This document shows, in pieces, positions 1-64,000 of a DNA stretch of 64,000 nucleotides (the first letter of the stretch is position 1; every line of letters begins with the position of its first letter). This DNA comes from Antarctobacter albus (GTDB taxonomy: Bacteria; Pseudomonadota; Alphaproteobacteria; Rhodobacterales; Rhodobacteraceae): assembly GCF_900101505.1 (NCBI RefSeq), contig NZ_FMZI01000007.1:124001-188000 (forward strand), written 5' to 3'. The notes beneath the pieces are model-generated. The model saw nothing but the letters and a program-made list of their open reading frames with translations. It was not told the DNA's origin and did not search any database. The position numbers were made by a program, and so were the translations under genes.

Positions 1-324
1 CAGCGCCTTGTCGATGGTTTCGTCGCCTTCCACGAAGGGGCTGCGAATTTTCCCTGGCGCAGCCAAGCCAAGTGGATCGCGCATCGGCTTGCCGGGCGCC
101 TGGGGCTGGACGAGGCCCAGGCGCGCGCGCGGGCGGCAGAGGTCTTTCGCAGCGATATCTACCGCGCACAGATGGCTTCCACGGGGGCCGATCTGCCCGG
201 TGCGTCCGAGAAACTCGAAGGCGCGATTCGCGAGGAAACCGCCGTCGCTTCGCGGAAAGGTGGTCTGATGCTGCCGCCAGATGCGTTCTTTGATGGGCGC
301 GTTTTTGACCCTGACCGCATATGA
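1..324 (+). CDS. NasS/NrtA-like nitrate-binding protein, C-terminal fragment
   Basis: The frame is open from base 1 to a TGA at 322-324, giving 107 residues that begin outside the window. The motif AANFPWRSQAKWI is the conserved C-terminal segment of CmpA/NrtA-type nitrate/bicarbonate-binding proteins; the nasF product downstream has the equivalent [14 protein letters not shown] segment. It reads in the same direction as the nas operon and directly precedes a leader with ANTAR-type hairpins. That suggests NasS, the cytoplasmic nitrate sensor that sequesters the antiterminator NasT, rather than a second transport protein. The N-terminus, which would show presence or absence of a signal peptide, is missing, so the choice between NasS and a periplasmic binding protein stays open. 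Confidence 0.7.
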   Translation, partial: QRLVDGFVAFHEGAANFPWRSQAKWIAHRLAGRLGLDEAQARARAAEVFRSDIYRAQMASTGADLPGASEKLEGAIREETAVASRKGGLMLPPDAFFDGRVFDPDRI

Positions 325-350
325 TGCACAATTATGCGGCAGTGCAGCGT

Positions 351-378
351 GCCAGTTCGGGTGATTTCCGAATCTGGC
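351..378 (+). terminator. stem-loop after the NasS-like gene
   Basis: GCCAGTTCGG (351-360) pairs with CCGAATCTGGC (368-378) with one bulged T and a 7-base loop, 27 bases after the upstream stop codon. There is no T-run behind it. It may be a 3' stabiliser or weak terminator of the upstream gene, or part of the nas leader fold. Confidence 0.35.
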
Positions 379-438
379 GCCGCAGTGCAGCAGAAAAACG
401 TTGCCGCGCCCCGGATCGCTGACGCAGGATAAACCCAT

Positions 439-506
439 CGACGTGCAATGGCGTACGTCGCGCGAAATACCTCCCATAGACCGGGATCATCCGAGCAACG
501 CCGCTC
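439..506 (+). promoter_or_regulatory. ANTAR (NasT)-type two-hairpin leader element
   Basis: Hairpin P1 has stem CGACGTGC (439-446) pairing with GTACGTCG (453-460), 8 pairs including one G-U, closed by the hexaloop AATGGC. Hairpin P2 has stem GAGC (493-496) pairing with GCTC (503-506), closed by the hexaloop AACGCC. Both loops carry A at position 1 and G at position 4, the signature recognised by ANTAR-domain antiterminators such as NasT and NasR. The 3' half of P2 overlaps the start of the terminator stem (500-543), so forming P2 would block the terminator, as in the established ANTAR mechanism. The linker of 32 bases is longer than usual and P2 has only four pairs. Inference: nitrate releases NasT from NasS, and NasT then allows transcription into nasF. 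Confidence 0.72.
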
Positions 507-554
507 ACTCTTTGTCTGTCACCGGACAAAGCGTGTTTGCGGCATTTTGTCTTG
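500..554 (+). terminator. leader terminator of the nas operon (attenuator)
   Basis: GCCGC (500-504), CAC (506-508) and CTTTGTC (510-516) pair with GACAAAG (525-531), GTG (533-535) and GCGGC (539-543), giving a long interrupted stem. It is followed by ATTTTGTCTT. It lies 50-100 bases upstream of nasF and shares bases 500-506 with ANTAR hairpin P2, so the two structures exclude each other. Confidence 0.68.
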
Positions 555-602
555 CCCGGCGTTTCGTGAAGGACCCGGGCCCCTGGAAAAGGAACCGACC
601 TC

Positions 603-1967
603 ATGAAGTCTTTCCTCCTCGGCCTCGCGGCCACCACCGCCCTTGTCAGCCCCGCGCTGGCGCAGATGCTCGAGCTTGAAAAGGACGAGCTGACCTTCGG
701 CTTCATAAAGCTGACCGACATGGCGCCGCTCGCCGTGGCCTATGAACAGGGCTATTTCCTCGACGAGGGTCTTTTCGTCACGCTGGAGGCGCAGGCCAAC
801 TGGAAGGTGCTGCTGGACGGCGTGATCGGCGGGCAACTGGATGGCGCGCACATGCTGGCCGGTCAGCCGTTGGCGGCGACCATCGGCTTCGGCACCGAGG
901 CGCATATCATCACCCCGTTCTCGATGGACCTGAACGGAAACGGCATCACCGTCTCGAACGAGATCTGGGACCAGATGAAGCCGAACATTCCCCACGAGGA
1001 CGGCAAGCCCGTCCACCCGATTTCCGCCGAGGCGCTGGCGCCGGTGGTCGAAAAGTACAAGGCTGAAGGCAAGCCCTTCAACATGGGCATGGTCTTCCCG
1101 GTTTCGACACACAACTACGAGCTGCGCTACTGGCTGGCTGCGGGCGGCCTGCACCCTGGCTACTACAGCCCCGAAAACATCACCGGCCAGATCGGCGCTG
1201 ACGTCCTGCTGTCAGTGACGCCGCCACCGCAGATGCCTGCCACGTTGGAGGCCGGCACAATCTACGGCTACTGCGTCGGTGAGCCGTGGAACCAGCAGGC
1301 GGTGTTCAAGGGCATCGGCGTGCCGGTCATCACCGACTACGAGCTGTGGAAGAACAACCCCGAAAAGGTATTCGGCATCACCGCCGAGTTCGCCGAGGAA
1401 TACCCCAACACCACGCTGGCCGTGACCAAGGCGCTGATCCGTGCCGCCATGTGGCTGGACGAGAACGACAACGCCAACCGTCCCGACGCGGTCGAGATCC
1501 TGTCGCGGCCCGAATACGTCGGCGCCGATTATGACGTGATCGCCAACTCGATGACCGGCACCTTCGAATACGAGAAGGGCGACAAGCGCGACGTTCCGGA
1601 CTTCAACGTCTTTTTCCGCTACAACGCCACCTATCCTTTCTACTCGGACGCGGTCTGGTACCTGACCCAGATGCGCCGCTGGGGTCAGATCGCCGAAGCG
1701 AAGCCGGACAGCTGGTACGACGAGGTCGCGCGGTCGGTCTATCGTCCGGACATCTACCTGGAAGCCGCGCGCATTCTGGTCGACGAGGGGCTGGCGAACG
1801 AGGCGGATTTCCCTTGGGACAGCGATGGTTACAAGGCGCCGACCCCGGCCGCCGACATCATCGACGGCATCCCCTACGACGGCCGCACGCCCAATGCCTA
1901 TCTCGACAGCCTGCCCATCGGTCTGAAGGACGGCCAGACCGTCGTCGGAACCGAGGTCAAGGGCTGA
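603..1967 (+). CDS. nasF: nitrate ABC transporter substrate-binding protein
   Basis: A 454-residue CmpA/NrtA-family protein that would capture nitrate (possibly nitrite) in the periplasm and deliver it to the NasE-NasD complex. A Sec signal peptide is evident: [20 protein letters not shown] with an AXA-type cleavage site near residue 20. Family segments include [19 protein letters not shown] near the mature N-terminus, [20 protein letters not shown] in the middle and [20 protein letters not shown] near residue 350. It is the first gene after the ANTAR leader, and nasE follows after 103 bases. The start is supported by the signal peptide; the Shine-Dalgarno match (AAAAGGAA) is modest. CmpA, the bicarbonate version, is the alternative family member, but the nas context decides for nitrate. 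Confidence 0.92.
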
Positions 1968-2070
1968 CGCCCGGGCTTCGGACCTAGCCCGGGGCGCGTC
2001 TTTCACTCCCTGTTACGCGCGCTCCGGGCGCAGACCCCCACTCCCTCCCTCCGATCGAGGACCGCAAGAC

Positions 2071-3153
2071 ATGACCACCGTCGACCCGAATTTCTCCGAC
2101 AGCGCCGCCAGAGAGGCCCGGCGCGCCCGCCTCTTCACCCGCATCAACGCCGCCGACAAATGGTTCCAGGTGCTGGGGCTGAGCTGGGTCACGCCCGCGC
2201 TCAAGGCTGCCGCAGGCGACAACCCCAGGGCGCAGATGAAGGACCTTTGGCGCCTTCTGGGGGTCCCCTTGCTGGCCATAGCCGGGTTCCTGCTGCTCTG
2301 GGGCACACTGGCGCCGCAGGTACAGACCTCGCTGGGCGCCGTGCCCGGCCCGGCGGCGGTCTGGGAGGAGGCCGTGAACCTGCACGCCGATGCCGGGGCC
2401 AAGGCCGCCAAGCGCGAAAAGTTCGAGGCCATGGTGGCCAAGCGCAACCAGAAGTTCATCGACGCGGGCCAACCGGAAAAGGTCAAGGACATCGCCTATA
2501 CCGGCGCGCCCAGCTACTACGAACAGATCTGGACCTCGATCAAGACGGTCTTCTTCGGCTTTTTCGTCGGCACGGTCGTGGCCATTCCGCTGGGCATCAT
2601 GGCGGGGCTTTCGCCCACCGCAAATGCCGCGCTGAACCCGCTGATCCAGATCTTCAAACCGGTCTCTCCGCTGGCTTGGCTGCCCATCGTCACGATGATC
2701 GTCTCGGCGGTCTACGTCACCAATGACGGGCTCTTTGCCAAATCCTTCCTGATCTCGGCGATTACCGTCACACTCTGTTCGATCTGGCCGACGATCATCA
2801 ACACCGCGCTGGGCGTGGCCTCGATCGACAAGGACCTGGTGAACGTCTCCAAGGTCCTGAAGATGAACACATACACCAAGGTTACCAAGCTGGTGCTGCC
2901 CTCGGCGCTGCCGCTGATCTTCACCGGACTGCGGCTAAGCCTCGGCGTCGGCTGGATGGTCCTGATCGCGGCAGAGATGCTGGCGCAGAACCCCGGCCTG
3001 GGCAAATTCGTCTGGGACGAGTTCCAGAACGGCTCCAGCCAGTCGCTGGCCAAGATCATGGTCGCCGTCTTCACCATCGGCATCATCGGCTTCCTGCTGG
3101 ATCGCGTGATGTTCGCGCTGCAGTCCCTCTTCACCTTCTCGAACCAGCGGTGA
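2071..3153 (+). CDS. nasE: nitrate ABC transporter permease
   Basis: A 360-residue NrtB-type permease, the inner-membrane channel of the nitrate importer. After a soluble N-terminal part there is a hydrophobic segment around residues 70-90, an extended periplasmic or loop region (about 100-145), then the ABC-permease core from about residue 155 with several membrane segments. The EAA-loop region lies around KVLKMNTYTKVTKLVLPSAL. It overlaps the GTG start of nasD by four bases, so translation is probably coupled. The N-terminal extension before the core is typical of NrtB relatives. A GAGG ribosome-binding site precedes the ATG. Confidence 0.92.
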   Translation: MTTVDPNFSDSAAREARRARLFTRINAADKWFQVLGLSWVTPALKAAAGDNPRAQMKDLWRLLGVPLLAIAGFLLLWGTLAPQVQTSLGAVPGPAAVWEEAVNLHADAGAKAAKREKFEAMVAKRNQKFIDAGQPEKVKDIAYTGAPSYYEQIWTSIKTVFFGFFVGTVVAIPLGIMAGLSPTANAALNPLIQIFKPVSPLAWLPIVTMIVSAVYVTNDGLFAKSFLISAITVTLCSIWPTIINTALGVASIDKDLVNVSKVLKMNTYTKVTKLVLPSALPLIFTGLRLSLGVGWMVLIAAEMLAQNPGLGKFVWDEFQNGSSQSLAKIMVAVFTIGIIGFLLDRVMFALQSLFTFSNQR

Positions 3154-4844
3154 ACGACATGGCAGTGATCGATTTCAACAATGTCTCCAAGAGTTTCGGC
3201 GAGGGCACCCATGTCACGCCGGTGCTCAAGGACATCGACCTCAAGGTGCAGGACGGCGAGTTCCTGGTGATCCTGGGCTTTTCCGGCACCGGCAAGACCA
3301 CGCTCATCAACCTGATGGCCGGGCTGGAAATGCCCACGCAGGGCAGCGTTTCCTTTCAGGGCAAACCCATCAAGGGACCGGGCCGTGAACGCGGGGTGAT
3401 CTTTCAGAACTACTCGCTGATGCCCTGGCTGACGGTCGAAGGCAATGTACGGCTGGCGGTGGACACGGTTTTCCCGGGAATGCCGCGTGCCGAAAAGGCC
3501 GCCAAGGTTGCCCACTACGTCCAGATGGTCGGCCTCAGCCATGCCGCCACGCGCCGCCCGGCGGAATTGTCGGGGGGCATGCGTCAGCGGGTGAACGTGG
3601 CCCGCGCGCTGGCCATGTCGCCCGAGGTGCTGTTGCTGGACGAGCCGCTGTCGGCGCTCGACGCGCTGACCCGGGCCAACCTCGCCGAGGAGATCGAGAA
3701 GATCTGGGAGGCGGACAAGAAGACCTGCGTGCTGATTACCAATGACGTGGATGAGGCGATCCTGCTGGCCGACCGCATCATCGCGCTGAACCCGGATGGC
3801 ACGCTGAGCGAAGAGTTCAAGGTCGACATCGCCCGCCCGCGTGACCGCTCTGCCATGAACCACGACGAAGGGTTCAAGGCACTGCGCGCGCAGGTGACGC
3901 AATACCTGATGGACGTGGGCATCGAAGCGAAATCCGAAGGCAGCAAGGTGCTGCCGGACGTGACCCCGATCCACGGCGTGCCGCAGGCGGTCAAGGACGC
4001 GCAGCAGGGGCTGATCGACGAACGCTTCCTCGATTTCAGCCAATTGCACAAGGTCTACGCCACACCCAAGGGCCCGCTGACCGTGGTCGAGGATTTCAAC
4101 CTGAAAATGGACCGGGGCGAGTTCATCTCGCTGATCGGCCATTCCGGGTGCGGCAAGTCCACTGTGCTGACGATGGCCGCCGGTCTGAACGAGATTTCCA
4201 AGGGCACGATCAAGCTGGACGGGCGCCATGTCGAGGGCGCCGACCCGGAGCGGGCCGTTGTCTTCCAGTCGCCCTCACTGTTTCCCTGGCTGACGGCGCG
4301 CGAAAACTGCGCCGTGGGCGTGGACAAGGTCTATCCCAAGGCCAGCCGCGCCGAACGTCAGGACGTGGTGGAATACTACCTTGAACGGGTCGGCCTGGCC
4401 GATGCGATGGACAAATCGGCCAGCGAGCTTTCGAACGGCATGAAACAGCGGGTCGGCATCGCGCGGGCCTTTGCGCTCTCGCCCAAGCTGCTGCTGCTGG
4501 ATGAACCTTTCGGGATGCTCGACAGCCTGACGCGCTGGGAGTTGCAGGAAGTGCTGATGGAGGTCTGGGACCGGACCAAGGTCACCGCGATCTGCGTCAC
4601 CCATGACGTCGACGAGGCGATCCTGCTGGCCGACCGGGTGGTGATGATGACCAACGGGCCGCAGGCCACGATCGGCAAGATCGTCGACGTCGACCTGCCG
4701 CGACCGCGTACCCGCAAGGCGCTGCTGGAACACCCCGACTACTACGATTACCGCGCCCAGGTGCTCGATTTCCTCGAGGAATACGAACACGGCGCCAAAC
4801 CCAAGCCCAAGGCCCAAGCGCCGCGGGCCATCGCGGCGGAGTAA
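3150..4844 (+). CDS. nasD: nitrate ABC transporter ATPase, two fused ABC domains
   Basis: A 564-residue protein with two complete nucleotide-binding domains in one chain. Domain 1 (about residues 5-250) has Walker A GFSGTGKTT, signature LSGGMRQRV and Walker B LLLDEP, but its switch region reads ITNDVDEA with Asn where most ABC ATPases have His. Domain 2 (about 295-540) has GHSGCGKST, LSNGMKQRV, LLLDEP and a normal VTHDVDEA. One polypeptide therefore supplies both ATPase subunits that cyanobacteria make as NrtC and NrtD, with domain 1 possibly catalytically weaker. Translation starts at a GTG overlapping the nasE stop; an ATG nine bases downstream is the alternative. nasB follows after five bases. 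Confidence 0.92.
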   Translation: MNDMAVIDFNNVSKSFGEGTHVTPVLKDIDLKVQDGEFLVILGFSGTGKTTLINLMAGLEMPTQGSVSFQGKPIKGPGRERGVIFQNYSLMPWLTVEGNVRLAVDTVFPGMPRAEKAAKVAHYVQMVGLSHAATRRPAELSGGMRQRVNVARALAMSPEVLLLDEPLSALDALTRANLAEEIEKIWEADKKTCVLITNDVDEAILLADRIIALNPDGTLSEEFKVDIARPRDRSAMNHDEGFKALRAQVTQYLMDVGIEAKSEGSKVLPDVTPIHGVPQAVKDAQQGLIDERFLDFSQLHKVYATPKGPLTVVEDFNLKMDRGEFISLIGHSGCGKSTVLTMAAGLNEISKGTIKLDGRHVEGADPERAVVFQSPSLFPWLTARENCAVGVDKVYPKASRAERQDVVEYYLERVGLADAMDKSASELSNGMKQRVGIARAFALSPKLLLLDEPFGMLDSLTRWELQEVLMEVWDRTKVTAICVTHDVDEAILLADRVVMMTNGPQATIGKIVDVDLPRPRTRKALLEHPDYYDYRAQVLDFLEEYEHGAKPKPKAQAPRAIAAE

Positions 4845-4849
4845 TCCCC

Positions 4850-7282
4850 ATGAAACAGAAACTTGTCGTCATCGGCGCTGGCATGGCCTCTGGCCGAGTG
4901 CTGGAACACCTGCGAGAGCAGGCCCCGGACCAATATGACATCACGCTGTTCAACGCCGAACCGCGTGGCAACTACAACCGCATCATGCTCTCGCCCGTGC
5001 TGTCCGGCGAAAAGACCTACGAGGAAATCGTCACCCATGACGACGACTGGTATGCGCAGAACGAGATCACTTGCCGCTTTGGCGAGCATGTGGTGGGCAT
5101 TGACCGCGACAGCAGGACGGTCACGGGCCAGAACGGCGCGGTCAGCTATGACAAGCTGCTGATCGCCACGGGCTCAGCCCCCTTCATCATCCCGGTGCCG
5201 GGCAAGGATCTGCCCGGCGTGATCGCCTATCGCGACCTCGACGATACCAACGCGATGGTCGAGGCCTCGGCCAAGGGCGGCAAGGCCGTGGTGATCGGCG
5301 GCGGCCTCCTGGGGCTGGAGGCGGCGGCCGGGCTGGCCCTGCGCGGCATGCAGGTCACCGTGTTGCACCTGATGGGCCACCTGATGGAACGCCAGCTGGA
5401 CGAGGCAGCGGGCTACCTGCTGAAAAAAGACCTGGAGGACCGCGGCATCACGGTGATGACCAAGGCCGCGACCAAGGCGATCCTGGGTGAGGATCGCGTC
5501 GAGGCCGTGCTGCTGGAGGACGGCACCGTACTGGACGCCGATCTTGTGGTCATGGCCGTGGGCATCCGCCCGGAAACCCGGCTGGCCACCGATGCCCATC
5601 TGGAGGTGGCGCGGGGGATCGAGGTCAACGCACAGATGATGACCTCGGACCCGGACGTGCTGGCCGTGGGCGAATGTGTCGAACTTGACGGGCAGTTGTT
5701 TGGCCTCGTCGCGCCGCTTTATGACCAGGCCAAGGTGGTCGCGGCAACCCTGATCGGGGAAGAGGCGGCCTTCGTGCCCAAGGAGCTTTCGACCAAGTTG
5801 AAGGTCACGGGCTGCGACCTCTTCAGCGCAGGCGACTTCGCCGAGGGGGAGGGGCGTGAGGACGTGATCTTCCGTGACCCGTCGCGCGGCGTCTACAAGC
5901 GGCTGGTGATCGAGGGCGACAGGCTGGTCGGCGCGGTGATGTACGGCGACACCGCCGACAGCAACTGGTTCTTCGGCCTGATCAAGGACGGCACCGACAT
6001 CTCGGACATGCGCGAGACGCTGATCTTTGGCCCCGCCTATCAGGGAGGCGGTCAAGCGGACCCTCTCTCAGCCGTTGCAGCCTTGCCGCCTGAGGCAGAG
6101 ATCTGCGGGTGCAACGGCATATGCAAGGGTCAGATCGTCCAGGCCATCGAAGGTGGTGCCACCGATCTCGGCGCGGTCAAGGCCACGACCAAGGCCAGCG
6201 CCTCCTGCGGGACCTGTACCGGGCTGGTGGAACAACTGTTGCAGGTGACGCTTGGCGACGGGTTCGAGATGCCCACGGCCCAGCCGGTCTGCGGCTGTAC
6301 CGATCTCAGCCATGAGGACGTGCGTCGCCTGATCAAGAGCCAGGAGCTGAAATCGCAAGAGGCCGTCTGGCAAGAACTGGGTTGGAAGACGGTCAACGGT
6401 TGTCACACCTGCCGCCCGGCGGTGAACTTCTACCTGCTGGCGGACTGGCCGCTGGACTATACAGACGACCCGCAAAGCCGCTTCGTCAACGAGCGCAACC
6501 ACGCAAACATCCAGAAGGACGGCACCTATAGCGTGATGCCGCGCATGTGGGGTGGCATGACCACGCCGCAGGAACTGGTGGCCATCGCCCAGGCGGCCGA
6601 GAAATACGGCGCCACGGTCAAGGTGACAGGTGGCCAGCGGATCGACCTGCTGGGCGTGCGCAAGGAAGACCTGCCCGCGATTTGGGCCGATCTGAACAGG
6701 GCCGGCATGGTCTCGGGTCACGCCTATACCAAGGGGCTGCGCACGGTGAAGACTTGCGTCGGTTCGGATTGGTGCCGTTTCGGCACGCAGGATTCCACCG
6801 GCCTGGGCATCAAGCTGGAAAAGCGGCTTTGGGGGTCCTGGACACCGCACAAGGTCAAGCTGGGTGTTTCGGGCTGTCCGCGCAACTGCGCCGAGGCCAC
6901 CTGCAAGGACATCGGCATCGTCTGTGTCGACTCTGGCTACCAGATCGGGGTTGGCGGCGCCGCGGGCATGGACGTCAAGGAGGTCGAACGCCTCGTGGAC
7001 GTCGCCACCGAGGAAGAGGCGATCGAATGGACCGTCGCCTTTGTCCAGCTTTACCGCGAGAACGGCAAGTATCTCGACCGGGCTTACAAATGGCTCGCCA
7101 AGGTCGGGCTGGACTGGGTGCAGGAGGTGCTGACCGACCCTGCGGAACGCGCGGCGCTGGTTGACCGTTTCGACCTCTCGCAAAGCGTCTACCAGACCGA
7201 TCCCTGGGCCGAACGGGCCCGCCCGGACGTGGCGCAAGGCTTTCAGCCGCTGGCCGATTTCACACTGGAGGCAGCAGAATGA
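4850..7282 (+). CDS. nasB: assimilatory nitrite reductase, large subunit
   Basis: An 810-residue cytoplasmic NirB-type enzyme that reduces nitrite to ammonium with NAD(P)H. In order: an FAD-binding pyridine nucleotide-disulphide reductase module (1 to about 400, with VVIGGGLLGLEAA near 148); two BFD-like [2Fe-2S] segments (CGCNGICKG...CGTC near 420-455 and CGCT...CHTC near 480-520); and a nitrite/sulfite-reductase half with the siroheme-[4Fe-4S] cysteines TCVGSDWC near 635 and SGCPRNCAEATC near 675. Length and domain order match the family. It overlaps nirD by four bases. Siroheme for this subunit would come from the cysG gene at the end of the same operon. Confidence 0.95.
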   Translation: MKQKLVVIGAGMASGRVLEHLREQAPDQYDITLFNAEPRGNYNRIMLSPVLSGEKTYEEIVTHDDDWYAQNEITCRFGEHVVGIDRDSRTVTGQNGAVSYDKLLIATGSAPFIIPVPGKDLPGVIAYRDLDDTNAMVEASAKGGKAVVIGGGLLGLEAAAGLALRGMQVTVLHLMGHLMERQLDEAAGYLLKKDLEDRGITVMTKAATKAILGEDRVEAVLLEDGTVLDADLVVMAVGIRPETRLATDAHLEVARGIEVNAQMMTSDPDVLAVGECVELDGQLFGLVAPLYDQAKVVAATLIGEEAAFVPKELSTKLKVTGCDLFSAGDFAEGEGREDVIFRDPSRGVYKRLVIEGDRLVGAVMYGDTADSNWFFGLIKDGTDISDMRETLIFGPAYQGGGQADPLSAVAALPPEAEICGCNGICKGQIVQAIEGGATDLGAVKATTKASASCGTCTGLVEQLLQVTLGDGFEMPTAQPVCGCTDLSHEDVRRLIKSQELKSQEAVWQELGWKTVNGCHTCRPAVNFYLLADWPLDYTDDPQSRFVNERNHANIQKDGTYSVMPRMWGGMTTPQELVAIAQAAEKYGATVKVTGGQRIDLLGVRKEDLPAIWADLNRAGMVSGHAYTKGLRTVKTCVGSDWCRFGTQDSTGLGIKLEKRLWGSWTPHKVKLGVSGCPRNCAEATCKDIGIVCVDSGYQIGVGGAAGMDVKEVERLVDVATEEEAIEWTVAFVQLYRENGKYLDRAYKWLAKVGLDWVQEVLTDPAERAALVDRFDLSQSVYQTDPWAERARPDVAQGFQPLADFTLEAAE

Positions 7283-7611
7283 ACTGGACCGACATTGGTG
7301 CCGTCACGGATGTTCCCCTGCGCGGTGCGCGCCTGGTGAAGACCCAGGCGGGTTGCATCGCGGTGTTCCGCACTGCCGAGGACGAGGTCTTTGCCGCCTC
7401 GAACGCCTGCCCGCACAAGCAGGGGCCATTGTCCGAGGGCATCGTGCACGGGCAGAAAGTCACCTGTCCCCTGCATAACTGGGTGTTCGACCTGAACACA
7501 GGCGAGGCGCAGGGGGCCGACGAGGGGCGCATCGCGGTCTACCCCGTGCGGATCGAGGCGGGGCGCATCCTGCTGGAGATCAGCGCGCTCCAGAACCGGA
7601 GCGCGGCGTGA
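7279..7611 (+). CDS. nirD: nitrite reductase small subunit, Rieske type
   Basis: A 110-residue Rieske-like protein, the small partner of the NADH nitrite reductase. It retains all four Rieske [2Fe-2S] ligands: Cys and His in ACPHKQGPLSEG (about 43-45) and Cys and His in TCPLHNW (about 62-65). Several NirD proteins lack these ligands, so this one probably binds a real cluster. It overlaps both neighbours (ATGA with nasB, and the nasA start), so the three reductase genes are translationally coupled. Confidence 0.93.
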   Translation: MNWTDIGAVTDVPLRGARLVKTQAGCIAVFRTAEDEVFAASNACPHKQGPLSEGIVHGQKVTCPLHNWVFDLNTGEAQGADEGRIAVYPVRIEAGRILLEISALQNRSAA

Positions 7612-10232
7612 TGGCGGGGGCAGGGCGGAAAACTGTCCGGTCCACCTGCCCCTATTGCGGGGTGGGCTGCGGCGTCTTGCTGACCCCGCAGCCGGACGGA
7701 GGTCTGGACGTGCGCGGCGACCCGGACCACCCGGCCAATTTCGGGCGCCTGTGTTCCAAGGGCTCTGCGCTGGGCGAGACGGTCGGGACGGGCCACCGCC
7801 TTCTGACGCCGCGGATTGGCGGGCGGGAGGTCAGCTGGGACAGCGCCCTCGACACGGTGGCCGAACGCTTTGCCTCCACCATTGCCGAACACGGGCCGGA
7901 CAGCGTTGCCTTCTACGTCTCCGGGCAATTGCTGACCGAGGACTACTACGTGGCCAACAAGCTGATGAAAGGTTTCATCGGTTCGGCCAACATCGACACG
8001 AACTCTCGTCTTTGCATGGCCTCGACAGTGGCGGGGCACAAGCGCGCCTTCGGCACAGATACGGTCCCCGGCACCTACGAGGACATCGAGGACGCGGACC
8101 TGGTGGTCCTTGTCGGCTCGAACCTGGCCTGGTGTCATCCGGTCCTGTACCAGCGTGTTCTTGCGGCGCGAAAGGCGCGCGGCACGCGGATTATCGTCGT
8201 GGACCCGCGCCGCACCGCCAGTTGCGACGGCGCCGACATGCACCTGGCGCTGGAGCCGGGATCGGACGTCGCCCTGTTCAACCGGCTCTTGGCGGAAATC
8301 GACGCGCGTGGCGCGGTCGACGCGGATTTCCTGGGCAACACCACGGGATTTGACGCCGCGCTGGAACAGGCCCGCGCCGAGGATGGCGCCGCCACCGGCC
8401 TGAGCGATGCGCAGATCGCCGCCTTTTGCCATCAGTGGATTGGCACCGAAAAGACCGTCACCATCTTCAGCCAGGGCGTGAACCAGTCCAGCTCTGGCTC
8501 GGATAAGGTCAACGCGATCCTCAACTGTCACCTCGCCACGGGCCGCATCGGCAAGCCCGGCTGCGGGCCTCTGTCGGTCACCGGCCAGCCCAACGCGATG
8601 GGCGGGCGCGAGGTCGGGGGGCTGGCGAACATGCTGGCTTGTCACCTCGACCTCGAAAAAGCCGATCACCGCGCCGCTGTGCGGGATTTCTGGGCGGCGC
8701 CCACTGTTCCCGATGCACCCGGTCTCAAGGCCGTCGACATGTTCAACGCCGTGGGCGAGGGGCGCATCAAGGCGCTCTGGATCATCCACACCAATCCCGC
8801 GGTGTCCATGCCCGATGCCGACCGTGTGCGCGACGCCATCACGGGGTGCGATTTCACAGTCGTCAGCGACATCACCGCCGAGACCGATACCGCGCGGCTG
8901 GCCGATGTGCTGCTTCCCGCCAGCGCCTGGGCGGAAAAGGACGGCACCGTTACCAATTCCGACCGCACGATCAGCCGCCAGCGCGCAGCCTTGCCAGCGC
9001 TCGGGAGCGCACGCCCCGACTGGGAAATCCTCGCCGAGGTTGGCCGTCGCATGGGCTGGCAGGGAGCCTTCGACTACCAGTCCCCGGCAGAGATCTTTCG
9101 CGAATACGCCGCACTTTCGGGCATCGCAGGGTCCTTTGGCCGCGATTTCGATATTTCTGGCCTTGTGGGCGAGGACTACGACGCGTTGCAGCCCACCCGC
9201 TGGCCGGTCAGTGCAAGGAGCGAAGGCGGGCGTTTCTTTTCCGATGGCCGGTTCTTTCATGCCGACCAGAAGGCCCGCCTGGTCCCGGTGTCATGGCGTC
9301 CGCCGGTCGCGAAGACCGCCCCGCGCTACCCGTTCCGCCTCAACACTGGGCGCACACGCGACCAGTGGCACACTATGACGCGGACGGCGCTTTCGGCACG
9401 GCTCTCGGCGCATCTGGCAGAGCCCTTCCTGGAAATCCATCCCGCCGATGCCTTCGCCAAGGGCATCGGGTCGGCCGACCTTGTTCGGGTCGACAGCCCG
9501 CAGGGCAGTGCCATCCTGCGCGCTCGCATCACCGATGCCGTTCGTCCCGGGCAGGTCTTTGCGCCTATGCACTGGACCGGCGAGACCGCACCCTCGGCGC
9601 GGATCGACGCGCTGGTGGCGGCGGTGACCGACCCCGTCTCGGGCCAGCCGGAAAGCAAGGCCAGCGTGGTCAATGTCACGCGGCTCAACGCGGCATGGTA
9701 CGGTTTCGCGGTGTCCGCCCGGCCGATGACGCCAAAGGCCGCCTATTGGGCGCGCAGCGTCACCCGTTCGGGCCAGCGTGCCGAGCTTGCCGGGCTGGAC
9801 ACGCCGCAGGATTGGGAGGCCGAAGCGCGCGCGCTGTTCGATCTGCCGACAGCCGAACTGACCTCGGTCACGGGGCCGGGGCTGGGGAATGCACGTCTGG
9901 CCTTTCGGGAAAACGGGCAACTGGTCGCGGCTCTGTTCGTGTCGCCCACGCCCATCGCCGTGATGCGCGACTACCTGGCCACGCTGCCGGATCAGCCGGA
10001 CCAGAGCCTGCTCTCGGGCCGGTCGCCCGCCGATGTTCCGGACCCGGGGCCGATCCTCTGTTCCTGTTTCGGGGTTGGCGTAAACACGATCCTGAGCGCC
10101 ATCGAGGCCGACGGGTTGCTGAGCGTCGAGGCCATCGGCGTGGCCTTGCAAGCGGGCACGAACTGCGGCTCCTGCCGGCCGGAACTGGCCGACCTCCTCG
10201 CCTCCGTCCAGCAGAAGGAGGCCGCGGAATGA
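7611..10232 (+). CDS. nasA: assimilatory nitrate reductase, catalytic subunit
   Basis: A molybdenum bis-MGD enzyme of 873 residues that reduces nitrate to nitrite in the cytoplasm. The N-terminal [4Fe-4S] site is CPYCGVGCGV (about 12-21) with the fourth Cys in GRLCSKG. The molybdopterin oxidoreductase core runs to about residue 700. A BFD-like [2Fe-2S] domain at the C-terminus (CSCFGVGVNTI...TNCGSCRPEL, about 818-860) probably receives electrons. There is no Tat signal, as expected for an assimilatory enzyme. A GTG at 7608 directly before this ATG is an alternative start. The stop overlaps the next gene by ATGA. Confidence 0.94.
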   Translation: MAGAGRKTVRSTCPYCGVGCGVLLTPQPDGGLDVRGDPDHPANFGRLCSKGSALGETVGTGHRLLTPRIGGREVSWDSALDTVAERFASTIAEHGPDSVAFYVSGQLLTEDYYVANKLMKGFIGSANIDTNSRLCMASTVAGHKRAFGTDTVPGTYEDIEDADLVVLVGSNLAWCHPVLYQRVLAARKARGTRIIVVDPRRTASCDGADMHLALEPGSDVALFNRLLAEIDARGAVDADFLGNTTGFDAALEQARAEDGAATGLSDAQIAAFCHQWIGTEKTVTIFSQGVNQSSSGSDKVNAILNCHLATGRIGKPGCGPLSVTGQPNAMGGREVGGLANMLACHLDLEKADHRAAVRDFWAAPTVPDAPGLKAVDMFNAVGEGRIKALWIIHTNPAVSMPDADRVRDAITGCDFTVVSDITAETDTARLADVLLPASAWAEKDGTVTNSDRTISRQRAALPALGSARPDWEILAEVGRRMGWQGAFDYQSPAEIFREYAALSGIAGSFGRDFDISGLVGEDYDALQPTRWPVSARSEGGRFFSDGRFFHADQKARLVPVSWRPPVAKTAPRYPFRLNTGRTRDQWHTMTRTALSARLSAHLAEPFLEIHPADAFAKGIGSADLVRVDSPQGSAILRARITDAVRPGQVFAPMHWTGETAPSARIDALVAAVTDPVSGQPESKASVVNVTRLNAAWYGFAVSARPMTPKAAYWARSVTRSGQRAELAGLDTPQDWEAEARALFDLPTAELTSVTGPGLGNARLAFRENGQLVAALFVSPTPIAVMRDYLATLPDQPDQSLLSGRSPADVPDPGPILCSCFGVGVNTILSAIEADGLLSVEAIGVALQAGTNCGSCRPELADLLASVQQKEAAE

Positions 10233-11173
10233 GCCTGGCCGCCCATGTGCGCACGCTGGGCCGTGGCCCGGGCCGGGCGCGTTCCCTGACAAGGGACGAG
10301 GCCGCCGAGGCCATGTCGCTGATGCTGGAAGGCGCCGCGCCCGAGGCGGTCGGTGCGCTTTTGATGCTGCTGAGGATGAAGGGCGAGACGTCCGAGGAAA
10401 TCGCAGGGTTCGCCCGCGCTGCGCAGGCCCCGCTGGCCGACTGGCCCTGCGCCGATCTGGACTGGCCGTGTTACGCCGCCGGTCGCAGCCGTGGTCTGCC
10501 CTGGTTTCTCCTGGCCGCAAGACTGGTCGCGGCCAGCGGCCAGCGTGTTCTCTTGCACGGCTGGAACGGGCCGGATCAGGCGATCCGCGACGGGCTTGTT
10601 GCCTTGGGTATCCCGCAGGTCCGCAGCCCGGCGCAGGCCGCCCGGGCGCTGAAGGCGGGCAACATCGCCTATGTGCCGCTGGAAGACGCGCATCCCGCGC
10701 TGTTCCAGCTGCTCGACCTGCGCCGGACCCTTGGCCTGCGCTCCTGCATCAACACGGTTTGCCGGATGCTGAACCCGGGTCGCGCATCCGCCAGCGTGCA
10801 AGGGGTCTTTCATCCCTCTTACCGGCTGTTGCAGGCCGACGCGGCGCAGCGCCTGGGCTGGCGCAACCTGACCGTCATAAAGGGCGGCGGGGGCGAATTC
10901 GAACGCCATCCGGGCATGGAGATCGCCGGTTTCGGCCTGCGAGAAGGCGCAGCATGGCAAGGCAGTTTTCCGGCCCTGACAGGGGATCACCGCCGCCTGT
11001 CGGATCTGACCCTGTCCGCCGAGGCGCTCACCGTGCTTTGGGACAGTGACGAGGGCCCCGAGTTCGCCCGCCAGATCGTCCTTGGCACCGCCGAGCTGGC
11101 CTTTGCCACGCTGGACCTGGCCCCCGACCTCTCTGCGCTGTGGCAGGCGCGCCCCGTTCTGCAGACCGCCTGA
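10229..11173 (+). CDS. TrpD2/YbiB-like glycosyltransferase family 3 protein
   Basis: A 314-residue relative of anthranilate phosphoribosyltransferase. The N-terminal helical part (SLTRDEAAEAMSLMLEG... to about residue 65) matches the Glyco_trans_3N fold and the rest matches the TrpD catalytic fold, including a glycine-rich loop KGGGGEFER. It lies between nasA and cysG with a four-base overlap to nasA and a 13-base gap to cysG, so it is made together with the nitrate enzymes. The YbiB/TrpD2 subgroup is known for lacking clear anthranilate transferase activity and for binding nucleic acids. Its role in nitrate assimilation is not known to me; tryptophan synthesis is unlikely here. Confidence 0.78.
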   Translation: MSLAAHVRTLGRGPGRARSLTRDEAAEAMSLMLEGAAPEAVGALLMLLRMKGETSEEIAGFARAAQAPLADWPCADLDWPCYAAGRSRGLPWFLLAARLVAASGQRVLLHGWNGPDQAIRDGLVALGIPQVRSPAQAARALKAGNIAYVPLEDAHPALFQLLDLRRTLGLRSCINTVCRMLNPGRASASVQGVFHPSYRLLQADAAQRLGWRNLTVIKGGGGEFERHPGMEIAGFGLREGAAWQGSFPALTGDHRRLSDLTLSAEALTVLWDSDEGPEFARQIVLGTAELAFATLDLAPDLSALWQARPVLQTA

Positions 11174-11186
11174 CAGGAGACCCGCC

Positions 11187-12578
11187 ATGAAAAGCTTTCC
11201 CATGTTCATCCGTACAACGGGCCGGTGCGTCACCATCGTCGGCGGCGGCGAGCAGGCGGCGCAGAAGGCGCGGCTGATCCTCAAGACCGACGCCCAGATC
11301 TTTCTGGTCGCGCCTGAACTTGAACCGGAATTGCAGGCGCTGGTTGCCAAGGGCCGCGCCCGTCACCAGCATCGCCTGACCCCCGAGGTGTTCGCGGATG
11401 CCGCGATGGGTTTCATCGCCACGGGTTGCCCGGCGCTTGACGCCTCGGCTCATGCGCTGGCCAGGGCCATGCGCTGCCCGGTCAACGTGGTTGACCGCCC
11501 CGACCTTTGCGACCTGACCACGCCCGCGCTGGTCGATCGCGATCCGGTCGTCATCGCCATCGGCAGCGAAGGCACCGCCCCGGTCCTGACCCGTGAGATC
11601 AAGACCCGCCTCGAAGAAATGCTGTCCCCCTCATTGGGAGGGCTGGCGGCCCTGGCCGGGCGGCTGCGCCCGATGGTCAATGCCCGGGTGCCGCGCAGCC
11701 AACGCCGCGCCTTCTGGGCCTGGGTCTTCAAGGGGGCGCCCCGCGCGACATGGGCCCGGGGCGGCGAACGCGAGGCCGCGCAGGCCATCAAGTCCGCCAT
11801 AGCATCGGGCGGCGCACCCAATGAGGCGGGGCACGGCCATGTCGCCCTTGTCGGCGCCGGGCCGGGGGCGCGTGACCTGCTGACGTTGCGTGCGGTGGAA
11901 CGGCTGCAAGAGGCCGACGTGATCTTTTACGACCGGCTGGTCGACCCCGAGGTGCTGGAACTGGCGCGGCGCGACGCGGAACGGGTGTTTGTCGGAAAAC
12001 ACGTCGGCGCGCATAGCTGGCCGCAGGATCGCATCAATGCTGTGATCCTGGCCGCCGCGCGTCAGGGCAAGCGGGTGGTGCGGCTGAAATCCGGTGATCC
12101 CGGGGTCTTTGGCCGCGCGGGCGAGGAAATCGCCGTATTGCGCGCCGCAGGTATTGCGGTGGAGCTGGTTCCGGGCATCACGGCGGCCTCTGCCGCGGCG
12201 GCCGCACTGGGCGAGCCTCTGACTGAACGGGGCATTTCGGACACGCTGATCCTGACCACGGGCATGTCGCGCGAAGGCGCCGCGCTGCCGGACAGCACGC
12301 GGCACGCGGCGCCGGGAACCACCTCGGCCTTTTACATGTCGGTGCGGCAGGCGGCCCGCATCCGCGATGACCTGATGGCGCGCGGGATGCCGCCTCAGGC
12401 CCCTGTGCGCGTCGCGATCGAGGTATCCAAACCCGGCGAGCACCTATTGACTTGCCCCCTGGTCTCGCTGGAAGAAAGTCTGCAGGAGGTCGGATGCAAG
12501 GGATGTGCGGTGATCCTTGTCACCTGGCCCGAGGCGGCGGTGCCTGCCGTTCCGGCGGCAGAGACATGTGCTGCCTGA
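11187..12578 (+). CDS. cysG: siroheme synthase (precorrin-2 dehydrogenase / uroporphyrinogen-III methyltransferase)
   Basis: A 463-residue multifunctional enzyme converting uroporphyrinogen III to siroheme, the cofactor of NasB. The N-terminal dehydrogenase/ferrochelatase module (1 to about 200) has the NAD loop IVGGGEQAAQKA. The C-terminal SAM-dependent methyltransferase module (about 215-460) has VGAGPGARDLLTLRA, LKSGDPGVFGRAGEE and VPGITAASAAAA. The ATG at 11187 is chosen because it follows an AGGAGA ribosome-binding site and starts the conserved MKSFPMF segment; upstream in-frame codons belong to the preceding gene region. It is the last gene of the nas operon. Confidence 0.93.
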   Translation: MKSFPMFIRTTGRCVTIVGGGEQAAQKARLILKTDAQIFLVAPELEPELQALVAKGRARHQHRLTPEVFADAAMGFIATGCPALDASAHALARAMRCPVNVVDRPDLCDLTTPALVDRDPVVIAIGSEGTAPVLTREIKTRLEEMLSPSLGGLAALAGRLRPMVNARVPRSQRRAFWAWVFKGAPRATWARGGEREAAQAIKSAIASGGAPNEAGHGHVALVGAGPGARDLLTLRAVERLQEADVIFYDRLVDPEVLELARRDAERVFVGKHVGAHSWPQDRINAVILAAARQGKRVVRLKSGDPGVFGRAGEEIAVLRAAGIAVELVPGITAASAAAAALGEPLTERGISDTLILTTGMSREGAALPDSTRHAAPGTTSAFYMSVRQAARIRDDLMARGMPPQAPVRVAIEVSKPGEHLLTCPLVSLEESLQEVGCKGCAVILVTWPEAAVPAVPAAETCAA

Positions 12579-12585
12579 CCCTGTA

Positions 12586-12771
12586 TCAGTCCCGGCGTTC
12601 CAGCCCGGAACGGCACTCTGCGATCACTTCCAGCACCCGTTCCGTGCGGCCCAGGTCCTCGGCAAGGGCCAGCGCCAGCTTGGCCAGAAAGACCTCGCCC
12701 TGGTCCGGTCCAACGTCGTCGATTGCCACAGCCATCGCCTCGTAGACGCGTTCCAGCTCTGCCTGGGTCAT
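12586..12771 (-). CDS. small DUF2783-type protein
   Basis: A 61-residue, mostly helical, acidic protein (MTQAELERVYEAMAVAID...). It overlaps the end of the flavin monooxygenase gene by ATGA and is therefore translated right after it. Small DUF2783 proteins are found beside PheA/TfdB-type monooxygenases, which supports the assignment. The function is unknown; a helper or subunit role is an inference from coupling only. Confidence 0.7.
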   Translation of the reverse strand: MTQAELERVYEAMAVAIDDVGPDQGEVFLAKLALALAEDLGRTERVLEVIAECRSGLERRD

Positions 12772-14372
12772 GCGGTTTCCTCCTCGCTGATCGCCATGCG
12801 GCCCAAGGCCCCGGCTAGTTTCTTCGCCGTGGCGCCGTGCCAGCGCGCCGCGACATGCAGATCGGGGCGCACCAGGTATGCGCTTCCCTGCACGGCGCCA
12901 TAGGCCCGGGCCACCGGGCCATCGGCCGGCAGGCGCAGGACAGACAGGCCCGGCGGCACGTCTAAACCCGGGTCGCCGAAGGCCAGCAGGGTCAGGCCCT
13001 TGCCCAGCCGCTCGCTCAGGAAACCATCCTCCAGCGCCACGTCCCGGATCATCGCGCCCGGGATCGGCCCGGCGTCAAAGCCCGGATCGTCCGGCGTGGT
13101 TGCCGGGCTGTCGGCATAGGTATGCGGCGTCATCTGGCGCGGATTGGCAAGGTGCCCGGCGCTCTCTCGGCTCAGCGCCAGTGACAGCGCCGCATCCCGC
13201 ATCACCCGCCAGCCATGCGTGGGCGGTGTCATGAACCGCGTGCTCTTGGTGGCATTGGCAAAGACATCCAGCGTCGCCCCGCGCCGCTCGGGCGTGTAGC
13301 TGTCCAGCAGGCTCTCACCGGCGGCCCGGTTCAGGACAGCGGCCAGTTTCCAGCCGATGTTGTGCCCGTCCGCGATGCCGTTGTTCAACCCGCGCACGCC
13401 GAAGATCGGCACGATATGAGCACTGTCCCCGGCAAAGAACACGTGGCCCTGCCGGTAGTCGTCCAAAAGCAGGGTGTTGGCGGAATAAACGCTCCACCAC
13501 TCAAGGTCGTAGCCGCCATCGTGGCCGATCTCGGCCAGCACCCCTTCGACCGAGGCGCGCACGTTCTCTTCGCGCATGGCCTCCTCGTTGGTCTCGTCCT
13601 CGCGCAACTGGTAGTCGATGCGCCAGATGTTATCGGGCTGGCGGTGGATCAGCACCGTGCCGCCCGGCCGGCAGGCCGGATCGAACAGCGCACGGCGGAT
13701 GGTGGGATAGTCATGCGCCATCTTCACGTCGGCGATGACGTAGCGGCCCTCGTAGTTCTCTCCCTTCAGGCGCAGCCTGCACATTCCGCGCATCGCGCTG
13801 CGCGCGCCGTCGGCGGCGATCACCCAGCGCGCGGGCAGGGCATAGCTGCCGTTCGGATCCTCGACCGTCAGCACCGCGCCCTCCGGGACCTGTTCCAGCC
13901 CCGTCACCCGGCTTTGCCAGCGTGTCTCGATCAGGGGGGAGGCGGCGACCGCCTTCCACAGGAAGGACTCGATGTATTGCTGTTGAAGGTTGTACATCGG
14001 GCGGAACTTTTCGTCCGCGCTGTCAGGCATGTCGAATTCCAGGATCTGTCGCCCGCGATAGAAGGACCGCCCCTTCGTCCAGCCAAGCGATTTTTCCAGG
14101 AAGGGCGCCGCGATGCCCAACTGGTCAAGGATGTGATAGCTGGACCGCGAGATGCAGATGGCCCGGCTGCCGTCGTTGAAGGTGTCCTTGGCGTCCAGCA
14201 GGACGCTGCGCACCCCGTGCTGGGCCAGCGTCAGCGCGGCGATCATGCCGACCGGCCCGGCCCCAACCACGGCGACCGGTGCCCGTGGCTCGACCTCCGG
14301 TCGCGCCGGCGGGTCGAAATGCGGGTAGTCGAAGTAAAGCGAATCCAGCTCGCCGCGTCCACTGGGGCGCAT
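12768..14372 (-). CDS. FAD-dependent aromatic monooxygenase (PheA/TfdB, MhpA-like)
   Basis: A 534-residue class A flavoprotein hydroxylase. It has the N-terminal GXGXXG motif VVGAGPVGMIAALTLA (about 33-48), a DG motif region (ALPARWVIAADGARSAMR), and the second FAD motif FFAGDSAHIVPIFGVRGLNNGIAD near residue 310, followed by a thioredoxin-like C-terminal portion. The substrate is probably a phenolic or related aromatic acid, not determined here. It is transcribed divergently from a LuxR-type gene 56 bases away, which is a likely regulator. A small DUF2783 gene is translationally coupled downstream. Confidence 0.87.
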   Translation of the reverse strand: MRPSGRGELDSLYFDYPHFDPPARPEVEPRAPVAVVGAGPVGMIAALTLAQHGVRSVLLDAKDTFNDGSRAICISRSSYHILDQLGIAAPFLEKSLGWTKGRSFYRGRQILEFDMPDSADEKFRPMYNLQQQYIESFLWKAVAASPLIETRWQSRVTGLEQVPEGAVLTVEDPNGSYALPARWVIAADGARSAMRGMCRLRLKGENYEGRYVIADVKMAHDYPTIRRALFDPACRPGGTVLIHRQPDNIWRIDYQLREDETNEEAMREENVRASVEGVLAEIGHDGGYDLEWWSVYSANTLLLDDYRQGHVFFAGDSAHIVPIFGVRGLNNGIADGHNIGWKLAAVLNRAAGESLLDSYTPERRGATLDVFANATKSTRFMTPPTHGWRVMRDAALSLALSRESAGHLANPRQMTPHTYADSPATTPDDPGFDAGPIPGAMIRDVALEDGFLSERLGKGLTLLAFGDPGLDVPPGLSVLRLPADGPVARAYGAVQGSAYLVRPDLHVAARWHGATAKKLAGALGRMAISEEETA

Positions 14373-14428
14373 GTCCCGTCCTCCTCGTCTTGTCCTGTGG
14401 GATGTGTACCAGAGCGCGCCGGTGGATT

Positions 14429-15157
14429 ATGTCCTGCAAAATGAAGGACAAGCCGACACCGGGGATGGATGACCTGCTGGCCGGGATCGACACCTGCCTT
14501 GCGCTGGCCGGGCGGGATGCCTGGGCAGATGCCTTTGTCCCCAGCGTGGCCGCCACGGGGGCGGCGCAGGTCATGGTGTTTTCCTACCGTGCGGACAGCG
14601 CCGCCTGCCTGCTGTCGCGCAACTTTCGCAGCGCGGCCCTGGGGCCGCGCCTGGCCGAGGACTATCTTGGAGGGTGGTTTCGGCAGGATCCGCTGTTTCA
14701 TCGTGCTCTGGCATTGGAAACCGGCACGCTGGAGGTGGTCGAAAGTGGGGCCGTCATCGGCGGGATGACCGGCGAGTATCGCGCGCGGTTCTATGACCGT
14801 CCGGGACTGGATGGAAAGACGGCCGTTCTGGTGCGTGGGCCTGCGCTATGCCTTGCGGTGAACTTCTATTGGCCAGAGGCCGGGGATGGCGGAGCAGAGA
14901 CAGCCATACGCGTCCTGGCGAGGCTTGCACTCTTGCATTTCGAGGCCCGCGCCGAATGCGGCTATCCCGCCCCGCTGGCCGTCCTGTCCGAGCGCGAGCG
15001 GGACGTCTGCCTTGGTATCCTGTCGGGAAAGAAGGCCGAGGTAATCGCCGGGGAGCTTGGCGTCGCCGTGTCGACCATCGCGACCTATCGGACCAGGGCC
15101 TATGAGAAACTGGGCATCTCTTCGCGCGGGTCGCTGTTCGCGCTGTGTCGGGCCTGA
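14429..15157 (+). CDS. LuxR-family transcriptional regulator
   Basis: A protein of about 242 residues with a C-terminal GerE/LuxR helix-turn-helix (LSERERDVCLGILSGKKAEVIAGELGV... about 178-235). The N-terminal part of roughly 165 residues resembles no receiver domain, since no conserved Asp phosphorylation pocket is visible. It may be a ligand-sensing domain, but a specific ligand cannot be read from the sequence. The start is uncertain: ATGs at 14429, 14441 and 14465 are all in frame and none has a strong ribosome-binding site. The gene diverges from the flavin monooxygenase and probably controls it. Confidence 0.8.
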   Translation: MSCKMKDKPTPGMDDLLAGIDTCLALAGRDAWADAFVPSVAATGAAQVMVFSYRADSAACLLSRNFRSAALGPRLAEDYLGGWFRQDPLFHRALALETGTLEVVESGAVIGGMTGEYRARFYDRPGLDGKTAVLVRGPALCLAVNFYWPEAGDGGAETAIRVLARLALLHFEARAECGYPAPLAVLSERERDVCLGILSGKKAEVIAGELGVAVSTIATYRTRAYEKLGISSRGSLFALCRA

Positions 15158-15163
15158 ACGCAA

Positions 15164-15190
15164 AAAGGGGAGCGCGGCGCGCTCCCCTTT
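15164..15190. terminator. bidirectional intrinsic terminator
   Basis: A perfect 12-bp stem, AAAGGGGAGCGC (15164-15175) with GCGCTCCCCTTT (15179-15190), and a three-base loop, with A-rich sequence on the left and TTT on the right. It lies between the convergent luxR-type gene and potF and probably ends both transcripts. Confidence 0.85.
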
Positions 15191-15211
15191 CGGATCGACG
15201 GACCCGGTGTC

Positions 15212-16240
15212 TCACTTCTTCAGGTTGGTCCAGATCTGGTCGTAGACCTCTTGCGTTTGCTGGTCGCAAACCTCGATGAACACGCCCTTGCCGGCGTCGG
15301 CCGGCGGATTGGACTCCGGTTGTTTGGCCAGTTCCGGGTCCAGGAAAGGCCCCACGCCATCGACACCGGCGACGTAGCGCGCATAGTTGGTCACCGCGGC
15401 GATGTTCTCGGGCTCCAGCAGGAAATCCATGAACTTCAATGCGTTCTCACGGTTGGGCGCATCCTTGAGCAGCACCACGTTGTCCATCCAGACGATGTAG
15501 CCCTGTTTCGGGAAGGCGTATTCGATGTTCGCGCCTTCCTGCCGGGCCTTGGCGGCGAAGCCGTCGTAGATCTGCCCGACAGAGGCATCGCCCGAGACCA
15601 GCACCTCTTTGGCGGTGTCCGAGTTGAACGAGGCCCAGTGCTGTTTTGCCTCCTGCAGCATGGCGTTCAGCGCCTTGAGCTGTTCGCGGTCGGTGGAACA
15701 CTGCGGGATGCCCATGTGCAGCGCGGCCATCGCCATGACCTCGCCCTGGCTGTCCAGCATGTTGATCTTGCCCGAAAGCGCGGCGGGCGGGTTGAACAGG
15801 ATGTCGGTGCTGTCGATGGGGCCATCGAAATCGTCCCGGTTCACGGCAAAGCTGGTCGAACCCCACTGGTAGGGGATCGAATGCGCGCGGCCCGGATCAA
15901 AGGAGGGATCGGCCCATTCCGGCTGGATGTTGCCCTTGTTGGCCAGCTCCCCCTCTTCGATGGTGTCCAGCAGGCCCTCACCGGCCATGATCTGCACCAT
16001 GTAGTCGCCGGGAACGGCCACGTCATAAGTGCCGATGGCGCCCGCCTTGAGCGAGGCCAGCAGCGCCTCGTTGCTGTCGTAGGTGTCCATGACCACCTCG
16101 ACGTCGTGTTCTTCTGCGAACTTGTCCAGCAGGTCCTGCGGGATGTATTCGAACCAGTGATAGATGACGAGCTTGCCCTCGGCCGAGGCCATGCCTGCGG
16201 TCAGGGCCAGTGCGGCGGCTGTGGTGACGAGTTTTTTCAT
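15212..16240 (-). CDS. potF: polyamine-type ABC transporter substrate-binding protein
   Basis: A 342-residue PotF/PotD-family periplasmic binding protein. A clear Sec signal peptide (MKKLVTTAAALALTAGMASA) supports the ATG at 16240, which also follows a GAGGGG ribosome-binding site. The mature start KLVIYHWFEYIPQDLLDKF is typical of spermidine/putrescine binders. It is the last gene of a four-gene transporter operon. The true ligand may be another cationic amine or opine-like compound, given the catabolic genes upstream. Confidence 0.88.
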   Translation of the reverse strand: MKKLVTTAAALALTAGMASAEGKLVIYHWFEYIPQDLLDKFAEEHDVEVVMDTYDSNEALLASLKAGAIGTYDVAVPGDYMVQIMAGEGLLDTIEEGELANKGNIQPEWADPSFDPGRAHSIPYQWGSTSFAVNRDDFDGPIDSTDILFNPPAALSGKINMLDSQGEVMAMAALHMGIPQCSTDREQLKALNAMLQEAKQHWASFNSDTAKEVLVSGDASVGQIYDGFAAKARQEGANIEYAFPKQGYIVWMDNVVLLKDAPNRENALKFMDFLLEPENIAAVTNYARYVAGVDGVGPFLDPELAKQPESNPPADAGKGVFIEVCDQQTQEVYDQIWTNLKK

Positions 16241-16260
16241 GTGTTTTCCCCTCTGTTGGA

Positions 16261-17070
16261 TCAGGTCTTCCGGTCCTTGCGGCTGATCAGCCATGATAGT
16301 GTCACCATGACCACCGAGACGCCAAGCAGCATCGTGGAAATGGCCATGATGTTGGGCTTGATGCCCTGTTTGACCGCGCCGAAGATCGCCGTCGGCAGGG
16401 TTTCGACGCCCGCGCCCTTGACGAAATTGGTGATGATGAAATCGTCCAGCGAGACGATGAAGGCCAGGATGAAGCCCGAGACGATGCCCGGCGCCATCAG
16501 CGGCAGCAGCACGCGGGTAAAGGCCTGTCGCCTGGTGGCGTAAAGATCCATCGCGGCCTGTTCATAAGTCGCCTCGATCCCCTGCATCCGGGCCGAGATC
16601 GGCAGGTAGGCAAAGGGGATGCAGAAGGCGATATGCGCCAGGAGGATCGTCAGCAACCCGCGGTCGAAACCGATGGCGTTGAAAAAGATCAGCGTGGCGA
16701 CGGCGGTTACGATCTCAGGCACCATCAGCGGCAGGGAGATCAGGCCGAAGGACAGGGTGCGCAGCCGGAACTTGCCGCCGCGCAGGATGGCGGTGGCCGA
16801 AAGCGTGGCGATGGTGGTGGCGACCGTGGCGGCGATCAGCGCGATGACGAAACTGTTGCGCGCCGCAGATTTGAACTTGGCGCTTTCCGGGCCGGTGAAG
16901 ACATCGGCGTACCAGCGCAGCGACAGCCCTTCCCAGTTGGTGATCGAAGGAGAGGCATTGAAGCTGTAGACCATGACCACGATGAGCGGGGAATAGAGGA
17001 TCACCAGGCAAAGGAGCGTGATCGCGCGAAAGCCGGGGTAGACACGCAGGTCGTATTTTCCCTTTGCCAT
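16261..17070 (-). CDS. potI: polyamine-type ABC transporter permease (PotI/PotC type)
   Basis: A 269-residue inner-membrane permease with about six hydrophobic segments. The EAA loop is [21 protein letters not shown], followed by a conserved [12 protein letters not shown] segment. The start at [10 protein letters not shown] lies two bases after the stop of the preceding permease. It pairs with the PotH-type protein to form the channel. Confidence 0.88.
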
Positions 17071-17072
17071 GA

Positions 17073-17993
17073 TCAGCCCTCCGCCTTGGCTTGCTGGCGG
17101 GCAAAGATCAGCAGGATGATCAGAACCATCGTCAGCAGGATCATCGAGGCCGCCGCGCCGAAAGGCCAGTTGCCCGCGTTGCCCTTGAACTGTTCCTCGA
17201 TCAGAGAGCCGATCATGAAGTTCCTTGCCCCGCCCAGCAGGTCGGGCGCCAGGAAGGACCCCAGCGAGGGCACGAAGACCAGGATGCAGCCCGCCACGAT
17301 CCCCGGTTTGACCGAGGGCAGGAGGATACGGCGCAGCACCGTCCAGCGCGGGGCGTAGAGGTCCGAGGCCGCCTCGGAGAGAGCGAAGTTGTAGCGCTCG
17401 ACAGCGGCATAGATCGGCAGCACCATGAAGGGCAGGTAGGAGTAGAACAGGCCCAGTTGCACCGCGAAGTTGGTGTTCACGATGGCCAGCGGTTCGCTCA
17501 GCAGCCCGGTGCCGGTCAGGAAATCGTTGAGCGGCCCCTCGTCGCGCAAAAGGAACTTCATCGAGACAGTGCGGATCAGCAGGTTGACCCAGTAGGGGAT
17601 CGTCACGAGGAAAACCCAGAGCGTGCGCTGGCGTGGGGGGCGCGTGGCGATGAAATAGGCGGTCGGGAACCCGATCGCGAGGCTCAGCAGGGTCGCCGCC
17701 CCTGCCTGCCAGATCGAGCGCCAGAAGATCTGGATATAGGTCCATTCGATGGAACAGGGTTCATCCCCGAACAGGCCGCGATTGCAGAAGAACTGGTCAT
17801 AGGCGCCCAGGCTGAATTCCCAGATCACGCCGCCGCGGAATTCCTTGGTCAGGAAGGAATAGACCAGCATGATCGCCACCGGGGCCAGCACCAGGATGCC
17901 CAGCGTCACCCAGGCCGGCAGCAGCAGCCATGTGCGCGCCTCTGCATAGGTGTCGCTGGTCGAGGATCCGCCCGTTGCCGCACCGCCCGCCAT
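17073..17993 (-). CDS. potH: polyamine-type ABC transporter permease (PotH/PotB type)
   Basis: A 306-residue permease. After a Gly/Ser-rich N-terminus the first membrane segment is [19 protein letters not shown], with further segments through to the end. The EAA motif is [20 protein letters not shown] near residue 220. Its ATG overlaps the stop of potG (TGATG), indicating coupling. It is a normal-length family member. Confidence 0.88.
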
Positions 17994-19084
17994 CAGTCCA
18001 CCAGGAGGCGCGCGGCCCCCCGCTCCATGTTGACGAAAACCTCTGTGCCGGGCTCGAAGACGCGGGACGTGCCCCGGCTGGAGTTGGAGGCGCGCACCCG
18101 GAACTCGGGCCCGTCGTCGAGGTCGAGGATGGTCGAGATGTCGGTGCCGATGAAGATGTTTTCCCGCACGCGGGCCTTCAGGCTTTCGCTTTCGGTGGGG
18201 GCGGACGACAGGAACAGCCGTTCGGGGCGCAGCGACATGTGCACCCTGGCGCCCGCGCCGATCCCGTCCACGGCATCGCAGGTCAGCCGGTGGCCGCCGC
18301 CCAGGTGACAGGCCGCGCGGCCCGCGTCGATCTGGTCCACCGTGACTTCCAGCAGGTTGGTCTCGCCGATGAAATCCGCCACGAACATGTTGCGGGGGCG
18401 TTCATAGATCTCGCGCGCATCGCCCAATTGCTGCACCTCGCCCGCCGACATGACGGCGACGCGGTCGGACATGGTCAGCGCCTCTTCCTGGTCGTGGGTG
18501 ACAAAGATGAAGGTGATTCCGGTTTCCTTTTGCAGGTGCTTCAGCTCGATCTGCATGGCCTTGCGCAGCTTGAGGTCCAGCGCGCTCAGCGGTTCGTCCA
18601 GCAGCAGCACCTTGGGCCGTGGCGCCAGCGCGCGGGCCAGGGCGACGCGCTGTTGCTGGCCGCCGGACAGCTGCGATGGCTTGCGGGCCGAGAATTGCGA
18701 CAGCTGCACCATTTCCAGAACCTCGCCGGCGCGCTTGCGGGCCTCTGACTTGCTCTTGCCCAGCATCTCCAGCCCGAAGCCCACGTTGTCGAGAACGGTC
18801 ATGTGGGGGAACAGCGCGTAGTTCTGGAACACGGTGTTGATCGGGCGCTTGTGCGGCGGCAGGCCCTCGATCTCTTCGCCGAAAAGAAAGATGCCGCCTT
18901 CGGTCACGTCCTCGAACCCGGCGATCATCCGCAGAAGCGTGGTCTTGCCACAGCCCGAGGGGCCGAGCAGCGTAAAGAATTCATTGTCCGAAATCGTCAG
19001 TGACACCTGTTTGAGTGCCGTGAAGGTGCCGTAACGCTTGACGGCGTTTCGCACCTCGATCGCGTCGTTTGTCTTTCTGGTCAC
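17993..19084 (-). CDS. potG: polyamine-type ABC transporter ATPase
   Basis: A PotG/PotA-family ATPase of about 363 residues. It has Walker A GPSGCGKTT, Q-loop VFQNYALFPH, signature LSGGQQQRV, Walker B LLLDEPLSALD and switch His in VTHDQEEA, followed by a TOBE-type C-terminal domain. The GTG at 19084 is chosen because GGGA stands at good distance before it; a TTG at 19099 would add five residues. It is the first gene of potGHIF and may be co-regulated with the argE-like gene upstream on the same strand. Confidence 0.88.
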   Translation of the reverse strand: MTRKTNDAIEVRNAVKRYGTFTALKQVSLTISDNEFFTLLGPSGCGKTTLLRMIAGFEDVTEGGIFLFGEEIEGLPPHKRPINTVFQNYALFPHMTVLDNVGFGLEMLGKSKSEARKRAGEVLEMVQLSQFSARKPSQLSGGQQQRVALARALAPRPKVLLLDEPLSALDLKLRKAMQIELKHLQKETGITFIFVTHDQEEALTMSDRVAVMSAGEVQQLGDAREIYERPRNMFVADFIGETNLLEVTVDQIDAGRAACHLGGGHRLTCDAVDGIGAGARVHMSLRPERLFLSSAPTESESLKARVRENIFIGTDISTILDLDDGPEFRVRASNSSRGTSRVFEPGTEVFVNMERGAARLLVD

Positions 19085-19099
19085 GCCTGTCCCGCCCAA

Positions 19100-19294
19100 G
19101 TGTCCGTTTCCCTGCGGCAGAGCATAGGGATATGCACCCGGATGCCAGAAGAAACGACTGCCTCAGCGCGCCTTAGCTTCAGCCTAATCGGCCAGGAAAC
19201 AGCGGATTTTGCGTTGTTTTCCCAAGGTGTCGAGGGGGGCGCCCAAAAGATGGGCGCACCCGGGTAAAATCCGGGCGAACTGTAAATTCGAGGA
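19100..19294. other. intergenic region before potG
   Basis: These 195 bases separate the argE-like gene from potG. They hold a hairpin (GCGCCC 19239-19244 with GGGCGC 19252-19257) that could end the argE transcript, although it lacks a T-run. A separate potG promoter would also have to lie here; no clear consensus is seen. Confidence 0.4.
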
Positions 19295-20425
19295 TCAGCG
19301 CAGCTCGTCCAGCAGCGCGTCCATCATCGAGTCGCAGGCCGTCAGCTGGCCGCGTTCCAGGTATTCGTCGGGCTTGTGCCCCTGGCCTTCCATGCTGCCC
19401 GGTCCGCAGACAACGGTGGGGATGCCCAGAGCGTCGAAGAACCCCGCCTCGGTACCAAAGGCGACCTTGGTCAGGTCCTGCGTCCGGGCAAGCCGTTGGG
19501 TCAGCCGCGTGACCTCGGCGTCCGGTGCGGTGTCGAGGCCGGGATAGCCCGTGACCTCTTGCAGGTCGATGGCGGTGCCGTGCCGTTCTGTGATCTGGGA
19601 GGCCAGCGCCCTGATCCGCGCCACGAGGTCCGCTGGCGCATCGGCGGCGAGGTGGCGGAACTCGAACAGCAGCTCGGCCCGGTCGGGCACGATGTTGAGC
19701 ACGGTGCCGCCCTTGAGCACACCGGCATGAACGGTGCTGTAGGGCACGGCATAATCTGCGTCCCGCGCGCCGTGCCGGGCCAGATCGTCCTGCAGCCCGC
19801 GCAGGCCGGTGACAAGGTCCGCCGCAAGGTGCAGCGCGTTGGTGAACCGTGGCGCCAGCGCGGAATGCCCGGCCTCGCCGTGGCAGATGGCACGCAGCCC
19901 CTGCTTGCCCTTGTGGCCCACGGCCACCTGCATCTCTGTGGGTTCGCCCACGATGCAGGCGCGAGGCAGGCCGATGGCTGGTTCCAGCGCGTCGATCATC
20001 CGGGCGATCCCGACACAGCCCACCTCTTCGTCATAGGAAATGGCCAGTTTCAGGGGTTCGCGCAGCGGGGCTTGCGATGCCCGGTCCGCCGCCGCCAGCA
20101 TCGAGGCCAGGAATCCTTTCATGTCGGTGGTGCCGCGCCCGAACAGCCTGTCGCCCTCGCTCGTCAGCCTGAACGGGTCGCGCGTCCACTCCTGCCCCTC
20201 GACCGGCACGACATCGGTATGCGCCGACAGCATCACACCGGCGCCCTCAGGCCCGATGCTGGCATAGAGCCCGGCCTTCGGCTCGGACGTGTCCGCCACG
20301 CGGGTCACGGCAAAGCCGCGCGACTTCAGGAAGTCCTCGACATAGGCGATCAGATCCAGATTGGACCGGGTGCTGACCGTGTCGAATGAAATGAGCCGGT
20401 CGAGGATCTCCAGCGTCTGCGTCAT
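19295..20425 (-). CDS. argE: acetylornithine deacetylase-like M20 amidohydrolase
   Basis: A 376-residue M20 zinc peptidase-family protein resembling ArgE. Metal-site motifs are SAHTDVVPVEG, FGRGTTDMKGF, SYDEEVGC and the late His in GQGHKPDEYLE; VGHKGKQG is the lid-domain segment. The ATG at 20425 overlaps the stop of the preceding decarboxylase gene by ATGA, so both are coupled. The position inside a catabolic island suggests hydrolysis of an N-acylated amino acid or amine in a degradation route rather than arginine biosynthesis. No other arginine gene is near. Confidence 0.85.
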   Translation of the reverse strand: MTQTLEILDRLISFDTVSTRSNLDLIAYVEDFLKSRGFAVTRVADTSEPKAGLYASIGPEGAGVMLSAHTDVVPVEGQEWTRDPFRLTSEGDRLFGRGTTDMKGFLASMLAAADRASQAPLREPLKLAISYDEEVGCVGIARMIDALEPAIGLPRACIVGEPTEMQVAVGHKGKQGLRAICHGEAGHSALAPRFTNALHLAADLVTGLRGLQDDLARHGARDADYAVPYSTVHAGVLKGGTVLNIVPDRAELLFEFRHLAADAPADLVARIRALASQITERHGTAIDLQEVTGYPGLDTAPDAEVTRLTQRLARTQDLTKVAFGTEAGFFDALGIPTVVCGPGSMEGQGHKPDEYLERGQLTACDSMMDALLDELR

Positions 20426-21693
20426 CGGGTGAGCGTCTCCAGGATTGCCAGTACCTCGTCCGCGCGGGTGGCCGGGTTCACGATGCAGAGGCGAAAGACC
20501 ATCTCGCCCCATGCAATCATCTCTGCCTCGTCCATGTTCTGCGGGCGGAAGAGGATCGCTGTCAACTGCGGGTCAAGCAGCAGGTCGAGCCCCGGCATGG
20601 CGTCTATGCCTTTGGCGATGTCCTCTGCGACCTGCCGGGTGGTGGCGATGGCCTTGGCGTAGGCCTCGGTCCTGCGCACCGCCAGAGAGTACCAGAGCGG
20701 CAGGCTCCGTGCCCGCCGGGTCAGGTGCAGTGCGTAATCGGACGGGTTCCAGTGGGTCTTGTCCGCCGTGTCGAGGTAGACTGCCTGTTGCCCATGCGCC
20801 GCCGCGCCGTGGCCGGCGTCACGATAGAGCAGCGCGCAGTTGTCGTAGGGAGCAAAGAGCCACTTGTGCGGATCGACAATCAGGCTGTCTGCCCGATCGA
20901 TCCCGTCGAAGGCGGGCCGCATCGCGGGATCGGCCAGGGCCGCGCCGCCATAGGCACCGTCGACATGCAGCCAGAGGCCATGTTCCTGTGCAAGGTCTGC
21001 CAGCCCGGCGATGTCGTCCACCGCGCCGCAGTTGGGCGCGCCGCCATTGGCGACGATGGCAAAGACCGCCTCGGAGAGATGCGGGATGGCGTCCTGCGCG
21101 GTCATGCGCCCGGTTTCGTCCGCCTCGACCGCAACATTCATGACCCGGGCGACCGCCTGGATCGAGCTGTGCGCCTCGGAGGAACAGAGGATGGCGCCGC
21201 GCCCCTCACCGGGGCGGTTGCGCCGGTGCCATTCGCGCGCGGCGTGCAGAGCCGAAAGGTTGCCCAGCGTGCCGCCCGCGACAAAGACGCCGCCCGCGCT
21301 GGCCGGCCAGCCGGCAAGGTCCGCGATCCAGCGCAGCGTCTGGTTTCCGCGTGGATGGCGCCCGCATCGCCGTCCCAGTTGCCGGCAAAGATTCCCGCCG
21401 CGCCAAGCGCCGCGTCGAAACTCAGCGCCGCGCGGCTGGGGGCCGAGGCGACGAAGGACAGGCTGGTCGGGTGACCGAAAGGCCGGATCGACGGCACGAT
21501 AGTGTCCGAGAACAGGCCGATCGCCTGTTCCGCGCCGATGCCGTCGGCGGTGATTGATCCGCCCGGCACGGGCTCCAGCGCGGCAAAAGCCTGCGCCGTG
21601 TTTCGGGTCCGGCCCCTCGGCAATGCGCCGTTCGGTCCAGTCGAGGATCGCGCGGGTCGCCTCGGGCGCGAAGGGAACGGGGTCGTCGCTCAC
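20422..21693 (-). pseudogene. group II PLP-dependent decarboxylase, frameshifted
   Basis: A coding sequence of about 423 residues for a group II pyridoxal-phosphate decarboxylase (aromatic amino acid/diaminobutyrate type). It shows LWLHVDGAYGGAAL and the PLP-lysine motif DPHKWLFAPYDNCALL. It starts at a GTG overlapping the upstream stop. Family-like sequence switches frame twice. After IAEGPDPKH (around 21594-21600, one extra base) the good sequence AQAFAALEPVPGGSITADGIG continues in another frame. It returns to the first frame at NQTLRWIADLAGWP (around 21345-21352, one base missing). About 83 codons between are therefore out of frame, although no stop codon results. Either the gene is inactive or the assembly contains two errors. 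Substrate unknown. Confidence 0.75.
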
Positions 21694-23774
21694 TCTGCTG
21701 CCAACTCCGTGATTTCGCGGCGGAAGGGCAGAGCGTCGCCGATGTCTTCTCCGTCCAGTTCGCGCGCATAGCGGTGTCCCGCGTAGGTTGCCCAGGCGAT
21801 GGGGCCGGGCGCCTCGGCGTCCCCGATGATCCGGACCGTTTTGATGCCCGCATCCGCCCAATCGGTCTCGCGCGCCTTGAGGTCCGCATAGACCTGATTG
21901 TTTTCCAGTTTCGAGGCCACGACAACCACCGCGTCACAGCCCAGTTCTGAGGTGCGGTCGGTGTAAGTGCAGTTGGTCACGACATGGCCCTTGCCGATCC
22001 GGGTGACGCCCCGGTTCAGCACGATCTCGACCCCCATTTCGGCCAGCCGCTTGTGGATCGTGTGCTGTTCCAGCGTGTTGACCGTCCAGTCCGACAGATA
22101 GGCCGAAGGCGTGACGATGGTCACCTCGCAACCCTCCTGCCGCAGCAGTTCACCCAACACGCCGCCCATGTAATAGTGGTCGTCATCGTAGATCACGACA
22201 TGGCCCGAGGGGCGCTTGCCATCCATGATGTCATCGGGCGTGTAGATCGACATGCTGTCGTCCATCGGCATCGGCACCACATGCTGGCGGCTGACCCCGT
22301 CACGGCGCCACTTGGCGCCGGTGGCCAGGCACACGTGTTCAAAGCCGAATTCGAGGATGCTCTCGGCGTCCAGCGCGCTGTCGAAATAGGTCTGCACGTT
22401 GGGTTTCTGGCTGATCTGGTATTCGCGGTAGTCCGCCACCCGCCCCCAGGCCGACAGGCCCGGCAGCAACCTCTCGCGCGCCACGCGCCCGCCCAGGGCG
22501 GTGCCCGCCTCGGCCAGCGCCACGTCATAGCCGCGTTCGGCCAGTGCGCGCGTCGCCTCCAGCCCGGCGGGGCCGGAGCCGACCACAAGCACCGACTGGC
22601 TGGCCCCCTTGGCGTTCATCCGTTCCGGGTGCCAGCCCTTGCGCCATTCCTCCATGAAGGTCGGGTTCTGGGTGCAGCGGCTGATCGACATGGTCATGTC
22701 GCCGGTGATGCAGATGTTGCAGCCGATGCATTCGCGGATGTCGTCGATCCGCCCTTCCTCGACCTTCTTCGGCAGGAAGGGATCGGCAATCGAGGGCCGC
22801 GCACACCCGATGGCGTCCAGCGTGCCCTGCCGGATCATCCGCGCCATGACGTCCGGAGAGGTGAACCGCCCGACCCCAACCACCGGTTTCGACGACAACT
22901 CGCGGATGCCCTTGACCAGCGCCTCTTGCGCGGCCTCCTCCTTGAACCGGCTTGGGCCGGAACAATCCTCCCAGGTGCCGTGCGCGAGGTCCCACAGGTC
23001 CGGCAGGTCCTTGTTCATCTCGACGAAGTCGCGCACCTCGGCATTGGAAAAACCCAGGTCGCCGATGGTTTCGTCCAGCGAGACCCGCAGCGTGATCCCC
23101 ATGGTGTCGCCCACCGCCTCGCGCATGTCCGCGATCACCTCGCGCGCAAAGCGCGAGCGGTTTTCCAGCGAGCCGCCGTATTCGTCGTCGCGCATGTTGG
23201 TGGCGCGGCTGAGGAAGTGCTGAAAGATGCCGAACCCATGCGCGCCGTACAGGCAGATCAGGTCGAACCCGGCCGCCTTGGACCGCTTGGCCGCGTTAAC
23301 GAACCAGCGGCGCAGGTCCTTGATTTCACCCTTGGACAGGGCGCGCGCCTGTACCGGGTCATTGGTAAAGGTCCGGATCGGCCCCGGCGACACCGCCAAG
23401 GGCACCTCCTTGGTATAAAGGTTCGGCCCGTTGATCCCGGAATAGGCCAGCTGGATACCGGCCAGCGCGCCGTGTTCCTTCATCTTGCCTGCCATCTTCG
23501 CCAGCATCGGGATGTCCTTGTCCTCCCACAGGCGCAGCTCGATGAAGGGCGTGATTTCCGAGGTGTGGTGCATCTCGCATTGTTCGGTGAACACCACGCC
23601 CCAGCCGCCCTCGGACTTGATCCCGCGCATGGCGGCGGCGGCGGAGGGGTCGCGATAGCCGCCCCCGTTGCAATGCGGCACCTGGTAGAACCGGTTTTTC
23701 GCGGTCACCGGCCCGATGGCCAGCGGTTCGAAAAGAATGTCGTAACGGGGGTCGCGCAAGGTCTGCTCCATCAT
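21690..23774 (-). CDS. TMADH/DgcA-like FMN-iron-sulfur oxidoreductase (N-demethylase type)
   Basis: A 694-residue old-yellow-enzyme-plus-reductase protein. Residues 1 to about 350 form an FMN TIM barrel. Next comes the [4Fe-4S] site CIGCNICITGDM...RCTQNPTFMEEWRKGWHPE (about 350-390), and then FAD/NAD domains starting with VLVVGSGPAGLEATRALAE. This arrangement is that of trimethylamine dehydrogenase, dimethylglycine demethylase DgcA and N-methylproline demethylase relatives, which oxidatively remove N-methyl groups. Which amine it acts on cannot be told. The stop overlaps the PLP decarboxylase start (GTGA). A second ATG directly follows the first. Confidence 0.86.
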   Translation of the reverse strand: MMEQTLRDPRYDILFEPLAIGPVTAKNRFYQVPHCNGGGYRDPSAAAAMRGIKSEGGWGVVFTEQCEMHHTSEITPFIELRLWEDKDIPMLAKMAGKMKEHGALAGIQLAYSGINGPNLYTKEVPLAVSPGPIRTFTNDPVQARALSKGEIKDLRRWFVNAAKRSKAAGFDLICLYGAHGFGIFQHFLSRATNMRDDEYGGSLENRSRFAREVIADMREAVGDTMGITLRVSLDETIGDLGFSNAEVRDFVEMNKDLPDLWDLAHGTWEDCSGPSRFKEEAAQEALVKGIRELSSKPVVGVGRFTSPDVMARMIRQGTLDAIGCARPSIADPFLPKKVEEGRIDDIRECIGCNICITGDMTMSISRCTQNPTFMEEWRKGWHPERMNAKGASQSVLVVGSGPAGLEATRALAERGYDVALAEAGTALGGRVARERLLPGLSAWGRVADYREYQISQKPNVQTYFDSALDAESILEFGFEHVCLATGAKWRRDGVSRQHVVPMPMDDSMSIYTPDDIMDGKRPSGHVVIYDDDHYYMGGVLGELLRQEGCEVTIVTPSAYLSDWTVNTLEQHTIHKRLAEMGVEIVLNRGVTRIGKGHVVTNCTYTDRTSELGCDAVVVVASKLENNQVYADLKARETDWADAGIKTVRIIGDAEAPGPIAWATYAGHRYARELDGEDIGDALPFRREITELAAE

Positions 23775-23846
23775 CTGTCGGGCGCAGGATACCCATCGGG
23801 CAAGGGCCCGAAAGTCCGCCCTGCGAAAGCGTTGCTTAGGAAGGCG

Positions 23847-24788
23847 CTAAGCCGGGACGATGGGTTCGCCGCCGATGCGGGCCAGCTTGCCCGCGCGCAC
23901 CAGGTCACTGCCGTATTCGATGAAGGCCCGCACCGCGTTCGACCGGTCCGCGTCCTGCGCCGTGAGGAACCCCATGCGCAGGGGCCGGACGGCGCCCGTG
24001 ATCGGTACGCAGCGCACCGGGTTGCCGTCCGGCGCGCTGTCGCTCAGCGGGCGGACATTGGCGATGGAGTAGCCGAAATCATTGGCGACAAGGCTGCGCA
24101 TCACCGCCATGTCGCGGGTGCGTTCGGCGATCACCGGCTTGCCGCCGACGGCGTCGAAGAAGGACAGGAAGTAATCGGCGCTCAGCGGCAGGTCCAGCAG
24201 GACCATCGGGTGATCCTTGAGTTCCTCTATCGACACGGCGTCGCGCCCCGCCAACGGGTGCCCGGTGCCCATCAGCGCGATGGGTGGCAGGCGGACGAGG
24301 CCGGTAAACTGGAGGTCGGCGGGCACGTCCAGATCATAGGTCAGCGCCAGGTCGATCTCGGATCGGCGCAGGGCGCTGAACAGCTCGACCTGGTTCAATT
24401 CAACCTGCCGCAGGCGTACCTCGGGGTACTGCGCCTCGAACCCGCGCCTGAGTCCCGGCAGGACCAGTTGGGCAAAGGTCAGAAGGCAGCCGACCGACAA
24501 GGGTCCGCGCACCTTTCCCGCGATGTCCCCGGCGATGTCGTTCATCGCTGCCGCCTCGCGCAGCACCAGCCGCGCCTGTTCCATCATCTGCCGCCCGCCC
24601 TGCGTAAGCGACAGGCCCTGCGCGTGTTGGCGTACGAAAAGTGGCAGGCCGAATTCCTGTTCCAGCTGGGCAATGGCGGCGGAAATCGACGGCGAAGAGA
24701 CGTTGATCCGCTCAGAGGCGCGCGCGATGCTGCCCGCCTCGCCCACGGCGACGAAATATTCCAGTTGCCGGAGGGTGTAGCGCAGCAT
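23847..24788 (-). CDS. LysR-family transcriptional regulator
   Basis: A 313-residue LysR regulator. The winged helix-turn-helix is at residues 5-65 (LRQLEYFVAVGEAGSIARASERINVSSPSISAAIAQLE), followed by a periplasmic-binding-like effector domain. The ATG at 24788 begins the conserved domain. Unusually, it lies within a same-strand gene run between DUF1028 and the demethylase gene instead of being divergent, which suggests it controls and is co-transcribed with the catabolic genes. It is close in type to the nitrogen/aromatic-responsive LysR group (NAC/Cbl-like), but no effector can be assigned. Confidence 0.86.
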   Translation of the reverse strand: MLRYTLRQLEYFVAVGEAGSIARASERINVSSPSISAAIAQLEQEFGLPLFVRQHAQGLSLTQGGRQMMEQARLVLREAAAMNDIAGDIAGKVRGPLSVGCLLTFAQLVLPGLRRGFEAQYPEVRLRQVELNQVELFSALRRSEIDLALTYDLDVPADLQFTGLVRLPPIALMGTGHPLAGRDAVSIEELKDHPMVLLDLPLSADYFLSFFDAVGGKPVIAERTRDMAVMRSLVANDFGYSIANVRPLSDSAPDGNPVRCVPITGAVRPLRMGFLTAQDADRSNAVRAFIEYGSDLVRAGKLARIGGEPIVPA

Positions 24789-24862
24789 TCCGCGTCCTTG
24801 AACAGTTGGCCTGTTCAAGCTTTGTCCAAGCGTCTCGGGGTTGCAAGCGCGCTGCGCGCGGC

Positions 24863-25537
24863 TCATTCGTCCCCGGGGACCCCGTAGGAGGGCGCCTCGC
24901 GCGGGTCCAGCGCGCGCTGGACGTAGGCGTCCAGTTGCGGCTTGTAGACCTCCCAGGCGGTCGCCACCGCCTCTATCGGACAATCCTCGGTCCAGTCGCA
25001 GCGCAGGTCGGCAACGGGCCAGGGCACCTTGTCCACCAGCATCATGCCCGCCGAATGCACCGGTCCGGCCTCGCCGCCCGCCGCCAGGCCTGCGCGCATC
25101 GCGGCAATCAGCCTGTCACCCAGGTGGCCCTGGGCCGTCTCGAACCCGGCGACGATGGCCGCCGGCACGCCGTCGTTGTCCAGCAGGTTCCCGCCAGAGG
25201 CCACGTCACGCCCCTGCGCCTGCGTCCATATCCCCAGCGAGTTCGGCCCCGAATGGATCGCCGTGCCACCGGAAGAATCCACCGCCAGCACCTGCCGGTA
25301 CTCGATGAACTTGCCGCGCTTCTGCACCTCGGCCAGGGCCTCTGCCGCGCTCATGCCGCCCGCCATCAGGTCCAGCGCCAGCGGCCCCAGCGTCGGATCG
25401 GTCACGTTCTGCGAAGCCACGGCGCCGACGCCGGCCCGAGCATAGGAACAGCGTGCCGCCACCGCCGGGGAAGACGACGAAATCGCCACCCCGAACATGC
25501 CCGTGTCGGCGCATCTTGCGACAAGTGAAAAGGTCAT
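24863..25537 (-). CDS. DUF1028 family protein (putative Ntn-type hydrolase)
   Basis: A 224-residue DUF1028 protein beginning MTFSLVARCADTGMFGVAISSSSPAVAARC, with the conserved SQNVTDPTLGPLALDLMAGG and GGNLLDN segments. The family is thought to have an Ntn-hydrolase-like fold and often sits near amino-acid or peptide catabolic genes with RidA, as here. There is no signal peptide. It may hydrolyse an amide intermediate; this is inference. It lies 48 bases after ridA. Confidence 0.82.
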   Translation of the reverse strand: MTFSLVARCADTGMFGVAISSSSPAVAARCSYARAGVGAVASQNVTDPTLGPLALDLMAGGMSAAEALAEVQKRGKFIEYRQVLAVDSSGGTAIHSGPNSLGIWTQAQGRDVASGGNLLDNDGVPAAIVAGFETAQGHLGDRLIAAMRAGLAAGGEAGPVHSAGMMLVDKVPWPVADLRCDWTEDCPIEAVATAWEVYKPQLDAYVQRALDPREAPSYGVPGDE

Positions 25538-25585
25538 TCCCGCCCCCTGTGTTTCTTCTTGGTGAAAATACCCAACTCTTCGGAC

Positions 25586-26002
25586 TCAATCGGGAATGAC
25601 GGCGGTGGCGTCGATCTCGACCAGCCACTCGGGCCGCGCCAGCGCCTGCACGACAAGACCGGTGCAGACCGGGTGGACGCCCTTGATGTATTCCCCCATG
25701 ACCCGGTAGATCGCCTCGCGGTGGCGCACGTCGGTGATATAGACAACCAGCTTGACCACATGGCCCATCTCGCCCCCGGCTTCCTCGACAAGCTGGCGGA
25801 TGTTCTGCATCACCTTGTGGGTCTGCTCTGCCGGATCGTGGCTGTCGATGTTCTTGGCCGTGTCCAGATCCTGCGGGCACTGACCGCGCATCCAGACCGT
25901 GCTGCCGCCACGCGTGACGACCGCCTGGCACAGGTCGTTGTCCAGGCTCTGTTCCGGGTATGTGTCGCGCGTGTTGAACGTGCGGATGCGCTTGTGCGCC
26001 AT
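25586..26002 (-). CDS. ridA: RidA/YjgF family protein
   Basis: A 138-residue Rid-family protein, of the group that hydrolyses reactive enamine/imine intermediates. Recognisable parts are QAVVTRGGSTVWMRGQCPQD and EIDATAVIPD. It is somewhat longer at the N-terminus than housekeeping RidA and probably a Rid4-7-type catabolic variant. The ATG at 26002 has an AGGAG site seven bases upstream. It would protect enzymes from imines produced by the demethylase or decarboxylase of the same cluster. It is transcribed divergently from the flavin monooxygenase. Confidence 0.85.
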   Translation of the reverse strand: MAHKRIRTFNTRDTYPEQSLDNDLCQAVVTRGGSTVWMRGQCPQDLDTAKNIDSHDPAEQTHKVMQNIRQLVEEAGGEMGHVVKLVVYITDVRHREAIYRVMGEYIKGVHPVCTGLVVQALARPEWLVEIDATAVIPD

Positions 26003-26202
26003 GTCGGTCTCCTGTCGATGCATCGCGGCGAACATCCCCTTGCGCAGGGTCCGGCGGAAAGAACCGATAGCCTCATCGTCGCTTAGGGCACCCCTAACCG
26101 CGCTTAGCCTGACCCCAAGCAAGGCTTCACGAAAACCGTGTTTCGGTGGGGACAGGCCCGGCCCTAGGGTGCCCGGCAATGATGGATCGGAGGACCGCGG
26201 GA

Positions 26203-27468
26203 ATGGAAAGCACGGATACGGTTGTCGTTGGCGGCGGTCAGGCCGGCATCGCGATGAGCGAGCACCTGGGCAAGCTGGGCGTGCCCCATATCGTGCTGGA
26301 GCGTGATCGCATCGCCGAACGCTGGCGCACCGGGCGCTGGGACTCGCTGGTGGCCAATGGTCCGGCCTGGCATGACCGTTTCCCGAACATGGAGTTCGCC
26401 TGCGACGGCGATGCCTTCCCGGACAAGGAAAGCGTGGCCGATTATTTCGTCGCCTATGCCAAGAAGATCGGCGCGCCGCTACGTACCGGCGTCGAGGTGA
26501 CCTCCGTCACCCCGCTGGACGGACGACCCGGGTTCCGGGTCGAGACCTCGCAAGGTGTGATCGAGGCGCGGCATGTCGTGGCGGCCACCGGCCCGTTCCA
26601 GCGCCCCGCCATCCCGCCGATCCTTCCCGAGGATGCCGGACCGATGCAGATGCACTCCAACGCCTATCGCAATCCCGACCAGCTGCCGGAAGGCGCGGTG
26701 CTGGTCGTTGGCGGCGGGTCCTCCGGTGTGCAGATCGCCGAGGAGCTGATGAAGGCGGGGCGCCGCGTCTATCTTTCTATGGGACCGCACGACCGTCCGC
26801 CGCGCCGCTATCGTGGGCGCGACAACGTCTGGTGGCTGGGTGTATTGGGCAAGTGGAACGCGGATTCACCCGGCCCGGGGACCGAGCATGTCACCATCGC
26901 GGTCAGTGGCGCCGAGGGTGGCAAGACCGTGGATTTCCGCAAGCTGGCGGAACAGGGCATGACCCTGCTGGGCATGACCGCGGGCTATGAGAACGGCAAG
27001 CTGCGGTTTGCGCCGGATCTGAAAGAGAACCTCGACAAGGGCGACGCCAATTACCTTTCGGTCCTGGACGAGGCGGATGCCTATATCGCCCGTCATGGAC
27101 TGGATCTGCCGGAAGAACCGGAGGCCCGCATCATCCCGGACGACCCCGCCTGCGTGCGTGACCCGATCCTTGAGCTGGACCTGGCCGAGGCCGGGATCGG
27201 CACGGTGCTCTGGGCGACGGGCTATGCCTTCGACTTCGGCTGGATCAAGGCCGATACCTTCGATGATCGCGGCCGTCCGATCCACCAGCGCGGCGTGTCC
27301 GAGGAGCCGGGGCTCTATTTCGTCGGGTTGCCCTGGCAGACGCGGCGCGGGTCCTCCTTTATCTGGGGTGTCTGGCACGATGCCAAGTTCATCGCCGACC
27401 AGATCGACATCCAGCGCGGCTACATGGCATATCAGGGCAATGCCCGCCGCGTGACAGAGGATGCCTGA
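26203..27468 (+). CDS. flavin-containing monooxygenase-like FAD/NADPH oxidoreductase
   Basis: A 421-residue CzcO/FMO-type flavoprotein. FAD motif VVVGGGQAGIAMSEHLG is at residues 6-22 and NADPH motif VLVVGGGSSGVQIAEEL is near 165-181. The segment between shows the FMO-like pattern (TGPFQRPAIPP). The C-terminal half has TVLWATGYAFDF, the ATGY motif of the family. The ATG at 26203 follows GGAGGA at eight bases, clearly better than the ATG at 26146. The 3' end overlaps the amidase gene by eight bases. It may hydroxylate the nitrogen of an amine substrate in this cluster. Confidence 0.85.
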   Translation: MESTDTVVVGGGQAGIAMSEHLGKLGVPHIVLERDRIAERWRTGRWDSLVANGPAWHDRFPNMEFACDGDAFPDKESVADYFVAYAKKIGAPLRTGVEVTSVTPLDGRPGFRVETSQGVIEARHVVAATGPFQRPAIPPILPEDAGPMQMHSNAYRNPDQLPEGAVLVVGGGSSGVQIAEELMKAGRRVYLSMGPHDRPPRRYRGRDNVWWLGVLGKWNADSPGPGTEHVTIAVSGAEGGKTVDFRKLAEQGMTLLGMTAGYENGKLRFAPDLKENLDKGDANYLSVLDEADAYIARHGLDLPEEPEARIIPDDPACVRDPILELDLAEAGIGTVLWATGYAFDFGWIKADTFDDRGRPIHQRGVSEEPGLYFVGLPWQTRRGSSFIWGVWHDAKFIADQIDIQRGYMAYQGNARRVTEDA

Positions 27469-28249
27469 CCTGACGCCCATGAAACTGGCCCTGTACCAGG
27501 GGGCGCCCACCGATGGCGACATCGAGGGCGCCTTTGACCGCATCGAACGTGCCCTGACTGCGGCCAGCGCGATGGGGGCGCGCATGGCTGTCTTCCCCGA
27601 ACTGTTCCTGCCCGGCTACAACCGCTCCGACCTGCATTCCGCCCTGTCACAGGAACAGGACGGTGACTGGGAACGCCGCCTTGCCGATCTGTGCCGGGTG
27701 GCGGGGGTCGGGCTGACCCTGGGCTGGGCTGAACGCGATGGCGATACGGTCTTCAACGCCGCCAGCTGTTTCGACCCTACCGGCGCGAAACTGGCACATT
27801 ACCGCAAGGTGCAATTGTTCGGTCCGATGGAGGCGGCGAGTTTCGCGCCGGGCGAGGCCTATTGCACATTCGACCTGGGCGGTTTCCGGGCCGCACTGCT
27901 GATCTGTTACGACGTGGAGTTTGCCCATCACGTCACGGCGCTGTCCCGGCGCGGTGTCGACCTGTTGCTGGTTCCGACGGCAAACCCGGCGGGGTTCGAG
28001 AATGTCGCCGACGTGCTGGTGCCCGCGCGCGCCTTTGAGAACGCGATGACGGTGGTCTATGCGAATTACCACGGCAGCGAGGCAGGCCTGGAATTTGGCG
28101 GTCACTCTGCCATCGTCGGGCCGGACGGCAATGTGCTGGCGCGGGCCGGGGCGGGCGAGGCGCTGTTGATCGCCGATCTTGGGCATCGTGACAGGCTGGA
28201 TTCCGGTTTTCTCAGCACCCAGAACCGGGATCGGCGCGAGATCGAGTAG
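27461..28249 (+). CDS. carbon-nitrogen hydrolase (nitrilase superfamily amidase)
   Basis: A 262-residue nitrilase-superfamily hydrolase. The catalytic triad is visible: Glu in FPELFLPGY, Lys in HYRKVQLFGP and Cys in LLICYDVEF. The length matches single-domain omega-amidase/aliphatic amidase relatives. An alternative start lies at 27479 (MKLALYQG). It is translated together with the upstream monooxygenase, so the pair may act in sequence: oxidation to an amide, then hydrolysis to acid and amine or ammonia. Confidence 0.86.
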   Translation: MPDLTPMKLALYQGAPTDGDIEGAFDRIERALTAASAMGARMAVFPELFLPGYNRSDLHSALSQEQDGDWERRLADLCRVAGVGLTLGWAERDGDTVFNAASCFDPTGAKLAHYRKVQLFGPMEAASFAPGEAYCTFDLGGFRAALLICYDVEFAHHVTALSRRGVDLLLVPTANPAGFENVADVLVPARAFENAMTVVYANYHGSEAGLEFGGHSAIVGPDGNVLARAGAGEALLIADLGHRDRLDSGFLSTQNRDRREIE

Positions 28250-28258
28250 GCAGGGGTC

Positions 28259-29833
28259 TTATTCGCCGTCGCTGACCGCCGCCCAATCCAGTCCGAACCG
28301 CGCAAGGTACTTGCGCAGCCGGTCCGCATCATTGGTCGAGGTGCGTTTTGCCCGTGAGGCGGCGAAGAGGCTGCGCCCTGCTGCGCTGAGGCTGGCAGAG
28401 TTGCGGCAACAGCGGATCACCTCGGCCAGTTGCACCAGGTCGAAACGGTCGATCTCGGCGGCGGCCTCGCCCAGAATCTCCCGGACAAGCCTTGCATCGC
28501 CATCGGCCTCGGCGCTGCGCCAGTCGGCCTGCAGGGTTGCGATCTCATCCTCGACCATCGCCAGTGTGATCCGCCCGCGCGGGGCCAGCACGCACAAGCG
28601 CCGGATCGACCCGCCGAAATCGCGGAAATTGCCGGGCCAGGGCGTGCCCGGATCGGAGGCAAACCTCAGGTAACGGTCGCGGGCATCGGTGTTGAAGCCC
28701 ACGCGGTTGCCCAGGTCCTTTTCCGCCCGGTCCAATTCAAAGCGCAGGTTGGGCTCGATGTCCTCTCGCCGCTCACGCAGGGCGGGCAGGCGGAAACTCC
28801 ACATGTTCAGGCGCGCCAGCAGGTCGGAACGGAACAGCCCCTCAGCCGTTAAAGCGCGCAGGTCACGGTTCGCGCCCGCGATGACCTGGAACCGGCTTGT
28901 CACTTCGCTATCGGACCCCAGCGGATAAAATCGCCCGCTTTCGATGGCGTGCAACAGGATCGACTGCTCCTTGAGGCCCAGTTCGTCCACCTCGTCGAGG
29001 AACAGCACCCCTCCGTCCGCCTCGCGCAAGAGCCCGCTGCGTTCGGTCCCTGCCTGCCCGGTAAAGCTGCGTCGCTGGCCGAACAGCGTGGCCCGCGCAT
29101 CCTGGCCGCGCAGCGTGGCGCAGTTTACATGGACCAGCCGGCCCTTGAGCCGACGCCTGTCCAGTTTCAGCGAATAGATACGCTCGGCCAGCTGCGTCTT
29201 GCCGGTGCCGGTCTCCCCCAGCAGCAGGATCGGCTCATTGGAATTGCTGGCCACCAGTTCGATCCGGTCGATCAGCGCGTTGTAGGCGGGGTTCGAGGTC
29301 GCGATCCCGCCTTTCAACTGGTCACTGTATTCGCGGGACAGCTGATCGAACCGCTGTTGCAGCGCGTTGTAGCGGCTCAGGTCGAGGTCGATGAGGTCGA
29401 ACTTGGCCTTGTCCTCTTCCCGGCCTGGTGGGCCGGTCTGGATCAGCCGGGCGGGGATGTGGCGGCTTTCGGTCAGCAGGAACCAGCAGATCTGCGCCAC
29501 ATGCGTGCCTGTGGTCAGGTGAACGTGATACCTCTCGCGGTCCTCGTCGAATCCGTAGCCGCGGGCAAAGTCGAAGAGCTTGCCGTAGACCTCCTGGAAA
29601 TCCCAGGGGTCGGAGAGGTCGAGGTTGCGCAGCATGACCTCTGTCTGCGGATTGGTTTCCTGCACCTCCTGCCGGACGATGTCGGCAAGGTCCCTGAACC
29701 GCATGTCATAGAGGATTTCGAGCCGGTCGACGGGGAAGCCGTCATGCGTGACCAGACTCACCGTGGGCTTCCAGCGCCGCCTGCGCCCCATGTCGAGCTG
29801 CGTTCCGAGGAATCCGAGGACGACGTTGCGCAA
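28259..29833 (-). CDS. rtcR: RtcR, sigma54-dependent regulator of RNA repair genes
   Basis: A 524-residue RtcR. The N-terminal regulatory domain (1 to about 180) is the CARF-like module, with conserved LTTGTHVAQICWFLLTESR...ARLIQT. The AAA+ domain has Walker A GETGTGKT (206-213) and Walker B GGVLFLDE (274-281). The C-terminal region ends NDADRLRKYLARFGLDW. The loop that normally reads GAFTGA and contacts sigma54 is RSFTGQ here (255-260). Translation starts at TTG, chosen because MRNVVLGFLGT aligns with the family N-terminus. In Escherichia and Salmonella, RtcR responds to damaged tRNA or 2',3'-cyclic-phosphate RNA ends and switches on rtcB-containing operons. The Ro60-rtcB genes diverge from it. 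Confidence 0.9.
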   Translation of the reverse strand: MRNVVLGFLGTQLDMGRRRRWKPTVSLVTHDGFPVDRLEILYDMRFRDLADIVRQEVQETNPQTEVMLRNLDLSDPWDFQEVYGKLFDFARGYGFDEDRERYHVHLTTGTHVAQICWFLLTESRHIPARLIQTGPPGREEDKAKFDLIDLDLSRYNALQQRFDQLSREYSDQLKGGIATSNPAYNALIDRIELVASNSNEPILLLGETGTGKTQLAERIYSLKLDRRRLKGRLVHVNCATLRGQDARATLFGQRRSFTGQAGTERSGLLREADGGVLFLDEVDELGLKEQSILLHAIESGRFYPLGSDSEVTSRFQVIAGANRDLRALTAEGLFRSDLLARLNMWSFRLPALRERREDIEPNLRFELDRAEKDLGNRVGFNTDARDRYLRFASDPGTPWPGNFRDFGGSIRRLCVLAPRGRITLAMVEDEIATLQADWRSAEADGDARLVREILGEAAAEIDRFDLVQLAEVIRCCRNSASLSAAGRSLFAASRAKRTSTNDADRLRKYLARFGLDWAAVSDGE

Positions 29834-29838
29834 GTGGT

Positions 29839-29848
29839 TATCCGGATA
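29839..29848. promoter_or_regulatory. palindrome in the rtcR-ro60 intergenic region
   Basis: TATCCGGATA is a perfect 10-bp palindrome just upstream of rtcR. It is followed by imperfect repeats (GATAGATAGG, and GTTA with TAAC about 20 bases apart, to about 29875). The block lies about 110 bases upstream of the candidate sigma54 promoter, where an enhancer site for RtcR would be expected. It is a candidate operator only. Confidence 0.4.
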
Positions 29849-29952
29849 GATAGGTTAGTATCTGTCTGTATCGTAACGAGGTGGGAGGATTCCGGCAATA
29901 CCCAGATTAGCCCTTTGAATTCAGCGCCTTGACTGAATTTTCATTTTTCCTC

Positions 29953-29968
29953 GGGCGACCGCCTTGCT
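29953..29968 (+). promoter_or_regulatory. candidate sigma54 (-24/-12) promoter of ro60
   Basis: The element GGGCGACCGCCTTGCT has the invariant GG (29954-29955) and GC (29966-29967) ten bases apart, and its -12 half TTGCT matches consensus. The -24 half (GGGCGA for TGGCAC) is weaker. It would start transcription near 29979, about 30 bases before the ro60 ATG. Control of this gene by RtcR makes a sigma54 promoter expected here. Confidence 0.5.
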
Positions 29969-30008
29969 CATGGCAAAACATCCTCACCAACAACGAAGGA
30001 ACAGAGCA

Positions 30009-31565
30009 ATGGCAAACAAATCCGTGTTTGCATCGATCCGGGGCCGGTTGCTGCCCAAGGCAACCACCGTGAACGCCGAAGGCGCGCCGGCCTACGCCTA
30101 TTCCGATGCACATGCCCTGGCGCAGATGGCGGCCACAGGCACATTCGGTGGCCTGTTCTACCAGTCCGCCCAGGATGAACTGACCCGTGTGGTTGCGCTT
30201 GCCGAAAAGGTCGAACCGGCCTTCCTGGCGCAGACGGCGATCTATGCCCGCCAGTCGGGCTACATGAAGGACATGCCAGCGGTGCTTCTGGCGGTGCTGG
30301 CGCGGCGCGATCCGGCGCTCTTCCGGGCGGTCTTTGGCCGCGTGGTGGATCACGGCAAGATGCTGCGGACCTTCGTGCAGATCGTGCGGTCGGGCCAGAC
30401 CGGGCGCAAGTCGCTGGGTTCGGCGCCCAAGGCGATGGTGCAGCACTGGCTGAACACGGCCTCGGACCGGGCCATCCTGAACGCCAATATCGGCAATGAT
30501 CCGTCGCTGAAGGACGTGATCAGGATGGTGCACCCGAAGCCGGAGACGGCAGAGCGCGAGGCGCTGTTCGCCTGGATCGTCGGGCGTCCCTGCGACGTGT
30601 CGAAACTGCCGGAGGCTGTGCAGGACTGGATGACCTTCAACGAAGGGGCCGACGGGGACTTGCCCGACGTGCCGTTCCAGATGCTGACGCAACTGCCGCT
30701 GACCGCGGACCACTGGGCGCAGATCGCGCGCAAGGGCTCGTGGCAGATGGTGCGCCAGAACCTGAACACCTTCCTGCGCAAGGGCGTCTTCGCCGATGCG
30801 CGGATGGTGGAACAGGTCGCAGCAAAGCTTCGAGACCCCAAGGCGGTCTCGAAGGCGCGGGCCTTTCCGTACCAGATGATGGTTGCGGCCAAGCACGCGA
30901 GCGACGAGATGCCCCGCGAGATCGTGGATGCCTTGCATGACGCGATGGAGTTGGCGGTGCGCAACGTGCCGAAGGTCTCTGGCGAGGTCGTGGTCTGCCC
31001 GGACGTCTCGGCGTCGATGACATGGCCGGTGACCGGCTACCGCAAGGGCGCAAGCTCGGCGGTGCGTCACGTGGACGTGGCCGCATTGGTTGCGGCGTCG
31101 TTCATGCGGGTGAACCGCAAGTGCCAGGTTCTGCCATTCGAGGTGACGGTGCGCAACGCACGCCTGAACCCGCGCGACACGATCCTGACCAACGCGGATC
31201 GCCTGTCGGCCCTGGCCGGGGGCGGGACCAACTGTTCGGCACCGCTGCGGCAGCTCAACGAGCGTCGTCGCGCACCGGACCTTGTGGTCTTCGTGTCCGA
31301 CAACCAGTCCTGGGTGGATGCCTGGGGCGGGCGCCAGTCGACGGCGATGATGCACGAGTGGGCGGCGCTGAAACGGCGCAACCCGCAGGCCAAGCTGGTC
31401 TGCATCGACATCGCGCCCTACGGCACGACGCAGGCGCAGACTCGTGAGGACGTGCTGAACATCGGCGGGTTCTCGGACGCGGTCTTTGACCGGATCGCGG
31501 ATTTCGCGAAGGGCCGGCAAGGGTCCGAGCACTGGGTGCAGGAGATCGAGAAGATCGAGCTCTGA
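30009..31565 (+). CDS. rsr: Ro60 ortholog (TROVE domain RNA-binding ring protein)
   Basis: A 518-residue bacterial Ro protein. The TROVE HEAT-repeat ring covers about 20-325. The C-terminal von Willebrand A domain keeps the MIDAS motif DVSAS (near 332), the Thr in GGGTNC (near 406) and VFVSDNQS. Ro60 binds Y RNAs on its outer surface and the ends of misfolded RNAs in its central hole; in bacteria it works with PNPase in RNA quality control. The ATG at 30009 has AAGGA at about nine bases, and the upstream in-frame codons overlap the presumed promoter. It is the first gene of the putative RtcR-controlled unit, followed by Y RNAs, a tRNA-like gene and rtcB. Confidence 0.92.
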   Translation: MANKSVFASIRGRLLPKATTVNAEGAPAYAYSDAHALAQMAATGTFGGLFYQSAQDELTRVVALAEKVEPAFLAQTAIYARQSGYMKDMPAVLLAVLARRDPALFRAVFGRVVDHGKMLRTFVQIVRSGQTGRKSLGSAPKAMVQHWLNTASDRAILNANIGNDPSLKDVIRMVHPKPETAEREALFAWIVGRPCDVSKLPEAVQDWMTFNEGADGDLPDVPFQMLTQLPLTADHWAQIARKGSWQMVRQNLNTFLRKGVFADARMVEQVAAKLRDPKAVSKARAFPYQMMVAAKHASDEMPREIVDALHDAMELAVRNVPKVSGEVVVCPDVSASMTWPVTGYRKGASSAVRHVDVAALVAASFMRVNRKCQVLPFEVTVRNARLNPRDTILTNADRLSALAGGGTNCSAPLRQLNERRRAPDLVVFVSDNQSWVDAWGGRQSTAMMHEWAALKRRNPQAKLVCIDIAPYGTTQAQTREDVLNIGGFSDAVFDRIADFAKGRQGSEHWVQEIEKIEL

Positions 31566-31580
31566 GCATCTGACACCAAA

Positions 31581-31656
31581 GGGTCAGGCGGAATGCCGAC
31601 GGGACTACATTTTCAGGACATGTACCTGTCTCGTCATTTTCTTGTCCGCCTGACCC
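31581..31656 (+). ncRNA. Y RNA-like RNA 1 (minimal form)
   Basis: It starts 15 bases after the ro60 stop. Stem 1 is a perfect 12-bp pairing, GGGTCAGGCGGA (31581-31592) with TCCGCCTGACCC (31645-31656). An asymmetric internal loop follows (ATGCC on the 5' side, ATTTTCTTG on the 3' side). Stem 2 is GACGGGAC (31598-31605) with GTCTCGTC (31628-31635). The apical part contains TACAT/ATGTA. The same plan, with identical ATGCC and TACA and a pyrimidine-rich strand ending TTG, recurs twice downstream. This fits a Ro-binding Y RNA stem. It lacks a tRNA-like module. Without T-run or other terminator features, a simple terminator is less likely. Confidence 0.72.
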
Positions 31657-31683
31657 ATCGGAACATGGACGGAAAGGATTCAA

Positions 31684-31873
31684 TCCCGGCGAATGCCGGC
31701 GGAACTACAGCGCTGTTAACGCCCTGGTTGCGGGTTCGAATCCCGTCGCGGCCGCCACACACCATTCACGGGCAGGGTTTTCCCGCCTGTCGGATCGGTG
31801 TCCCAACGGGGACTATGGCCGCGTAGCTCAACGGAAGAGCAGGTCATGTTTCGCCACCCCTTTGTCGCCGGGA
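31684..31873 (+). ncRNA. Y RNA-like RNA 2 with tRNA-like module (YrlA type)
   Basis: Stem 1 is TCCCGGCGA (31684-31692) with TCGCCGGGA (31865-31873). The internal loop has ATGCC (5') and ACCCCTTTG (3'). Stem 2 is GGCGGAAC (31698-31705) with GTTTCGCC (31848-31855), including one G-U pair at the same place as in the other copies. About 140 bases between the stem-2 strands hold a tRNA-like module (separate entry). Bacterial YrlA RNAs are known to combine a Ro-binding stem with a tRNA mimic in which the T arm precedes the D arm; this RNA has that order. The position between Ro60 and RtcB genes supports the call. Confidence 0.8.
31708..31841 (+). ncRNA. circularly permuted tRNA-Asn-like module inside Y RNA 2
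   Basis: The 3' half of a tRNA comes first. It has an anticodon-like hairpin (GCG, loop CTGTTAA, CGC at 31710-31722; GTT in the anticodon position), a 5-base variable loop, a T arm (GCGGG, TTCGAAT, CCCGT at 31730-31746), acceptor strand CGCGGCC (31747-31753), discriminator G and CCA (31755-31757). After 59 bases comes the 5' half: acceptor strand GGCCGCG (31817-31823, seven pairs with the 3' strand), TA, and a D arm (GCTC, AACGGAA, GAGC at 31826-31840). Rejoined, the parts give a normal-sized cloverleaf with tRNA-Asn features (loop, G73), except that the anticodon stem has only three pairs. The break lies between positions 26 and 27, where the Ro-binding stem attaches. Confidence 0.75.
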
Positions 31874-31881
31874 CAAATTAC

Positions 31882-31958
31882 CAGGGATTAGCTCAGTTTG
31901 GCAGAGTGCCGCACCCGGACTGCGGAAGCCGAAGGTTCGAGTCCTTCATCCCTGACCA
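31882..31958 (+). tRNA. tRNA-like gene, CGG at the anticodon position, lacks U33
   Basis: A full cloverleaf. Acceptor CAGGGAT pairs with ATCCCTG (7 pairs). The D arm is GCTC/GAGT with GG in its loop. The anticodon stem CCGCA/TGCGG has 5 pairs and loop CCCGGAC. The variable loop is AAGCC, and the T arm GAAGG/CCTTC has loop TTCGAGT. Discriminator A is followed by encoded CCA (31956-31958). The anticodon position reads CGG (31916-31918), which would be proline, but position 33, almost universally U, is C (31915). It lies eight bases after Y RNA 2 and 94 before Y RNA 3. It may be a real tRNA, a decayed one, a repair/sensing decoy or a processing signal; the sequence alone does not decide. Confidence 0.72.
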
Positions 31959-32052
31959 TTTCATCCGGGAGGAATGCCTGCGGGGTTACTTGTCTTTCAC
32001 ACACGCCACACCTCGCAACTCCTTGTCCTCCCGGCCAAATTCGAAAGGAAAT

Positions 32053-32200
32053 CCCCGGCGAATGCCGAAGGAACTACATGCCTCCAACCAGACCGGGTCA
32101 CCAGGCGGTTCGATTCCGCCTTTGGCAATCGCCCAGACGGCAAACGCGCGTCACGCGCGGGGCGGGTCCCGGACATGTTTCTTCACCCTTGTCGCCGGGG
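32053..32200 (+). ncRNA. Y RNA-like RNA 3 with degenerate tRNA-like module
   Basis: Stem 1 is CCCCGGCGA (32053-32061) with TCGCCGGGG (32192-32200). The internal loop has ATGCC (5') and ACCCTTG (3'). Stem 2 is GAAGGAAC (32067-32074) with GTTTCTTC (32177-32184). The first 30 bases are nearly identical to Y RNA 2, including a shared GAAAGGA lead-in. The insert contains a perfect T arm (GGCGG, TTCGATT, CCGCC at 32104-32120), a short acceptor-like TTTG/CAAA pairing and a CGCGCG-TCA-CGCGCG hairpin (32145-32159) where the D arm would be. It ends about 20 bases before the rtcB start, so it may be cut from the rtcB mRNA leader. Confidence 0.75.
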
Positions 32201-32221
32201 GCCATTTCAGGAGATGTTTTC

Positions 32222-33649
32222 ATGACGATGTCGGATGAAGCCACGTTTGACCCGGTCACCGGGCACCACCTCAAGGACTGGGGCCACCGCCCTGGCAAGC
32301 ATTTCCCCGTTCTGCTGGAAAAGGCGAACGCGATGCGTGCCGAGGGTTACGGCCTTGTGCGCATCCGCCAGGAATTGGATGGAATGGCCCCGCCAGAGCC
32401 GGACACGCTGGCGCTGCGCGCGCCCGGCGAATTGGCCTTTTCCGAGAACATCGAGATTTCGCATCCCGACGAGCAGGAGAACGTCGCCAAGGTCCGTGCC
32501 ACCATGCGCGAACTGATGCGCACGCCCACGATCGAGGCGGGGGCGATCATGCCCGACGCCTGCCCGGCAGGACCGGAAGGGACGATCCCGGTCGGGGGCG
32601 TGGCGGCTGCAAGAAACGCGATTCATCCCGGGATGCATTCGGCCGACATCTGTTGTTCGGTCATGATCTCGGACATGGGGATGGCCGATCCCGGGGCGGT
32701 GCTGGATGCCGCGCAGTCGGTCACGCATTTCGGACCCGGCGGGCGCCCGCAGGGCAAACGCTATAGCCTGCCAGTCGATCTGCTGGACGAGATTCGCTAC
32801 AACTCCTTCCTCTGCACGCAGAAGATCCTGGGAATGGCGCAGGCGCACCTGGGGACGCAGGGGGATGGCAATCATTTCCTGTTCGTCGGACGCTCACGCA
32901 GGACCGGGCGCACGGCGATGGTCACGCACCACGGCTCTCGCGGTCCGGGGGCGGTGCTCTACAAGGAGGGGATGATCGCGGCGGAACGTTTTCGCCGAGA
33001 GCTGTCGCCCGAAACGCTGAAGCAGAACGCCTGGATTCCGGCGGACAGCGAAGAGGGGCAGGACTACTGGGACGCCCTGCAGATCATCCGCCAGTGGACC
33101 AAGACCAACCACGCGATGATCCACGACGCGACGGCGGCGGTTGCCGGGGCCGAGGTGGGCGACCGTTTCTGGAACGAGCACAACTTCGTCTTCAAGCGTG
33201 GCGATCTCTACTTTCACGGCAAGGGCGCGACCCCGGCCTGGAAGGACTATGCCGATGACGCCAGCGGGTTGACGCTGATCCCGCTGAACATGGCGCAGCC
33301 GGTCCTGGTGACGCGCGGGTTGGATGCGGCAAGCGGGCTGGGGTTCAGCCCGCATGGGGCCGGGCGCAACTTTTCCCGTTCCGAGCACCGCCGCCGCATG
33401 GGATCGGTCACGCCCGACCAGATGCTGAAGGCCGAGACAGAGGGGCTGGACATCCGGTTTCACGCCGGGGCGGTGGATGCCTCGGAACTGCCGTCCAGCT
33501 ACAAGGATGCGGACAGCGTCGTGGCGCAGATCAAGTCCTACGGGCTGGCCGAAATCGAGGATTACATCGACCCTTACGGCTGCATCATGGCGGGCGACGT
33601 GCCACCGTTCTGGGCCAAGAAAAAGAAGGGTGCCCGGCGCGGTGCCTGA
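32222..33649 (+). CDS. rtcB: RNA-splicing ligase RtcB
   Basis: A 475-residue RtcB, the GTP-dependent ligase joining 2',3'-cyclic phosphate or 3'-phosphate RNA ends to 5'-OH ends. Metal and active-site segments are present: SADICCSV (Asp/Cys metal ligands), GTQGDGNHF, HHGSRGPG, HNFVFKRGDLYFHGKG and SPHGAGRNFSR, whose His (about 378) is the guanylylated residue. The ATG at 32222 follows AGGAG at about nine bases. No rtcA is present next to it. Its location behind Ro60, Y RNAs and a tRNA-like gene suggests repair of cleaved tRNA or Y RNA under RtcR control. Confidence 0.92.
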   Translation: MTMSDEATFDPVTGHHLKDWGHRPGKHFPVLLEKANAMRAEGYGLVRIRQELDGMAPPEPDTLALRAPGELAFSENIEISHPDEQENVAKVRATMRELMRTPTIEAGAIMPDACPAGPEGTIPVGGVAAARNAIHPGMHSADICCSVMISDMGMADPGAVLDAAQSVTHFGPGGRPQGKRYSLPVDLLDEIRYNSFLCTQKILGMAQAHLGTQGDGNHFLFVGRSRRTGRTAMVTHHGSRGPGAVLYKEGMIAAERFRRELSPETLKQNAWIPADSEEGQDYWDALQIIRQWTKTNHAMIHDATAAVAGAEVGDRFWNEHNFVFKRGDLYFHGKGATPAWKDYADDASGLTLIPLNMAQPVLVTRGLDAASGLGFSPHGAGRNFSRSEHRRRMGSVTPDQMLKAETEGLDIRFHAGAVDASELPSSYKDADSVVAQIKSYGLAEIEDYIDPYGCIMAGDVPPFWAKKKKGARRGA

Positions 33650-33661
33650 CGGGTCCCGAAG

Positions 33662-33689
33662 GCGGGCCGGCGCGATCAGCCCGGCCCGC
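33662..33689 (+). terminator. stem-loop after rtcB
   Basis: GCGGGCCGG (33662-33670) pairs perfectly with CCGGCCCGC (33681-33689) across a 10-base loop, 12 bases after the rtcB stop. There is no T-run, so termination strength is doubtful. Confidence 0.5.
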
Positions 33690-33823
33690 TGACAATCCTG
33701 CTCATCCGGGGCAATCCGTCCCATTTTCAAGTTTTTCGGAATAGAGTTGTCGGCAACCGCTTGCTGGCCCGGCGCCGGGCGTCAGGCTAGGTTCGGGGGA
33801 ACCCCAATGTCCCAGAGGCCAAT

Positions 33824-34657
33824 ATGACCGCAAGCTACTATGCACAGATGGGGGGGCATCCTCCTCAAGAGCAGATCATGACGGACCGCGCCGTGTTCAC
33901 CGACGCCTACGCGGTGATCCCCAAGGGCACGATGCGCGACATCGTCACCAGCTTCCTGCCCTTCTGGGAGGACACGCGCCTGTGGGTGCTGTCGCGTCCG
34001 CTGAGCGGCTTTGCCGAGACCTTTTCCCAGTACATCATGGAAGTCGCGCCCGGCGGCGGGTCTGACAGGCCGGAAACCGATCCCGGCGCCGAGGCCGTGA
34101 TTTTCGTTGTCGAGGGCACCGGAACGCTGACCATCGACGGGACGGCCCATGTGCTGGAACCCGGGAGCTTTGCCTTCCTGCCGCCCGCGACCGACTGGAC
34201 CCTTCGGAACACCGGCGACGCGCTGCTGAAATTCCACTGGATCCGCAAGGCCTACGAGGCGGTCGAGGGACTGCCCGCGCCCGAGGCCTTCGTGACCAAT
34301 GAAAAGGATATCACGCCCGCCGCCATGCCGGGCACGGACGGCAAATGGGCGACCACGCGGTTCGTCGATCAGACCGACCTGCGCCATGACATGCATGTGA
34401 CCGTCGTGACGTTTGAACCCGGCGGCGTGATCCCCTTTGCCGAGACCCACGTGATGGAACACGGGCTCTACGTTCTCGAAGGCAAGGCGGTCTACCGGCT
34501 GAACACGGATTGGGTCGAGGTCGAGGCCGGGGATTACATGTGGCTGCGCGCCTTCTGCCCGCAGGCCTGCTATGCGGGTGGGCCGGGACGTTTCCGCTAC
34601 TTGCTCTACAAGGACGTGAACCGGCATATGCCGTTGCGGCTGACGGCCCGCGGCTGA
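33824..34657 (+). CDS. allE: (S)-ureidoglycine aminohydrolase, bicupin
   Basis: A 277-residue two-cupin protein that converts (S)-ureidoglycine to ureidoglycolate and ammonium in purine/allantoin breakdown. The C-terminal cupin has the metal-binding pattern ETHVMEHGLYVLEG and the highly conserved family ending WLRAFCPQACYAGG...YLLYKDVNRH. The N-terminal cupin (about 60-150, with VVEGTGTL) is metal-poor. It reads on the plus strand apart from the other ureide genes, which are mainly on the minus strand from 39595 downward, with an unrelated S41-like gene between. Confidence 0.9.
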   Translation: MTASYYAQMGGHPPQEQIMTDRAVFTDAYAVIPKGTMRDIVTSFLPFWEDTRLWVLSRPLSGFAETFSQYIMEVAPGGGSDRPETDPGAEAVIFVVEGTGTLTIDGTAHVLEPGSFAFLPPATDWTLRNTGDALLKFHWIRKAYEAVEGLPAPEAFVTNEKDITPAAMPGTDGKWATTRFVDQTDLRHDMHVTVVTFEPGGVIPFAETHVMEHGLYVLEGKAVYRLNTDWVEVEAGDYMWLRAFCPQACYAGGPGRFRYLLYKDVNRHMPLRLTARG

Positions 34658-34767
34658 CTGGCGCCAAAGCAGGCCATCAAAAAGGCCGGTTTGTTTTCCA
34701 AAAGTGCGCAAGCAGATGCGTTGCGTCACCGGCCCCCTGGCACGGCGGGCGTGAACTGATAGTGGTC

Positions 34768-34799
34768 AAGCGCCTTCGCGGAAAACAGCGAGGGCGCTT
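34768..34799 (+). terminator. intrinsic terminator after allE
   Basis: AAGCGCC(T)TCGC (34768-34779) pairs with GCGA(G)GGCGCTT (34788-34799), followed by TTCGTTTC. It lies about 110 bases after allE and 43 bases before the end of the convergent S41-like gene, so it can serve allE. Confidence 0.65.
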
Positions 34800-34841
34800 T
34801 CGTTTCAAGTGTCGGCTGTGCGGGGCTTTGCTGCCGTCCGC

Positions 34842-36023
34842 CTAGGTGTTCAGACTGTCCAGAACCTCCCGGCTGAACCGATCCAGCGTTTCACCATCGT
34901 CCGATTGCGCGACCCAGGCGCGGTCCAGCTCCAGTGTACCAGTCGGGACAAGTCTCTCCGCGATTTCGGTCGGAGTGGTGTCGTCGGTACGACCACTGGC
35001 CCAATCATGGAAGGCTGTAGAATATCGCACGGCCGCTCCGCTGGACGAGAGGTCGAATGTGCCCCCTTCCGCAAAGAATGTCAGCCCATCCCCCATCTCT
35101 TCCCCGATCAGGACGAGCCGTTCTCCCAGGCGGTGCTTCAGGATGGCGGTGAAGACGATGGCGGCGGAGAAGGTGAATTTGTCGATGAGCAAACCGACCC
35201 GCCGGCCTTCCGCACCCTCAGAGATCGCGTCGATCAAAGGCATGGTCTGAAGAAAGTCGCCCCCTGTATTTCCGCGAACGTCAATGATCAGGGGCGTGCC
35301 CGGGCGCGATCTTACCAGGTCTGCCGCCTCGGAAACCGCTTCCGGAAGTGCGGTTTCGCCGGGGTCGAAGAAGCTCGGAAGGACCAATAGTACCCCGGGT
35401 TGGCCAAAGTCTTTCGTCTTCAGAAAGGATTTGGGCGTCCAGGATGCGTCGGCTTTTCCGTGTTCACCGCGAGGATAGAGCGTGGAGCCGGGCACCAAAT
35501 TTGCAGGACTCAGAAGTAGTTCGCTGAGCTCCCCCGTCCGGCTTCGTACCCGGTATTCGATTGCGTCGCCGGCCGAAAGAACGCCCAGGTGCCGCAATGC
35601 ACTTGGCCATGCAAACAGGATTGGCCCGATGACGCGTTTTCGTTGCGGCGTCCCCGCCAGAAGTTTCTCTGCGGCAACCTCGATTTCGCCTGCGGGAACA
35701 CCATTGATGGATATCAAATCGCCCCCAATCGCATCAGAGAAACCCGACGCGGCGTCGAGCAGGCGCACAGTGGTGCCGATGGTTGCGAACCTTAGAGGGA
35801 GAACCAAGATGGCATCGTTTGGGATCAGGCGCGTGTGACCGTTCCCCGGCAAAGCCAGAAGGCGCATCAGGGAAAGCAGGAACGCATCCTTCGAGTTCGC
35901 GAGTGCACTTTGCCGGGCTTCGTTGATGTGAAATTCCAACTCCTCGCGTCCGACCAGTCGGAAGCTGGGGTCGGCCGGAAGGACCGAGGTCACTATCTGC
36001 TCTAGGTCTTGGATCATCGTCAT
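34842..36023 (-). CDS. S41-family peptidase-like protein
   Basis: A 393-residue protein with the tail-specific protease fold. The segment TPLIIDVRGNTGGDFLQTMPLIDAI is the S41 LDLRGNxGG motif (around 245-270), and KFTFSAAIVFTAIL contains the expected nucleophile Ser in the S-A-A context. No PDZ domain and no convincing signal peptide are visible, so it is probably cytoplasmic and differs from CtpA-type processing proteases. Its base composition looks slightly less GC-rich than the flanking ureide genes, and it interrupts them, which may mean it was acquired. Substrate unknown. A second Met (MIQDLEQ) two codons downstream is an alternative start. Confidence 0.72.
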   Translation of the reverse strand: MTMIQDLEQIVTSVLPADPSFRLVGREELEFHINEARQSALANSKDAFLLSLMRLLALPGNGHTRLIPNDAILVLPLRFATIGTTVRLLDAASGFSDAIGGDLISINGVPAGEIEVAAEKLLAGTPQRKRVIGPILFAWPSALRHLGVLSAGDAIEYRVRSRTGELSELLLSPANLVPGSTLYPRGEHGKADASWTPKSFLKTKDFGQPGVLLVLPSFFDPGETALPEAVSEAADLVRSRPGTPLIIDVRGNTGGDFLQTMPLIDAISEGAEGRRVGLLIDKFTFSAAIVFTAILKHRLGERLVLIGEEMGDGLTFFAEGGTFDLSSSGAAVRYSTAFHDWASGRTDDTTPTEIAERLVPTGTLELDRAWVAQSDDGETLDRFSREVLDSLNT

Positions 36024-36170
36024 ACGTCACTGTGTAGTCATGTGTGCCGCATTGTCCAAGATGGCCTCGGAACAGACGTTGCGGGGGCTGACAATATATC
36101 CGGTCGGGAGCTTTTGGTTGCCGTGGAGACCCCTTCGCATGGGGAGTGCAACGGCAACCGGGAGATGATG

Positions 36171-36201
36171 CAAAAAGGCCCGCTGGACACCAGCGGGCCT
36201 T
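36171..36201 (-). terminator. intrinsic terminator of the purine permease gene
   Basis: On the minus strand a perfect 12-bp stem (AAGGCCCGCTGG at 36175-36186 with CCAGCGGGCCTT at 36190-36201) is followed by TTTTTG. It lies just downstream of the permease stop codon at 36223. Confidence 0.85.
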
Positions 36202-36222
36202 GGTCGTTTCTCGTGGAGTAAA

Positions 36223-37638
36223 TCAACTCTGCTTGAGCGATCCGTCCCCGTGGCCGGCCATTCCGCCCGAGACTTCTTCGGTGGACTCATCGGCGAGTTC
36301 GTGCGGCAGGACCAGGTTCAGCACGATGGCGATCAGGGCCGCGGGCAGGATGCCAGAGGTTGCCAGCACCTTGACCGTTCCGGGCAGGTACTGCAGCGCG
36401 TCGGGTTCAAGCTGCAGGCCCAGGCCCAGCGACAGGGCAATGGCAAAGATCACCATGTTGCGGCGGTTCCAGTGCACGTCCGACAGCATCGAGACACCCG
36501 CCGCGACCACCATGCCGAACATCACGATCACGCCGCCGCCCAGTACCTCGATCGGGACCGAGGAGATGATGGCGCCGATCTTGGGCACCAGGCCGCAGAG
36601 GATCAGGAAAAAGGCGCCGATGGTGACGACGGTCCGGCTCATGACGCCGGTCATGGCGATCAGGCCGACGTTCTGGCTGAAAGACGTGTTGGGCAGGGCA
36701 CCGAACAGGCCCGAGATCGCCGTGCCGATCCCGTCGGCAAAGGTCGCGCCCTGGATTTCCTTGTCCGTCGCCTCGCGTCCCGCGCCGCCCTTGGTTATAC
36801 CGGACACGTCGCCTACGGTTTCCACTGCCGAGACGAAGGACATCAGGCAGAAGCCGACAACCGCCGCGACAGAGAACTCAAGGCCGAAATGCAGCGGGTT
36901 CGGCAGTGCGAAAGGCGCGGCGCGGCCGACGTTGCCCAGGTTCACCTGACCCAGCGCGAAGGCCAGCGCATAGCCCACGAGCAGGCCCACCAGTACGGCC
37001 GAAACCGACAGCATGCCACGGGCAAAGAACTTCAGCCCCAGCGTCACGAAAATCACCGTGCCCGCCATCAGCCAGTTGATGCCCGATCCGTATTCGGGCG
37101 TGCCGATGGCCGGAACGCCGCCCGCCGCGTACTGAACCCCGACCTTGACCAGCGCCAGACCGATCATGGTCACCACCAGTCCGGTGACCAGAGGCGGAAG
37201 GGCAAAGCGGATCTTGCCGATGAAAAGGCCCAGCGTTGCGTGAAACAACCCGCCGACCAGAATACCGCCCATCAGCACGGCGATGGCATCCACGCCCTTG
37301 CCCGCGACGAGCGGGATCATGATCGGGATAAAGGCAAAACTCGTGCCCTGCACGATCGGCAGCCGCGCCCCGATGGGGCCAAGTCCGATGGATTGGAACA
37401 GCGTCGCGATGCCGGCAAAGAACATCGACATCTGGATCATGTAGATCATTTGCGGAAAGTCGGGCGAATTCGAGCCAAAGCCAAAGCCCGCCGCGCCGCA
37501 GACGATGATGGCCGGGGTCACGTTCGAAACGAACATGGCCAGGACGTGCTGGATCCCCAGTGGCACCGCCTTGGCGATGGGCGGTGTGTAATTCGGGTCG
37601 CGGAGCTGCTCCGGTGTCCCGATGGATGTATCGGCCAT
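36223..37638 (-). CDS. NCS2-family urate/xanthine permease
   Basis: A 471-residue nucleobase-cation symporter-2 protein with about 14 hydrophobic segments. The NCS2 signature lies at NTSFSQNVGLIAMTGVMSRTVV, where the family has (E/S)QNxGxxxxT, and the central motif region is SFVSAVETVGDVSGI. The ATG at 37638 follows GGAGGAAAG. Embedded among ureide and urate genes, its substrate is probably uric acid or xanthine (UacT/XanQ type). It is the last gene of the minus-strand run from the PuuE-UraD fusion gene through allA. Confidence 0.88.
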   Translation of the reverse strand: MADTSIGTPEQLRDPNYTPPIAKAVPLGIQHVLAMFVSNVTPAIIVCGAAGFGFGSNSPDFPQMIYMIQMSMFFAGIATLFQSIGLGPIGARLPIVQGTSFAFIPIMIPLVAGKGVDAIAVLMGGILVGGLFHATLGLFIGKIRFALPPLVTGLVVTMIGLALVKVGVQYAAGGVPAIGTPEYGSGINWLMAGTVIFVTLGLKFFARGMLSVSAVLVGLLVGYALAFALGQVNLGNVGRAAPFALPNPLHFGLEFSVAAVVGFCLMSFVSAVETVGDVSGITKGGAGREATDKEIQGATFADGIGTAISGLFGALPNTSFSQNVGLIAMTGVMSRTVVTIGAFFLILCGLVPKIGAIISSVPIEVLGGGVIVMFGMVVAAGVSMLSDVHWNRRNMVIFAIALSLGLGLQLEPDALQYLPGTVKVLATSGILPAALIAIVLNLVLPHELADESTEEVSGGMAGHGDGSLKQS

Positions 37639-37688
37639 GTTCTTTCCTCCAATGAATACGGGTGCCGGCTCCTCCTCCGACTGCCCAT

Positions 37689-38174
37689 TCAGGTTTTGAT
37701 TTCGTAAGGCGCCTCGAACCAGTGTTCTTCCAGGTTCGGACCCTCTCCGATCCGGTCCACCACCGCGAAAAGACCGGGCGCCACCAGCGGCGTCAGGACG
37801 CCGTGCCAGGTTCCGCGGTGAAAGTTGACGGCCTGCCCGGGGGCGCTCAGGAAGGCGCGCGGGGTGCCCGGTTTGCCGCCTTCGTCCCCGGCGACGACAA
37901 CCAGGAAGCCGTCCATGCTCATGGGAATGAAGCATTGGCTGCCGTCGGGATGCCGTTCGACCATGTCCAGTTTCAGGGGCAGGTTGCGCGGCTCTGCCTT
38001 GAACAGGCTGACGCCCGCGCGCGCGTCGGCAAAGTCCAGCCGCGCGCGGTCGTGGTAGCGGCCGCAAAGTCCCTGGTTGATGAGCTTGTCTGCCTCGCCC
38101 GCCGTGTCGAGCACGTCGCCGAAACCGGCAAAGGCCTCGCGGGTCAGGGGCTCTGCGACGATGCTGCGGCTCAT
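37689..38174 (-). CDS. allA: ureidoglycolate lyase
   Basis: A 161-residue AllA-type enzyme that splits ureidoglycolate into glyoxylate and urea. It shows the family cores MVERHPDGSQCFIPM and AVNFHRGTWHGVLTPL, and ends FEAPYEI. The ATG overlaps the stop of the allantoinase fusion gene by ATGA, so translation is coupled. It sits 50 bases upstream of the permease gene in the same operon. Confidence 0.9.
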   Translation of the reverse strand: MSRSIVAEPLTREAFAGFGDVLDTAGEADKLINQGLCGRYHDRARLDFADARAGVSLFKAEPRNLPLKLDMVERHPDGSQCFIPMSMDGFLVVVAGDEGGKPGTPRAFLSAPGQAVNFHRGTWHGVLTPLVAPGLFAVVDRIGEGPNLEEHWFEAPYEIKT

Positions 38175-39595
38175 GCGGCGAACTTCTCTTCCAGGCGCAG
38201 CTCGGCGATGCGCTCCACCTGGCGACAGGCCTCTGCGAATTCGGTCTCGCGGTCGTTGGCGACCCGGCGTTTGAAGGCCTCCATGATCGTGGCCTTGGTG
38301 TTGTCGCGGACCGCGATGATGAAGGGAAAGCCGAACTTGTCCGTGTAGGCGGTGTTCAACTCGGTAAAGGTGGCGCGTTCCTCGTCGGTCAGCGCATCAA
38401 GCCCGACAGAGGCCTGTTCTGCCGTCGATTCCGCCGTCAGCCGCTTGGCCTCGGCCAGCTTGCCGGCAAGGTCGGGGTGCGCGGTGAGCACGCCAAGACG
38501 CTTGTCCTCGTCCGCGGCGCGGAACACGCGTGCCAGCGCCGAATGCATGCCCGTGGCGGTGTCATGGGTCGGACCCAGTTCCAGCGCAAAGGCGCCCTCG
38601 GCAATCCAAGGGCTGTGCTCGAAGATGCCACCGTATTCCGCCACAAAGCTGTCGCGGTCCATCTCGGAGGGGCGTTGTCGGGTCATCGGCGGGTGCTCCT
38701 TTGTCCAGTGTTCAGCGATCTGCAGGCGCGTGGCGAACCAGACATCCTCGTGGGATTGCATGTACGCCAGCGCGCGTTTCAGCGCGGCCATCCGGCTGGG
38801 CCGGCCGACCAGGCGGCAATGCAGGCCGATCGACATCATCTTGGGGGCGCCCTCTGAGCCCTCGGCGTAGAGAATGTCGAAGGAATCCTTCAGCATCGCC
38901 TCGAACGGGTCGCCGTGTGTGAACCCGGCCTGGATCGCAAAGCGCATGTCGTTGCAATCCATAGTGTAGGGCACGATCAGCTGGTCGCGGCCATTCGCCC
39001 GGTGCCAATAGGGCAGGTCATCTGCGTAACTGTCTGAAATATAGGCGAACTGACCCTCATCTGCGGCCAGATCGACCGTGTTCATGGAGCAGCGTCCGGT
39101 GTACCAGCCGCGCGGCGGTGTGCCGGTGACCTCGGTGTGCAGCGCGATCGCATCGCGAATCTGCGCGCGTTCCTCTGCCTCGGTCATGTCCTTGTGTTCG
39201 ATCCACTTCAGCCCGTGGCTGGCGATTTCCCAACCGGCGGCTTTCATGGCCTTGACCTGTTCCGGGGCCCGCGCCAGTGCCGTGGCGACGCCGTAGACGG
39301 TCACCGGCAGGTCGCGCAGGGCGCGGTGCACCCGCCAGAACCCGGCGCGCGCGCCGTATTCGTAGATCGATTCCATGTTCCAGTGGCGCTGTCCCGGCCA
39401 GGGCTGGGCGCCGGTGATCTCGGAGAGGAAGGCCTCGGAGGCGGCATCGCCATGCAGGGTGCAGTTCTCGCCGCCTTCCTCGTAGTTCAGAACGATCTGG
39501 ACGGCGATCCTTGCGCCGCCGGGCCAGTTTGCGGCGGGTGGCGTCGCGCCATAGCCGGTCATGTCTCTTGGATAACGTGTCACGTCTGCCCTCAT
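38171..39595 (-). CDS. puuE: fused allantoinase (PuuE) and OHCU decarboxylase (UraD)
   Basis: A 474-residue two-domain protein. Residues 1 to about 310 form a polysaccharide-deacetylase-like, cofactor-light allantoinase of the PuuE type (YPRDMTGYGATPPAANWPGG, VQIVLNYEEGGE, EIASHGLKWIEHKDM, GLHCRLVGRPSR). Residues from about 315 to the end form UraD (FVAEYGGIFEHSPWIAE, DKFGFPFIIAVRDNTK), which decarboxylates OHCU to (S)-allantoin. The fusion channels two consecutive steps of urate breakdown. The ATG at 39595 begins the family N-terminus but has no clear ribosome-binding site; a Met at 39562 is possible. The gene diverges from hiuH. Confidence 0.9.
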   Translation of the reverse strand: MRADVTRYPRDMTGYGATPPAANWPGGARIAVQIVLNYEEGGENCTLHGDAASEAFLSEITGAQPWPGQRHWNMESIYEYGARAGFWRVHRALRDLPVTVYGVATALARAPEQVKAMKAAGWEIASHGLKWIEHKDMTEAEERAQIRDAIALHTEVTGTPPRGWYTGRCSMNTVDLAADEGQFAYISDSYADDLPYWHRANGRDQLIVPYTMDCNDMRFAIQAGFTHGDPFEAMLKDSFDILYAEGSEGAPKMMSIGLHCRLVGRPSRMAALKRALAYMQSHEDVWFATRLQIAEHWTKEHPPMTRQRPSEMDRDSFVAEYGGIFEHSPWIAEGAFALELGPTHDTATGMHSALARVFRAADEDKRLGVLTAHPDLAGKLAEAKRLTAESTAEQASVGLDALTDEERATFTELNTAYTDKFGFPFIIAVRDNTKATIMEAFKRRVANDRETEFAEACRQVERIAELRLEEKFAA

Positions 39596-39729
39596 CGAAT
39601 TTGGGCATTTATAAACCAGAATAATCGGGGAGTTTTTCAAAAAGCGTTTGAAGGTGCCTTTAGCCCCGCAGGTTTTGCACCGGGGCGCGAACCCGCCCTA
39701 TAAGACGTCAAGCAAGGGAGTTTGCAGCA

Positions 39730-40086
39730 ATGGCCGGATACCTGACCACCCATGTTCTCGACACTGCGCGCGGGTGCCCCGCAGAGGGCATCACGATCGC
39801 CCTTTACCAGGTATCGGGAAACTCGCACCGCAAGATCGCCGAGACCGTAACCAATGACGACGGCCGCACCGATGCGCCCATTCTTCCGGCCGAGCAATTC
39901 GAGACTGGTACCTACGAGCTCGTTTTCTTTGCGGGCGATTACCTGCGCCGCACCGGACAGGCGAATGAAGAGATCCTGTTTCTGGATCAAGTTCCGATCC
40001 GCTTCGGCATGTCGGATCCCGACGCCCATTATCATGTCCCACTGCTGCTGTCGCCTTTCGGCATGAGCACCTATCGCGGCAGCTGA
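39730..40086 (+). CDS. hiuH: 5-hydroxyisourate hydrolase
   Basis: A 118-residue transthyretin-like protein converting 5-hydroxyisourate to OHCU. It has the family N-terminus LTTHVLDTARGCPAEG and the diagnostic C-terminal tetrapeptide YRGS. No signal peptide is present, so it works in the cytoplasm. Its 3' end overlaps the convergent LysR gene by 16 bases. Confidence 0.93.
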   Translation: MAGYLTTHVLDTARGCPAEGITIALYQVSGNSHRKIAETVTNDDGRTDAPILPAEQFETGTYELVFFAGDYLRRTGQANEEILFLDQVPIRFGMSDPDAHYHVPLLLSPFGMSTYRGS

Positions 40087-41003
40087 ACCCGCTTTTCGGC
40101 GTCGCGGACGACGGCGCCGATGCGATCTATCACGAATTCCATGAACATCCGGGTCTTGGGGTCCTGCCTGCGCCGATGGGTGAACAGGCAGGCCATCTGG
40201 ATGGGCTCCGGCGGCGTCTGCGTCGCGACGGGAACCAGCCGGCCCGCTTCGAGGTGGTCTGCGACCTCGAAGATCGGTTTGAGCGCGATTCCATGCCCGC
40301 CCAGGGCCCAGTCGGTCAGAACGTCCCCGTCATCGGATTCGTAGCGGCCCGTGATCGGGAATTTCCGCACACCCTCCGGGGTCTTCAACCGCCATTGGAA
40401 TTCCGTCGCGCCGGGAAAGCGCAGGTTCAGGCACTCGTGTCCCTTTTCCAGGATCTCGTCGCCGGTCATCGGTGTCCCGCGCGCCTCGAGGTAGGACGGC
40501 GCGGCGCAAAGCACCCTTTCGACATCTGAAATCTTGCGGATGCGCAGGTTGCTGTCCTCTGGCTGACCAAGAAAGAACGCCAGGTCCAGCCCCTCGGTCG
40601 TCAGGTCGACCTTGCGGTCGGTCAGGCGCAGCCGCACATTGACCTCCGGGTAGGTCTCCAGGAAATCCGGCACCTGCGGCGCGATCAACCGCCGCCCGAC
40701 GCCCAGAGGCGCTGCCACGAACAGCGATCCCTTGGGATTCTCGGTGATGCTGACCACCTGCGCCTCGGCATTCTCGACCGATTCCAGGATCTCGCAGGCG
40801 CCGCTGTAGAAGGCCCGGCCATGTTCGGTGGGGGTCAGGCTGCGCGTGGTGCGCTGGAACAGCCGCACGCTGAGGTGTTCCTCAAGCTGGGAGATTCGCG
40901 AAGAGGTGACCGCAGGCGAAATCCGCAGGTCCCGACCCGCTGCCGACATGCTGCCAAGTTCATAGACACGCACAAAAGTTCGGATATTGTCGAGATAGGA
41001 CAT
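40071..41003 (-). CDS. LysR-family regulator of urate genes
   Basis: A 310-residue LysR regulator starting MSYLDNIRTFVRVYELGSMSAAGRDLRISPAVTSSRISQLE, followed by an effector domain of the CrgA/DsdC-like group (FVAAPLGVGRRLIAPQVPDFLETYPEV). It is transcribed divergently from puuD, with 100 bases between, and convergently with hiuH, so it is the likely regulator of urate catabolism. The effector may be urate or a downstream ureide, which cannot be read from sequence. Confidence 0.86.
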   Translation of the reverse strand: MSYLDNIRTFVRVYELGSMSAAGRDLRISPAVTSSRISQLEEHLSVRLFQRTTRSLTPTEHGRAFYSGACEILESVENAEAQVVSITENPKGSLFVAAPLGVGRRLIAPQVPDFLETYPEVNVRLRLTDRKVDLTTEGLDLAFFLGQPEDSNLRIRKISDVERVLCAAPSYLEARGTPMTGDEILEKGHECLNLRFPGATEFQWRLKTPEGVRKFPITGRYESDDGDVLTDWALGGHGIALKPIFEVADHLEAGRLVPVATQTPPEPIQMACLFTHRRRQDPKTRMFMEFVIDRIGAVVRDAEKRVQLPR

Positions 41004-41103
41004 TGTTCTGCAATTTTTGATGCTGCTTGGTATTGAGCAGCGATACCAGAACAATTCTCATCCGCATAGTGTGCCGTGGATTCGACCCTTTAGGAGGCTT
41101 GCA

Positions 41104-42336
41104 ATGTACGATCTGGCCATCATGTGGGATTGGGCGGCCTTTGCCGTCCGCTGGCTGCATGTCATCACCGCAATCGCCTGGATTGGCTCATCGTTCTACT
41201 TCATCGCGCTGGACCTGGGCCTGCGGAAGGTGCCGCATCTGCCGGTAGGCGCGCATGGCGAGGAATGGCAGGTCCACGGCGGCGGTTTCTATCACATCCA
41301 GAAATACCTGGTCGCACCGGAACAGATGCCGGACCACCTGACCTGGTTCAAATGGGAAAGCTATGCCACCTGGCTGTCGGGCGCGGGTCTCTTGATGATC
41401 GTCTACTGGGTCGGCGGAGAGCTGTTCCTGCTGGATCCGACCAAGGCGGAATTGTCGCTGTGGCAGGGCATCCTGATCTCGGCCGCGACGATCGGTGTGG
41501 GCTGGCTGCTGTACGACTTCCTCTGCAAGTCGAAGCTGGGTGACTATCCGACCGCGATGATGCTGGTGCTGTTTGTCATCATCGTGGTGATGAGCTGGGG
41601 TCTCAACCAGGTGTTCACGGGCCGCGCCGCCCTGCTGCACCTGGGTGCCTTCACGGCAACGATCATGACGGCCAACGTGTTCTTCATCATCATGCCGAAC
41701 CAGCGCGTCGTGGTGAAGGACCTGCAAGAGGGCCGGACCCCCGATCCCAAGTATGGCAAGATCGCCAAGCTGCGCTCGACACACAACAACTACCTGACCC
41801 TGCCGGTCATCTTCCTGATGCTGTCGAACCACTACCCGCTGGCCTTCGGCACCGACTACGCCTGGATCATCGCCAGTCTCGTGTTCCTGATGGGGGTGAC
41901 GATCCGGCACTACTTCAACTCGATGCACGCCCGCAAAGGCCAGCCGAACTGGACCTGGGCCGTCACGGTGATCCTCTTCATCGTTATCGCCTGGCTGTCG
42001 ACCGCGCCGATGCTGGACACCTACGACGAGGCAGAGGCACGCCCGCTGTCGCCCTACGAACAGCAATTCGCCTCGGCCGAGGGGTTCTCGGATGCCTATG
42101 ACGTGGTGCTGGGCAACTGCTCGATGTGCCATTCGCGCGAACCCGTCTGGGAGGGTGTGCTCTGGCCGCCCAAGGGCGTGGTGCTGGAGACGGAGTCCGA
42201 CGTGGCCCGCCATGCCAAGCAGATCTTCCTTCAGTCCGGGGTGAGTCACGCGATGCCGCCGCCCAACGCGATCTCGACGATGGATGCGGAAAGCCGGGCC
42301 ACCATCATTGCATGGTATCGCGACGCGACGCGCTAA
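41104..42336 (+). CDS. puuD: membrane urate oxidase with C-terminal cytochrome c domain
   Basis: A 410-residue PuuD-type enzyme oxidising urate to 5-hydroxyisourate. About eight transmembrane segments occupy residues 10-320 (start WDWAAFAVRWLHVITAIAWIGSSFYFIAL, with several membrane His residues). A small cytochrome c domain follows with haem motif CSMCH near 338 and axial Met in AMPPPN near 383. Electrons would pass through the haem to the respiratory chain rather than to give peroxide. The ATG at 41104 follows TAGGAGG. It is divergent from its likely LysR regulator. Confidence 0.92.
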   Translation: MYDLAIMWDWAAFAVRWLHVITAIAWIGSSFYFIALDLGLRKVPHLPVGAHGEEWQVHGGGFYHIQKYLVAPEQMPDHLTWFKWESYATWLSGAGLLMIVYWVGGELFLLDPTKAELSLWQGILISAATIGVGWLLYDFLCKSKLGDYPTAMMLVLFVIIVVMSWGLNQVFTGRAALLHLGAFTATIMTANVFFIIMPNQRVVVKDLQEGRTPDPKYGKIAKLRSTHNNYLTLPVIFLMLSNHYPLAFGTDYAWIIASLVFLMGVTIRHYFNSMHARKGQPNWTWAVTVILFIVIAWLSTAPMLDTYDEAEARPLSPYEQQFASAEGFSDAYDVVLGNCSMCHSREPVWEGVLWPPKGVVLETESDVARHAKQIFLQSGVSHAMPPPNAISTMDAESRATIIAWYRDATR

Positions 42337-42350
42337 GGCGCAAGGAATGA

Positions 42351-42392
42351 CGGCAACACCCCGGGCAGGACCTCCTGCCCGGGGTGTTGCCG
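42351..42392. terminator. 20-bp perfect inverted repeat between convergent genes
   Basis: Bases 42351-42370 are exactly complementary to 42373-42392, with two bases between. It lies between puuD (ends 42336) and the flavoprotein gene on the other strand (ends 42394), so it probably terminates both. No long T-run follows on either strand. Confidence 0.7.
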
Positions 42393-42393
42393 T

Positions 42394-43647
42394 TCATGTG
42401 GCGGGGATAAGCGCCAGGTCCTTGAGCGGTACGCCCGTGTCGGCCAGGTCCTTGAGCGGTACGCCCGTGTCGGCCACGGCCTTGGGCAGGGGGGACTTGC
42501 CACTCTCGATCAGGCGTTTGCCGGTCATGTAGGCGCGCGGGTCGTTCATCGCGTCCACGGCCAGCAGTTCGGGGCCGCGATAGTACCAGTGACTTTGCGT
42601 ACCCGGCTTGTCCCCGGGGCGCGTGACGACCCGGTCATAGCCGGTGTTCAACCCGGCGATCTGCAGCTTGGTCGCGTATTGATCCGACCAGAACCAGGGT
42701 TTGGCGACGTAAGGGTGCGGCTGTCCCAGCATCGCGGCGGCGACGGCCTCGGCCTGGTCGATGGCATTGGGCACGCTTTCCAGCCGGATGCGGCGGTCCT
42801 TCCAGGGGAAGGAACAGCAATCCCCGGCGGCATAGATGCCCTCGGCGCTGGTGCGGCCCATAACATCCACCGCGATCCCTTTGTCGATGGTCAGACCCGC
42901 CGCCTCGGCCAGAGCCGTGGCGGGGCGCACGCCGATGCCGCAAATGACGAAATCGACCTCCAGCGTGCTGCCGTTGGACAGCCTGGCGGACAGGGTGTCC
43001 CCGCATTGGTTCAGGCCGTCCAGCCCGCAGCCTTCGCGGATATCGACGCCATGCGCGGCATGCAGGGCCTTGATCCAGGTGGCGGTTTCGGCGCAGGCCA
43101 CGCGCGCAAGGATACGCGGCGCCATTTCCACAAGCGTCACCTGCACGCCCTGCTGCGCCGCGACCGCCGCTGCCTCCAGGCCGACGTAGCCACCGCCGAC
43201 GATTAGTGCGCGGCGCCCGGCGCGGAATTCATGCGCTGCGGCATCGGCGTCGGCCAGGCTGCGCATGGTGTAGACGCCGGGCAGGTCGCCGCCAATGGCA
43301 CCGGGCAGGCGCATCGGGTCGGCGCCGGTGGTCAGGGCGATCCTGTCGGCGGTGATCTCGCGGCCATCTGCCAGGCGCAGGCGCCGGGTCTTGGCGTCCA
43401 GTGACGCCACTCTGGTATCGGTGAAAAGGTCGATCTCCTGCTCGGCGTAGAAACTCTCGGGCCGCAGAAAGAGCCGGTCGAGTGCCATCTCGCCCAGCAT
43501 GTATTTCTTGGACAGGGGCGGGCGCTGGTAGGGCGCGACGGGTTCGGCGCCGAACAGCGACAGCCGCCCGTCATAGCCAAGCGCGCGAAGCTTCGCGGCC
43601 AGCGCCGCGCCTGCCTGGCCGGCGCCGATGATGGCGATATGGGTCAT
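42394..43647 (-). CDS. ferredoxin reductase-like FAD/NAD oxidoreductase
   Basis: A 417-residue flavoprotein of the oxygenase-coupled ferredoxin/rubredoxin reductase type. The FAD motif is IAIIGAGQAGAALAAKLRALGY (4-25), the NAD motif is ALIVGGGYVGLEAAAVAA (about 146-163), and IYAAGDCC is the second FAD site, with a C-terminal reductase dimerisation-type domain. It is the last gene of the ABC-OsmC-rhodanese-cyanase operon and may feed electrons to a partner in that pathway. The very C-terminus contains an 11-12 residue stretch encoded by a 30-bp tandem duplication (ADTGVPLKDL repeated). Confidence 0.85.
   Translation of the reverse strand: MTHIAIIGAGQAGAALAAKLRALGYDGRLSLFGAEPVAPYQRPPLSKKYMLGEMALDRLFLRPESFYAEQEIDLFTDTRVASLDAKTRRLRLADGREITADRIALTTGADPMRLPGAIGGDLPGVYTMRSLADADAAAHEFRAGRRALIVGGGYVGLEAAAVAAQQGVQVTLVEMAPRILARVACAETATWIKALHAAHGVDIREGCGLDGLNQCGDTLSARLSNGSTLEVDFVICGIGVRPATALAEAAGLTIDKGIAVDVMGRTSAEGIYAAGDCCSFPWKDRRIRLESVPNAIDQAEAVAAAMLGQPHPYVAKPWFWSDQYATKLQIAGLNTGYDRVVTRPGDKPGTQSHWYYRGPELLAVDAMNDPRAYMTGKRLIESGKSPLPKAVADTGVPLKDLADTGVPLKDLALIPAT
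42414..42473. repeat. 30-bp tandem duplication within the reductase gene
   Basis: The unit at 42414-42443 is repeated exactly at 42444-42473, followed by three more matching bases. It adds ten residues in frame (ADTGVPLKDL twice) near the end of the flavoprotein, a recent duplication by slippage. Confidence 0.9.
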
Positions 43648-43702
43648 TGGGGAAGGTCCTGTTGGCGGCGGCGGGCACGGCAAGGCGCGCCCGCCAGCAG
43701 GG

Positions 43703-44155
43703 TCAGTACATCTTGTAGGGCAGGAACTTGCCGTCGAGGATGACCTTCACGCGGTCGCCCTTGGGGTCCTCGGTGCGCGAAATGTCCATCGTGAAGTCGA
43801 TGGCCGACATGATCCCGTCACCGAATTCCTCTTCGATCAGCGCCTTCATCGTGGTGCCATAGACGGCCACGACCTCGTACAGGCGATAGATCAGCGGGTC
43901 GGCGGGGACCTGCGTCGGGATCGAGCCACGGTAGGGCACCATCATCAAGAGCGCCATTTCCTCGTCGGAAAAGTTCAACCCCAGCGCGTTGCCGGCCTTT
44001 TCGACCTGCTCCCTGGTCATGGACAGCTGGCCCATAAGCGCGGCGGTCACCCATTCCTTGGACTGGCCGACCTCCTTGGCCACGTCGGCCCATTTCACGC
44101 CGGTGAATGTCTTGTGCGCGATGATCTTCTCGGTCAGTTCGGCGCGGGTTGTCAT
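43703..44155 (-). CDS. cynS: cyanase (cyanate hydratase)
   Basis: A 150-residue cyanase that turns cyanate plus bicarbonate into CO2 and carbamate, hence ammonia. An N-terminal helical DNA-binding-like domain (1-85, KWADVAKEVGQSKEWVTAALMGQ) precedes the catalytic region with PLIYRLYEVV (catalytic Arg and Glu) and the conserved GDGIMSAIDFTMD. The ATG at 44155 begins the family N-terminus. It lies 41 bases after the rhodanese gene in the same operon. Confidence 0.93.
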   Translation of the reverse strand: MTTRAELTEKIIAHKTFTGVKWADVAKEVGQSKEWVTAALMGQLSMTREQVEKAGNALGLNFSDEEMALLMMVPYRGSIPTQVPADPLIYRLYEVVAVYGTTMKALIEEEFGDGIMSAIDFTMDISRTEDPKGDRVKVILDGKFLPYKMY

Positions 44156-44196
44156 GGTTTCAGTCTCCGTTCTTGTCAGGGGTTGGAAAAACCGGG

Positions 44197-45054
44197 TCAG
44201 GCGGGGAAGGGCAGGCCTTCCTCGATCGGCAGGGCGGGATCGCGGGACCATTCGTTCCAGGACCCGAAGTACAGCGCGACATCCTTCACCCCGGCCTCCT
44301 TGAGGGCCAGGAAGGTGTTCGAGGCGCGCGCGCCCTTGAAGCAGTAGAGCTTGACCGGCGTGTCCGGGGTGATCCCCACGGTGGCGCATTCGGCCAGCAC
44401 CTCGTCACGGGATTTCATCATCGGGCCGTCGGCGCCCGGCTTCATCATGCGGTACCATTCGATCCAGACGGCGCCGGGGATGCGGCCCTTGCGCGGGCAG
44501 AAGTCGACGCCGTAGGGCGAAGAGGATGTGCCGATCCATTCGTCGATGTCGCGCACGTCGAGGATCACGGAATCGTCCTCCGCCAGGGCGGCCTTCATGT
44601 CGTCGAGATCCATCATGATCCCGGCGGCGGACTCGTCGATTTCGAACCCGCCAGGTGTGGGCGCGACGGTTTCGGTCGAGACGGGCAGGCCGGCGGCGTC
44701 CCAGGCGGCATAGCCGCCGTGCAGGACCTTGATCCTGGGGTATCCCAGGTAGGACAGCAGGAAGAACCCGCGGCAGGACTGGCCGAAGCCAGTGTTCATC
44801 GAGGCCTCGTAGATGACCGCGGTCTTTGTCCCGTCCAGCCCGGCGGCGCCGAATTCGGCCGCGAACTTGTCGCGCAGCGTGGCCATGCCCTCGGCGTCCG
44901 ATGTGGCGAGGTAGGTAAAGATGTCGTGCATGTTCACCGCGCCTTCGATGTGGCCCGCGGCAAAGCTTTCGGGGTCGCGGGTGTCGATCAGGACGATGTT
45001 GCCGCCCGTCATGAGGGTCTGCAGTTCGGCAGGTGAGATCAGTGCGCTTTCCAT
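44197..45054 (-). CDS. two-domain rhodanese-type sulfurtransferase
   Basis: A 285-residue tandem-rhodanese protein (thiosulfate or 3-mercaptopyruvate sulfurtransferase family). Domain 1 (about 5-130) has IDTRDPESFAAGHIEGAVN. Domain 2 (about 150-280) has VILDVRDIDEWIG and the active loop CFKGARAS with the catalytic Cys near residue 243. Domain 1 lacks the catalytic Cys, as usual. Coupled to cyanase, it could move sulfane sulfur onto or off cyanide/thiocyanate, or process an organosulfur compound; the direction is not known. Confidence 0.87.
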   Translation of the reverse strand: MESALISPAELQTLMTGGNIVLIDTRDPESFAAGHIEGAVNMHDIFTYLATSDAEGMATLRDKFAAEFGAAGLDGTKTAVIYEASMNTGFGQSCRGFFLLSYLGYPRIKVLHGGYAAWDAAGLPVSTETVAPTPGGFEIDESAAGIMMDLDDMKAALAEDDSVILDVRDIDEWIGTSSSPYGVDFCPRKGRIPGAVWIEWYRMMKPGADGPMMKSRDEVLAECATVGITPDTPVKLYCFKGARASNTFLALKEAGVKDVALYFGSWNEWSRDPALPIEEGLPFPA

Positions 45055-45144
45055 GAGATCAGTCCTTTCCAGTTGGCAAAGTGAGTGGGTGCGGCGGCCT
45101 GCATCGGGTCGCCGTCGTTCATGGGTCGTCAGCTTGGGTGCGGA

Positions 45145-46245
45145 TCAGGTGTCGAGTGAGGCCAGCATCTTGCGCAGATGTTTGGTGGCCGGTGTCACGA
45201 TGGCCACGAAATAGGCCTCGCGGAGGCGGCGCTGCGCCTCACCGCCGGAGACATAGCCGCGTGCACCGCTGTGCAGCATGGCGTAATGCGCAGCCTCGAC
45301 CGCCAGTTCGCCGCCGGTCAGGCGTGCCTGCAACACGCGTTTCCAGAAGGCGTCCGAGAGGTCATAGGGGGTCTTGCAAAGCTCCAGAACCTCGGTGACC
45401 AGCGCGTCGTATTCGGCCTCCAGATCGTCCGCACCTTTTTCGAGATACTGGTTCACATGGCCCAGCGGCCCTTCCATCTTGCGGATCAGTTCAATCGAGC
45501 TGCGGATCATGCCCGCGGCCATCCCGCATTGCAGCAGGACGAAGCCGCCGCGTATGCGCTTGATGAATGCGGGTGCGGGGTCGCCGATCACCTGTTCGTC
45601 GGGGATGAACACGTCGCGGAACATCACCTGGCAGGTGGCGGTCCCGCCCATCGCGACGAAATCGTGGTCCAGCTTCAGCTTCACGCCCTTGGCCTCGTCG
45701 GCGTGGGCGATGGCCATGACGGTCTTGTCCTCGCCTTCGACCGAGAACATCACGCCGAACCAGCCATCGGCCGAGAGGTTCGACACCCAGGGCAGCACGC
45801 CCTTGACGCGGTAGCCGCCCTCGACACGGACCGCCTTGAGCTTGAGCTTTTCGATCTCGGCGATTGCCTTCATCGGGTTCGACATCCCGGTGCCGCCGAG
45901 GATCTCGCCTGTGGCGACCCTGGGAAGGATGTTTTCCTTCAGCCAGGCATTTTCGGATGAGGAGATGTACCACCCCAGCGCGTCCTGGCACCAGATGCAG
46001 AACCCGGTTGAGAGGCAGATCTCCGAGGCCCGCGCCATCGCCAGCACCGAGGGGCCCAGGTCGCAGGGTGCGTCGGGCCCGGCAAGGTGGGTGCCATAGG
46101 CGCCGGTGCCGCCCATCGCGCGCATGATCGCTTCGGGATAGGTCTTTTCATCGTCGATCGTGCGGACCATCGAGGTGAGGTCGCTGGCGGCGATCTGGTC
46201 CACCGCGTTCAGGTCGACGGTCGTAACGGGAGTCGCGATATTCAT
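45145..46245 (-). CDS. acyl-CoA dehydrogenase-like flavoprotein
   Basis: A 366-residue member of the acyl-CoA dehydrogenase superfamily. It has an N-terminal helical part, a central beta domain (GGTGMSNPMKAIAEIEKLKLKAVRVEGGYRVKGVLPWVSN, FVAMGGTATCQVMFRDVFIPDEQVIG) and a C-terminal helical domain. Such proteins include both true dehydrogenases and FMNH2-dependent monooxygenases of sulfur compounds (DszC/SfnC type). The latter fits the sulfur-linked neighbours, but no residue seen here decides. The ATG at 46245 begins the conserved protein. Confidence 0.8.
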   Translation of the reverse strand: MNIATPVTTVDLNAVDQIAASDLTSMVRTIDDEKTYPEAIMRAMGGTGAYGTHLAGPDAPCDLGPSVLAMARASEICLSTGFCIWCQDALGWYISSSENAWLKENILPRVATGEILGGTGMSNPMKAIAEIEKLKLKAVRVEGGYRVKGVLPWVSNLSADGWFGVMFSVEGEDKTVMAIAHADEAKGVKLKLDHDFVAMGGTATCQVMFRDVFIPDEQVIGDPAPAFIKRIRGGFVLLQCGMAAGMIRSSIELIRKMEGPLGHVNQYLEKGADDLEAEYDALVTEVLELCKTPYDLSDAFWKRVLQARLTGGELAVEAAHYAMLHSGARGYVSGGEAQRRLREAYFVAIVTPATKHLRKMLASLDT

Positions 46246-46331
46246 GGCGGGCTGTCCTTGAAACTGTGGCAATAGGGGCAGGCCCGTCCCGGCCGCGCGT
46301 CGCGCGGCGCGCATCCGGGACAGGCGGTGGA

Positions 46332-46868
46332 TCACATGGTTTCGGCGACCATGTTGACCGGGCGCGAGAAGGTGTTGAACACCGGCGACCACTGGATCAC
46401 GTGCTGGACCAGGGCGTCGATTTCCTCCTGCGGGCAGTCGGCCTCCATGTCGACCTTGATGCGAACGTCGGTGAACCCCACCGGCTTTTCGCTGGTGTCA
46501 CCGGTGCCCCAGACGGCGGTGATGTTCAGATCACCTTCCAGTTGCAGTTCAAGTTTCTGCACGGTGATGCCACGGGCAACAGCATTGGCATGCAGGCCGA
46601 CGGCGACACAGGATCCAAGCGCGGCCAGCGAGGCCTCAGAGGGGTTGGGCGCGGTGTCGTCGCCCAGAAGAGCCGGCGGTTCGTCCACGATGTAGGGTTC
46701 GAGGTCACGGATATAGTTGGCGTGGCGGAACTTGCCTTCGGCCACTGTTTTGCAGGTCAGTGTCTTGACGGCCTGGGGGTTTTCCTTGCCCTTGGCGATC
46801 AGCCCGTCGAGGCCGGTCTTGTCGATGGGGGCCAGGCAGCCTGTCAGGACGGTTGCGGGTTCAGACAT
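46332..46868 (-). CDS. OsmC family protein
   Basis: A 178-residue OsmC/Ohr-type protein. It contains PNPSEASLAALGSCVAVGLHANAVARGI with one of the two family cysteines visible (LGSC); the other candidate is the Cys in EADCPQEE. OsmC proteins reduce organic hydroperoxides or act on electrophilic sulfur compounds. Placed between a permease and an acyl-CoA dehydrogenase-like gene, it may take part in handling a thiol or isothiocyanate-like intermediate; this is inference. Confidence 0.82.
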   Translation of the reverse strand: MSEPATVLTGCLAPIDKTGLDGLIAKGKENPQAVKTLTCKTVAEGKFRHANYIRDLEPYIVDEPPALLGDDTAPNPSEASLAALGSCVAVGLHANAVARGITVQKLELQLEGDLNITAVWGTGDTSEKPVGFTDVRIKVDMEADCPQEEIDALVQHVIQWSPVFNTFSRPVNMVAETM

Positions 46869-46899
46869 GGGGTCTCTCCTCTGGTTGTCTGTCTTGGGG

Positions 46900-47721
46900 T
46901 CAGTGCGCGGTGTCGCGCACCCAGTTGAATTTCTTGATCGCCAGCATGCACAGCCAGTCGAGCGCGAAGCCGATGACGCCGATCACCACGACGACGGCGG
47001 CCAGCCGCGAGTAGTCCAGCGTGTCGCGGGCATCGTTGATCGCGTAGCCAAGCCCCGAGGTGACGCCGAGGTATTCCGCCGGCACCAACACCACCCAGGC
47101 GACGCCCAAGGCCAGCCGCAGGCCGGTCAGGATGTCGACGGCGATGGCGGGCAGGATCACCACGAACAGCATGTGGAACGGGTTGGCGCCGAGGTTGCGC
47201 GCCACCTTGAGCCAGCTGGGGTCGATCCGGCGCACGCCCGCGGCGGTCGAGAACAGGATCGGCCAGATCGCCGCCACCGCGATCAGGAAGACGATGGCGC
47301 CGTCCCAGGTGTCGTAGGCCATGACCGCAATGGGCATCCAGGACAGCGGAGAGATCATCCGCAGGAACTGGAACGGGACGTTGGTGATCTCGCGCAGGAA
47401 GGGGATGCGCCCGATAGCGATGCCCACGGGCACGCCGATGGCGGCCGCGATCCCCATGCCATAGCCCACGCGATAGAGCGAGGGCCCCGACATCTGCCAG
47501 ACTTCGCCCGAGGTGACGATGTCCTGCAATGCGGCCAGTGTGGGTGCCGGGGCGAAATCGGCAAAGGCGAACATGTCGGGATCGTTTGCTACCGCCAGGC
47601 CGCCGAGCCACCACAGCAGCATCAGCGCAGCGATGCCCAGGGCCGCATTTGCGATGCCCCGCAGCCGGCCCAGCCGGGGCAGGCGGAAACCGCCTGCCGG
47701 GGTGTCGGGGATCGCGGTCAC
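46900..47721 (-). CDS. ABC transporter permease (SsuC/TauC/CynB type)
   Basis: A 273-residue permease of the nitrate/sulfonate/taurine/cyanate group, with six or so membrane segments and the EAA-like loop SWLKVARNLGANPFHMLFVVILPA. It starts at a GTG overlapping the stop of the binding-protein gene (GTGA), so translation is coupled. Together with the neighbouring binding protein and ATPase it forms one importer. Confidence 0.88.
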   Translation of the reverse strand: MTAIPDTPAGGFRLPRLGRLRGIANAALGIAALMLLWWLGGLAVANDPDMFAFADFAPAPTLAALQDIVTSGEVWQMSGPSLYRVGYGMGIAAAIGVPVGIAIGRIPFLREITNVPFQFLRMISPLSWMPIAVMAYDTWDGAIVFLIAVAAIWPILFSTAAGVRRIDPSWLKVARNLGANPFHMLFVVILPAIAVDILTGLRLALGVAWVVLVPAEYLGVTSGLGYAINDARDTLDYSRLAAVVVVIGVIGFALDWLCMLAIKKFNWVRDTAH

Positions 47722-48953
47722 AGCTTCAGGACCTCGTCCCGGTTGAACGGGTCGCCCGCGTTGACCGAGGGATCGTTCTGCCATTCCGGGTACTTGTCCA
47801 GCGCGGCCTTGACGAATTCGTAGTTCACGAGGTCGTCGGCGACATGCTGCGGGTCCAGATCGGCCAGGAAGGTCGCGTCACCGGAAACGACGGTCTTGTT
47901 CATCTCCTCGACGATCAGCTTGGTCGCCGAAGGATAGGGCCAGGGCTGAAAGTCGATGCGGCCGTTCTGCCAGTCGGCGACGTGCTTGTTGGCGCCGATA
48001 GTGGTGTAATCCTCGTCGTCGTAATGGGTCATGGCGCGGGTCACGACCGGCGCGGGCGCGGGCAGGTAGCCCCAGCCGTCCTTGGACAGCAGGCCCGCGA
48101 CTTCGGCCTTGTTCTGGCTGGAATAGATCGCGCCCCGGACCACGGCGTTCATCACCTTCTGGGTCCACTCGCGTTTCTTTTCGGTCACCTCCTCGTGCAT
48201 GCAGACGACGCAGCAGGGATGGTTCTTCCAGATGTCGCCGGTAAAGCGCAGCATCCGCGCGCCGGCCTTCAGCTCTCCCAGCGCATTGAACGGCTCGGCC
48301 ACGATGTAGGCGTCGATCTTGCGCGCGGCCAGCGCCGGCGGCATCTCTGGCGGCGGCAGGACCTGCAGGTTGCACTCATTGGCGGCCAGCGGTTCGCCCT
48401 GGGCCTTGATGACCGGGGTCACACCCGACTGACGCAGCGCGTATTGCAGCACGACGTTGTGCATCGAATACCAGAAGGGCACCGCCACCTGCTTGCCGCC
48501 AAGCTGGCTGAAATCGGTGATGTCCGTATGCCGCCCCACCACCAGGCCAGAGCCGTTGGTATGCGCCCAGGACATGATCTTGACCGGGAAATTGTTGTTG
48601 TAGCGCATCCAGACCGGGATCGGCTTGAGGAAGTGCACCAGGTTGAACTTGTTGGCGGCAAAGCCTTCGATCAGGGGCGACCAGCCGCGGATCAGCGTCG
48701 GCTTTTCGCTCTCCAGCCCTTCGTCCTCGAAATAGCCCATGCCGTGTGCCACCAGCAGTGCGGTGGCATCGGTGATCGGCAGGTAACCGATGCGCACGAC
48801 CTCGTCCTCCTGCGCGTAGGACATGTTGGGCATCCCACCCAGCATCGTGGCCAGCGAGGCAAACAGCCCGCCCTTGGCCAGCATGTCCAGCGTTTGGCGC
48901 CGGCTGAAGTCGGAGGCGAAGTATTCTTCGTCGTCCCAGGTGTCTTTGGTCAT
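47718..48953 (-). CDS. ABC substrate-binding protein with Tat signal (NrtA/SsuA/CynA-like)
   Basis: A 411-residue periplasmic binding protein. A twin-arginine signal (SRRQTLDMLAKGGLFASL, about 17-34) implies export in folded form, possibly with a cofactor or ligand. The mature part VVRIGYLPITDATALLVAHGMGYFEDEGL is typical of the NMT1/THI5-like and nitrate/sulfonate/cyanate binders. Its ligand is unknown; cyanate, thiocyanate or a small organosulfur compound would fit the operon. Confidence 0.86.
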   Translation of the reverse strand: MTKDTWDDEEYFASDFSRRQTLDMLAKGGLFASLATMLGGMPNMSYAQEDEVVRIGYLPITDATALLVAHGMGYFEDEGLESEKPTLIRGWSPLIEGFAANKFNLVHFLKPIPVWMRYNNNFPVKIMSWAHTNGSGLVVGRHTDITDFSQLGGKQVAVPFWYSMHNVVLQYALRQSGVTPVIKAQGEPLAANECNLQVLPPPEMPPALAARKIDAYIVAEPFNALGELKAGARMLRFTGDIWKNHPCCVVCMHEEVTEKKREWTQKVMNAVVRGAIYSSQNKAEVAGLLSKDGWGYLPAPAPVVTRAMTHYDDEDYTTIGANKHVADWQNGRIDFQPWPYPSATKLIVEEMNKTVVSGDATFLADLDPQHVADDLVNYEFVKAALDKYPEWQNDPSVNAGDPFNRDEVLKL

Positions 48954-48989
48954 GATCTCAGGTCCTCTCTGGCGGATCTTCGGTCTGTG

Positions 48990-49835
48990 TCAGGTCAGCG
49001 GGGTGGTCGCGTCGCCGTGGGCGACATCGGTGTAAAGCTGCATCATCCGGGCCTGTTCGCGCTGGAACGCCTCCGAGCCCGTGCTGCGCGCCGCGTCCTC
49101 CAGCGGTATGGCGACGTCATGGGCAACGCGGCCCGGGTTGGCGTCCAGCACCAGCACGCGGTCGGCCATCAGCACGGCCTCGGACACGTCATGCGTGACC
49201 AGCACCATCGTGATGCCCAGCGTCCTGGCGATGTCTCGGACGTCGCGTTGCAGGCTGCGCCGGGTAAAGGCGTCGAGCGCCGAAAACGGTTCGTCCAGCA
49301 GCAGCATCTGGGGGCTGGTGGCCAGGCTGCGGGCCAGGGCCACGCGCTGCTGTTGTCCGCCGGACAGGTCCTGCACGTTGCGGCCGGCAAAGCTGGCCAG
49401 GTCGACGAGTTCCAGCACGTCGGGGACGCGGGTGGCGATCTCGCGGCTGCGCCGGGCGAATTTCAGTCCCAGGGCGGCGTTCTGCGCGACCGTCATCCAG
49501 GGATAGAGCGACGGGGCCTGGAACATCATCACCCATCGGGGGCTGGGGCCGCGCACCTCGTTTCCGTTGATGGCGACCTCGCCCGTGCTGGGGTGCGACA
49601 GGCCCGCCAGCATGTGCAGCAGGGTCGACTTTCCGCATCCGGACCGGCCCAGCAGTGCCACGACCTCGCCTTGGCGGATTTCGAAATCGAGGTCCTGTAA
49701 TACGGGGCCATCGGCGCGCCTGTAGGTATGCGACAGGCCACGGACGGCGACATGGGCGCCACGCACGGGTTTGACCGCAGGTGCCTTGGGCTTTTTGGTG
49801 GCGCCGCTCTCCGTCTTGAACCGTGTCACAACCAT
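48990..49835 (-). CDS. ABC transporter ATPase (SsuB/TauB/CynD type)
   Basis: A 281-residue ATPase with Walker A GRSGCGKST, Q-loop region MFQAPSLYPW, signature LSGGQQQRV, Walker B LLLDEPFSALD and switch His in VTHDVSEA. A basic N-terminal extension of about 25 residues (KTESGATKKPKAPAVKPVRG) precedes the domain. It is the first gene of the minus-strand operon running to 42394 and is divergent from the TetR gene. Confidence 0.88.
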   Translation of the reverse strand: MVVTRFKTESGATKKPKAPAVKPVRGAHVAVRGLSHTYRRADGPVLQDLDFEIRQGEVVALLGRSGCGKSTLLHMLAGLSHPSTGEVAINGNEVRGPSPRWVMMFQAPSLYPWMTVAQNAALGLKFARRSREIATRVPDVLELVDLASFAGRNVQDLSGGQQQRVALARSLATSPQMLLLDEPFSALDAFTRRSLQRDVRDIARTLGITMVLVTHDVSEAVLMADRVLVLDANPGRVAHDVAIPLEDAARSTGSEAFQREQARMMQLYTDVAHGDATTPLT

Positions 49836-50232
49836 CGCTTTCTCATTTTCAAGTTTCGAACGAACCGTTCTGTCTGATTTCAGCAGCGCCCGGGCTGAAC
49901 GGTCAACGCTGCGCAGCGGAAAAACACCGAGATATTCAGATGGGTGAATTTTTGGACGGAAATTCAGGTAGACTGCCCGTATTCGGGCTAAGGCAATTTT
50001 AAATTGGATAAAAACGCGGAATTTTTGAGCGGATCGTACGAGTGATGAGGCTGTCGAGGCGGTTTCTCAGGAGCGTTCCTACGGGAATCACCCAGTTGCC
50101 GAGAAAAGAACCTCTCTTGCAACGTCAGTGTAGAATCGGACTGATCTGTCTTGTTTTTTGCCTCTGGATGCGGGACACCAATATAGGGCCTGCCCGCGCG
50201 ACAGGCGTAGGCCACAATGGAAAGGTGCCGCA
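49836..50232. other. intergenic control region between ABC operon and tetR-type gene
   Basis: These 397 bases hold no convincing gene. They must contain both divergent promoters. A 13-bp palindrome, GAACG-AAC-CGTTC (49858-49870), lies 23 bases upstream of the ATPase ATG and is a candidate operator for the TetR-type regulator. The region is noticeably more AT-rich around 49930-50030 and 50130-50160 than the genes. Confidence 0.5.
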
Positions 50233-50868
50233 ATGGATGATGGTCTGAACGAGGTCTGCCTGGATGACGGCGGCGGCTGGAGTTTTGCGTCGATGCCGGC
50301 AAGGAACGCGCGGGACCGTATCATGAGCGCGGCCTCGCATCTTTTCTGCAACCACGGTTTCGCCGCCACGGGGATCGACGCGATCCTGGATCGGGCGGGC
50401 ACGGCCAAGGCGACGCTCTATCATCACTTCCGGTCCAAGGAAGAGCTGATCTCGGCGGTGTTGCAGGCCGAGGGCGACACCTGGCGCGACTGGTTCTTCG
50501 GGCGGCTGTCCCAGGTCGAAGGACCCGCGCGCAACCGTGTGCTTGCCGTCTTCGACGTGCTGGAGGACTGGTTTGCCGATCCCGGTTTCTATGGCTGCCC
50601 GTTCATTAACGCCGTGGCCGAATTCGACACCGGCAACGATGCGGTGCGCCAGGCGGCGGAACGGCACAAGGATCACCTGCTGACCTGGCTCAAGGCCCAG
50701 ATGATGGAGATGAAGGTTTCGGACGTTGTCGAGACCACGCGCAGCATCGCGATCCTGATCGACGGCGCGATCGTTGCAGCCCAGCATTCCGGTGACCCCA
50801 GCTTTGCCCGCACCGCACGGCGGCTGGCGGAATGCCACCTGGATACGGTTCTGGGCCGGGCGGGCTGA
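50233..50868 (+). CDS. TetR-family transcriptional regulator
   Basis: A 211-residue TetR/AcrR-type repressor. The helix-turn-helix lies at about 30-75 (RIMSAASHLFCNHGFAATGIDAILDRAGTAKATLYHHFRSKEEL). The rest is the ligand-binding domain, with YGCPFINAVAEF typical of the group regulating small-electrophile genes. The ATG at 50233 follows GGAAAGG. It is divergent from the ABC-cyanase operon and probably represses it. Confidence 0.87.
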   Translation: MDDGLNEVCLDDGGGWSFASMPARNARDRIMSAASHLFCNHGFAATGIDAILDRAGTAKATLYHHFRSKEELISAVLQAEGDTWRDWFFGRLSQVEGPARNRVLAVFDVLEDWFADPGFYGCPFINAVAEFDTGNDAVRQAAERHKDHLLTWLKAQMMEMKVSDVVETTRSIAILIDGAIVAAQHSGDPSFARTARRLAECHLDTVLGRAG

Positions 50869-51130
50869 AGCCTTTGGCGTGAAGCGGCGGATTTCCCTGC
50901 TTGCGGCGCCTTGCCCTTTGGTGCGCGGACTGCATAACATTGCAGCTGAGACGATTGCCGGGGCCGCCCGGCCTTCGCCCATTTGGTGAATTCCAACTGG
51001 CGGCGAACCGAATGGGTGCTTAGACCTTGTAATTGACAGCCATGAACGGTGGGCGCGAAAACGGCGCGACCCCCGGCATACCCGCGACGGTCATGCGTAG
51101 CGCCGCGGCAACCGACAAAGGGAGGTGACC
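50869..51130. other. intergenic region before the molybdenum hydroxylase genes
   Basis: About 260 bases with no gene or clear terminator seen. A GGAGG ribosome-binding site stands at its right end (51121-51125). Confidence 0.5.
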
Positions 51131-51997
51131 TTGCGATATCACACACCAACGACATTCGAGGATGCCGCGCAACTGGCCGCACAGGCCAAGGGGCTGACAC
51201 GGTTCCTGGCCGGGGGCACTGACGTGTTGGTCCAGATGCGGGCCGGCATGGTGCAGCCCGATGACCTGATCGACCTCAAGAAGATCGCGGGCGTTGCCGA
51301 GATCACGGCCACGGACGATGGCGGCTGGCGTATCGGCGTGGCGGTTCCCGGCATCGCGCTGGGGGCGCATGAGGGGCTGTGCGCCGACTGGCCCGGCGTG
51401 GTCGAGGGGATGGAGCTTGTCGGCTCGACCCAGATCCAGGGCCGCGCGACGCTGACGGGCAACCTCTGCAATGGCTCTCCGGCGGCGGATTCGGTGCCGG
51501 GGCTGGTTGCCGCGGGCGCTTCGGTCGAAATCACCGGACCGGATGGCACGCGCAACGTGCCGGTTGAAGAGATCCCCGTCAGCCCCGGCAAGACCGCGCT
51601 CAAGGCCGGCGAGCTTATCTCGGCGATCCTGCTGCCGCCGCGTGGCCAGAACGCGGGCGACGCCTACCTTCGGTTCATCCCGCGCACGGAAATGGACATC
51701 GCCGTGGTCGGCAGCGCGGTCAGCCTGCGGCTGGATGGCGACACCGTGACCGAGGCCCGCGTGGCGCTGGGCGCTGTTGCTCCCACGGTCAAGCTGGTGC
51801 CCGAGGCGGCAGAGGCCATCATCGGCACTACATTGGACGAGGCCGCGCTGGAGGCGCTGGCCAAGGCGGCCAGCGCGGCCTGTTCGCCCATCGACGACAA
51901 ACGCGGCACGGTCGCCTTCCGGACGGAAGTGGCCGGCGTGCTGACGAAACGGGCGGCGTTGATCGCCAAGGCCCGGGCAAAAGGAGACACCGCATGA
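51131..51997 (+). CDS. molybdenum hydroxylase FAD-binding subunit (CoxM/XdhB type)
   Basis: A 288-residue FAD subunit of a xanthine-oxidase-family enzyme. FAD motifs are LAGGTDVLVQMRAG and the TLTGNLCNGSPAADS loop. A C-terminal CO-dehydrogenase flavoprotein domain follows (FRTEVAGVLTKRA). A TTG at 51131 is chosen as start since GGAGG stands five bases before it; the GTG at 51125 would overlap the Shine-Dalgarno site. It overlaps the small subunit gene by four bases. Confidence 0.87.
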   Translation: MRYHTPTTFEDAAQLAAQAKGLTRFLAGGTDVLVQMRAGMVQPDDLIDLKKIAGVAEITATDDGGWRIGVAVPGIALGAHEGLCADWPGVVEGMELVGSTQIQGRATLTGNLCNGSPAADSVPGLVAAGASVEITGPDGTRNVPVEEIPVSPGKTALKAGELISAILLPPRGQNAGDAYLRFIPRTEMDIAVVGSAVSLRLDGDTVTEARVALGAVAPTVKLVPEAAEAIIGTTLDEAALEALAKAASAACSPIDDKRGTVAFRTEVAGVLTKRAALIAKARAKGDTA

Positions 51998-52476
51998 GCA
52001 AGGTCCATGTCACCACGAGCGTGAACGGAGACGAGGTCGAATTCCTGGCCGATCCGCGCGAAACGCTGTTGGATTGCCTGCGCGATCACATCGGCCTGAC
52101 CGGGTCGAAAGAAGGCTGCGGCACCGGCGACTGCGGCGCCTGTTCGGTCACGCTGGACGGCACGCTGGTCTGTTCCTGCCTGGTCCTGGGCGTCGAGGCC
52201 GACGGCAAGCGCGTCGAGACGATCGAGGGCATGGCGGATGGGGCCGAGCTGCACCCGCTGCAGCGCAAGTTCATCGAACACGCGGCCCTGCAATGCGGCT
52301 TCTGTACGCCTGGCATCCTGGTCGCGGCCAAGAAGTTGCTGGAAACCAACCCGAACCCGACAGAGGAAGAGATCCGTTATTGGCTGGCGGGTAACCTCTG
52401 CCGCTGCACCGGGTATGACAAGATCATCCGCGCCGTCATGGATGCGGCGGCGGAACTGCGGCAGGAGGCTGCGTGA
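51994..52476 (+). CDS. molybdenum hydroxylase [2Fe-2S] subunit (CoxS type)
   Basis: A 160-residue subunit with two [2Fe-2S] clusters. The plant-ferredoxin-type site is KEGCGTGDCGACSV with a later Cys in VCSCLV, and the helical-domain site is CGFCTPGILVAA with CRCTGYDKI. Length and motifs match the family exactly. It carries electrons from the molybdenum subunit to the FAD subunit. Confidence 0.93.
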   Translation: MSKVHVTTSVNGDEVEFLADPRETLLDCLRDHIGLTGSKEGCGTGDCGACSVTLDGTLVCSCLVLGVEADGKRVETIEGMADGAELHPLQRKFIEHAALQCGFCTPGILVAAKKLLETNPNPTEEEIRYWLAGNLCRCTGYDKIIRAVMDAAAELRQEAA

Positions 52477-54719
52477 TGGCTAAGGACGAGTTCAAGGAAT
52501 TCAAGCTGGTCGGCACGCGTCCCGATCGCCCCGACGGGCTGGACAAGGTCACGGGCCGCGCGCGTTACGGCGCCGATATCTCGGCGCCGGGGATGCTTTG
52601 GGCGGCGGTGCTGCGCAGCCCGCACGCCCATGCGCGTATCGTCAGGATCGACACGTCGAAGGCCGAGGCGCTGACCGGCGTCAAGGCGGTGATCACGCGG
52701 GCCGATTTCCCCACCGGACTGACCGGAGAGGACTGGAACCTGCAGGAAAACACGATGGCGGGCGAGCGCGCGCTTTATGACGGCCATGCCGTCGCCGCCG
52801 TCGCCGCCACGTCCAAGCTGCGGGCCGAAGAGGCCGTGCGCCTGATCGAGGTCGAGTACGAGGTCCTGCCCCATGTTATCGACGTGGACGACGCGATCAA
52901 GCCCGACGCGCCGGTGATCCGCGAAGGAGCCGCCGATGCCACCGTGCCCGAGGGCATGCCGCCCAACGTCGTGCGGTACATGGAATTCGGTCGCGGCGAC
53001 GTCGAGGCGGGCTTTGCCGAGGCAGATCTGGTCATGGAAAAGACCTACAAGACCGAGGCCACGCACCAGGGCTATATCGAACCGCATGCCTGCATGGGCC
53101 AACTGGGCGCGGACGGCAAAGGCGAGATGTGGGTTTGCACGCAGGGCCAGTGGTTCATCCGCAAGATGTGTACCGCCGTTCTGGGGCTGGAAACCTCGCA
53201 ACTGCGCGTGACCCCGTCCGAAATCGGCGGCGGCTTTGGCGGCAAGACCACCATCTTCATGGAACCGCTGTCGCTGGCGCTGTCGAAAAAGGCGGGCGGC
53301 AAGCCGGTCAAGCTGGTCATGAGCCGGTCGGACGTGCTGCGCGCCACGGGCCCGACCGCCTCGGCCTCGATGGACGTCAAGATCGGCATGAAGAAGGACG
53401 GCACGATCACTGGCGCCCGGGCAGAGTTCCGTATGCAGGGCGGCGCCTTCCCCGGCTCGCCTGTCGACATGGCGTTGTACTGCTGCTTTGCCCCCTACAA
53501 GCTGAAGAACGTCGAACACGTCGGCTATGACGTGCTGGCCAATCGCCCGAAATGCGCCGCCTACCGCGCGCCGGGCTCGCCGATGGGGGCCTTCGCGGTC
53601 GAAAGCCTGCTGGACGAAATGTGCCGCGAACTGGGTGTCGATCCTCTGGACATGCGCCTGAAAAACGCGGTGCGCGAAGGTGATACCGCCAGCTACGGGC
53701 CGAAATACGGGTCCATCGGTCTGGTCGAGACGCTGGAGGCCACCAAGGCGCACCCGAACCTGTCGATCCCGCTGGGACCGAACCAGGGGCGCGGAATCGC
53801 CGCCGGGTACTGGTTCAACCACAATGGTGAGACCTCGGTCAGCCTTGCGATTTCCGAGGACGGGACCGCGCAGGTGTCGGTCGGCACGCCGGACATCGGC
53901 GGCAGCCGCGCCTCGATCGCGCTGATGACGGCGGAAACGCTGGGCATCCCCTACGAGGATGTGCGCGTCAACGTTGTGGAAACCGGTGCTTTGGGTGTGA
54001 ACGAGCCGACCCACGGCAGCCGCGCGACCTTTGCCAGCGGCAAGGCCGCGGTGGTCGCGGCGGGCCACGCCATCACCGAGATGTGCAGGCGCGCGGCGAA
54101 CGAATGGGGCATCGACCCCGAGGCCGTGGAATGGGTCGACGGTGCGGCGCAGCCGGCGGGCGACAACGCGGGAAAATTCCCGCCCATGACCATCGCCGAG
54201 ATCGCCGGCAAGATGGGATCGACCGGCGGGCCGATCTCGGGCCACCATGAATCCGTTCCTGACGGGGTCGGCGCCTCTTTCGGCTGTCACGTCGTCGATG
54301 TCGAGGTCGACCCGGAAACCGGCCGCACCACGATCCTGCGCTACCTGGTGGTGCAGGACGCAGGTCGCGCCATCCACCCCGCCTATGTCGAAGGACAGTA
54401 CCAGGGCGGGGCCGCGCAGGGCATCGGCTGGGCGCTGAACGAGGCCTACATCTATGGCGAGGACGGGCGTCTGCAGAACTCTGTCTTCCTGGACTACCGT
54501 GTGCCGGTGGCCTCGGACCTGCCGATGATCGACACGGTCATCGTCGAGGTGCCGAACCCGGGCCATCCCTACGGCGTGCGTGGCGTGGGCGAAACCGGCA
54601 TCACGCCGCCGCTGCCCGCCATCGCCAACGCGATCCAGGAAGCGACCGGCGCGCGCCTGTGCGAACTGCCGATGTCGCCGCCCAAGGTGCTGGCGGCGAT
54701 CAAGGCAAAGGGGGGCTGA
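52476..54719 (+). CDS. molybdenum hydroxylase large subunit (CoxL/XdhA type)
   Basis: A 747-residue molybdopterin-binding subunit. It has the family loop GGGFGGKT, the cofactor segment AYRAPGSPMGAFAVES and the catalytic Glu in GVRGVGETGITPPLPAIANAI near the C-terminus. AYRAPGSP is neither the AYRCSFR loop of true CO dehydrogenase nor the AYRGAGR of its form II relatives, so the substrate is probably an N-heterocycle, aldehyde or CoA-linked aromatic. The ATG at 52476 follows GGAGG; the GTG at 52473 is also possible. The stop overlaps the MoaD-like gene (TGATG). Confidence 0.9.
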   Translation: MAKDEFKEFKLVGTRPDRPDGLDKVTGRARYGADISAPGMLWAAVLRSPHAHARIVRIDTSKAEALTGVKAVITRADFPTGLTGEDWNLQENTMAGERALYDGHAVAAVAATSKLRAEEAVRLIEVEYEVLPHVIDVDDAIKPDAPVIREGAADATVPEGMPPNVVRYMEFGRGDVEAGFAEADLVMEKTYKTEATHQGYIEPHACMGQLGADGKGEMWVCTQGQWFIRKMCTAVLGLETSQLRVTPSEIGGGFGGKTTIFMEPLSLALSKKAGGKPVKLVMSRSDVLRATGPTASASMDVKIGMKKDGTITGARAEFRMQGGAFPGSPVDMALYCCFAPYKLKNVEHVGYDVLANRPKCAAYRAPGSPMGAFAVESLLDEMCRELGVDPLDMRLKNAVREGDTASYGPKYGSIGLVETLEATKAHPNLSIPLGPNQGRGIAAGYWFNHNGETSVSLAISEDGTAQVSVGTPDIGGSRASIALMTAETLGIPYEDVRVNVVETGALGVNEPTHGSRATFASGKAAVVAAGHAITEMCRRAANEWGIDPEAVEWVDGAAQPAGDNAGKFPPMTIAEIAGKMGSTGGPISGHHESVPDGVGASFGCHVVDVEVDPETGRTTILRYLVVQDAGRAIHPAYVEGQYQGGAAQGIGWALNEAYIYGEDGRLQNSVFLDYRVPVASDLPMIDTVIVEVPNPGHPYGVRGVGETGITPPLPAIANAIQEATGARLCELPMSPPKVLAAIKAKGG

Positions 54720-54961
54720 TGGTTGCCATCAACCTCTGGTCCAGCCTGACGCGCTTTACCGAGGGCGCCCGCGTGGTCGAGGTAGAGGCCGAGACGGTCG
54801 GCGGAGCGCTGGATGGGCTGGTTGCCGCCCATCCAGGACTTGGCCCGATCATCGAGGCCGGCGTTTCGGTCGTGGTCGACGGTGAGATCGCGCCGAACCG
54901 CCACACCAAGGTGCCCCAGGGGGCCGAGGTGGTCCTGATGCAGCGGCTCAAGGGCGGCTGA
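54719..54961 (+). CDS. MoaD/ThiS-like sulfur carrier protein
   Basis: An 80-residue ubiquitin-fold protein ending LKGG, the Gly-Gly tail used for thiocarboxylate formation. Internal landmarks are LDGLVAAHPGLGPIIE and VPQGAEVVLMQRLKGG. Its start overlaps the stop of the molybdenum subunit gene. It may provide sulfur for the Mo cofactor of this enzyme (a dedicated MoaD) or another sulfur transfer. No activating E1-like or MoaE gene is present nearby. Confidence 0.8.
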   Translation: MVAINLWSSLTRFTEGARVVEVEAETVGGALDGLVAAHPGLGPIIEAGVSVVVDGEIAPNRHTKVPQGAEVVLMQRLKGG

Positions 54962-54980
54962 TTCAAACTGCCGGGAAAAA

Positions 54981-55008
54981 GCCCCCGCCGGAGCGATCCG
55001 GCGGGGGC
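54981..55008 (+). terminator. intrinsic terminator after the MoaD-like gene
   Basis: GCCCCCGCCGG (54981-54991) pairs perfectly with CCGGCGGGGGC (54998-55008), with a 6-base loop, followed by GTTTCGTTTG. It separates the molybdenum hydroxylase operon from the ligase gene, at least partly. Confidence 0.8.
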
Positions 55009-55035
55009 GTTTCGTTTGATGATGGAGACCGAGGC

Positions 55036-56556
55036 ATGAACCCTGCTGAATGGCTGAGCCGCACGGCAACCCGCTGGCCTGGCCGTTCGGCGCTGTTCAA
55101 GGGGATGACCTGCGACGCGGATTACGGAACCTTTGCGGCCCGGGCCGCGGGCATCGGGGCGGCTCTTGCCGCGCGCGGAATTGGCCGGGGGGATCAGGTC
55201 GCGCTCTTCATGGCGAACCGGACCGAGTACCTTGAGGCGCTCTATGGCACTTGGTGGGCCGGAGCGGCGGCTGTGCCCATCAACGGCAAGCTGCACCCGC
55301 GCGAGGCGGCCTGGATCATCGAGGATGCGGAGGTGGCGCTGGTCTTTGCGGACGATAAAGGCGCCAGTGCGCTGGGGGATCTGACCTCCGGGCCACTGAT
55401 CTCGACCGAGGGAGACGCCTTTCGCGAGATGCGCGAAACGGTTTCCTCTGGTGGTCCTGCATCCCTGGCCCAGGGCGACATGGCCTGGCTGTTCTACACG
55501 TCCGGCACAACCGGTCGTCCCAAGGGCGTGATGATTTCCTGCGGCAACATCATCGCCATGACGATGAGCTATTTCGCGGATGTGGACGAGGTACAGGCTG
55601 AGGACGCGATCCTCTATGCTGCCCCGATGAGCCACGGTGCAGGGCTGTACAACTTCATGCATGTGCTGCGTGGCGCGCGCCATGTGGTGCCGGACAGCGG
55701 CGGGTTCGACGCCGCGGAGATCCTGCGAATCGCACCGGATATTGGCCCGGTTTCCATGTTCGCCGCCCCCACGATGGTGCGGCGGCTTGTGGACGTGGCC
55801 AAGGCGGCAGGCCAGACAGGCGAGGGGTTGCGCACCGTGGTCTATGCCGGGGGGCCGATGTACGAGGCGGATATTCTGGAGGCAGTCCAGCAAATGGGGC
55901 CGCGTTTCGTGCAGATCTACGGGCAGGGCGAATGCCCGATGGGGATCACCGCCCTGCCGCGCGCGGACGTGGCCGACCGGGACACGCCGGGCTGGCGCGA
56001 ACGGCTGAACTCTGTCGGGCGGGCGCAAAGCCTCGTCGAGGTCGCGATCCTCGACAGCGAGGGCGCGGACCTGCCCGTGGGCGAGGTGGGGGAAATCGCG
56101 GTGCGTGGCGCCACCGTCATGCCCGGCTATTGGCGCAACTCTCAGGCCACAGCCAAGACGCTGCGCGACGGCTGGCTCTGGACCGGCGACATGGGGCGCA
56201 TGGATGGCGAAGGTTACGTCACCCTGCACGACAGGTCCAAGGACATGATCATCTCTGGCGGGTCGAACATCTACCCGCGCGAGGTCGAGGAGGTGCTGCT
56301 GTCGCATCCCCTGGTCAACGAGGTTGCGGTCGTGGGCCAGCAGGATCCGGAATGGGGAGAGGTCGTGGTGGCCTTTGTCGTCTGTCAACCTGGACATGCC
56401 CTGGATGCGGTGGAGCTGGACGCGCTCTGTCTCGATCGGATCGCGCGGTTCAAACGGCCCAAAACCTACCACTTTGCCGAGGAGTTGCCCAAGAACAACT
56501 ATGGCAAGGTCCTCAAGACCGAGCTTCGGGAAAGGCTTGCAAACAAGGAAGGGTGA
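55036..56556 (+). CDS. AMP-forming acyl-CoA synthetase
   Basis: A 506-residue member of the ANL ligase family. It has the P-loop YTSGTTGRPKGVMIS (about 155-169), YGQGECP, GDMGRMDGEGYVTLHDRSKDM and the C-terminal lysine region (NNYGKVLKTEL). It would activate a carboxylic acid to a CoA thioester. Located right after a molybdenum hydroxylase, it may act on the same aromatic or heterocyclic acid before or after hydroxylation. The acid is unknown. Confidence 0.88.
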   Translation: MNPAEWLSRTATRWPGRSALFKGMTCDADYGTFAARAAGIGAALAARGIGRGDQVALFMANRTEYLEALYGTWWAGAAAVPINGKLHPREAAWIIEDAEVALVFADDKGASALGDLTSGPLISTEGDAFREMRETVSSGGPASLAQGDMAWLFYTSGTTGRPKGVMISCGNIIAMTMSYFADVDEVQAEDAILYAAPMSHGAGLYNFMHVLRGARHVVPDSGGFDAAEILRIAPDIGPVSMFAAPTMVRRLVDVAKAAGQTGEGLRTVVYAGGPMYEADILEAVQQMGPRFVQIYGQGECPMGITALPRADVADRDTPGWRERLNSVGRAQSLVEVAILDSEGADLPVGEVGEIAVRGATVMPGYWRNSQATAKTLRDGWLWTGDMGRMDGEGYVTLHDRSKDMIISGGSNIYPREVEEVLLSHPLVNEVAVVGQQDPEWGEVVVAFVVCQPGHALDAVELDALCLDRIARFKRPKTYHFAEELPKNNYGKVLKTELRERLANKEG

Positions 56557-56672
56557 GATGGGGTCAACCTCCCTGTCCGCCGGGGTCGATGCCACGACGG
56601 GGAAGGAGGCGGGAGGCAGGCCGGCCCAAAGCCCGCAGGCGATTGGATGGACAGATCGCCGCGACCGCACAG

Positions 56673-56705
56673 GGTTCATAGGATTGAAACAAAATCGTCA
56701 TGTCG
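56673..56705 (+). promoter_or_regulatory. candidate PHO box upstream of plcP
   Basis: Three 11-base units in register resemble the PhoB repeat (CTGTCAT plus AT-rich spacer): GGTTCATAGGA, TTGAAACAAAA and TCGTCATGTCG. They end 57 bases before the plcP start. The match is partial; the call rests on position and on the known phosphate control of plcP-btaAB in related bacteria. Confidence 0.45.
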
Positions 56706-56761
56706 GTGAAGCACGGACGGCCTAGGCGCTGTCGAAACGCGAACAACAAGCTGGCAACGCG

Positions 56762-57574
56762 GTGTCCGACCGAACGATTTTCATTTCCGACGTGCATCTT
56801 GGCACCCGGGGCTGCCGGGCCGGGCTGCTTGTCGAATTCCTGAACAGGCACGAGGCCGAAACGCTTTACCTCGTTGGCGACATCTTTGACGGCTGGCGGC
56901 TGCAGCGCGGCTGGCATTGGCCGGAAGCACACAATGACGTGGTGCAGGCGGTGCTGGAAAAGGCGCACAAGGGCACCCGCGTCGTTTTCATCCCCGGCAA
57001 CCATGACGAGGTCATGCGCAATTACTTCGGCGTCCATTTCGGCGGCATCGAGGTCAAGAACCAGGACGATTTCCGCGCCGCCGACGGCAAGCGATACCTG
57101 GTCACGCATGGCGACGAATTCGACGCGGTGGTGATGAACGCCAAGTGGCTGGCCCACCTGGGTGACCGCGCCTACGCGCTGCTGATCTGGCTGAACCCCA
57201 GGATCAACCGGGTGCGCCGCCTGTGGTCCCGCCGCTACTGGTCGCTGTCGAAATGGAGCAAGCAGCAGGTCAAGCAGGCGGTCAACTACATCTGCAAGTT
57301 CGAAGAGGTGCTGGCCCAGGACGCCCGCCAAAAGGGCTTTGACGGGGTGATCTGCGGCCACATCCACCACGCGGCGATCCGAGACGTCGGCGAGATCCGC
57401 TACATCAACACCGGAGACTGGGTCGAGAGCTGCACCGCGATCATCGAGAACCACGAAGGCGAGATGCGGCTGATCGACTGGGAAGCCCGGAACAACCGTC
57501 AGCACATGCTGAAACAGCGCGCCAAGCGGCGCGCCCGCAGCAGCCAGAAGAAACAGAGCAGACAGGAAGCATGA
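56762..57574 (+). CDS. plcP: PlcP-type phospholipase C (metallophosphoesterase)
   Basis: A 270-residue calcineurin-like phosphoesterase related to LpxH. All metal motifs are present: ISDVHLGT, GDIFDGW, GNHDE, THGDEFDAV and GHIHHA. The basic C-terminal tail (KRRARSSQKKQS) may touch membranes. Although the fold resembles UDP-diacylglucosamine diphosphatase, its direct coupling to btaA and btaB marks it as PlcP. PlcP releases diacylglycerol from phospholipids under phosphate starvation to supply betaine-lipid synthesis. It begins at GTG without a strong ribosome-binding site and overlaps btaA by four bases. Confidence 0.87.
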   Translation: MSDRTIFISDVHLGTRGCRAGLLVEFLNRHEAETLYLVGDIFDGWRLQRGWHWPEAHNDVVQAVLEKAHKGTRVVFIPGNHDEVMRNYFGVHFGGIEVKNQDDFRAADGKRYLVTHGDEFDAVVMNAKWLAHLGDRAYALLIWLNPRINRVRRLWSRRYWSLSKWSKQQVKQAVNYICKFEEVLAQDARQKGFDGVICGHIHHAAIRDVGEIRYINTGDWVESCTAIIENHEGEMRLIDWEARNNRQHMLKQRAKRRARSSQKKQSRQEA

Positions 57575-58794
57575 TGAGCGACACGACCAGCGACTTGATC
57601 GGCGAAGCGGTCTACCAGAACAGGTCCTTCTCCTTCGCTTCCCTGTCCGACCGGGTCTTTGCGCGGCTGTTCCGGGGGTTGGTCTATCCGCAGATCTGGG
57701 AAGACCCGGTTTGCGACATGACCGCCTTGGGCCTTGGTCGCGAGGATCACGTTGTCTGCATCGCCTCGGGCGGCTGCAACATGATGAGCTATCTGACCGC
57801 GCGCCCGGCCTCGGTCACGGCGGTGGACCTGTCGCCCTGGCATGTCGAATTGAATCGGCTGAAACTGGAGGCCGCGCAGCGCCTGCCGGATCATGCCAGT
57901 TTCTACGCGCTGTTCGGGCGTGCTGACCAAGCGGAAAACGTGGCACTTTTGGACCGTTACGTGCTGCCCTACCTGGACCCTCAAGCGCGGGTCTTCTGGA
58001 ACGGGCGCGAGCGCTTTCGCCGACGAAAGTCCATGTTCGCGCGCGGGTTTTACCGTTTCGGCGTTCTGGGCACCTTTCTGGGGGCCGTGCACCTCGTGGC
58101 GCGGATCGGCGGCGTGGATTTCACCCGGCTCCTGAGCGCCCGGACGCTGGAGGACCAGCGCGCCTTTTTCGAAGATGAGATCAAGCCGCTCTATCGTTCG
58201 CGCCTTGTCCGGTTTGCCGCGCGCCGCCGGGCCTCGCTGTTCGGGCTGGGCATTCCCCCGGCGCAATACGACAAGCTGGCCGCCGATGCCGATGGCGATA
58301 TCGTCAAGGTGCTGGAGGAACGCACGCGCAAGCTGTTCTGCGACTTCCCGATCGGCGAGAACTACTTTGCCTGGCAGGCCGCAAACCGGGCCTACAAGGA
58401 GGATGGCACCGGACCGGTGCCGCCCTACCTCGAAAAATGGAACTTCGAGGCGCTGCGCGCCGCGGCCGGCCGCGCGACGGTGCTGAACCGTTCGATCACC
58501 GATGTGCTGGCAGAGGCCCCGGCAGCGTCGAAATCGGTCTATGTCCTGCTGGACGCGCAGGACTGGATGACGGACGACCAGCTGGCCGCGCTGTGGCGCG
58601 AGATCACCCGGACGGCCATGCCAGGCGCGCGGGTCCTGTTCCGCACCGGCGGGGGGCCGGATATCCTGCCCGGACGCGTTTCCGCAGAGCTGCTGGATCA
58701 GTGGACCTACGATGCACCGGCGTCCGAGCGCGCCTTTGCCGAGGACCGCTCGGCGATTTACGGCGGTGTCCATCTCTATCGCCGGAAGGGCTGA
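57571..58794 (+). CDS. btaA: BtaA, SAM:diacylglycerol 3-amino-3-carboxypropyltransferase
   Basis: A 407-residue BtaA/DUF3419 protein that transfers the aminocarboxypropyl group of SAM to diacylglycerol, making diacylglyceryl-homoserine. It shows the family N-terminus VYQNRSFSFASLSDRVFARLFRGLVYPQIWEDP and the SAM-binding CIASGGCNMMSYLT. An alternative ATG directly follows the first. It is coupled to plcP upstream, and btaB follows five bases downstream. Together the three replace phospholipids with DGTS. Confidence 0.93.
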   Translation: MMSDTTSDLIGEAVYQNRSFSFASLSDRVFARLFRGLVYPQIWEDPVCDMTALGLGREDHVVCIASGGCNMMSYLTARPASVTAVDLSPWHVELNRLKLEAAQRLPDHASFYALFGRADQAENVALLDRYVLPYLDPQARVFWNGRERFRRRKSMFARGFYRFGVLGTFLGAVHLVARIGGVDFTRLLSARTLEDQRAFFEDEIKPLYRSRLVRFAARRRASLFGLGIPPAQYDKLAADADGDIVKVLEERTRKLFCDFPIGENYFAWQAANRAYKEDGTGPVPPYLEKWNFEALRAAAGRATVLNRSITDVLAEAPAASKSVYVLLDAQDWMTDDQLAALWREITRTAMPGARVLFRTGGGPDILPGRVSAELLDQWTYDAPASERAFAEDRSAIYGGVHLYRRKG

Positions 58795-58798
58795 GCCG

Positions 58799-59443
58799 AT
58801 GAGCGATGTGGCAGATCACGGGCGGTTGATGGACGATGTCTATCGCTACCAGCGCCTCTTTTACGACATCACCCGCAAGTACTACCTGCTGGGGCGCGAC
58901 CATCTGATCAAAAACATGGCGGTGCACCCCGGCGACCGGGTGTTGGAAGTGGCCTGTGGCACCGGGCGCAACCTGGCTGCGATCCGCAAGCGGCATCCCC
59001 GCGCGCTGCTCTTCGGGCTGGATATCTCGGACCAGATGTTGATTTCCGCCCGCCGCAAGCTGGACGGCGCGGCGCGCCTGGCGCAGGCGGATGCCTGTTC
59101 CTTCGATCCCGAGGCGCTGTTCGGCGAGGCGCAGTTCGATCACATCGTGTTTTCCTACAGCCTGTCGATGATCCCCGACTGGCAGCGGGCGCTGGACGAG
59201 GCCAAGCGCCACTTGGCTCCGGGCGGCTCCCTGCATGTCGTGGATTTCGGCGACCAGGCGCGCCTGCCGGGGTGGTTCAAAGGCGCCTTGCGCGCCTGGC
59301 TGGCCCGGTTCCACGTCACGCCCCGCGATACGCTAGGCGCGGCTTTGTATGAGATGGCGGGGGGCGCGGCAGCCCTGAGCGGGCAAGACCTGTACCGGGG
59401 CTACGCGGTCTACGGTCGTCTGACGCGCCAGCCGGAGGGTTAG
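58799..59443 (+). CDS. btaB: BtaB, diacylglyceryl-homoserine N-methyltransferase
   Basis: A 214-residue SAM methyltransferase with motif I VLEVACGTGRNLAAI (about 46-60) and FSYSLSMIPDW. It trimethylates the homoserine headgroup to give the betaine lipid DGTS. The N-terminal segment MDDVYRYQRLFYDITRKYYLLGRD is typical of BtaB. The ATG at 58799 directly follows the btaA stop. Its 3' end overlaps the convergent DUF1772 gene by four bases. Confidence 0.92.
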   Translation: MSDVADHGRLMDDVYRYQRLFYDITRKYYLLGRDHLIKNMAVHPGDRVLEVACGTGRNLAAIRKRHPRALLFGLDISDQMLISARRKLDGAARLAQADACSFDPEALFGEAQFDHIVFSYSLSMIPDWQRALDEAKRHLAPGGSLHVVDFGDQARLPGWFKGALRAWLARFHVTPRDTLGAALYEMAGGAAALSGQDLYRGYAVYGRLTRQPEG

Positions 59444-59937
59444 AGCGCCCCGGCCTTCCAGATCACTGCGGTCATCAACAGGACAGAGGACAGCGCGCAG
59501 GCTATGGTCCGCACCGTGTTCCAGAAGGTCCACCGGGGCAGGTAGGTCCCGGTCCAGTAGTCCCGCACTGTCGCGGTCGCCGGTTCCATTGCGGCCAGCC
59601 GCTCGTTCATCGGCACATTGCGGATCACGGTGACACCGAAGCACCCGGCGAGGTAGACCAGCCCCGCCAGCAGGATCAGCCTGTCGGCAGGGGTCTCCAG
59701 GTTCATAGCGGCAAATCCCGACAGCAGCAGCGACACCGGGGCCATGCCCATGAAGAGGATCATGAAGACCCAGCGGAACACTTCTCGGTTGATGACCTGC
59801 ATCGCCTCGACACCGCCACTGCCGCTGGTCCGCGCAAGTGACCGCATGATGAAATCGGAGAAGGCCAGGAAAACGCCGGCCAGGAGAGCATAGGCAAGAA
59901 TGGCGCCCTGCAGGAGCGCAAGAAAGATCGTCGTCAT
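59440..59937 (-). CDS. DUF1772 (anthrone oxygenase-like) membrane protein
   Basis: A 165-residue integral membrane protein with four hydrophobic segments (MTTIFLALLQGAILAYALLAG; FMILFMGMAPVSLLLSG; LILLAGLVYLAGCFGVTVI; IACALSSVLLMTAVIW). The motif VPMNERLAAMEP matches the DUF1772 pattern (N-x-P-x-N-x-x-L). Function in bacteria is unclear. It ends a minus-strand group with a DUF4345-like protein and an NmrA-like protein. Confidence 0.78.
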   Translation of the reverse strand: MTTIFLALLQGAILAYALLAGVFLAFSDFIMRSLARTSGSGGVEAMQVINREVFRWVFMILFMGMAPVSLLLSGFAAMNLETPADRLILLAGLVYLAGCFGVTVIRNVPMNERLAAMEPATATVRDYWTGTYLPRWTFWNTVRTIACALSSVLLMTAVIWKAGAL

Positions 59938-60003
59938 GTCGGGAGTCCTTTTGTCATGCGGATGCCGGGGCAGGACGGCTTGCACCGTCCCGCGCGTTGG
60001 TTG

Positions 60004-60435
60004 TCAGGCCGCGGGGGCGTGGCTGCTGTTGCCTTGCGGCGCAGGGGGGCGGGACCCGCGGCGAAAGGCCAGAAGGCAAAGCGCGGCGATCCCGACCTCG
60101 AAGGCCAGCGCACCCAGGATGCTGCCGGAGGGCATTCCATCTACGAGCACCCCGACCAGCCGGCCCGCGGGAAAGGCGATGTAGACGGTCAGCGCCGCTG
60201 CCAGCGCGACCTGGCGCATGGTGCGGTTCACCATTCCCCACAGCATCAGGCCGCCCAGCACGGCCAGCCCGGCCCCGGGTGCACGCAGCTCGCTCAGCAG
60301 GCTGGCGTCATCTGCCAGGCTGATGCCGTAACTGGCGTAGAACTGGTGCGGAACGGCAAGGATGCAGAGGCCGATCACCAGTGCCGTAATGCCCGCGAGC
60401 CCGAGCGTGATCTTCTGAAAGAGCGAAAGTGTCAT
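60004..60435 (-). CDS. DUF4345-like membrane protein
   Basis: A 143-residue protein with four predicted membrane helices (KITLGLAGITALVIGLCIL; LRAPGAGLAVLGGLMLWGM; VALAAALTVYIAFPAGRL; ILGALAFEVGIAALCLLAF) and a short charged tail. The motif ELRAPGAGLAVLG resembles DUF4345 proteins. No function is known. It shares the operon with the neighbouring NmrA-like gene. Confidence 0.72.
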   Translation of the reverse strand: MTLSLFQKITLGLAGITALVIGLCILAVPHQFYASYGISLADDASLLSELRAPGAGLAVLGGLMLWGMVNRTMRQVALAAALTVYIAFPAGRLVGVLVDGMPSGSILGALAFEVGIAALCLLAFRRGSRPPAPQGNSSHAPAA

Positions 60436-60463
60436 GTCTGGTCCTTTCCTGAAACAGGGGCGG

Positions 60464-61285
60464 TCAGGCCGCGAGCGGCCATTTGCCGGCCTGGGCTGCC
60501 GCGCGCGCAAAGTCGGCGAAGTCGCGGGGCGCCCGGCCAAGGGCACGCTGCACACCGTCCCCGAGGTTGGCGTTGCGTCCGTCCAGGGTTTCCCGCGCGA
60601 TGGCGGTAAAGACGTCGGCGACGAAATCGCCCCCGGCGCTGGCCACGTTGGCGTGGAACTCCTCGAAGGAAATCGGCAGGTATTGGATCGGGCGGCCGAT
60701 GGCGGTGGACAATTCCCCGGCCATCTCGGCAAAGCTCATCAGGCGGGGGCCTGTCACCTCGTACAACTCGCCTTCGTGGCCGCCCTCGGTCAGTGCGGCG
60801 ACCACGACGTCGGCGATGTCGTCCACGTCGATGATCGGTTCCACCACGTCTCCGCCGGGCATCGGCAGGACACCGGCCAGCACCGGATCGCGCAGGTAGC
60901 CTTCGCTGAAGTTCTGCGCGAACCAGGCGGCGCGCACGATGGTGAAATCCGGACCGGCATTGCGCACGACCTCTTCACCGAGGCGGGCGTGATGTTCCCC
61001 CCGGCCCGACAGCAGGACCAGGTGGCCCACACCGGCGGCGCGGGCGGTGCGGCACAACGCGTCCAGCTTTTCGACGGCGCCGGGAAAGGCGAGGTCGGGG
61101 AAATAGGTGATGTAGGCGGCGCGGACACCGGACAGGGCCGCCGCCCAGGTTTCGGGCGCCTCCCAGTCGAAGGGGATCGGGGCATTGCGCGACCCTAGGC
61201 GCACGGCATGTCCAAGCGCCTGCAGTTTGCTTGCAACGCGCGAACCTGTCTTTCCGTTGGCGCCGATGACGAGAATGGGGTGCAT
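60464..61285 (-). CDS. NmrA-like NAD(P)-binding protein
   Basis: A 273-residue atypical short-chain dehydrogenase. The N-terminal dinucleotide motif is ILVIGANGKTGSRVASKL. The segment VGHLVLLSGRGEHHARLGEEVVRN replaces the classical catalytic Tyr-Lys pattern, as in NmrA/QOR2-type redox sensors or quinone reductases. It heads the small operon with two membrane proteins; an AraC regulator gene lies upstream on the same strand. Confidence 0.82.
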   Translation of the reverse strand: MHPILVIGANGKTGSRVASKLQALGHAVRLGSRNAPIPFDWEAPETWAAALSGVRAAYITYFPDLAFPGAVEKLDALCRTARAAGVGHLVLLSGRGEHHARLGEEVVRNAGPDFTIVRAAWFAQNFSEGYLRDPVLAGVLPMPGGDVVEPIIDVDDIADVVVAALTEGGHEGELYEVTGPRLMSFAEMAGELSTAIGRPIQYLPISFEEFHANVASAGGDFVADVFTAIARETLDGRNANLGDGVQRALGRAPRDFADFARAAAQAGKWPLAA

Positions 61286-61390
61286 GGTCTGTCTCCTTGT
61301 CTGAACATGATGACAGAGGGATAGACCGTTGGCAGGCGCCGGGTATTGACCGCCATCGCCAGCGTTTTGACAGTTGTTGCCAATGCTGGA

Positions 61391-62395
61391 TCAGCCCGTG
61401 CCGTGCACCTTGCGGTAGCTGGCAGGGGTCCGCCCGACCCAACGTTTGAACGCGCGGGTAAAGGAACTCTGCTCGGAAAAGCCGGTCAGGAAGGCGACCT
61501 CTGCCAGCGAATACCTCTCGTCGCGCAGTAGCCCTTCGGCCAGTTCGCGACGGGTCTCGGCGGTCAGGGTCTGAAAGCTCAGCCCCTGTTCGGACAGCCG
61601 CCGGTGAAAGCTGCGCGCGCTGAGGCCAAGGCCCCGGGCGATATCGGCCATTTTTGGCAGGCCCTCGCTGAGTGCACGGGCGATGGCGGCCTTGGACCGC
61701 GTCTCCAGCGTATCCTCCCCGGCAATCTCGGACAGCTCCTCGTCCAGATGCGAGATCAGGAAGCGCGTGATCCCCTCATCCCCCAGGATGTTCGGCTGTC
61801 TGGCCGCCTCGTGGGAAATCAGCAGCGCGTCCATGTCATTGCCGAAATGGACGGGGCATCCGAACCAGCTTTCGTGGTGGGACAGGGTACGCGGCGGTGG
61901 ATGTTGAAACCGCGCCTCGAGCGGCGCAAAGGGCACCGGGCTGACCTGCCGGGCAATCGACACCGCGCTGGCCAGCGACGTCTCGTTCGAGAGCCTGAGA
62001 CCAAGCCGCCGCGCCCCGGCCCGTTGCAGGACCAGCAGGACGCCACGCGGATCGGGCCGCAATTCGTATTCCACCACGCTGGTCCAGACCCGCGCATAGC
62101 GTTCAATCCGCGCCAGCGATCCCATCAGGTCGGGGGCGGCCTTCCAGGCCAGGCCAAGCGCCCCGTATTCGTCACAGCGCATGGAGGCGCCGACCTTCAG
62201 CGGCAGGTCGGTCGGGTCGACCGTCTCGGCGATGCGTTCCAGCATGTCGTAATAGACGGTCACGGGCACCATGATCTTGGGGTCCCAGGGGGCGTCGGGG
62301 TCCAGGCCCAGCCCGCGCAGCAGGTTTGGGCCGTCGACCACTGGTCCGACCGCCGCGATCACCTTGCGCGGGAAAAGCGATGTCACGTACCCCAT
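61391..62395 (-). CDS. AraC-family transcriptional regulator
   Basis: A 334-residue OruR/ArgR-like AraC regulator. The N-terminal arabinose-binding-like domain (PF12625 type) covers 1-200. The C-terminal double helix-turn-helix is at about 235-330 (MADIARGLGLSARSFHRRLSEQGLSFQTL...YSLAEVAFLTGFSEQSSFTRAFKRWVGRTPASYRK). The ATG at 62395 begins the conserved MGYVTSLFPRK. It probably controls the NmrA-like operon downstream. Confidence 0.86.
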   Translation of the reverse strand: MGYVTSLFPRKVIAAVGPVVDGPNLLRGLGLDPDAPWDPKIMVPVTVYYDMLERIAETVDPTDLPLKVGASMRCDEYGALGLAWKAAPDLMGSLARIERYARVWTSVVEYELRPDPRGVLLVLQRAGARRLGLRLSNETSLASAVSIARQVSPVPFAPLEARFQHPPPRTLSHHESWFGCPVHFGNDMDALLISHEAARQPNILGDEGITRFLISHLDEELSEIAGEDTLETRSKAAIARALSEGLPKMADIARGLGLSARSFHRRLSEQGLSFQTLTAETRRELAEGLLRDERYSLAEVAFLTGFSEQSSFTRAFKRWVGRTPASYRKVHGTG

Positions 62396-62706
62396 GACGC
62401 GCAGACTACCCCTTGTCCGGCATCGCGGTCCAATCCTTGCCGTCCCTCTGGCGCACAAGGGGCATCCGCCCGTGCAGCCGTGCCACGCCATGCCGGGCAT
62501 TCTGGAAATTGGCATGAAAACCCATTTCATCCTGATTTTTCAGCACGCGTCGATTCAAATTCACGCCCCGAGCGGCCGAAAATGCTCGGGAAGTCCGCAA
62601 AAGCGGCCTTGGCAAATCATGCCCTTAGCGGGGACCAAAAGATGGAGATAGATTTGCCGGTCGCTGTCATTACCGGCGTGTTGGATTTGAGTTTCCAGGG
62701 TGAATC
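62396..62706. other. intergenic region before the RTX-like gene
   Basis: These 311 bases separate the divergent AraC and RTX-like genes. A stretch around 62510-62570 is more AT-rich (CATTTCATCCTGATTTTTCAGC) and may hold promoters, but no consensus boxes stand out. Confidence 0.4.
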
Positions 62707-64000
62707 ATGAGCGACGGCATTCTTGAAGTCATTGTCGAGACGGGAACCAAGGTCTGGGCCGGGAACGTGGTCGACGACGCCATCGGAGCCTCCATGACGG
62801 ACGCGGCAAAATCGGAACTGTCCGACATCCTTGGCGATGCCCTCGGTGAGCCGCTCGAAGAAATCGCCGAAATCATCGACGAAAAATTGCCCATCGGAGA
62901 GAGCGATCTGTTCGAGGCGGCAGGCGAAGCCTTTTCCAAGACGCTTGAGGTCGTCGATTTCGTCAACGACGTGCGTGCGATCGCGGACAATTCGCAGCTG
63001 AACGCGGCTCAGAAAGAAGCGGTGATCCTGTTCAAGATCATCGAGCAGTTTACGCCCTGGATGACCGGCTCTCTGACTGAGCTTGCCGAAAGGATGTTCG
63101 AAACCCTCAACGAGGGGCAGGTCCTTCTGGACGCGTTGATCGACCAATACCCGGAACATCTTTCACGCGGACCCGACGGTGGCATCCTGCTGGAGCTTCC
63201 GGGGCAGCCTCCGGTTCCGATCGAGGACTTCGCCGACCCCCATGCTCCGCCCGCCGTGCCCGAGGACCTCACCGGACCGGCCGATCCTGACAACCCGTCC
63301 GCCCGGACGCCGCTCAGCTCTCCTCCGGCGGCTATCCTGGGGCCGGCGGGATCGACCAACGGCGCCCCGCTGCAGACCTGTCCGCTGATCCTGGACCTTG
63401 ACGGTGACGGGATCGCGGTCACGGCGCTGGGTCCTACGGCGGCGACCGGGTCCAACCTCTATCTCGACCTCGACAGCGACGGTTTCGCCGAGCGTACGGC
63501 CTGGATTCTGCCCGAGGGTCAGACAAACAACACAGGCACCGGCGGGGATGACGCCTTTCTGGTTCGGGACGTGAACGGCAACGGCATCATCGACGACGAG
63601 ACAGAGATGTTCTGCATCACGGAGGTGTATGAAACGGGCTTTGACAACCTCGCGGCGCTGGACAGCAACGGAGATGGCCGGGTCAATGCCCGCGACGCCG
63701 CCTTTTCCGAATTGCAGCTGTGGATCGACTCGAATGGCGACGGGGTCAGCGATGCCGACGAATTGCATACGCTGGACGACTACGACATTTTGGCGATTTC
63801 CGTGGTCATGACGGGTCTGCCGGCACGATCACCGACCTTTGGTTCCTGAACGACGATCTGAATACGATCAATCGCGGTGACTACCTGCTTGACGCACGCG
63901 TCCTGGCCTTGCCGATCTTGCGCGGATTTGGCGACCTGACAGACCTGCATGTCGCGATGAGCCTGGACGAGGCGTTGCTGGATCTGGTGGCCGCGTTCAA
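62707..64000 (+). pseudogene. FrpC/RTX-like calcium-binding protein, frameshifted and cut by the window end
   Basis: Residues 1 to about 170 form an acidic helical N-terminus without a signal peptide. A Pro/Ala-rich linker follows, then FrpC-like aspartate-rich motifs: CPLILDLDGDGIAVTAL, LDLDSDGFAERTAWI, RDVNGNGIIDDETEMF, LDSNGDGRVNARDAAF and IDSNGDGVSDADEL. These are EF-hand/RTX-type calcium loops of large secreted proteins. The first frame stops at 63847-63849, but the coding sequence continues in another frame from about 63808 to the window end as HDGSAGTITDLWFLNDDLNT and beyond. One base appears lost near 63801-63808. It could be a true inactivating lesion or an assembly error. Confidence 0.72.

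Follow-up and report, generated by a model that had tools for sequence, protein, structure and literature searches.

A Y RNA with a permuted four-arm tRNA module and an exchangeable anticodon loop beside RtcB and RtcR: a possible anticodon-nuclease bait

A locus of Antarctobacter albus bears on the role of bacterial Y RNAs in RNA repair, through an anticodon arm whose identity differs among relatives. The locus lies in a window of 64,000 nucleotides (the whole stretch of DNA that we analysed), where the genes are ordered rtcR (minus strand), Ro60, Y RNA 1, Y RNA 2, tRNA-Pro(CGG), Y RNA 3, Y RNA 4 and RtcB.

The repair operon and the anatomy of Y RNA 2

The gene for RtcR, the activator of the RNA-repair operon, occupies positions 28259–29833 on the minus strand and passes the cut-off of NCBIfam NF038308 (694 bits; cut-off 650); the other features of the window described here are on the plus strand. 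A sigma-54-like GG-N10-GC element, read by eye 5′ of Ro60 at 29954–29967, is a candidate that presumably would suit a sigma-54 promoter. The Ro60/Rsr relative (30009–31565, start codon picked by eye) scores 69.3 bits (E 2e-19) with NCBIfam NF041674 Rsr, under the cut-off of 900, and 23.5 bits with Pfam TROVE, for which the cut-off is 23; the Ro60 sequences closest to it are from Mameliella (95% to locus L075). The RtcB-family RNA ligase (32222–33649) matches NCBIfam NF007153 at 62.9 bits, under the cut-off of 407.

Three of the Y RNAs, all with ends placed by eye, are simpler than Y RNA 2. Y RNA 1 (31582–31656) is without T or D arm and forms an ACAT..ATGT hairpin, the 9-nt loop of which contains TTCAGGA, one base off the Leu(CAG) loop TTCAGGT; L051 and L060 have ACATT-TTCAGGT-AATGT for comparison. 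Y RNA 3 (31965–32034) has the hairpin TGT-CTTTCAC-ACA, with a Glu-like loop that is absent from our reference set of tRNA loops. Y RNA 4 (32054–32201) has a T-arm-like hairpin, and no anticodon hairpin was called in it. The tRNA-Pro(CGG) gene sitting among the Y RNAs (31882–31958) is the second Pro(CGG) gene of the genome and has the loop CCCGGAC, with C33.

Y RNA 2 (31686–31874) narrowly passes the gathering score of Rfam YrlA (RF02553), with 69.1 bits against 69. Membership of the YrlA class is also indicated by its location beside the Ro60 relative, which ends at 31565, and by its permuted order of T arm, acceptor and D arm; the RNA keeps the Ro-stem motif, from which Ro60 binding is predicted. 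No Rfam model other than RF02553 and RF00005 attains its threshold in the window, where the alpha-tmRNA model RF01849 gives no match. The 5′ strands of the outer (31686–31692) and inner (31698–31705) Ro stem have their partners at 31865–31871 and 31848–31855, respectively. Between them the halves of a tRNA are laid out in reverse order. The anticodon arm, tRNA positions 29–43, comes first (31710–31724): GCG (31710–31712), the loop CTGTTAA (31713–31719), which is identical to the loop of tRNA-Asn(GTT) of the same genome, CGC (31720–31722) and CC, positions 42–43 (31723–31724). It is followed by a variable loop of 5 nt (44–48; 31725–31729), the T arm (49–65; 31730–31746) and a segment (31747–31757) made up of the acceptor 3′ strand (66–72; 31747–31753), G73 (31754) and an encoded CCA (31755–31757). 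A linker of 59 nt (31758–31816), with two predicted hairpins and the same length in L046 and L075, connects the CCA to position 1. The 5′ half (31817–31840) comprises the acceptor 5′ strand (1–7; 31817–31823), which pairs 7/7, TA (31824–31825) and the D arm (10–25; 31826–31840), and it ends in A26 and G27–G28 (31841–31843).

The first-pass annotation of this DNA had read Y RNA 2 as containing a permuted tRNA mimic, and both the RF02553 match and our element-by-element reading bear this out; the seven perfect acceptor pairs, G73, the encoded CCA and the 59-nt spacer that it listed are all present. It was also right that the anticodon arm and the encoded CCA go beyond the YrlA plan: neither is in the Rfam YrlA consensus, and the anticodon hairpin enters the RF02553 alignment as a 14-nt insert between the Ro stem and the T arm. 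Its placement of the break between positions 26 and 27 needs correction. G31842–G31843 (27–28) can pair with C31724–C31723 (43–42), under the pairs 29–41, 30–40 and 31–39; the 5-bp anticodon stem can thus be whole, with the Ro stem inserted between 28 and 29. The cloverleaf is not contiguous: ARAGORN run on the window reports tRNA-Pro only, and the cloverleaf of Y RNA 2 appears after rejoining. That Y RNA 2 is a YrlA-type Y RNA with a complete, circularly permuted four-arm tRNA is, as a reading of sequence, well supported.

The anticodon stem across relatives

Relatives were collected by scanning genome contigs, with 80 named Ro60 loci being the best of 418; addition of three plasmid loci by DNA similarity (two from Rhizobium, one from Shinella) resulted in 83 loci plus the window. 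As a relative finder Pfam TROVE recovered 9 of the 385 genomes of the class and was replaced by a three-protein alignment. Within the DNA available around each locus, RtcB was matched in 70/83 loci and RtcR in 80/83. The Rfam YrlA scan gave a match in 119 of 292 genomes, over the cut-off in only 15; the many matches at ~28–34 bits are probably neighbouring tRNA gene pairs or chance, and were set aside.

The Y RNA 5′-arm motif has 376 matches in the 83 loci and the window. Two, located far 5′ of Ro60, were dropped prior to parsing, and a few that lie inside or far from genes were retained. The resulting 106 candidate permuted modules were reduced by stricter rules to 91, the 15 others having fewer than 6 acceptor pairs or a T stem more than 30 nt in. 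Length permits an anticodon arm in the tRNA register (5-base variable loop, 7-base loop) in 69 of the 91, the remaining 22 being too short. All three distal pairs are formed in 57 of the 69, spread over 54 loci, and 12 are without them; of 34 control registers tried, 33 give 0–5 modules, the exception (22 modules) being nested in the true stem. The parser requires GCYC..GAGC in the D arm, and so the unchanged D stem (0/840 differences) was discarded as evidence: it informs us no further than that 87/91 modules fit the D-arm rule.

The pairs of the stem were counted in 67 modules that had not been selected on pairing. Standard pairs are formed at 27–43 in 66 modules, at 28–42 in 64, at 29–41 in 58, at 30–40 in 61 and at 31–39 in 62; the highest counts in 2000 shuffles, which do not take out kinship, are 47, 59, 44, 45 and 53, respectively, and sliding the partner by up to 3 columns gives at best 45, 60, 46, 41 and 48. 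The weakest of the five pairs is 28–42, since it hardly varies from G-C and sliding the partner does almost as well (60/67). Pair 27–43, the strands of which are far apart in the gene, is G-C in 40 modules and C-G in 22, and 26–44 is unpaired across modules, as it is in tRNA. Both lower pairs are also present in 17/30 modules that lack the distal arm. The acceptor sequences of the 57 modules are diverse yet paired, under an entry rule of at least 6/7 pairs. The first-pass annotation had staked its reading on conservation of the acceptor pairing 31747–31753/31817–31823; the pairing survives in relatives by compensatory changes, with the same selection for at least 6/7 pairs, and the reading thus withstands its own test.

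The same pattern recurs outside the discovery set, in 13 further distinct eligible modules from the same class, other classes of the phylum (L214–L216) and viral contigs: distal pairs are formed in 8/13 and both lower pairs in 13/13. Three of these (L007/L133, L018 and L022) had been viewed by eye before the rule was set; for the ten that were unseen when it was fixed, the counts are 6/10 and 10/10. Once rejoined, 57/57 sequences are called as tRNA by ARAGORN, as are 7/30 rejoined arm-less controls.

As proof of the arm, energy folding failed, and imposing the pairs left the result unchanged. The minimum-energy fold of Y RNA 2 from the window has no such arm and forms instead a hairpin that is off by one base, and the stability of the whole RNA is ordinary (z -1.70; 11/200 shuffles at least as stable). 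Minimum-energy folds of the 57 RNAs contain the distal pairs in 11 cases and both lower pairs in 1. Energy models handle short helices at junctions poorly. We consider the anticodon arm well supported by the comparative evidence, on which it rests, with the rarity of energy-fold support lowering the certainty.

Anticodon loops and their exchange

The 57 loops represent 29 distinct sequences. U33 is present in 48 and absent from 9, position 37 is a purine in 54, and position 38 is A or C in 57/57. The commonest anticodon is GTT (21 modules), followed by GTC, GTG and CTT (5 each), TTG and ACG (3 each), TCT, TTT and GAT (2 each) and nine single ones. Compared with a reference of 68 tRNA loops from this genome and the loci, from which two loops were removed by judgement as false tRNA calls, 34/57 modules and 12/29 distinct loops are exact matches; limiting the reference to the tRNAs of this genome leaves 23/57 and 8/29. 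Random change starting from the commonest Asn loop, with distances kept equal, produces on average 2.6 matches and at most 9 in 5000 trials, against 11 observed among the other 28 loops, and column shuffling attains the observed 12 in 5/5000.

Different anticodons are found on one and the same stem. On the GCG–CGC stem the window has CTGTTAA, L046 has CTTCTCA, L048 has CTTCTAA and L056 has CTTTTAA. The tRNA-Asn label of the first-pass annotation consequently holds for this species and does not extend to the relatives, in which the same stem carries Arg or Lys anticodons. Across relatives the ACA–TGT stem is found with anticodons for His, Gln, Lys, Asn, Arg and Met, and two assemblies titled Ruegeria lacuscaerulensis differ in having TTTCGAC vs TTGTTAA. 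A quick Ro60 tree (54 loci, one module per locus) requires at least 24 anticodon changes. As far as sequence comparison goes, then, the anticodon has been exchanged in place on a constant scaffold. As a separate observation, six-base loops, as if one base short, occupy the anticodon slot at L051 4145, L055 6840, L063 6976 and L065 6745, one example being AGA-TCATAA-TCT.

Loops of tRNA type are also found in the 283 Y RNAs in which no module was parsed; removal of 33 that are duplicates in the first 30 nt left 250 distinct ones, a set that may contain a few modules overlooked by the parser. We called hairpins that have at least 4 stem pairs and a seven-base loop immediately 3′ of ACUAC. Forty-one such hairpins were found, 29 of which meet a loose loop rule and 18 of which reproduce a loop of the reference exactly (Asn 5, Leu 5, Trp 3, Ser 3, Asp 1, Pro 1); 16/41 are exact when the reference is limited to the tRNAs of this genome. 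Mononucleotide shuffles give 14.4 hairpins, 0.76 loose and 0.05 exact loops, and the same caller applied 10–30 bases further 3′ gives 19–53 hairpins, 3–23 loose and 0–2 exact loops. Since shuffles and downstream slots also yield hairpins and loose loops, the weight rests on the exact matches.

Possible functions and known systems

The reading that we place first, and hold tentatively, is that Y RNA 2 may be a re-sealable bait for anticodon nucleases, positioned beside RtcB and RtcR; of the proposals in the first-pass annotation this is the one that fits best. Damage to tRNA would activate RtcR and thereby turn on Ro60, the Y RNAs, the spare tRNAs and RtcB, a step that others have shown for Salmonella and that homology and gene order suggest here. 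The ligands that PMC7790460 reports for RtcR are 5′ tRNA fragments ending in a cyclic phosphate. The Ro stem, inserted between 28 and 29, would hold the anticodon loop out beside the Ro60 particle, and the Y RNAs would in this way display the anticodon arms of targeted tRNAs, diverting anticodon nucleases. A cut loop would be held by the remaining structure and re-sealed by RtcB, making the bait reusable. The replacement of the anticodon in place on a constant scaffold, described above, may have been driven by an arms race. That Y RNA 2 is expressed, cut, re-sealed and protective is what we infer; that these RNAs carry the type of loop cut by anticodon nucleases favours cutting of the bait in place of the tRNA. 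The authors of PMC7790460 suggest that YrlA might competitively inhibit the nuclease. Against the reading, they report that YrlA fragments were not detected in Salmonella after nuclease activation, although the Salmonella RNA is described as having no anticodon arm; the bait, being under the response's own promoter, would moreover act after the onset of damage. With an arm of varying identity on an unchanging scaffold, the bait reading directly predicts which nuclease each Y RNA would intercept.

It is possible, although doubtful, that the whole tRNA shape is instead a scaffold that recruits RtcB, PNPase and modification enzymes to Ro60, with the anticodon arm aiding binding and its exact sequence being of minor importance. 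The review PMC8394870 describes YrlA as a partner of PNPase and a substrate of the modification enzymes DusA and TruB. How the module changes was assessed in 105 module pairs that share their distal stem and have a Ro60 identity of 80% or more; the pairs are not independent. The T stem is near-constant (11/1050 site comparisons differ, or 0.010 per site), as expected of a scaffold; the acceptor differs at 0.331 per site, anticodon positions 34–36 at 0.479 and the rest of that loop at 0.226, and for the free T-loop positions 59–60 the value is 0.386. This explanation, however, accounts neither for loops turning into other real tRNA loops nor for tRNA loops in Y RNAs where no T/D module was parsed.

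The modules might also stem from captured tRNA genes, with arms that are inherited but unused and loops that drift freely, which we regard as unlikely. In line with such an origin, the best-scoring alignment of the rejoined window module is to a tRNA-Asp of this genome (60 matches/75 nt), and a tRNA-Met of the genome has 61 matches with more gaps. The anticodon is, moreover, only slightly faster than the free T-loop positions (0.479 vs 0.386), and speed alone therefore does not demonstrate an arms race, weakening fast anticodon change as a proof of it. Yet the stem pairs are maintained across split strands, U33, a purine at 37 and A/C at 38 are kept, and exact tRNA loops exceed the drift null.

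Other resemblances to tRNA genes were observed. A second tRNA-Asp(GTC), with loop TTGTCTA, at G000:C26 181421–181451 (L180, L206) matches the Y RNA 2 module over 31 nt at 94%, and its neighbours resemble, by eye, rpmI, rplT and pheS. A tRNA-Met of this genome (L164) has an anticodon stem near-identical to 31710–31729 plus 31841–31843, differing mainly at the anticodon. Two adjacent unusual tRNA genes lie at G000:C14 18835–18984 (L184), one with the Lys-like loop CCTTTAA and the other with a four-base anticodon according to ARAGORN.

Maturation as a permuted precursor, in which RNase P and 3′ trimming excise the linker and the RNA is left in two pieces, with a CCA end that is free and may be charged, appears improbable. 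CCA follows N73 in 42/91 modules, namely 39/57 with the arm vs 3/34 without it; G73 and GUU of the window copy fit the identity rules of AsnRS; and the genome encodes elsewhere a permuted alpha-tmRNA (RF01849, 317.5 bits), so enzymes maturing a permuted tRNA-like RNA should be present. N73 nevertheless fails to track the anticodon across the family: it is mixed within the GTT class (G 11, U 5, A 4, C 1 among 21 modules), A in 5/5 GTG modules and G in both GAT modules. While N73 and position 1 are separated by 2 to 62 bases, 11 of the 42 CCA modules have a single base from CCA to position 1, and the Ro stem would probably clash with the ribosome. Charging is thus unlikely as a function common to the modules, and maturation to tRNA, which the first-pass annotation had also proposed, is unsupported as such. 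Least probable of all is that the RNAs compete for, or are substrates of, anticodon-loop modification enzymes: tRNAs with Q34 or t6A37 are prominent among the loops and GTN anticodons make up 31/57, but the two classes do not cover the Arg(ACG), Gln, Leu, Trp and Ser(TGA) loops, and GTT may dominate by descent.

Returning to the bait reading, a wider version of it would make Ro60 repair operons a changeable repertoire of anticodon baits, with loops of different tRNAs on different Y RNAs, spare tRNAs (Asn, Gln, Lys, Pro) in other slots, re-sealing by RtcB and an arms race behind the changes; we think this conceivable rather than probable. Within the Y RNA clusters of 84 loci ARAGORN makes 61 tRNA calls. 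Two are doubtful, and the other 59, which may be the spare tRNAs, divide into Asn (22), Lys (13), Gln (12) and Pro (12). The idea that U33 loss marks embedded tRNA genes as decoys was rejected, with U33 present in 56/60. An Asn loop in the module is found in 0/12 operons with a tRNA-Asn gene vs 21/42 without one (54 operons, kinship uncontrolled); over all amino acids non-redundancy of the repertoire is not significant (3 coincidences vs 5.9 expected, p 0.07), and L089, where a plain Y RNA with an Asn loop lies beside a tRNA-Asn gene, is a counterexample. Long arrays of tRNA genes were also seen 5′ of Ro60 in L109 (1542–2532, 10), L114 (2246–4346, 17) and L115 (1305–2513, 8 ARAGORN calls).

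Ro60 loci are found in viruses as well. A Ro60 relative occurs in 186 phage records, of which 125 are from Streptomyces phages. Four viral loci on contigs (L199, L201, L202 and L203) contain Y RNA motifs, and anticodon-like loops accompany some of these; there are 9 tRNA calls in L199 and 15 in L203, and a tmRNA call in L201. The Met-like loop TTCATAA of L203 is accompanied by an encoded CCA and 4/5 stem pairs, one of them G-U, and L199 and L201 have plain Y RNAs with the loops CTGATAA and CTTGAAA, read by eye. Within the DNA available around them, ten viral Ro60 loci contain between them one weak RtcB match and no RtcR.

If the bait reading is true, Ro60, RtcB and tRNA-cutting toxins or defence would be joined in one mechanism. 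The closest operon for comparison, Salmonella rsr-yrlBA-rtcBA (PMC7790460), likewise brings together Ro60, Y RNAs, RtcB and RtcR, and differs in the fragment result given above and in that the Y RNAs here display anticodon loops. Two-piece alpha-proteobacterial tmRNA (RF01849) is, similarly, a permuted tRNA-like RNA with a representative in this genome; Y RNA 2 is set apart by its anticodon arm and Ro stem and does not match RF01849. Circularly permuted tRNA genes also place the 3′ half first and join CCA to position 1 by a linker; here a Ro-binding stem fills the other junction, and N73 does not follow the anticodon. An anticodon arm in a bacterial Y RNA, or a decoy role for one, was not found in the literature searched, a search that did not take in the primary YrlA papers, where it may have been described before. 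The permuted layout is already known for YrlA, and what appears to be undescribed in that literature is the complete, swappable anticodon arm. YrlA itself (RF02553; Salmonella, PDB 6CU1) shares with Y RNA 2 the Ro stem, the permuted order of T arm, acceptor and D arm and the location beside Ro60 and RtcB. In the available part of the review PMC8394870 no arms other than D, T and acceptor are named for it, and its Rfam consensus is without an anticodon arm, in contrast to the 5-bp stem split at 28/29, the real tRNA loop and the encoded CCA found here.
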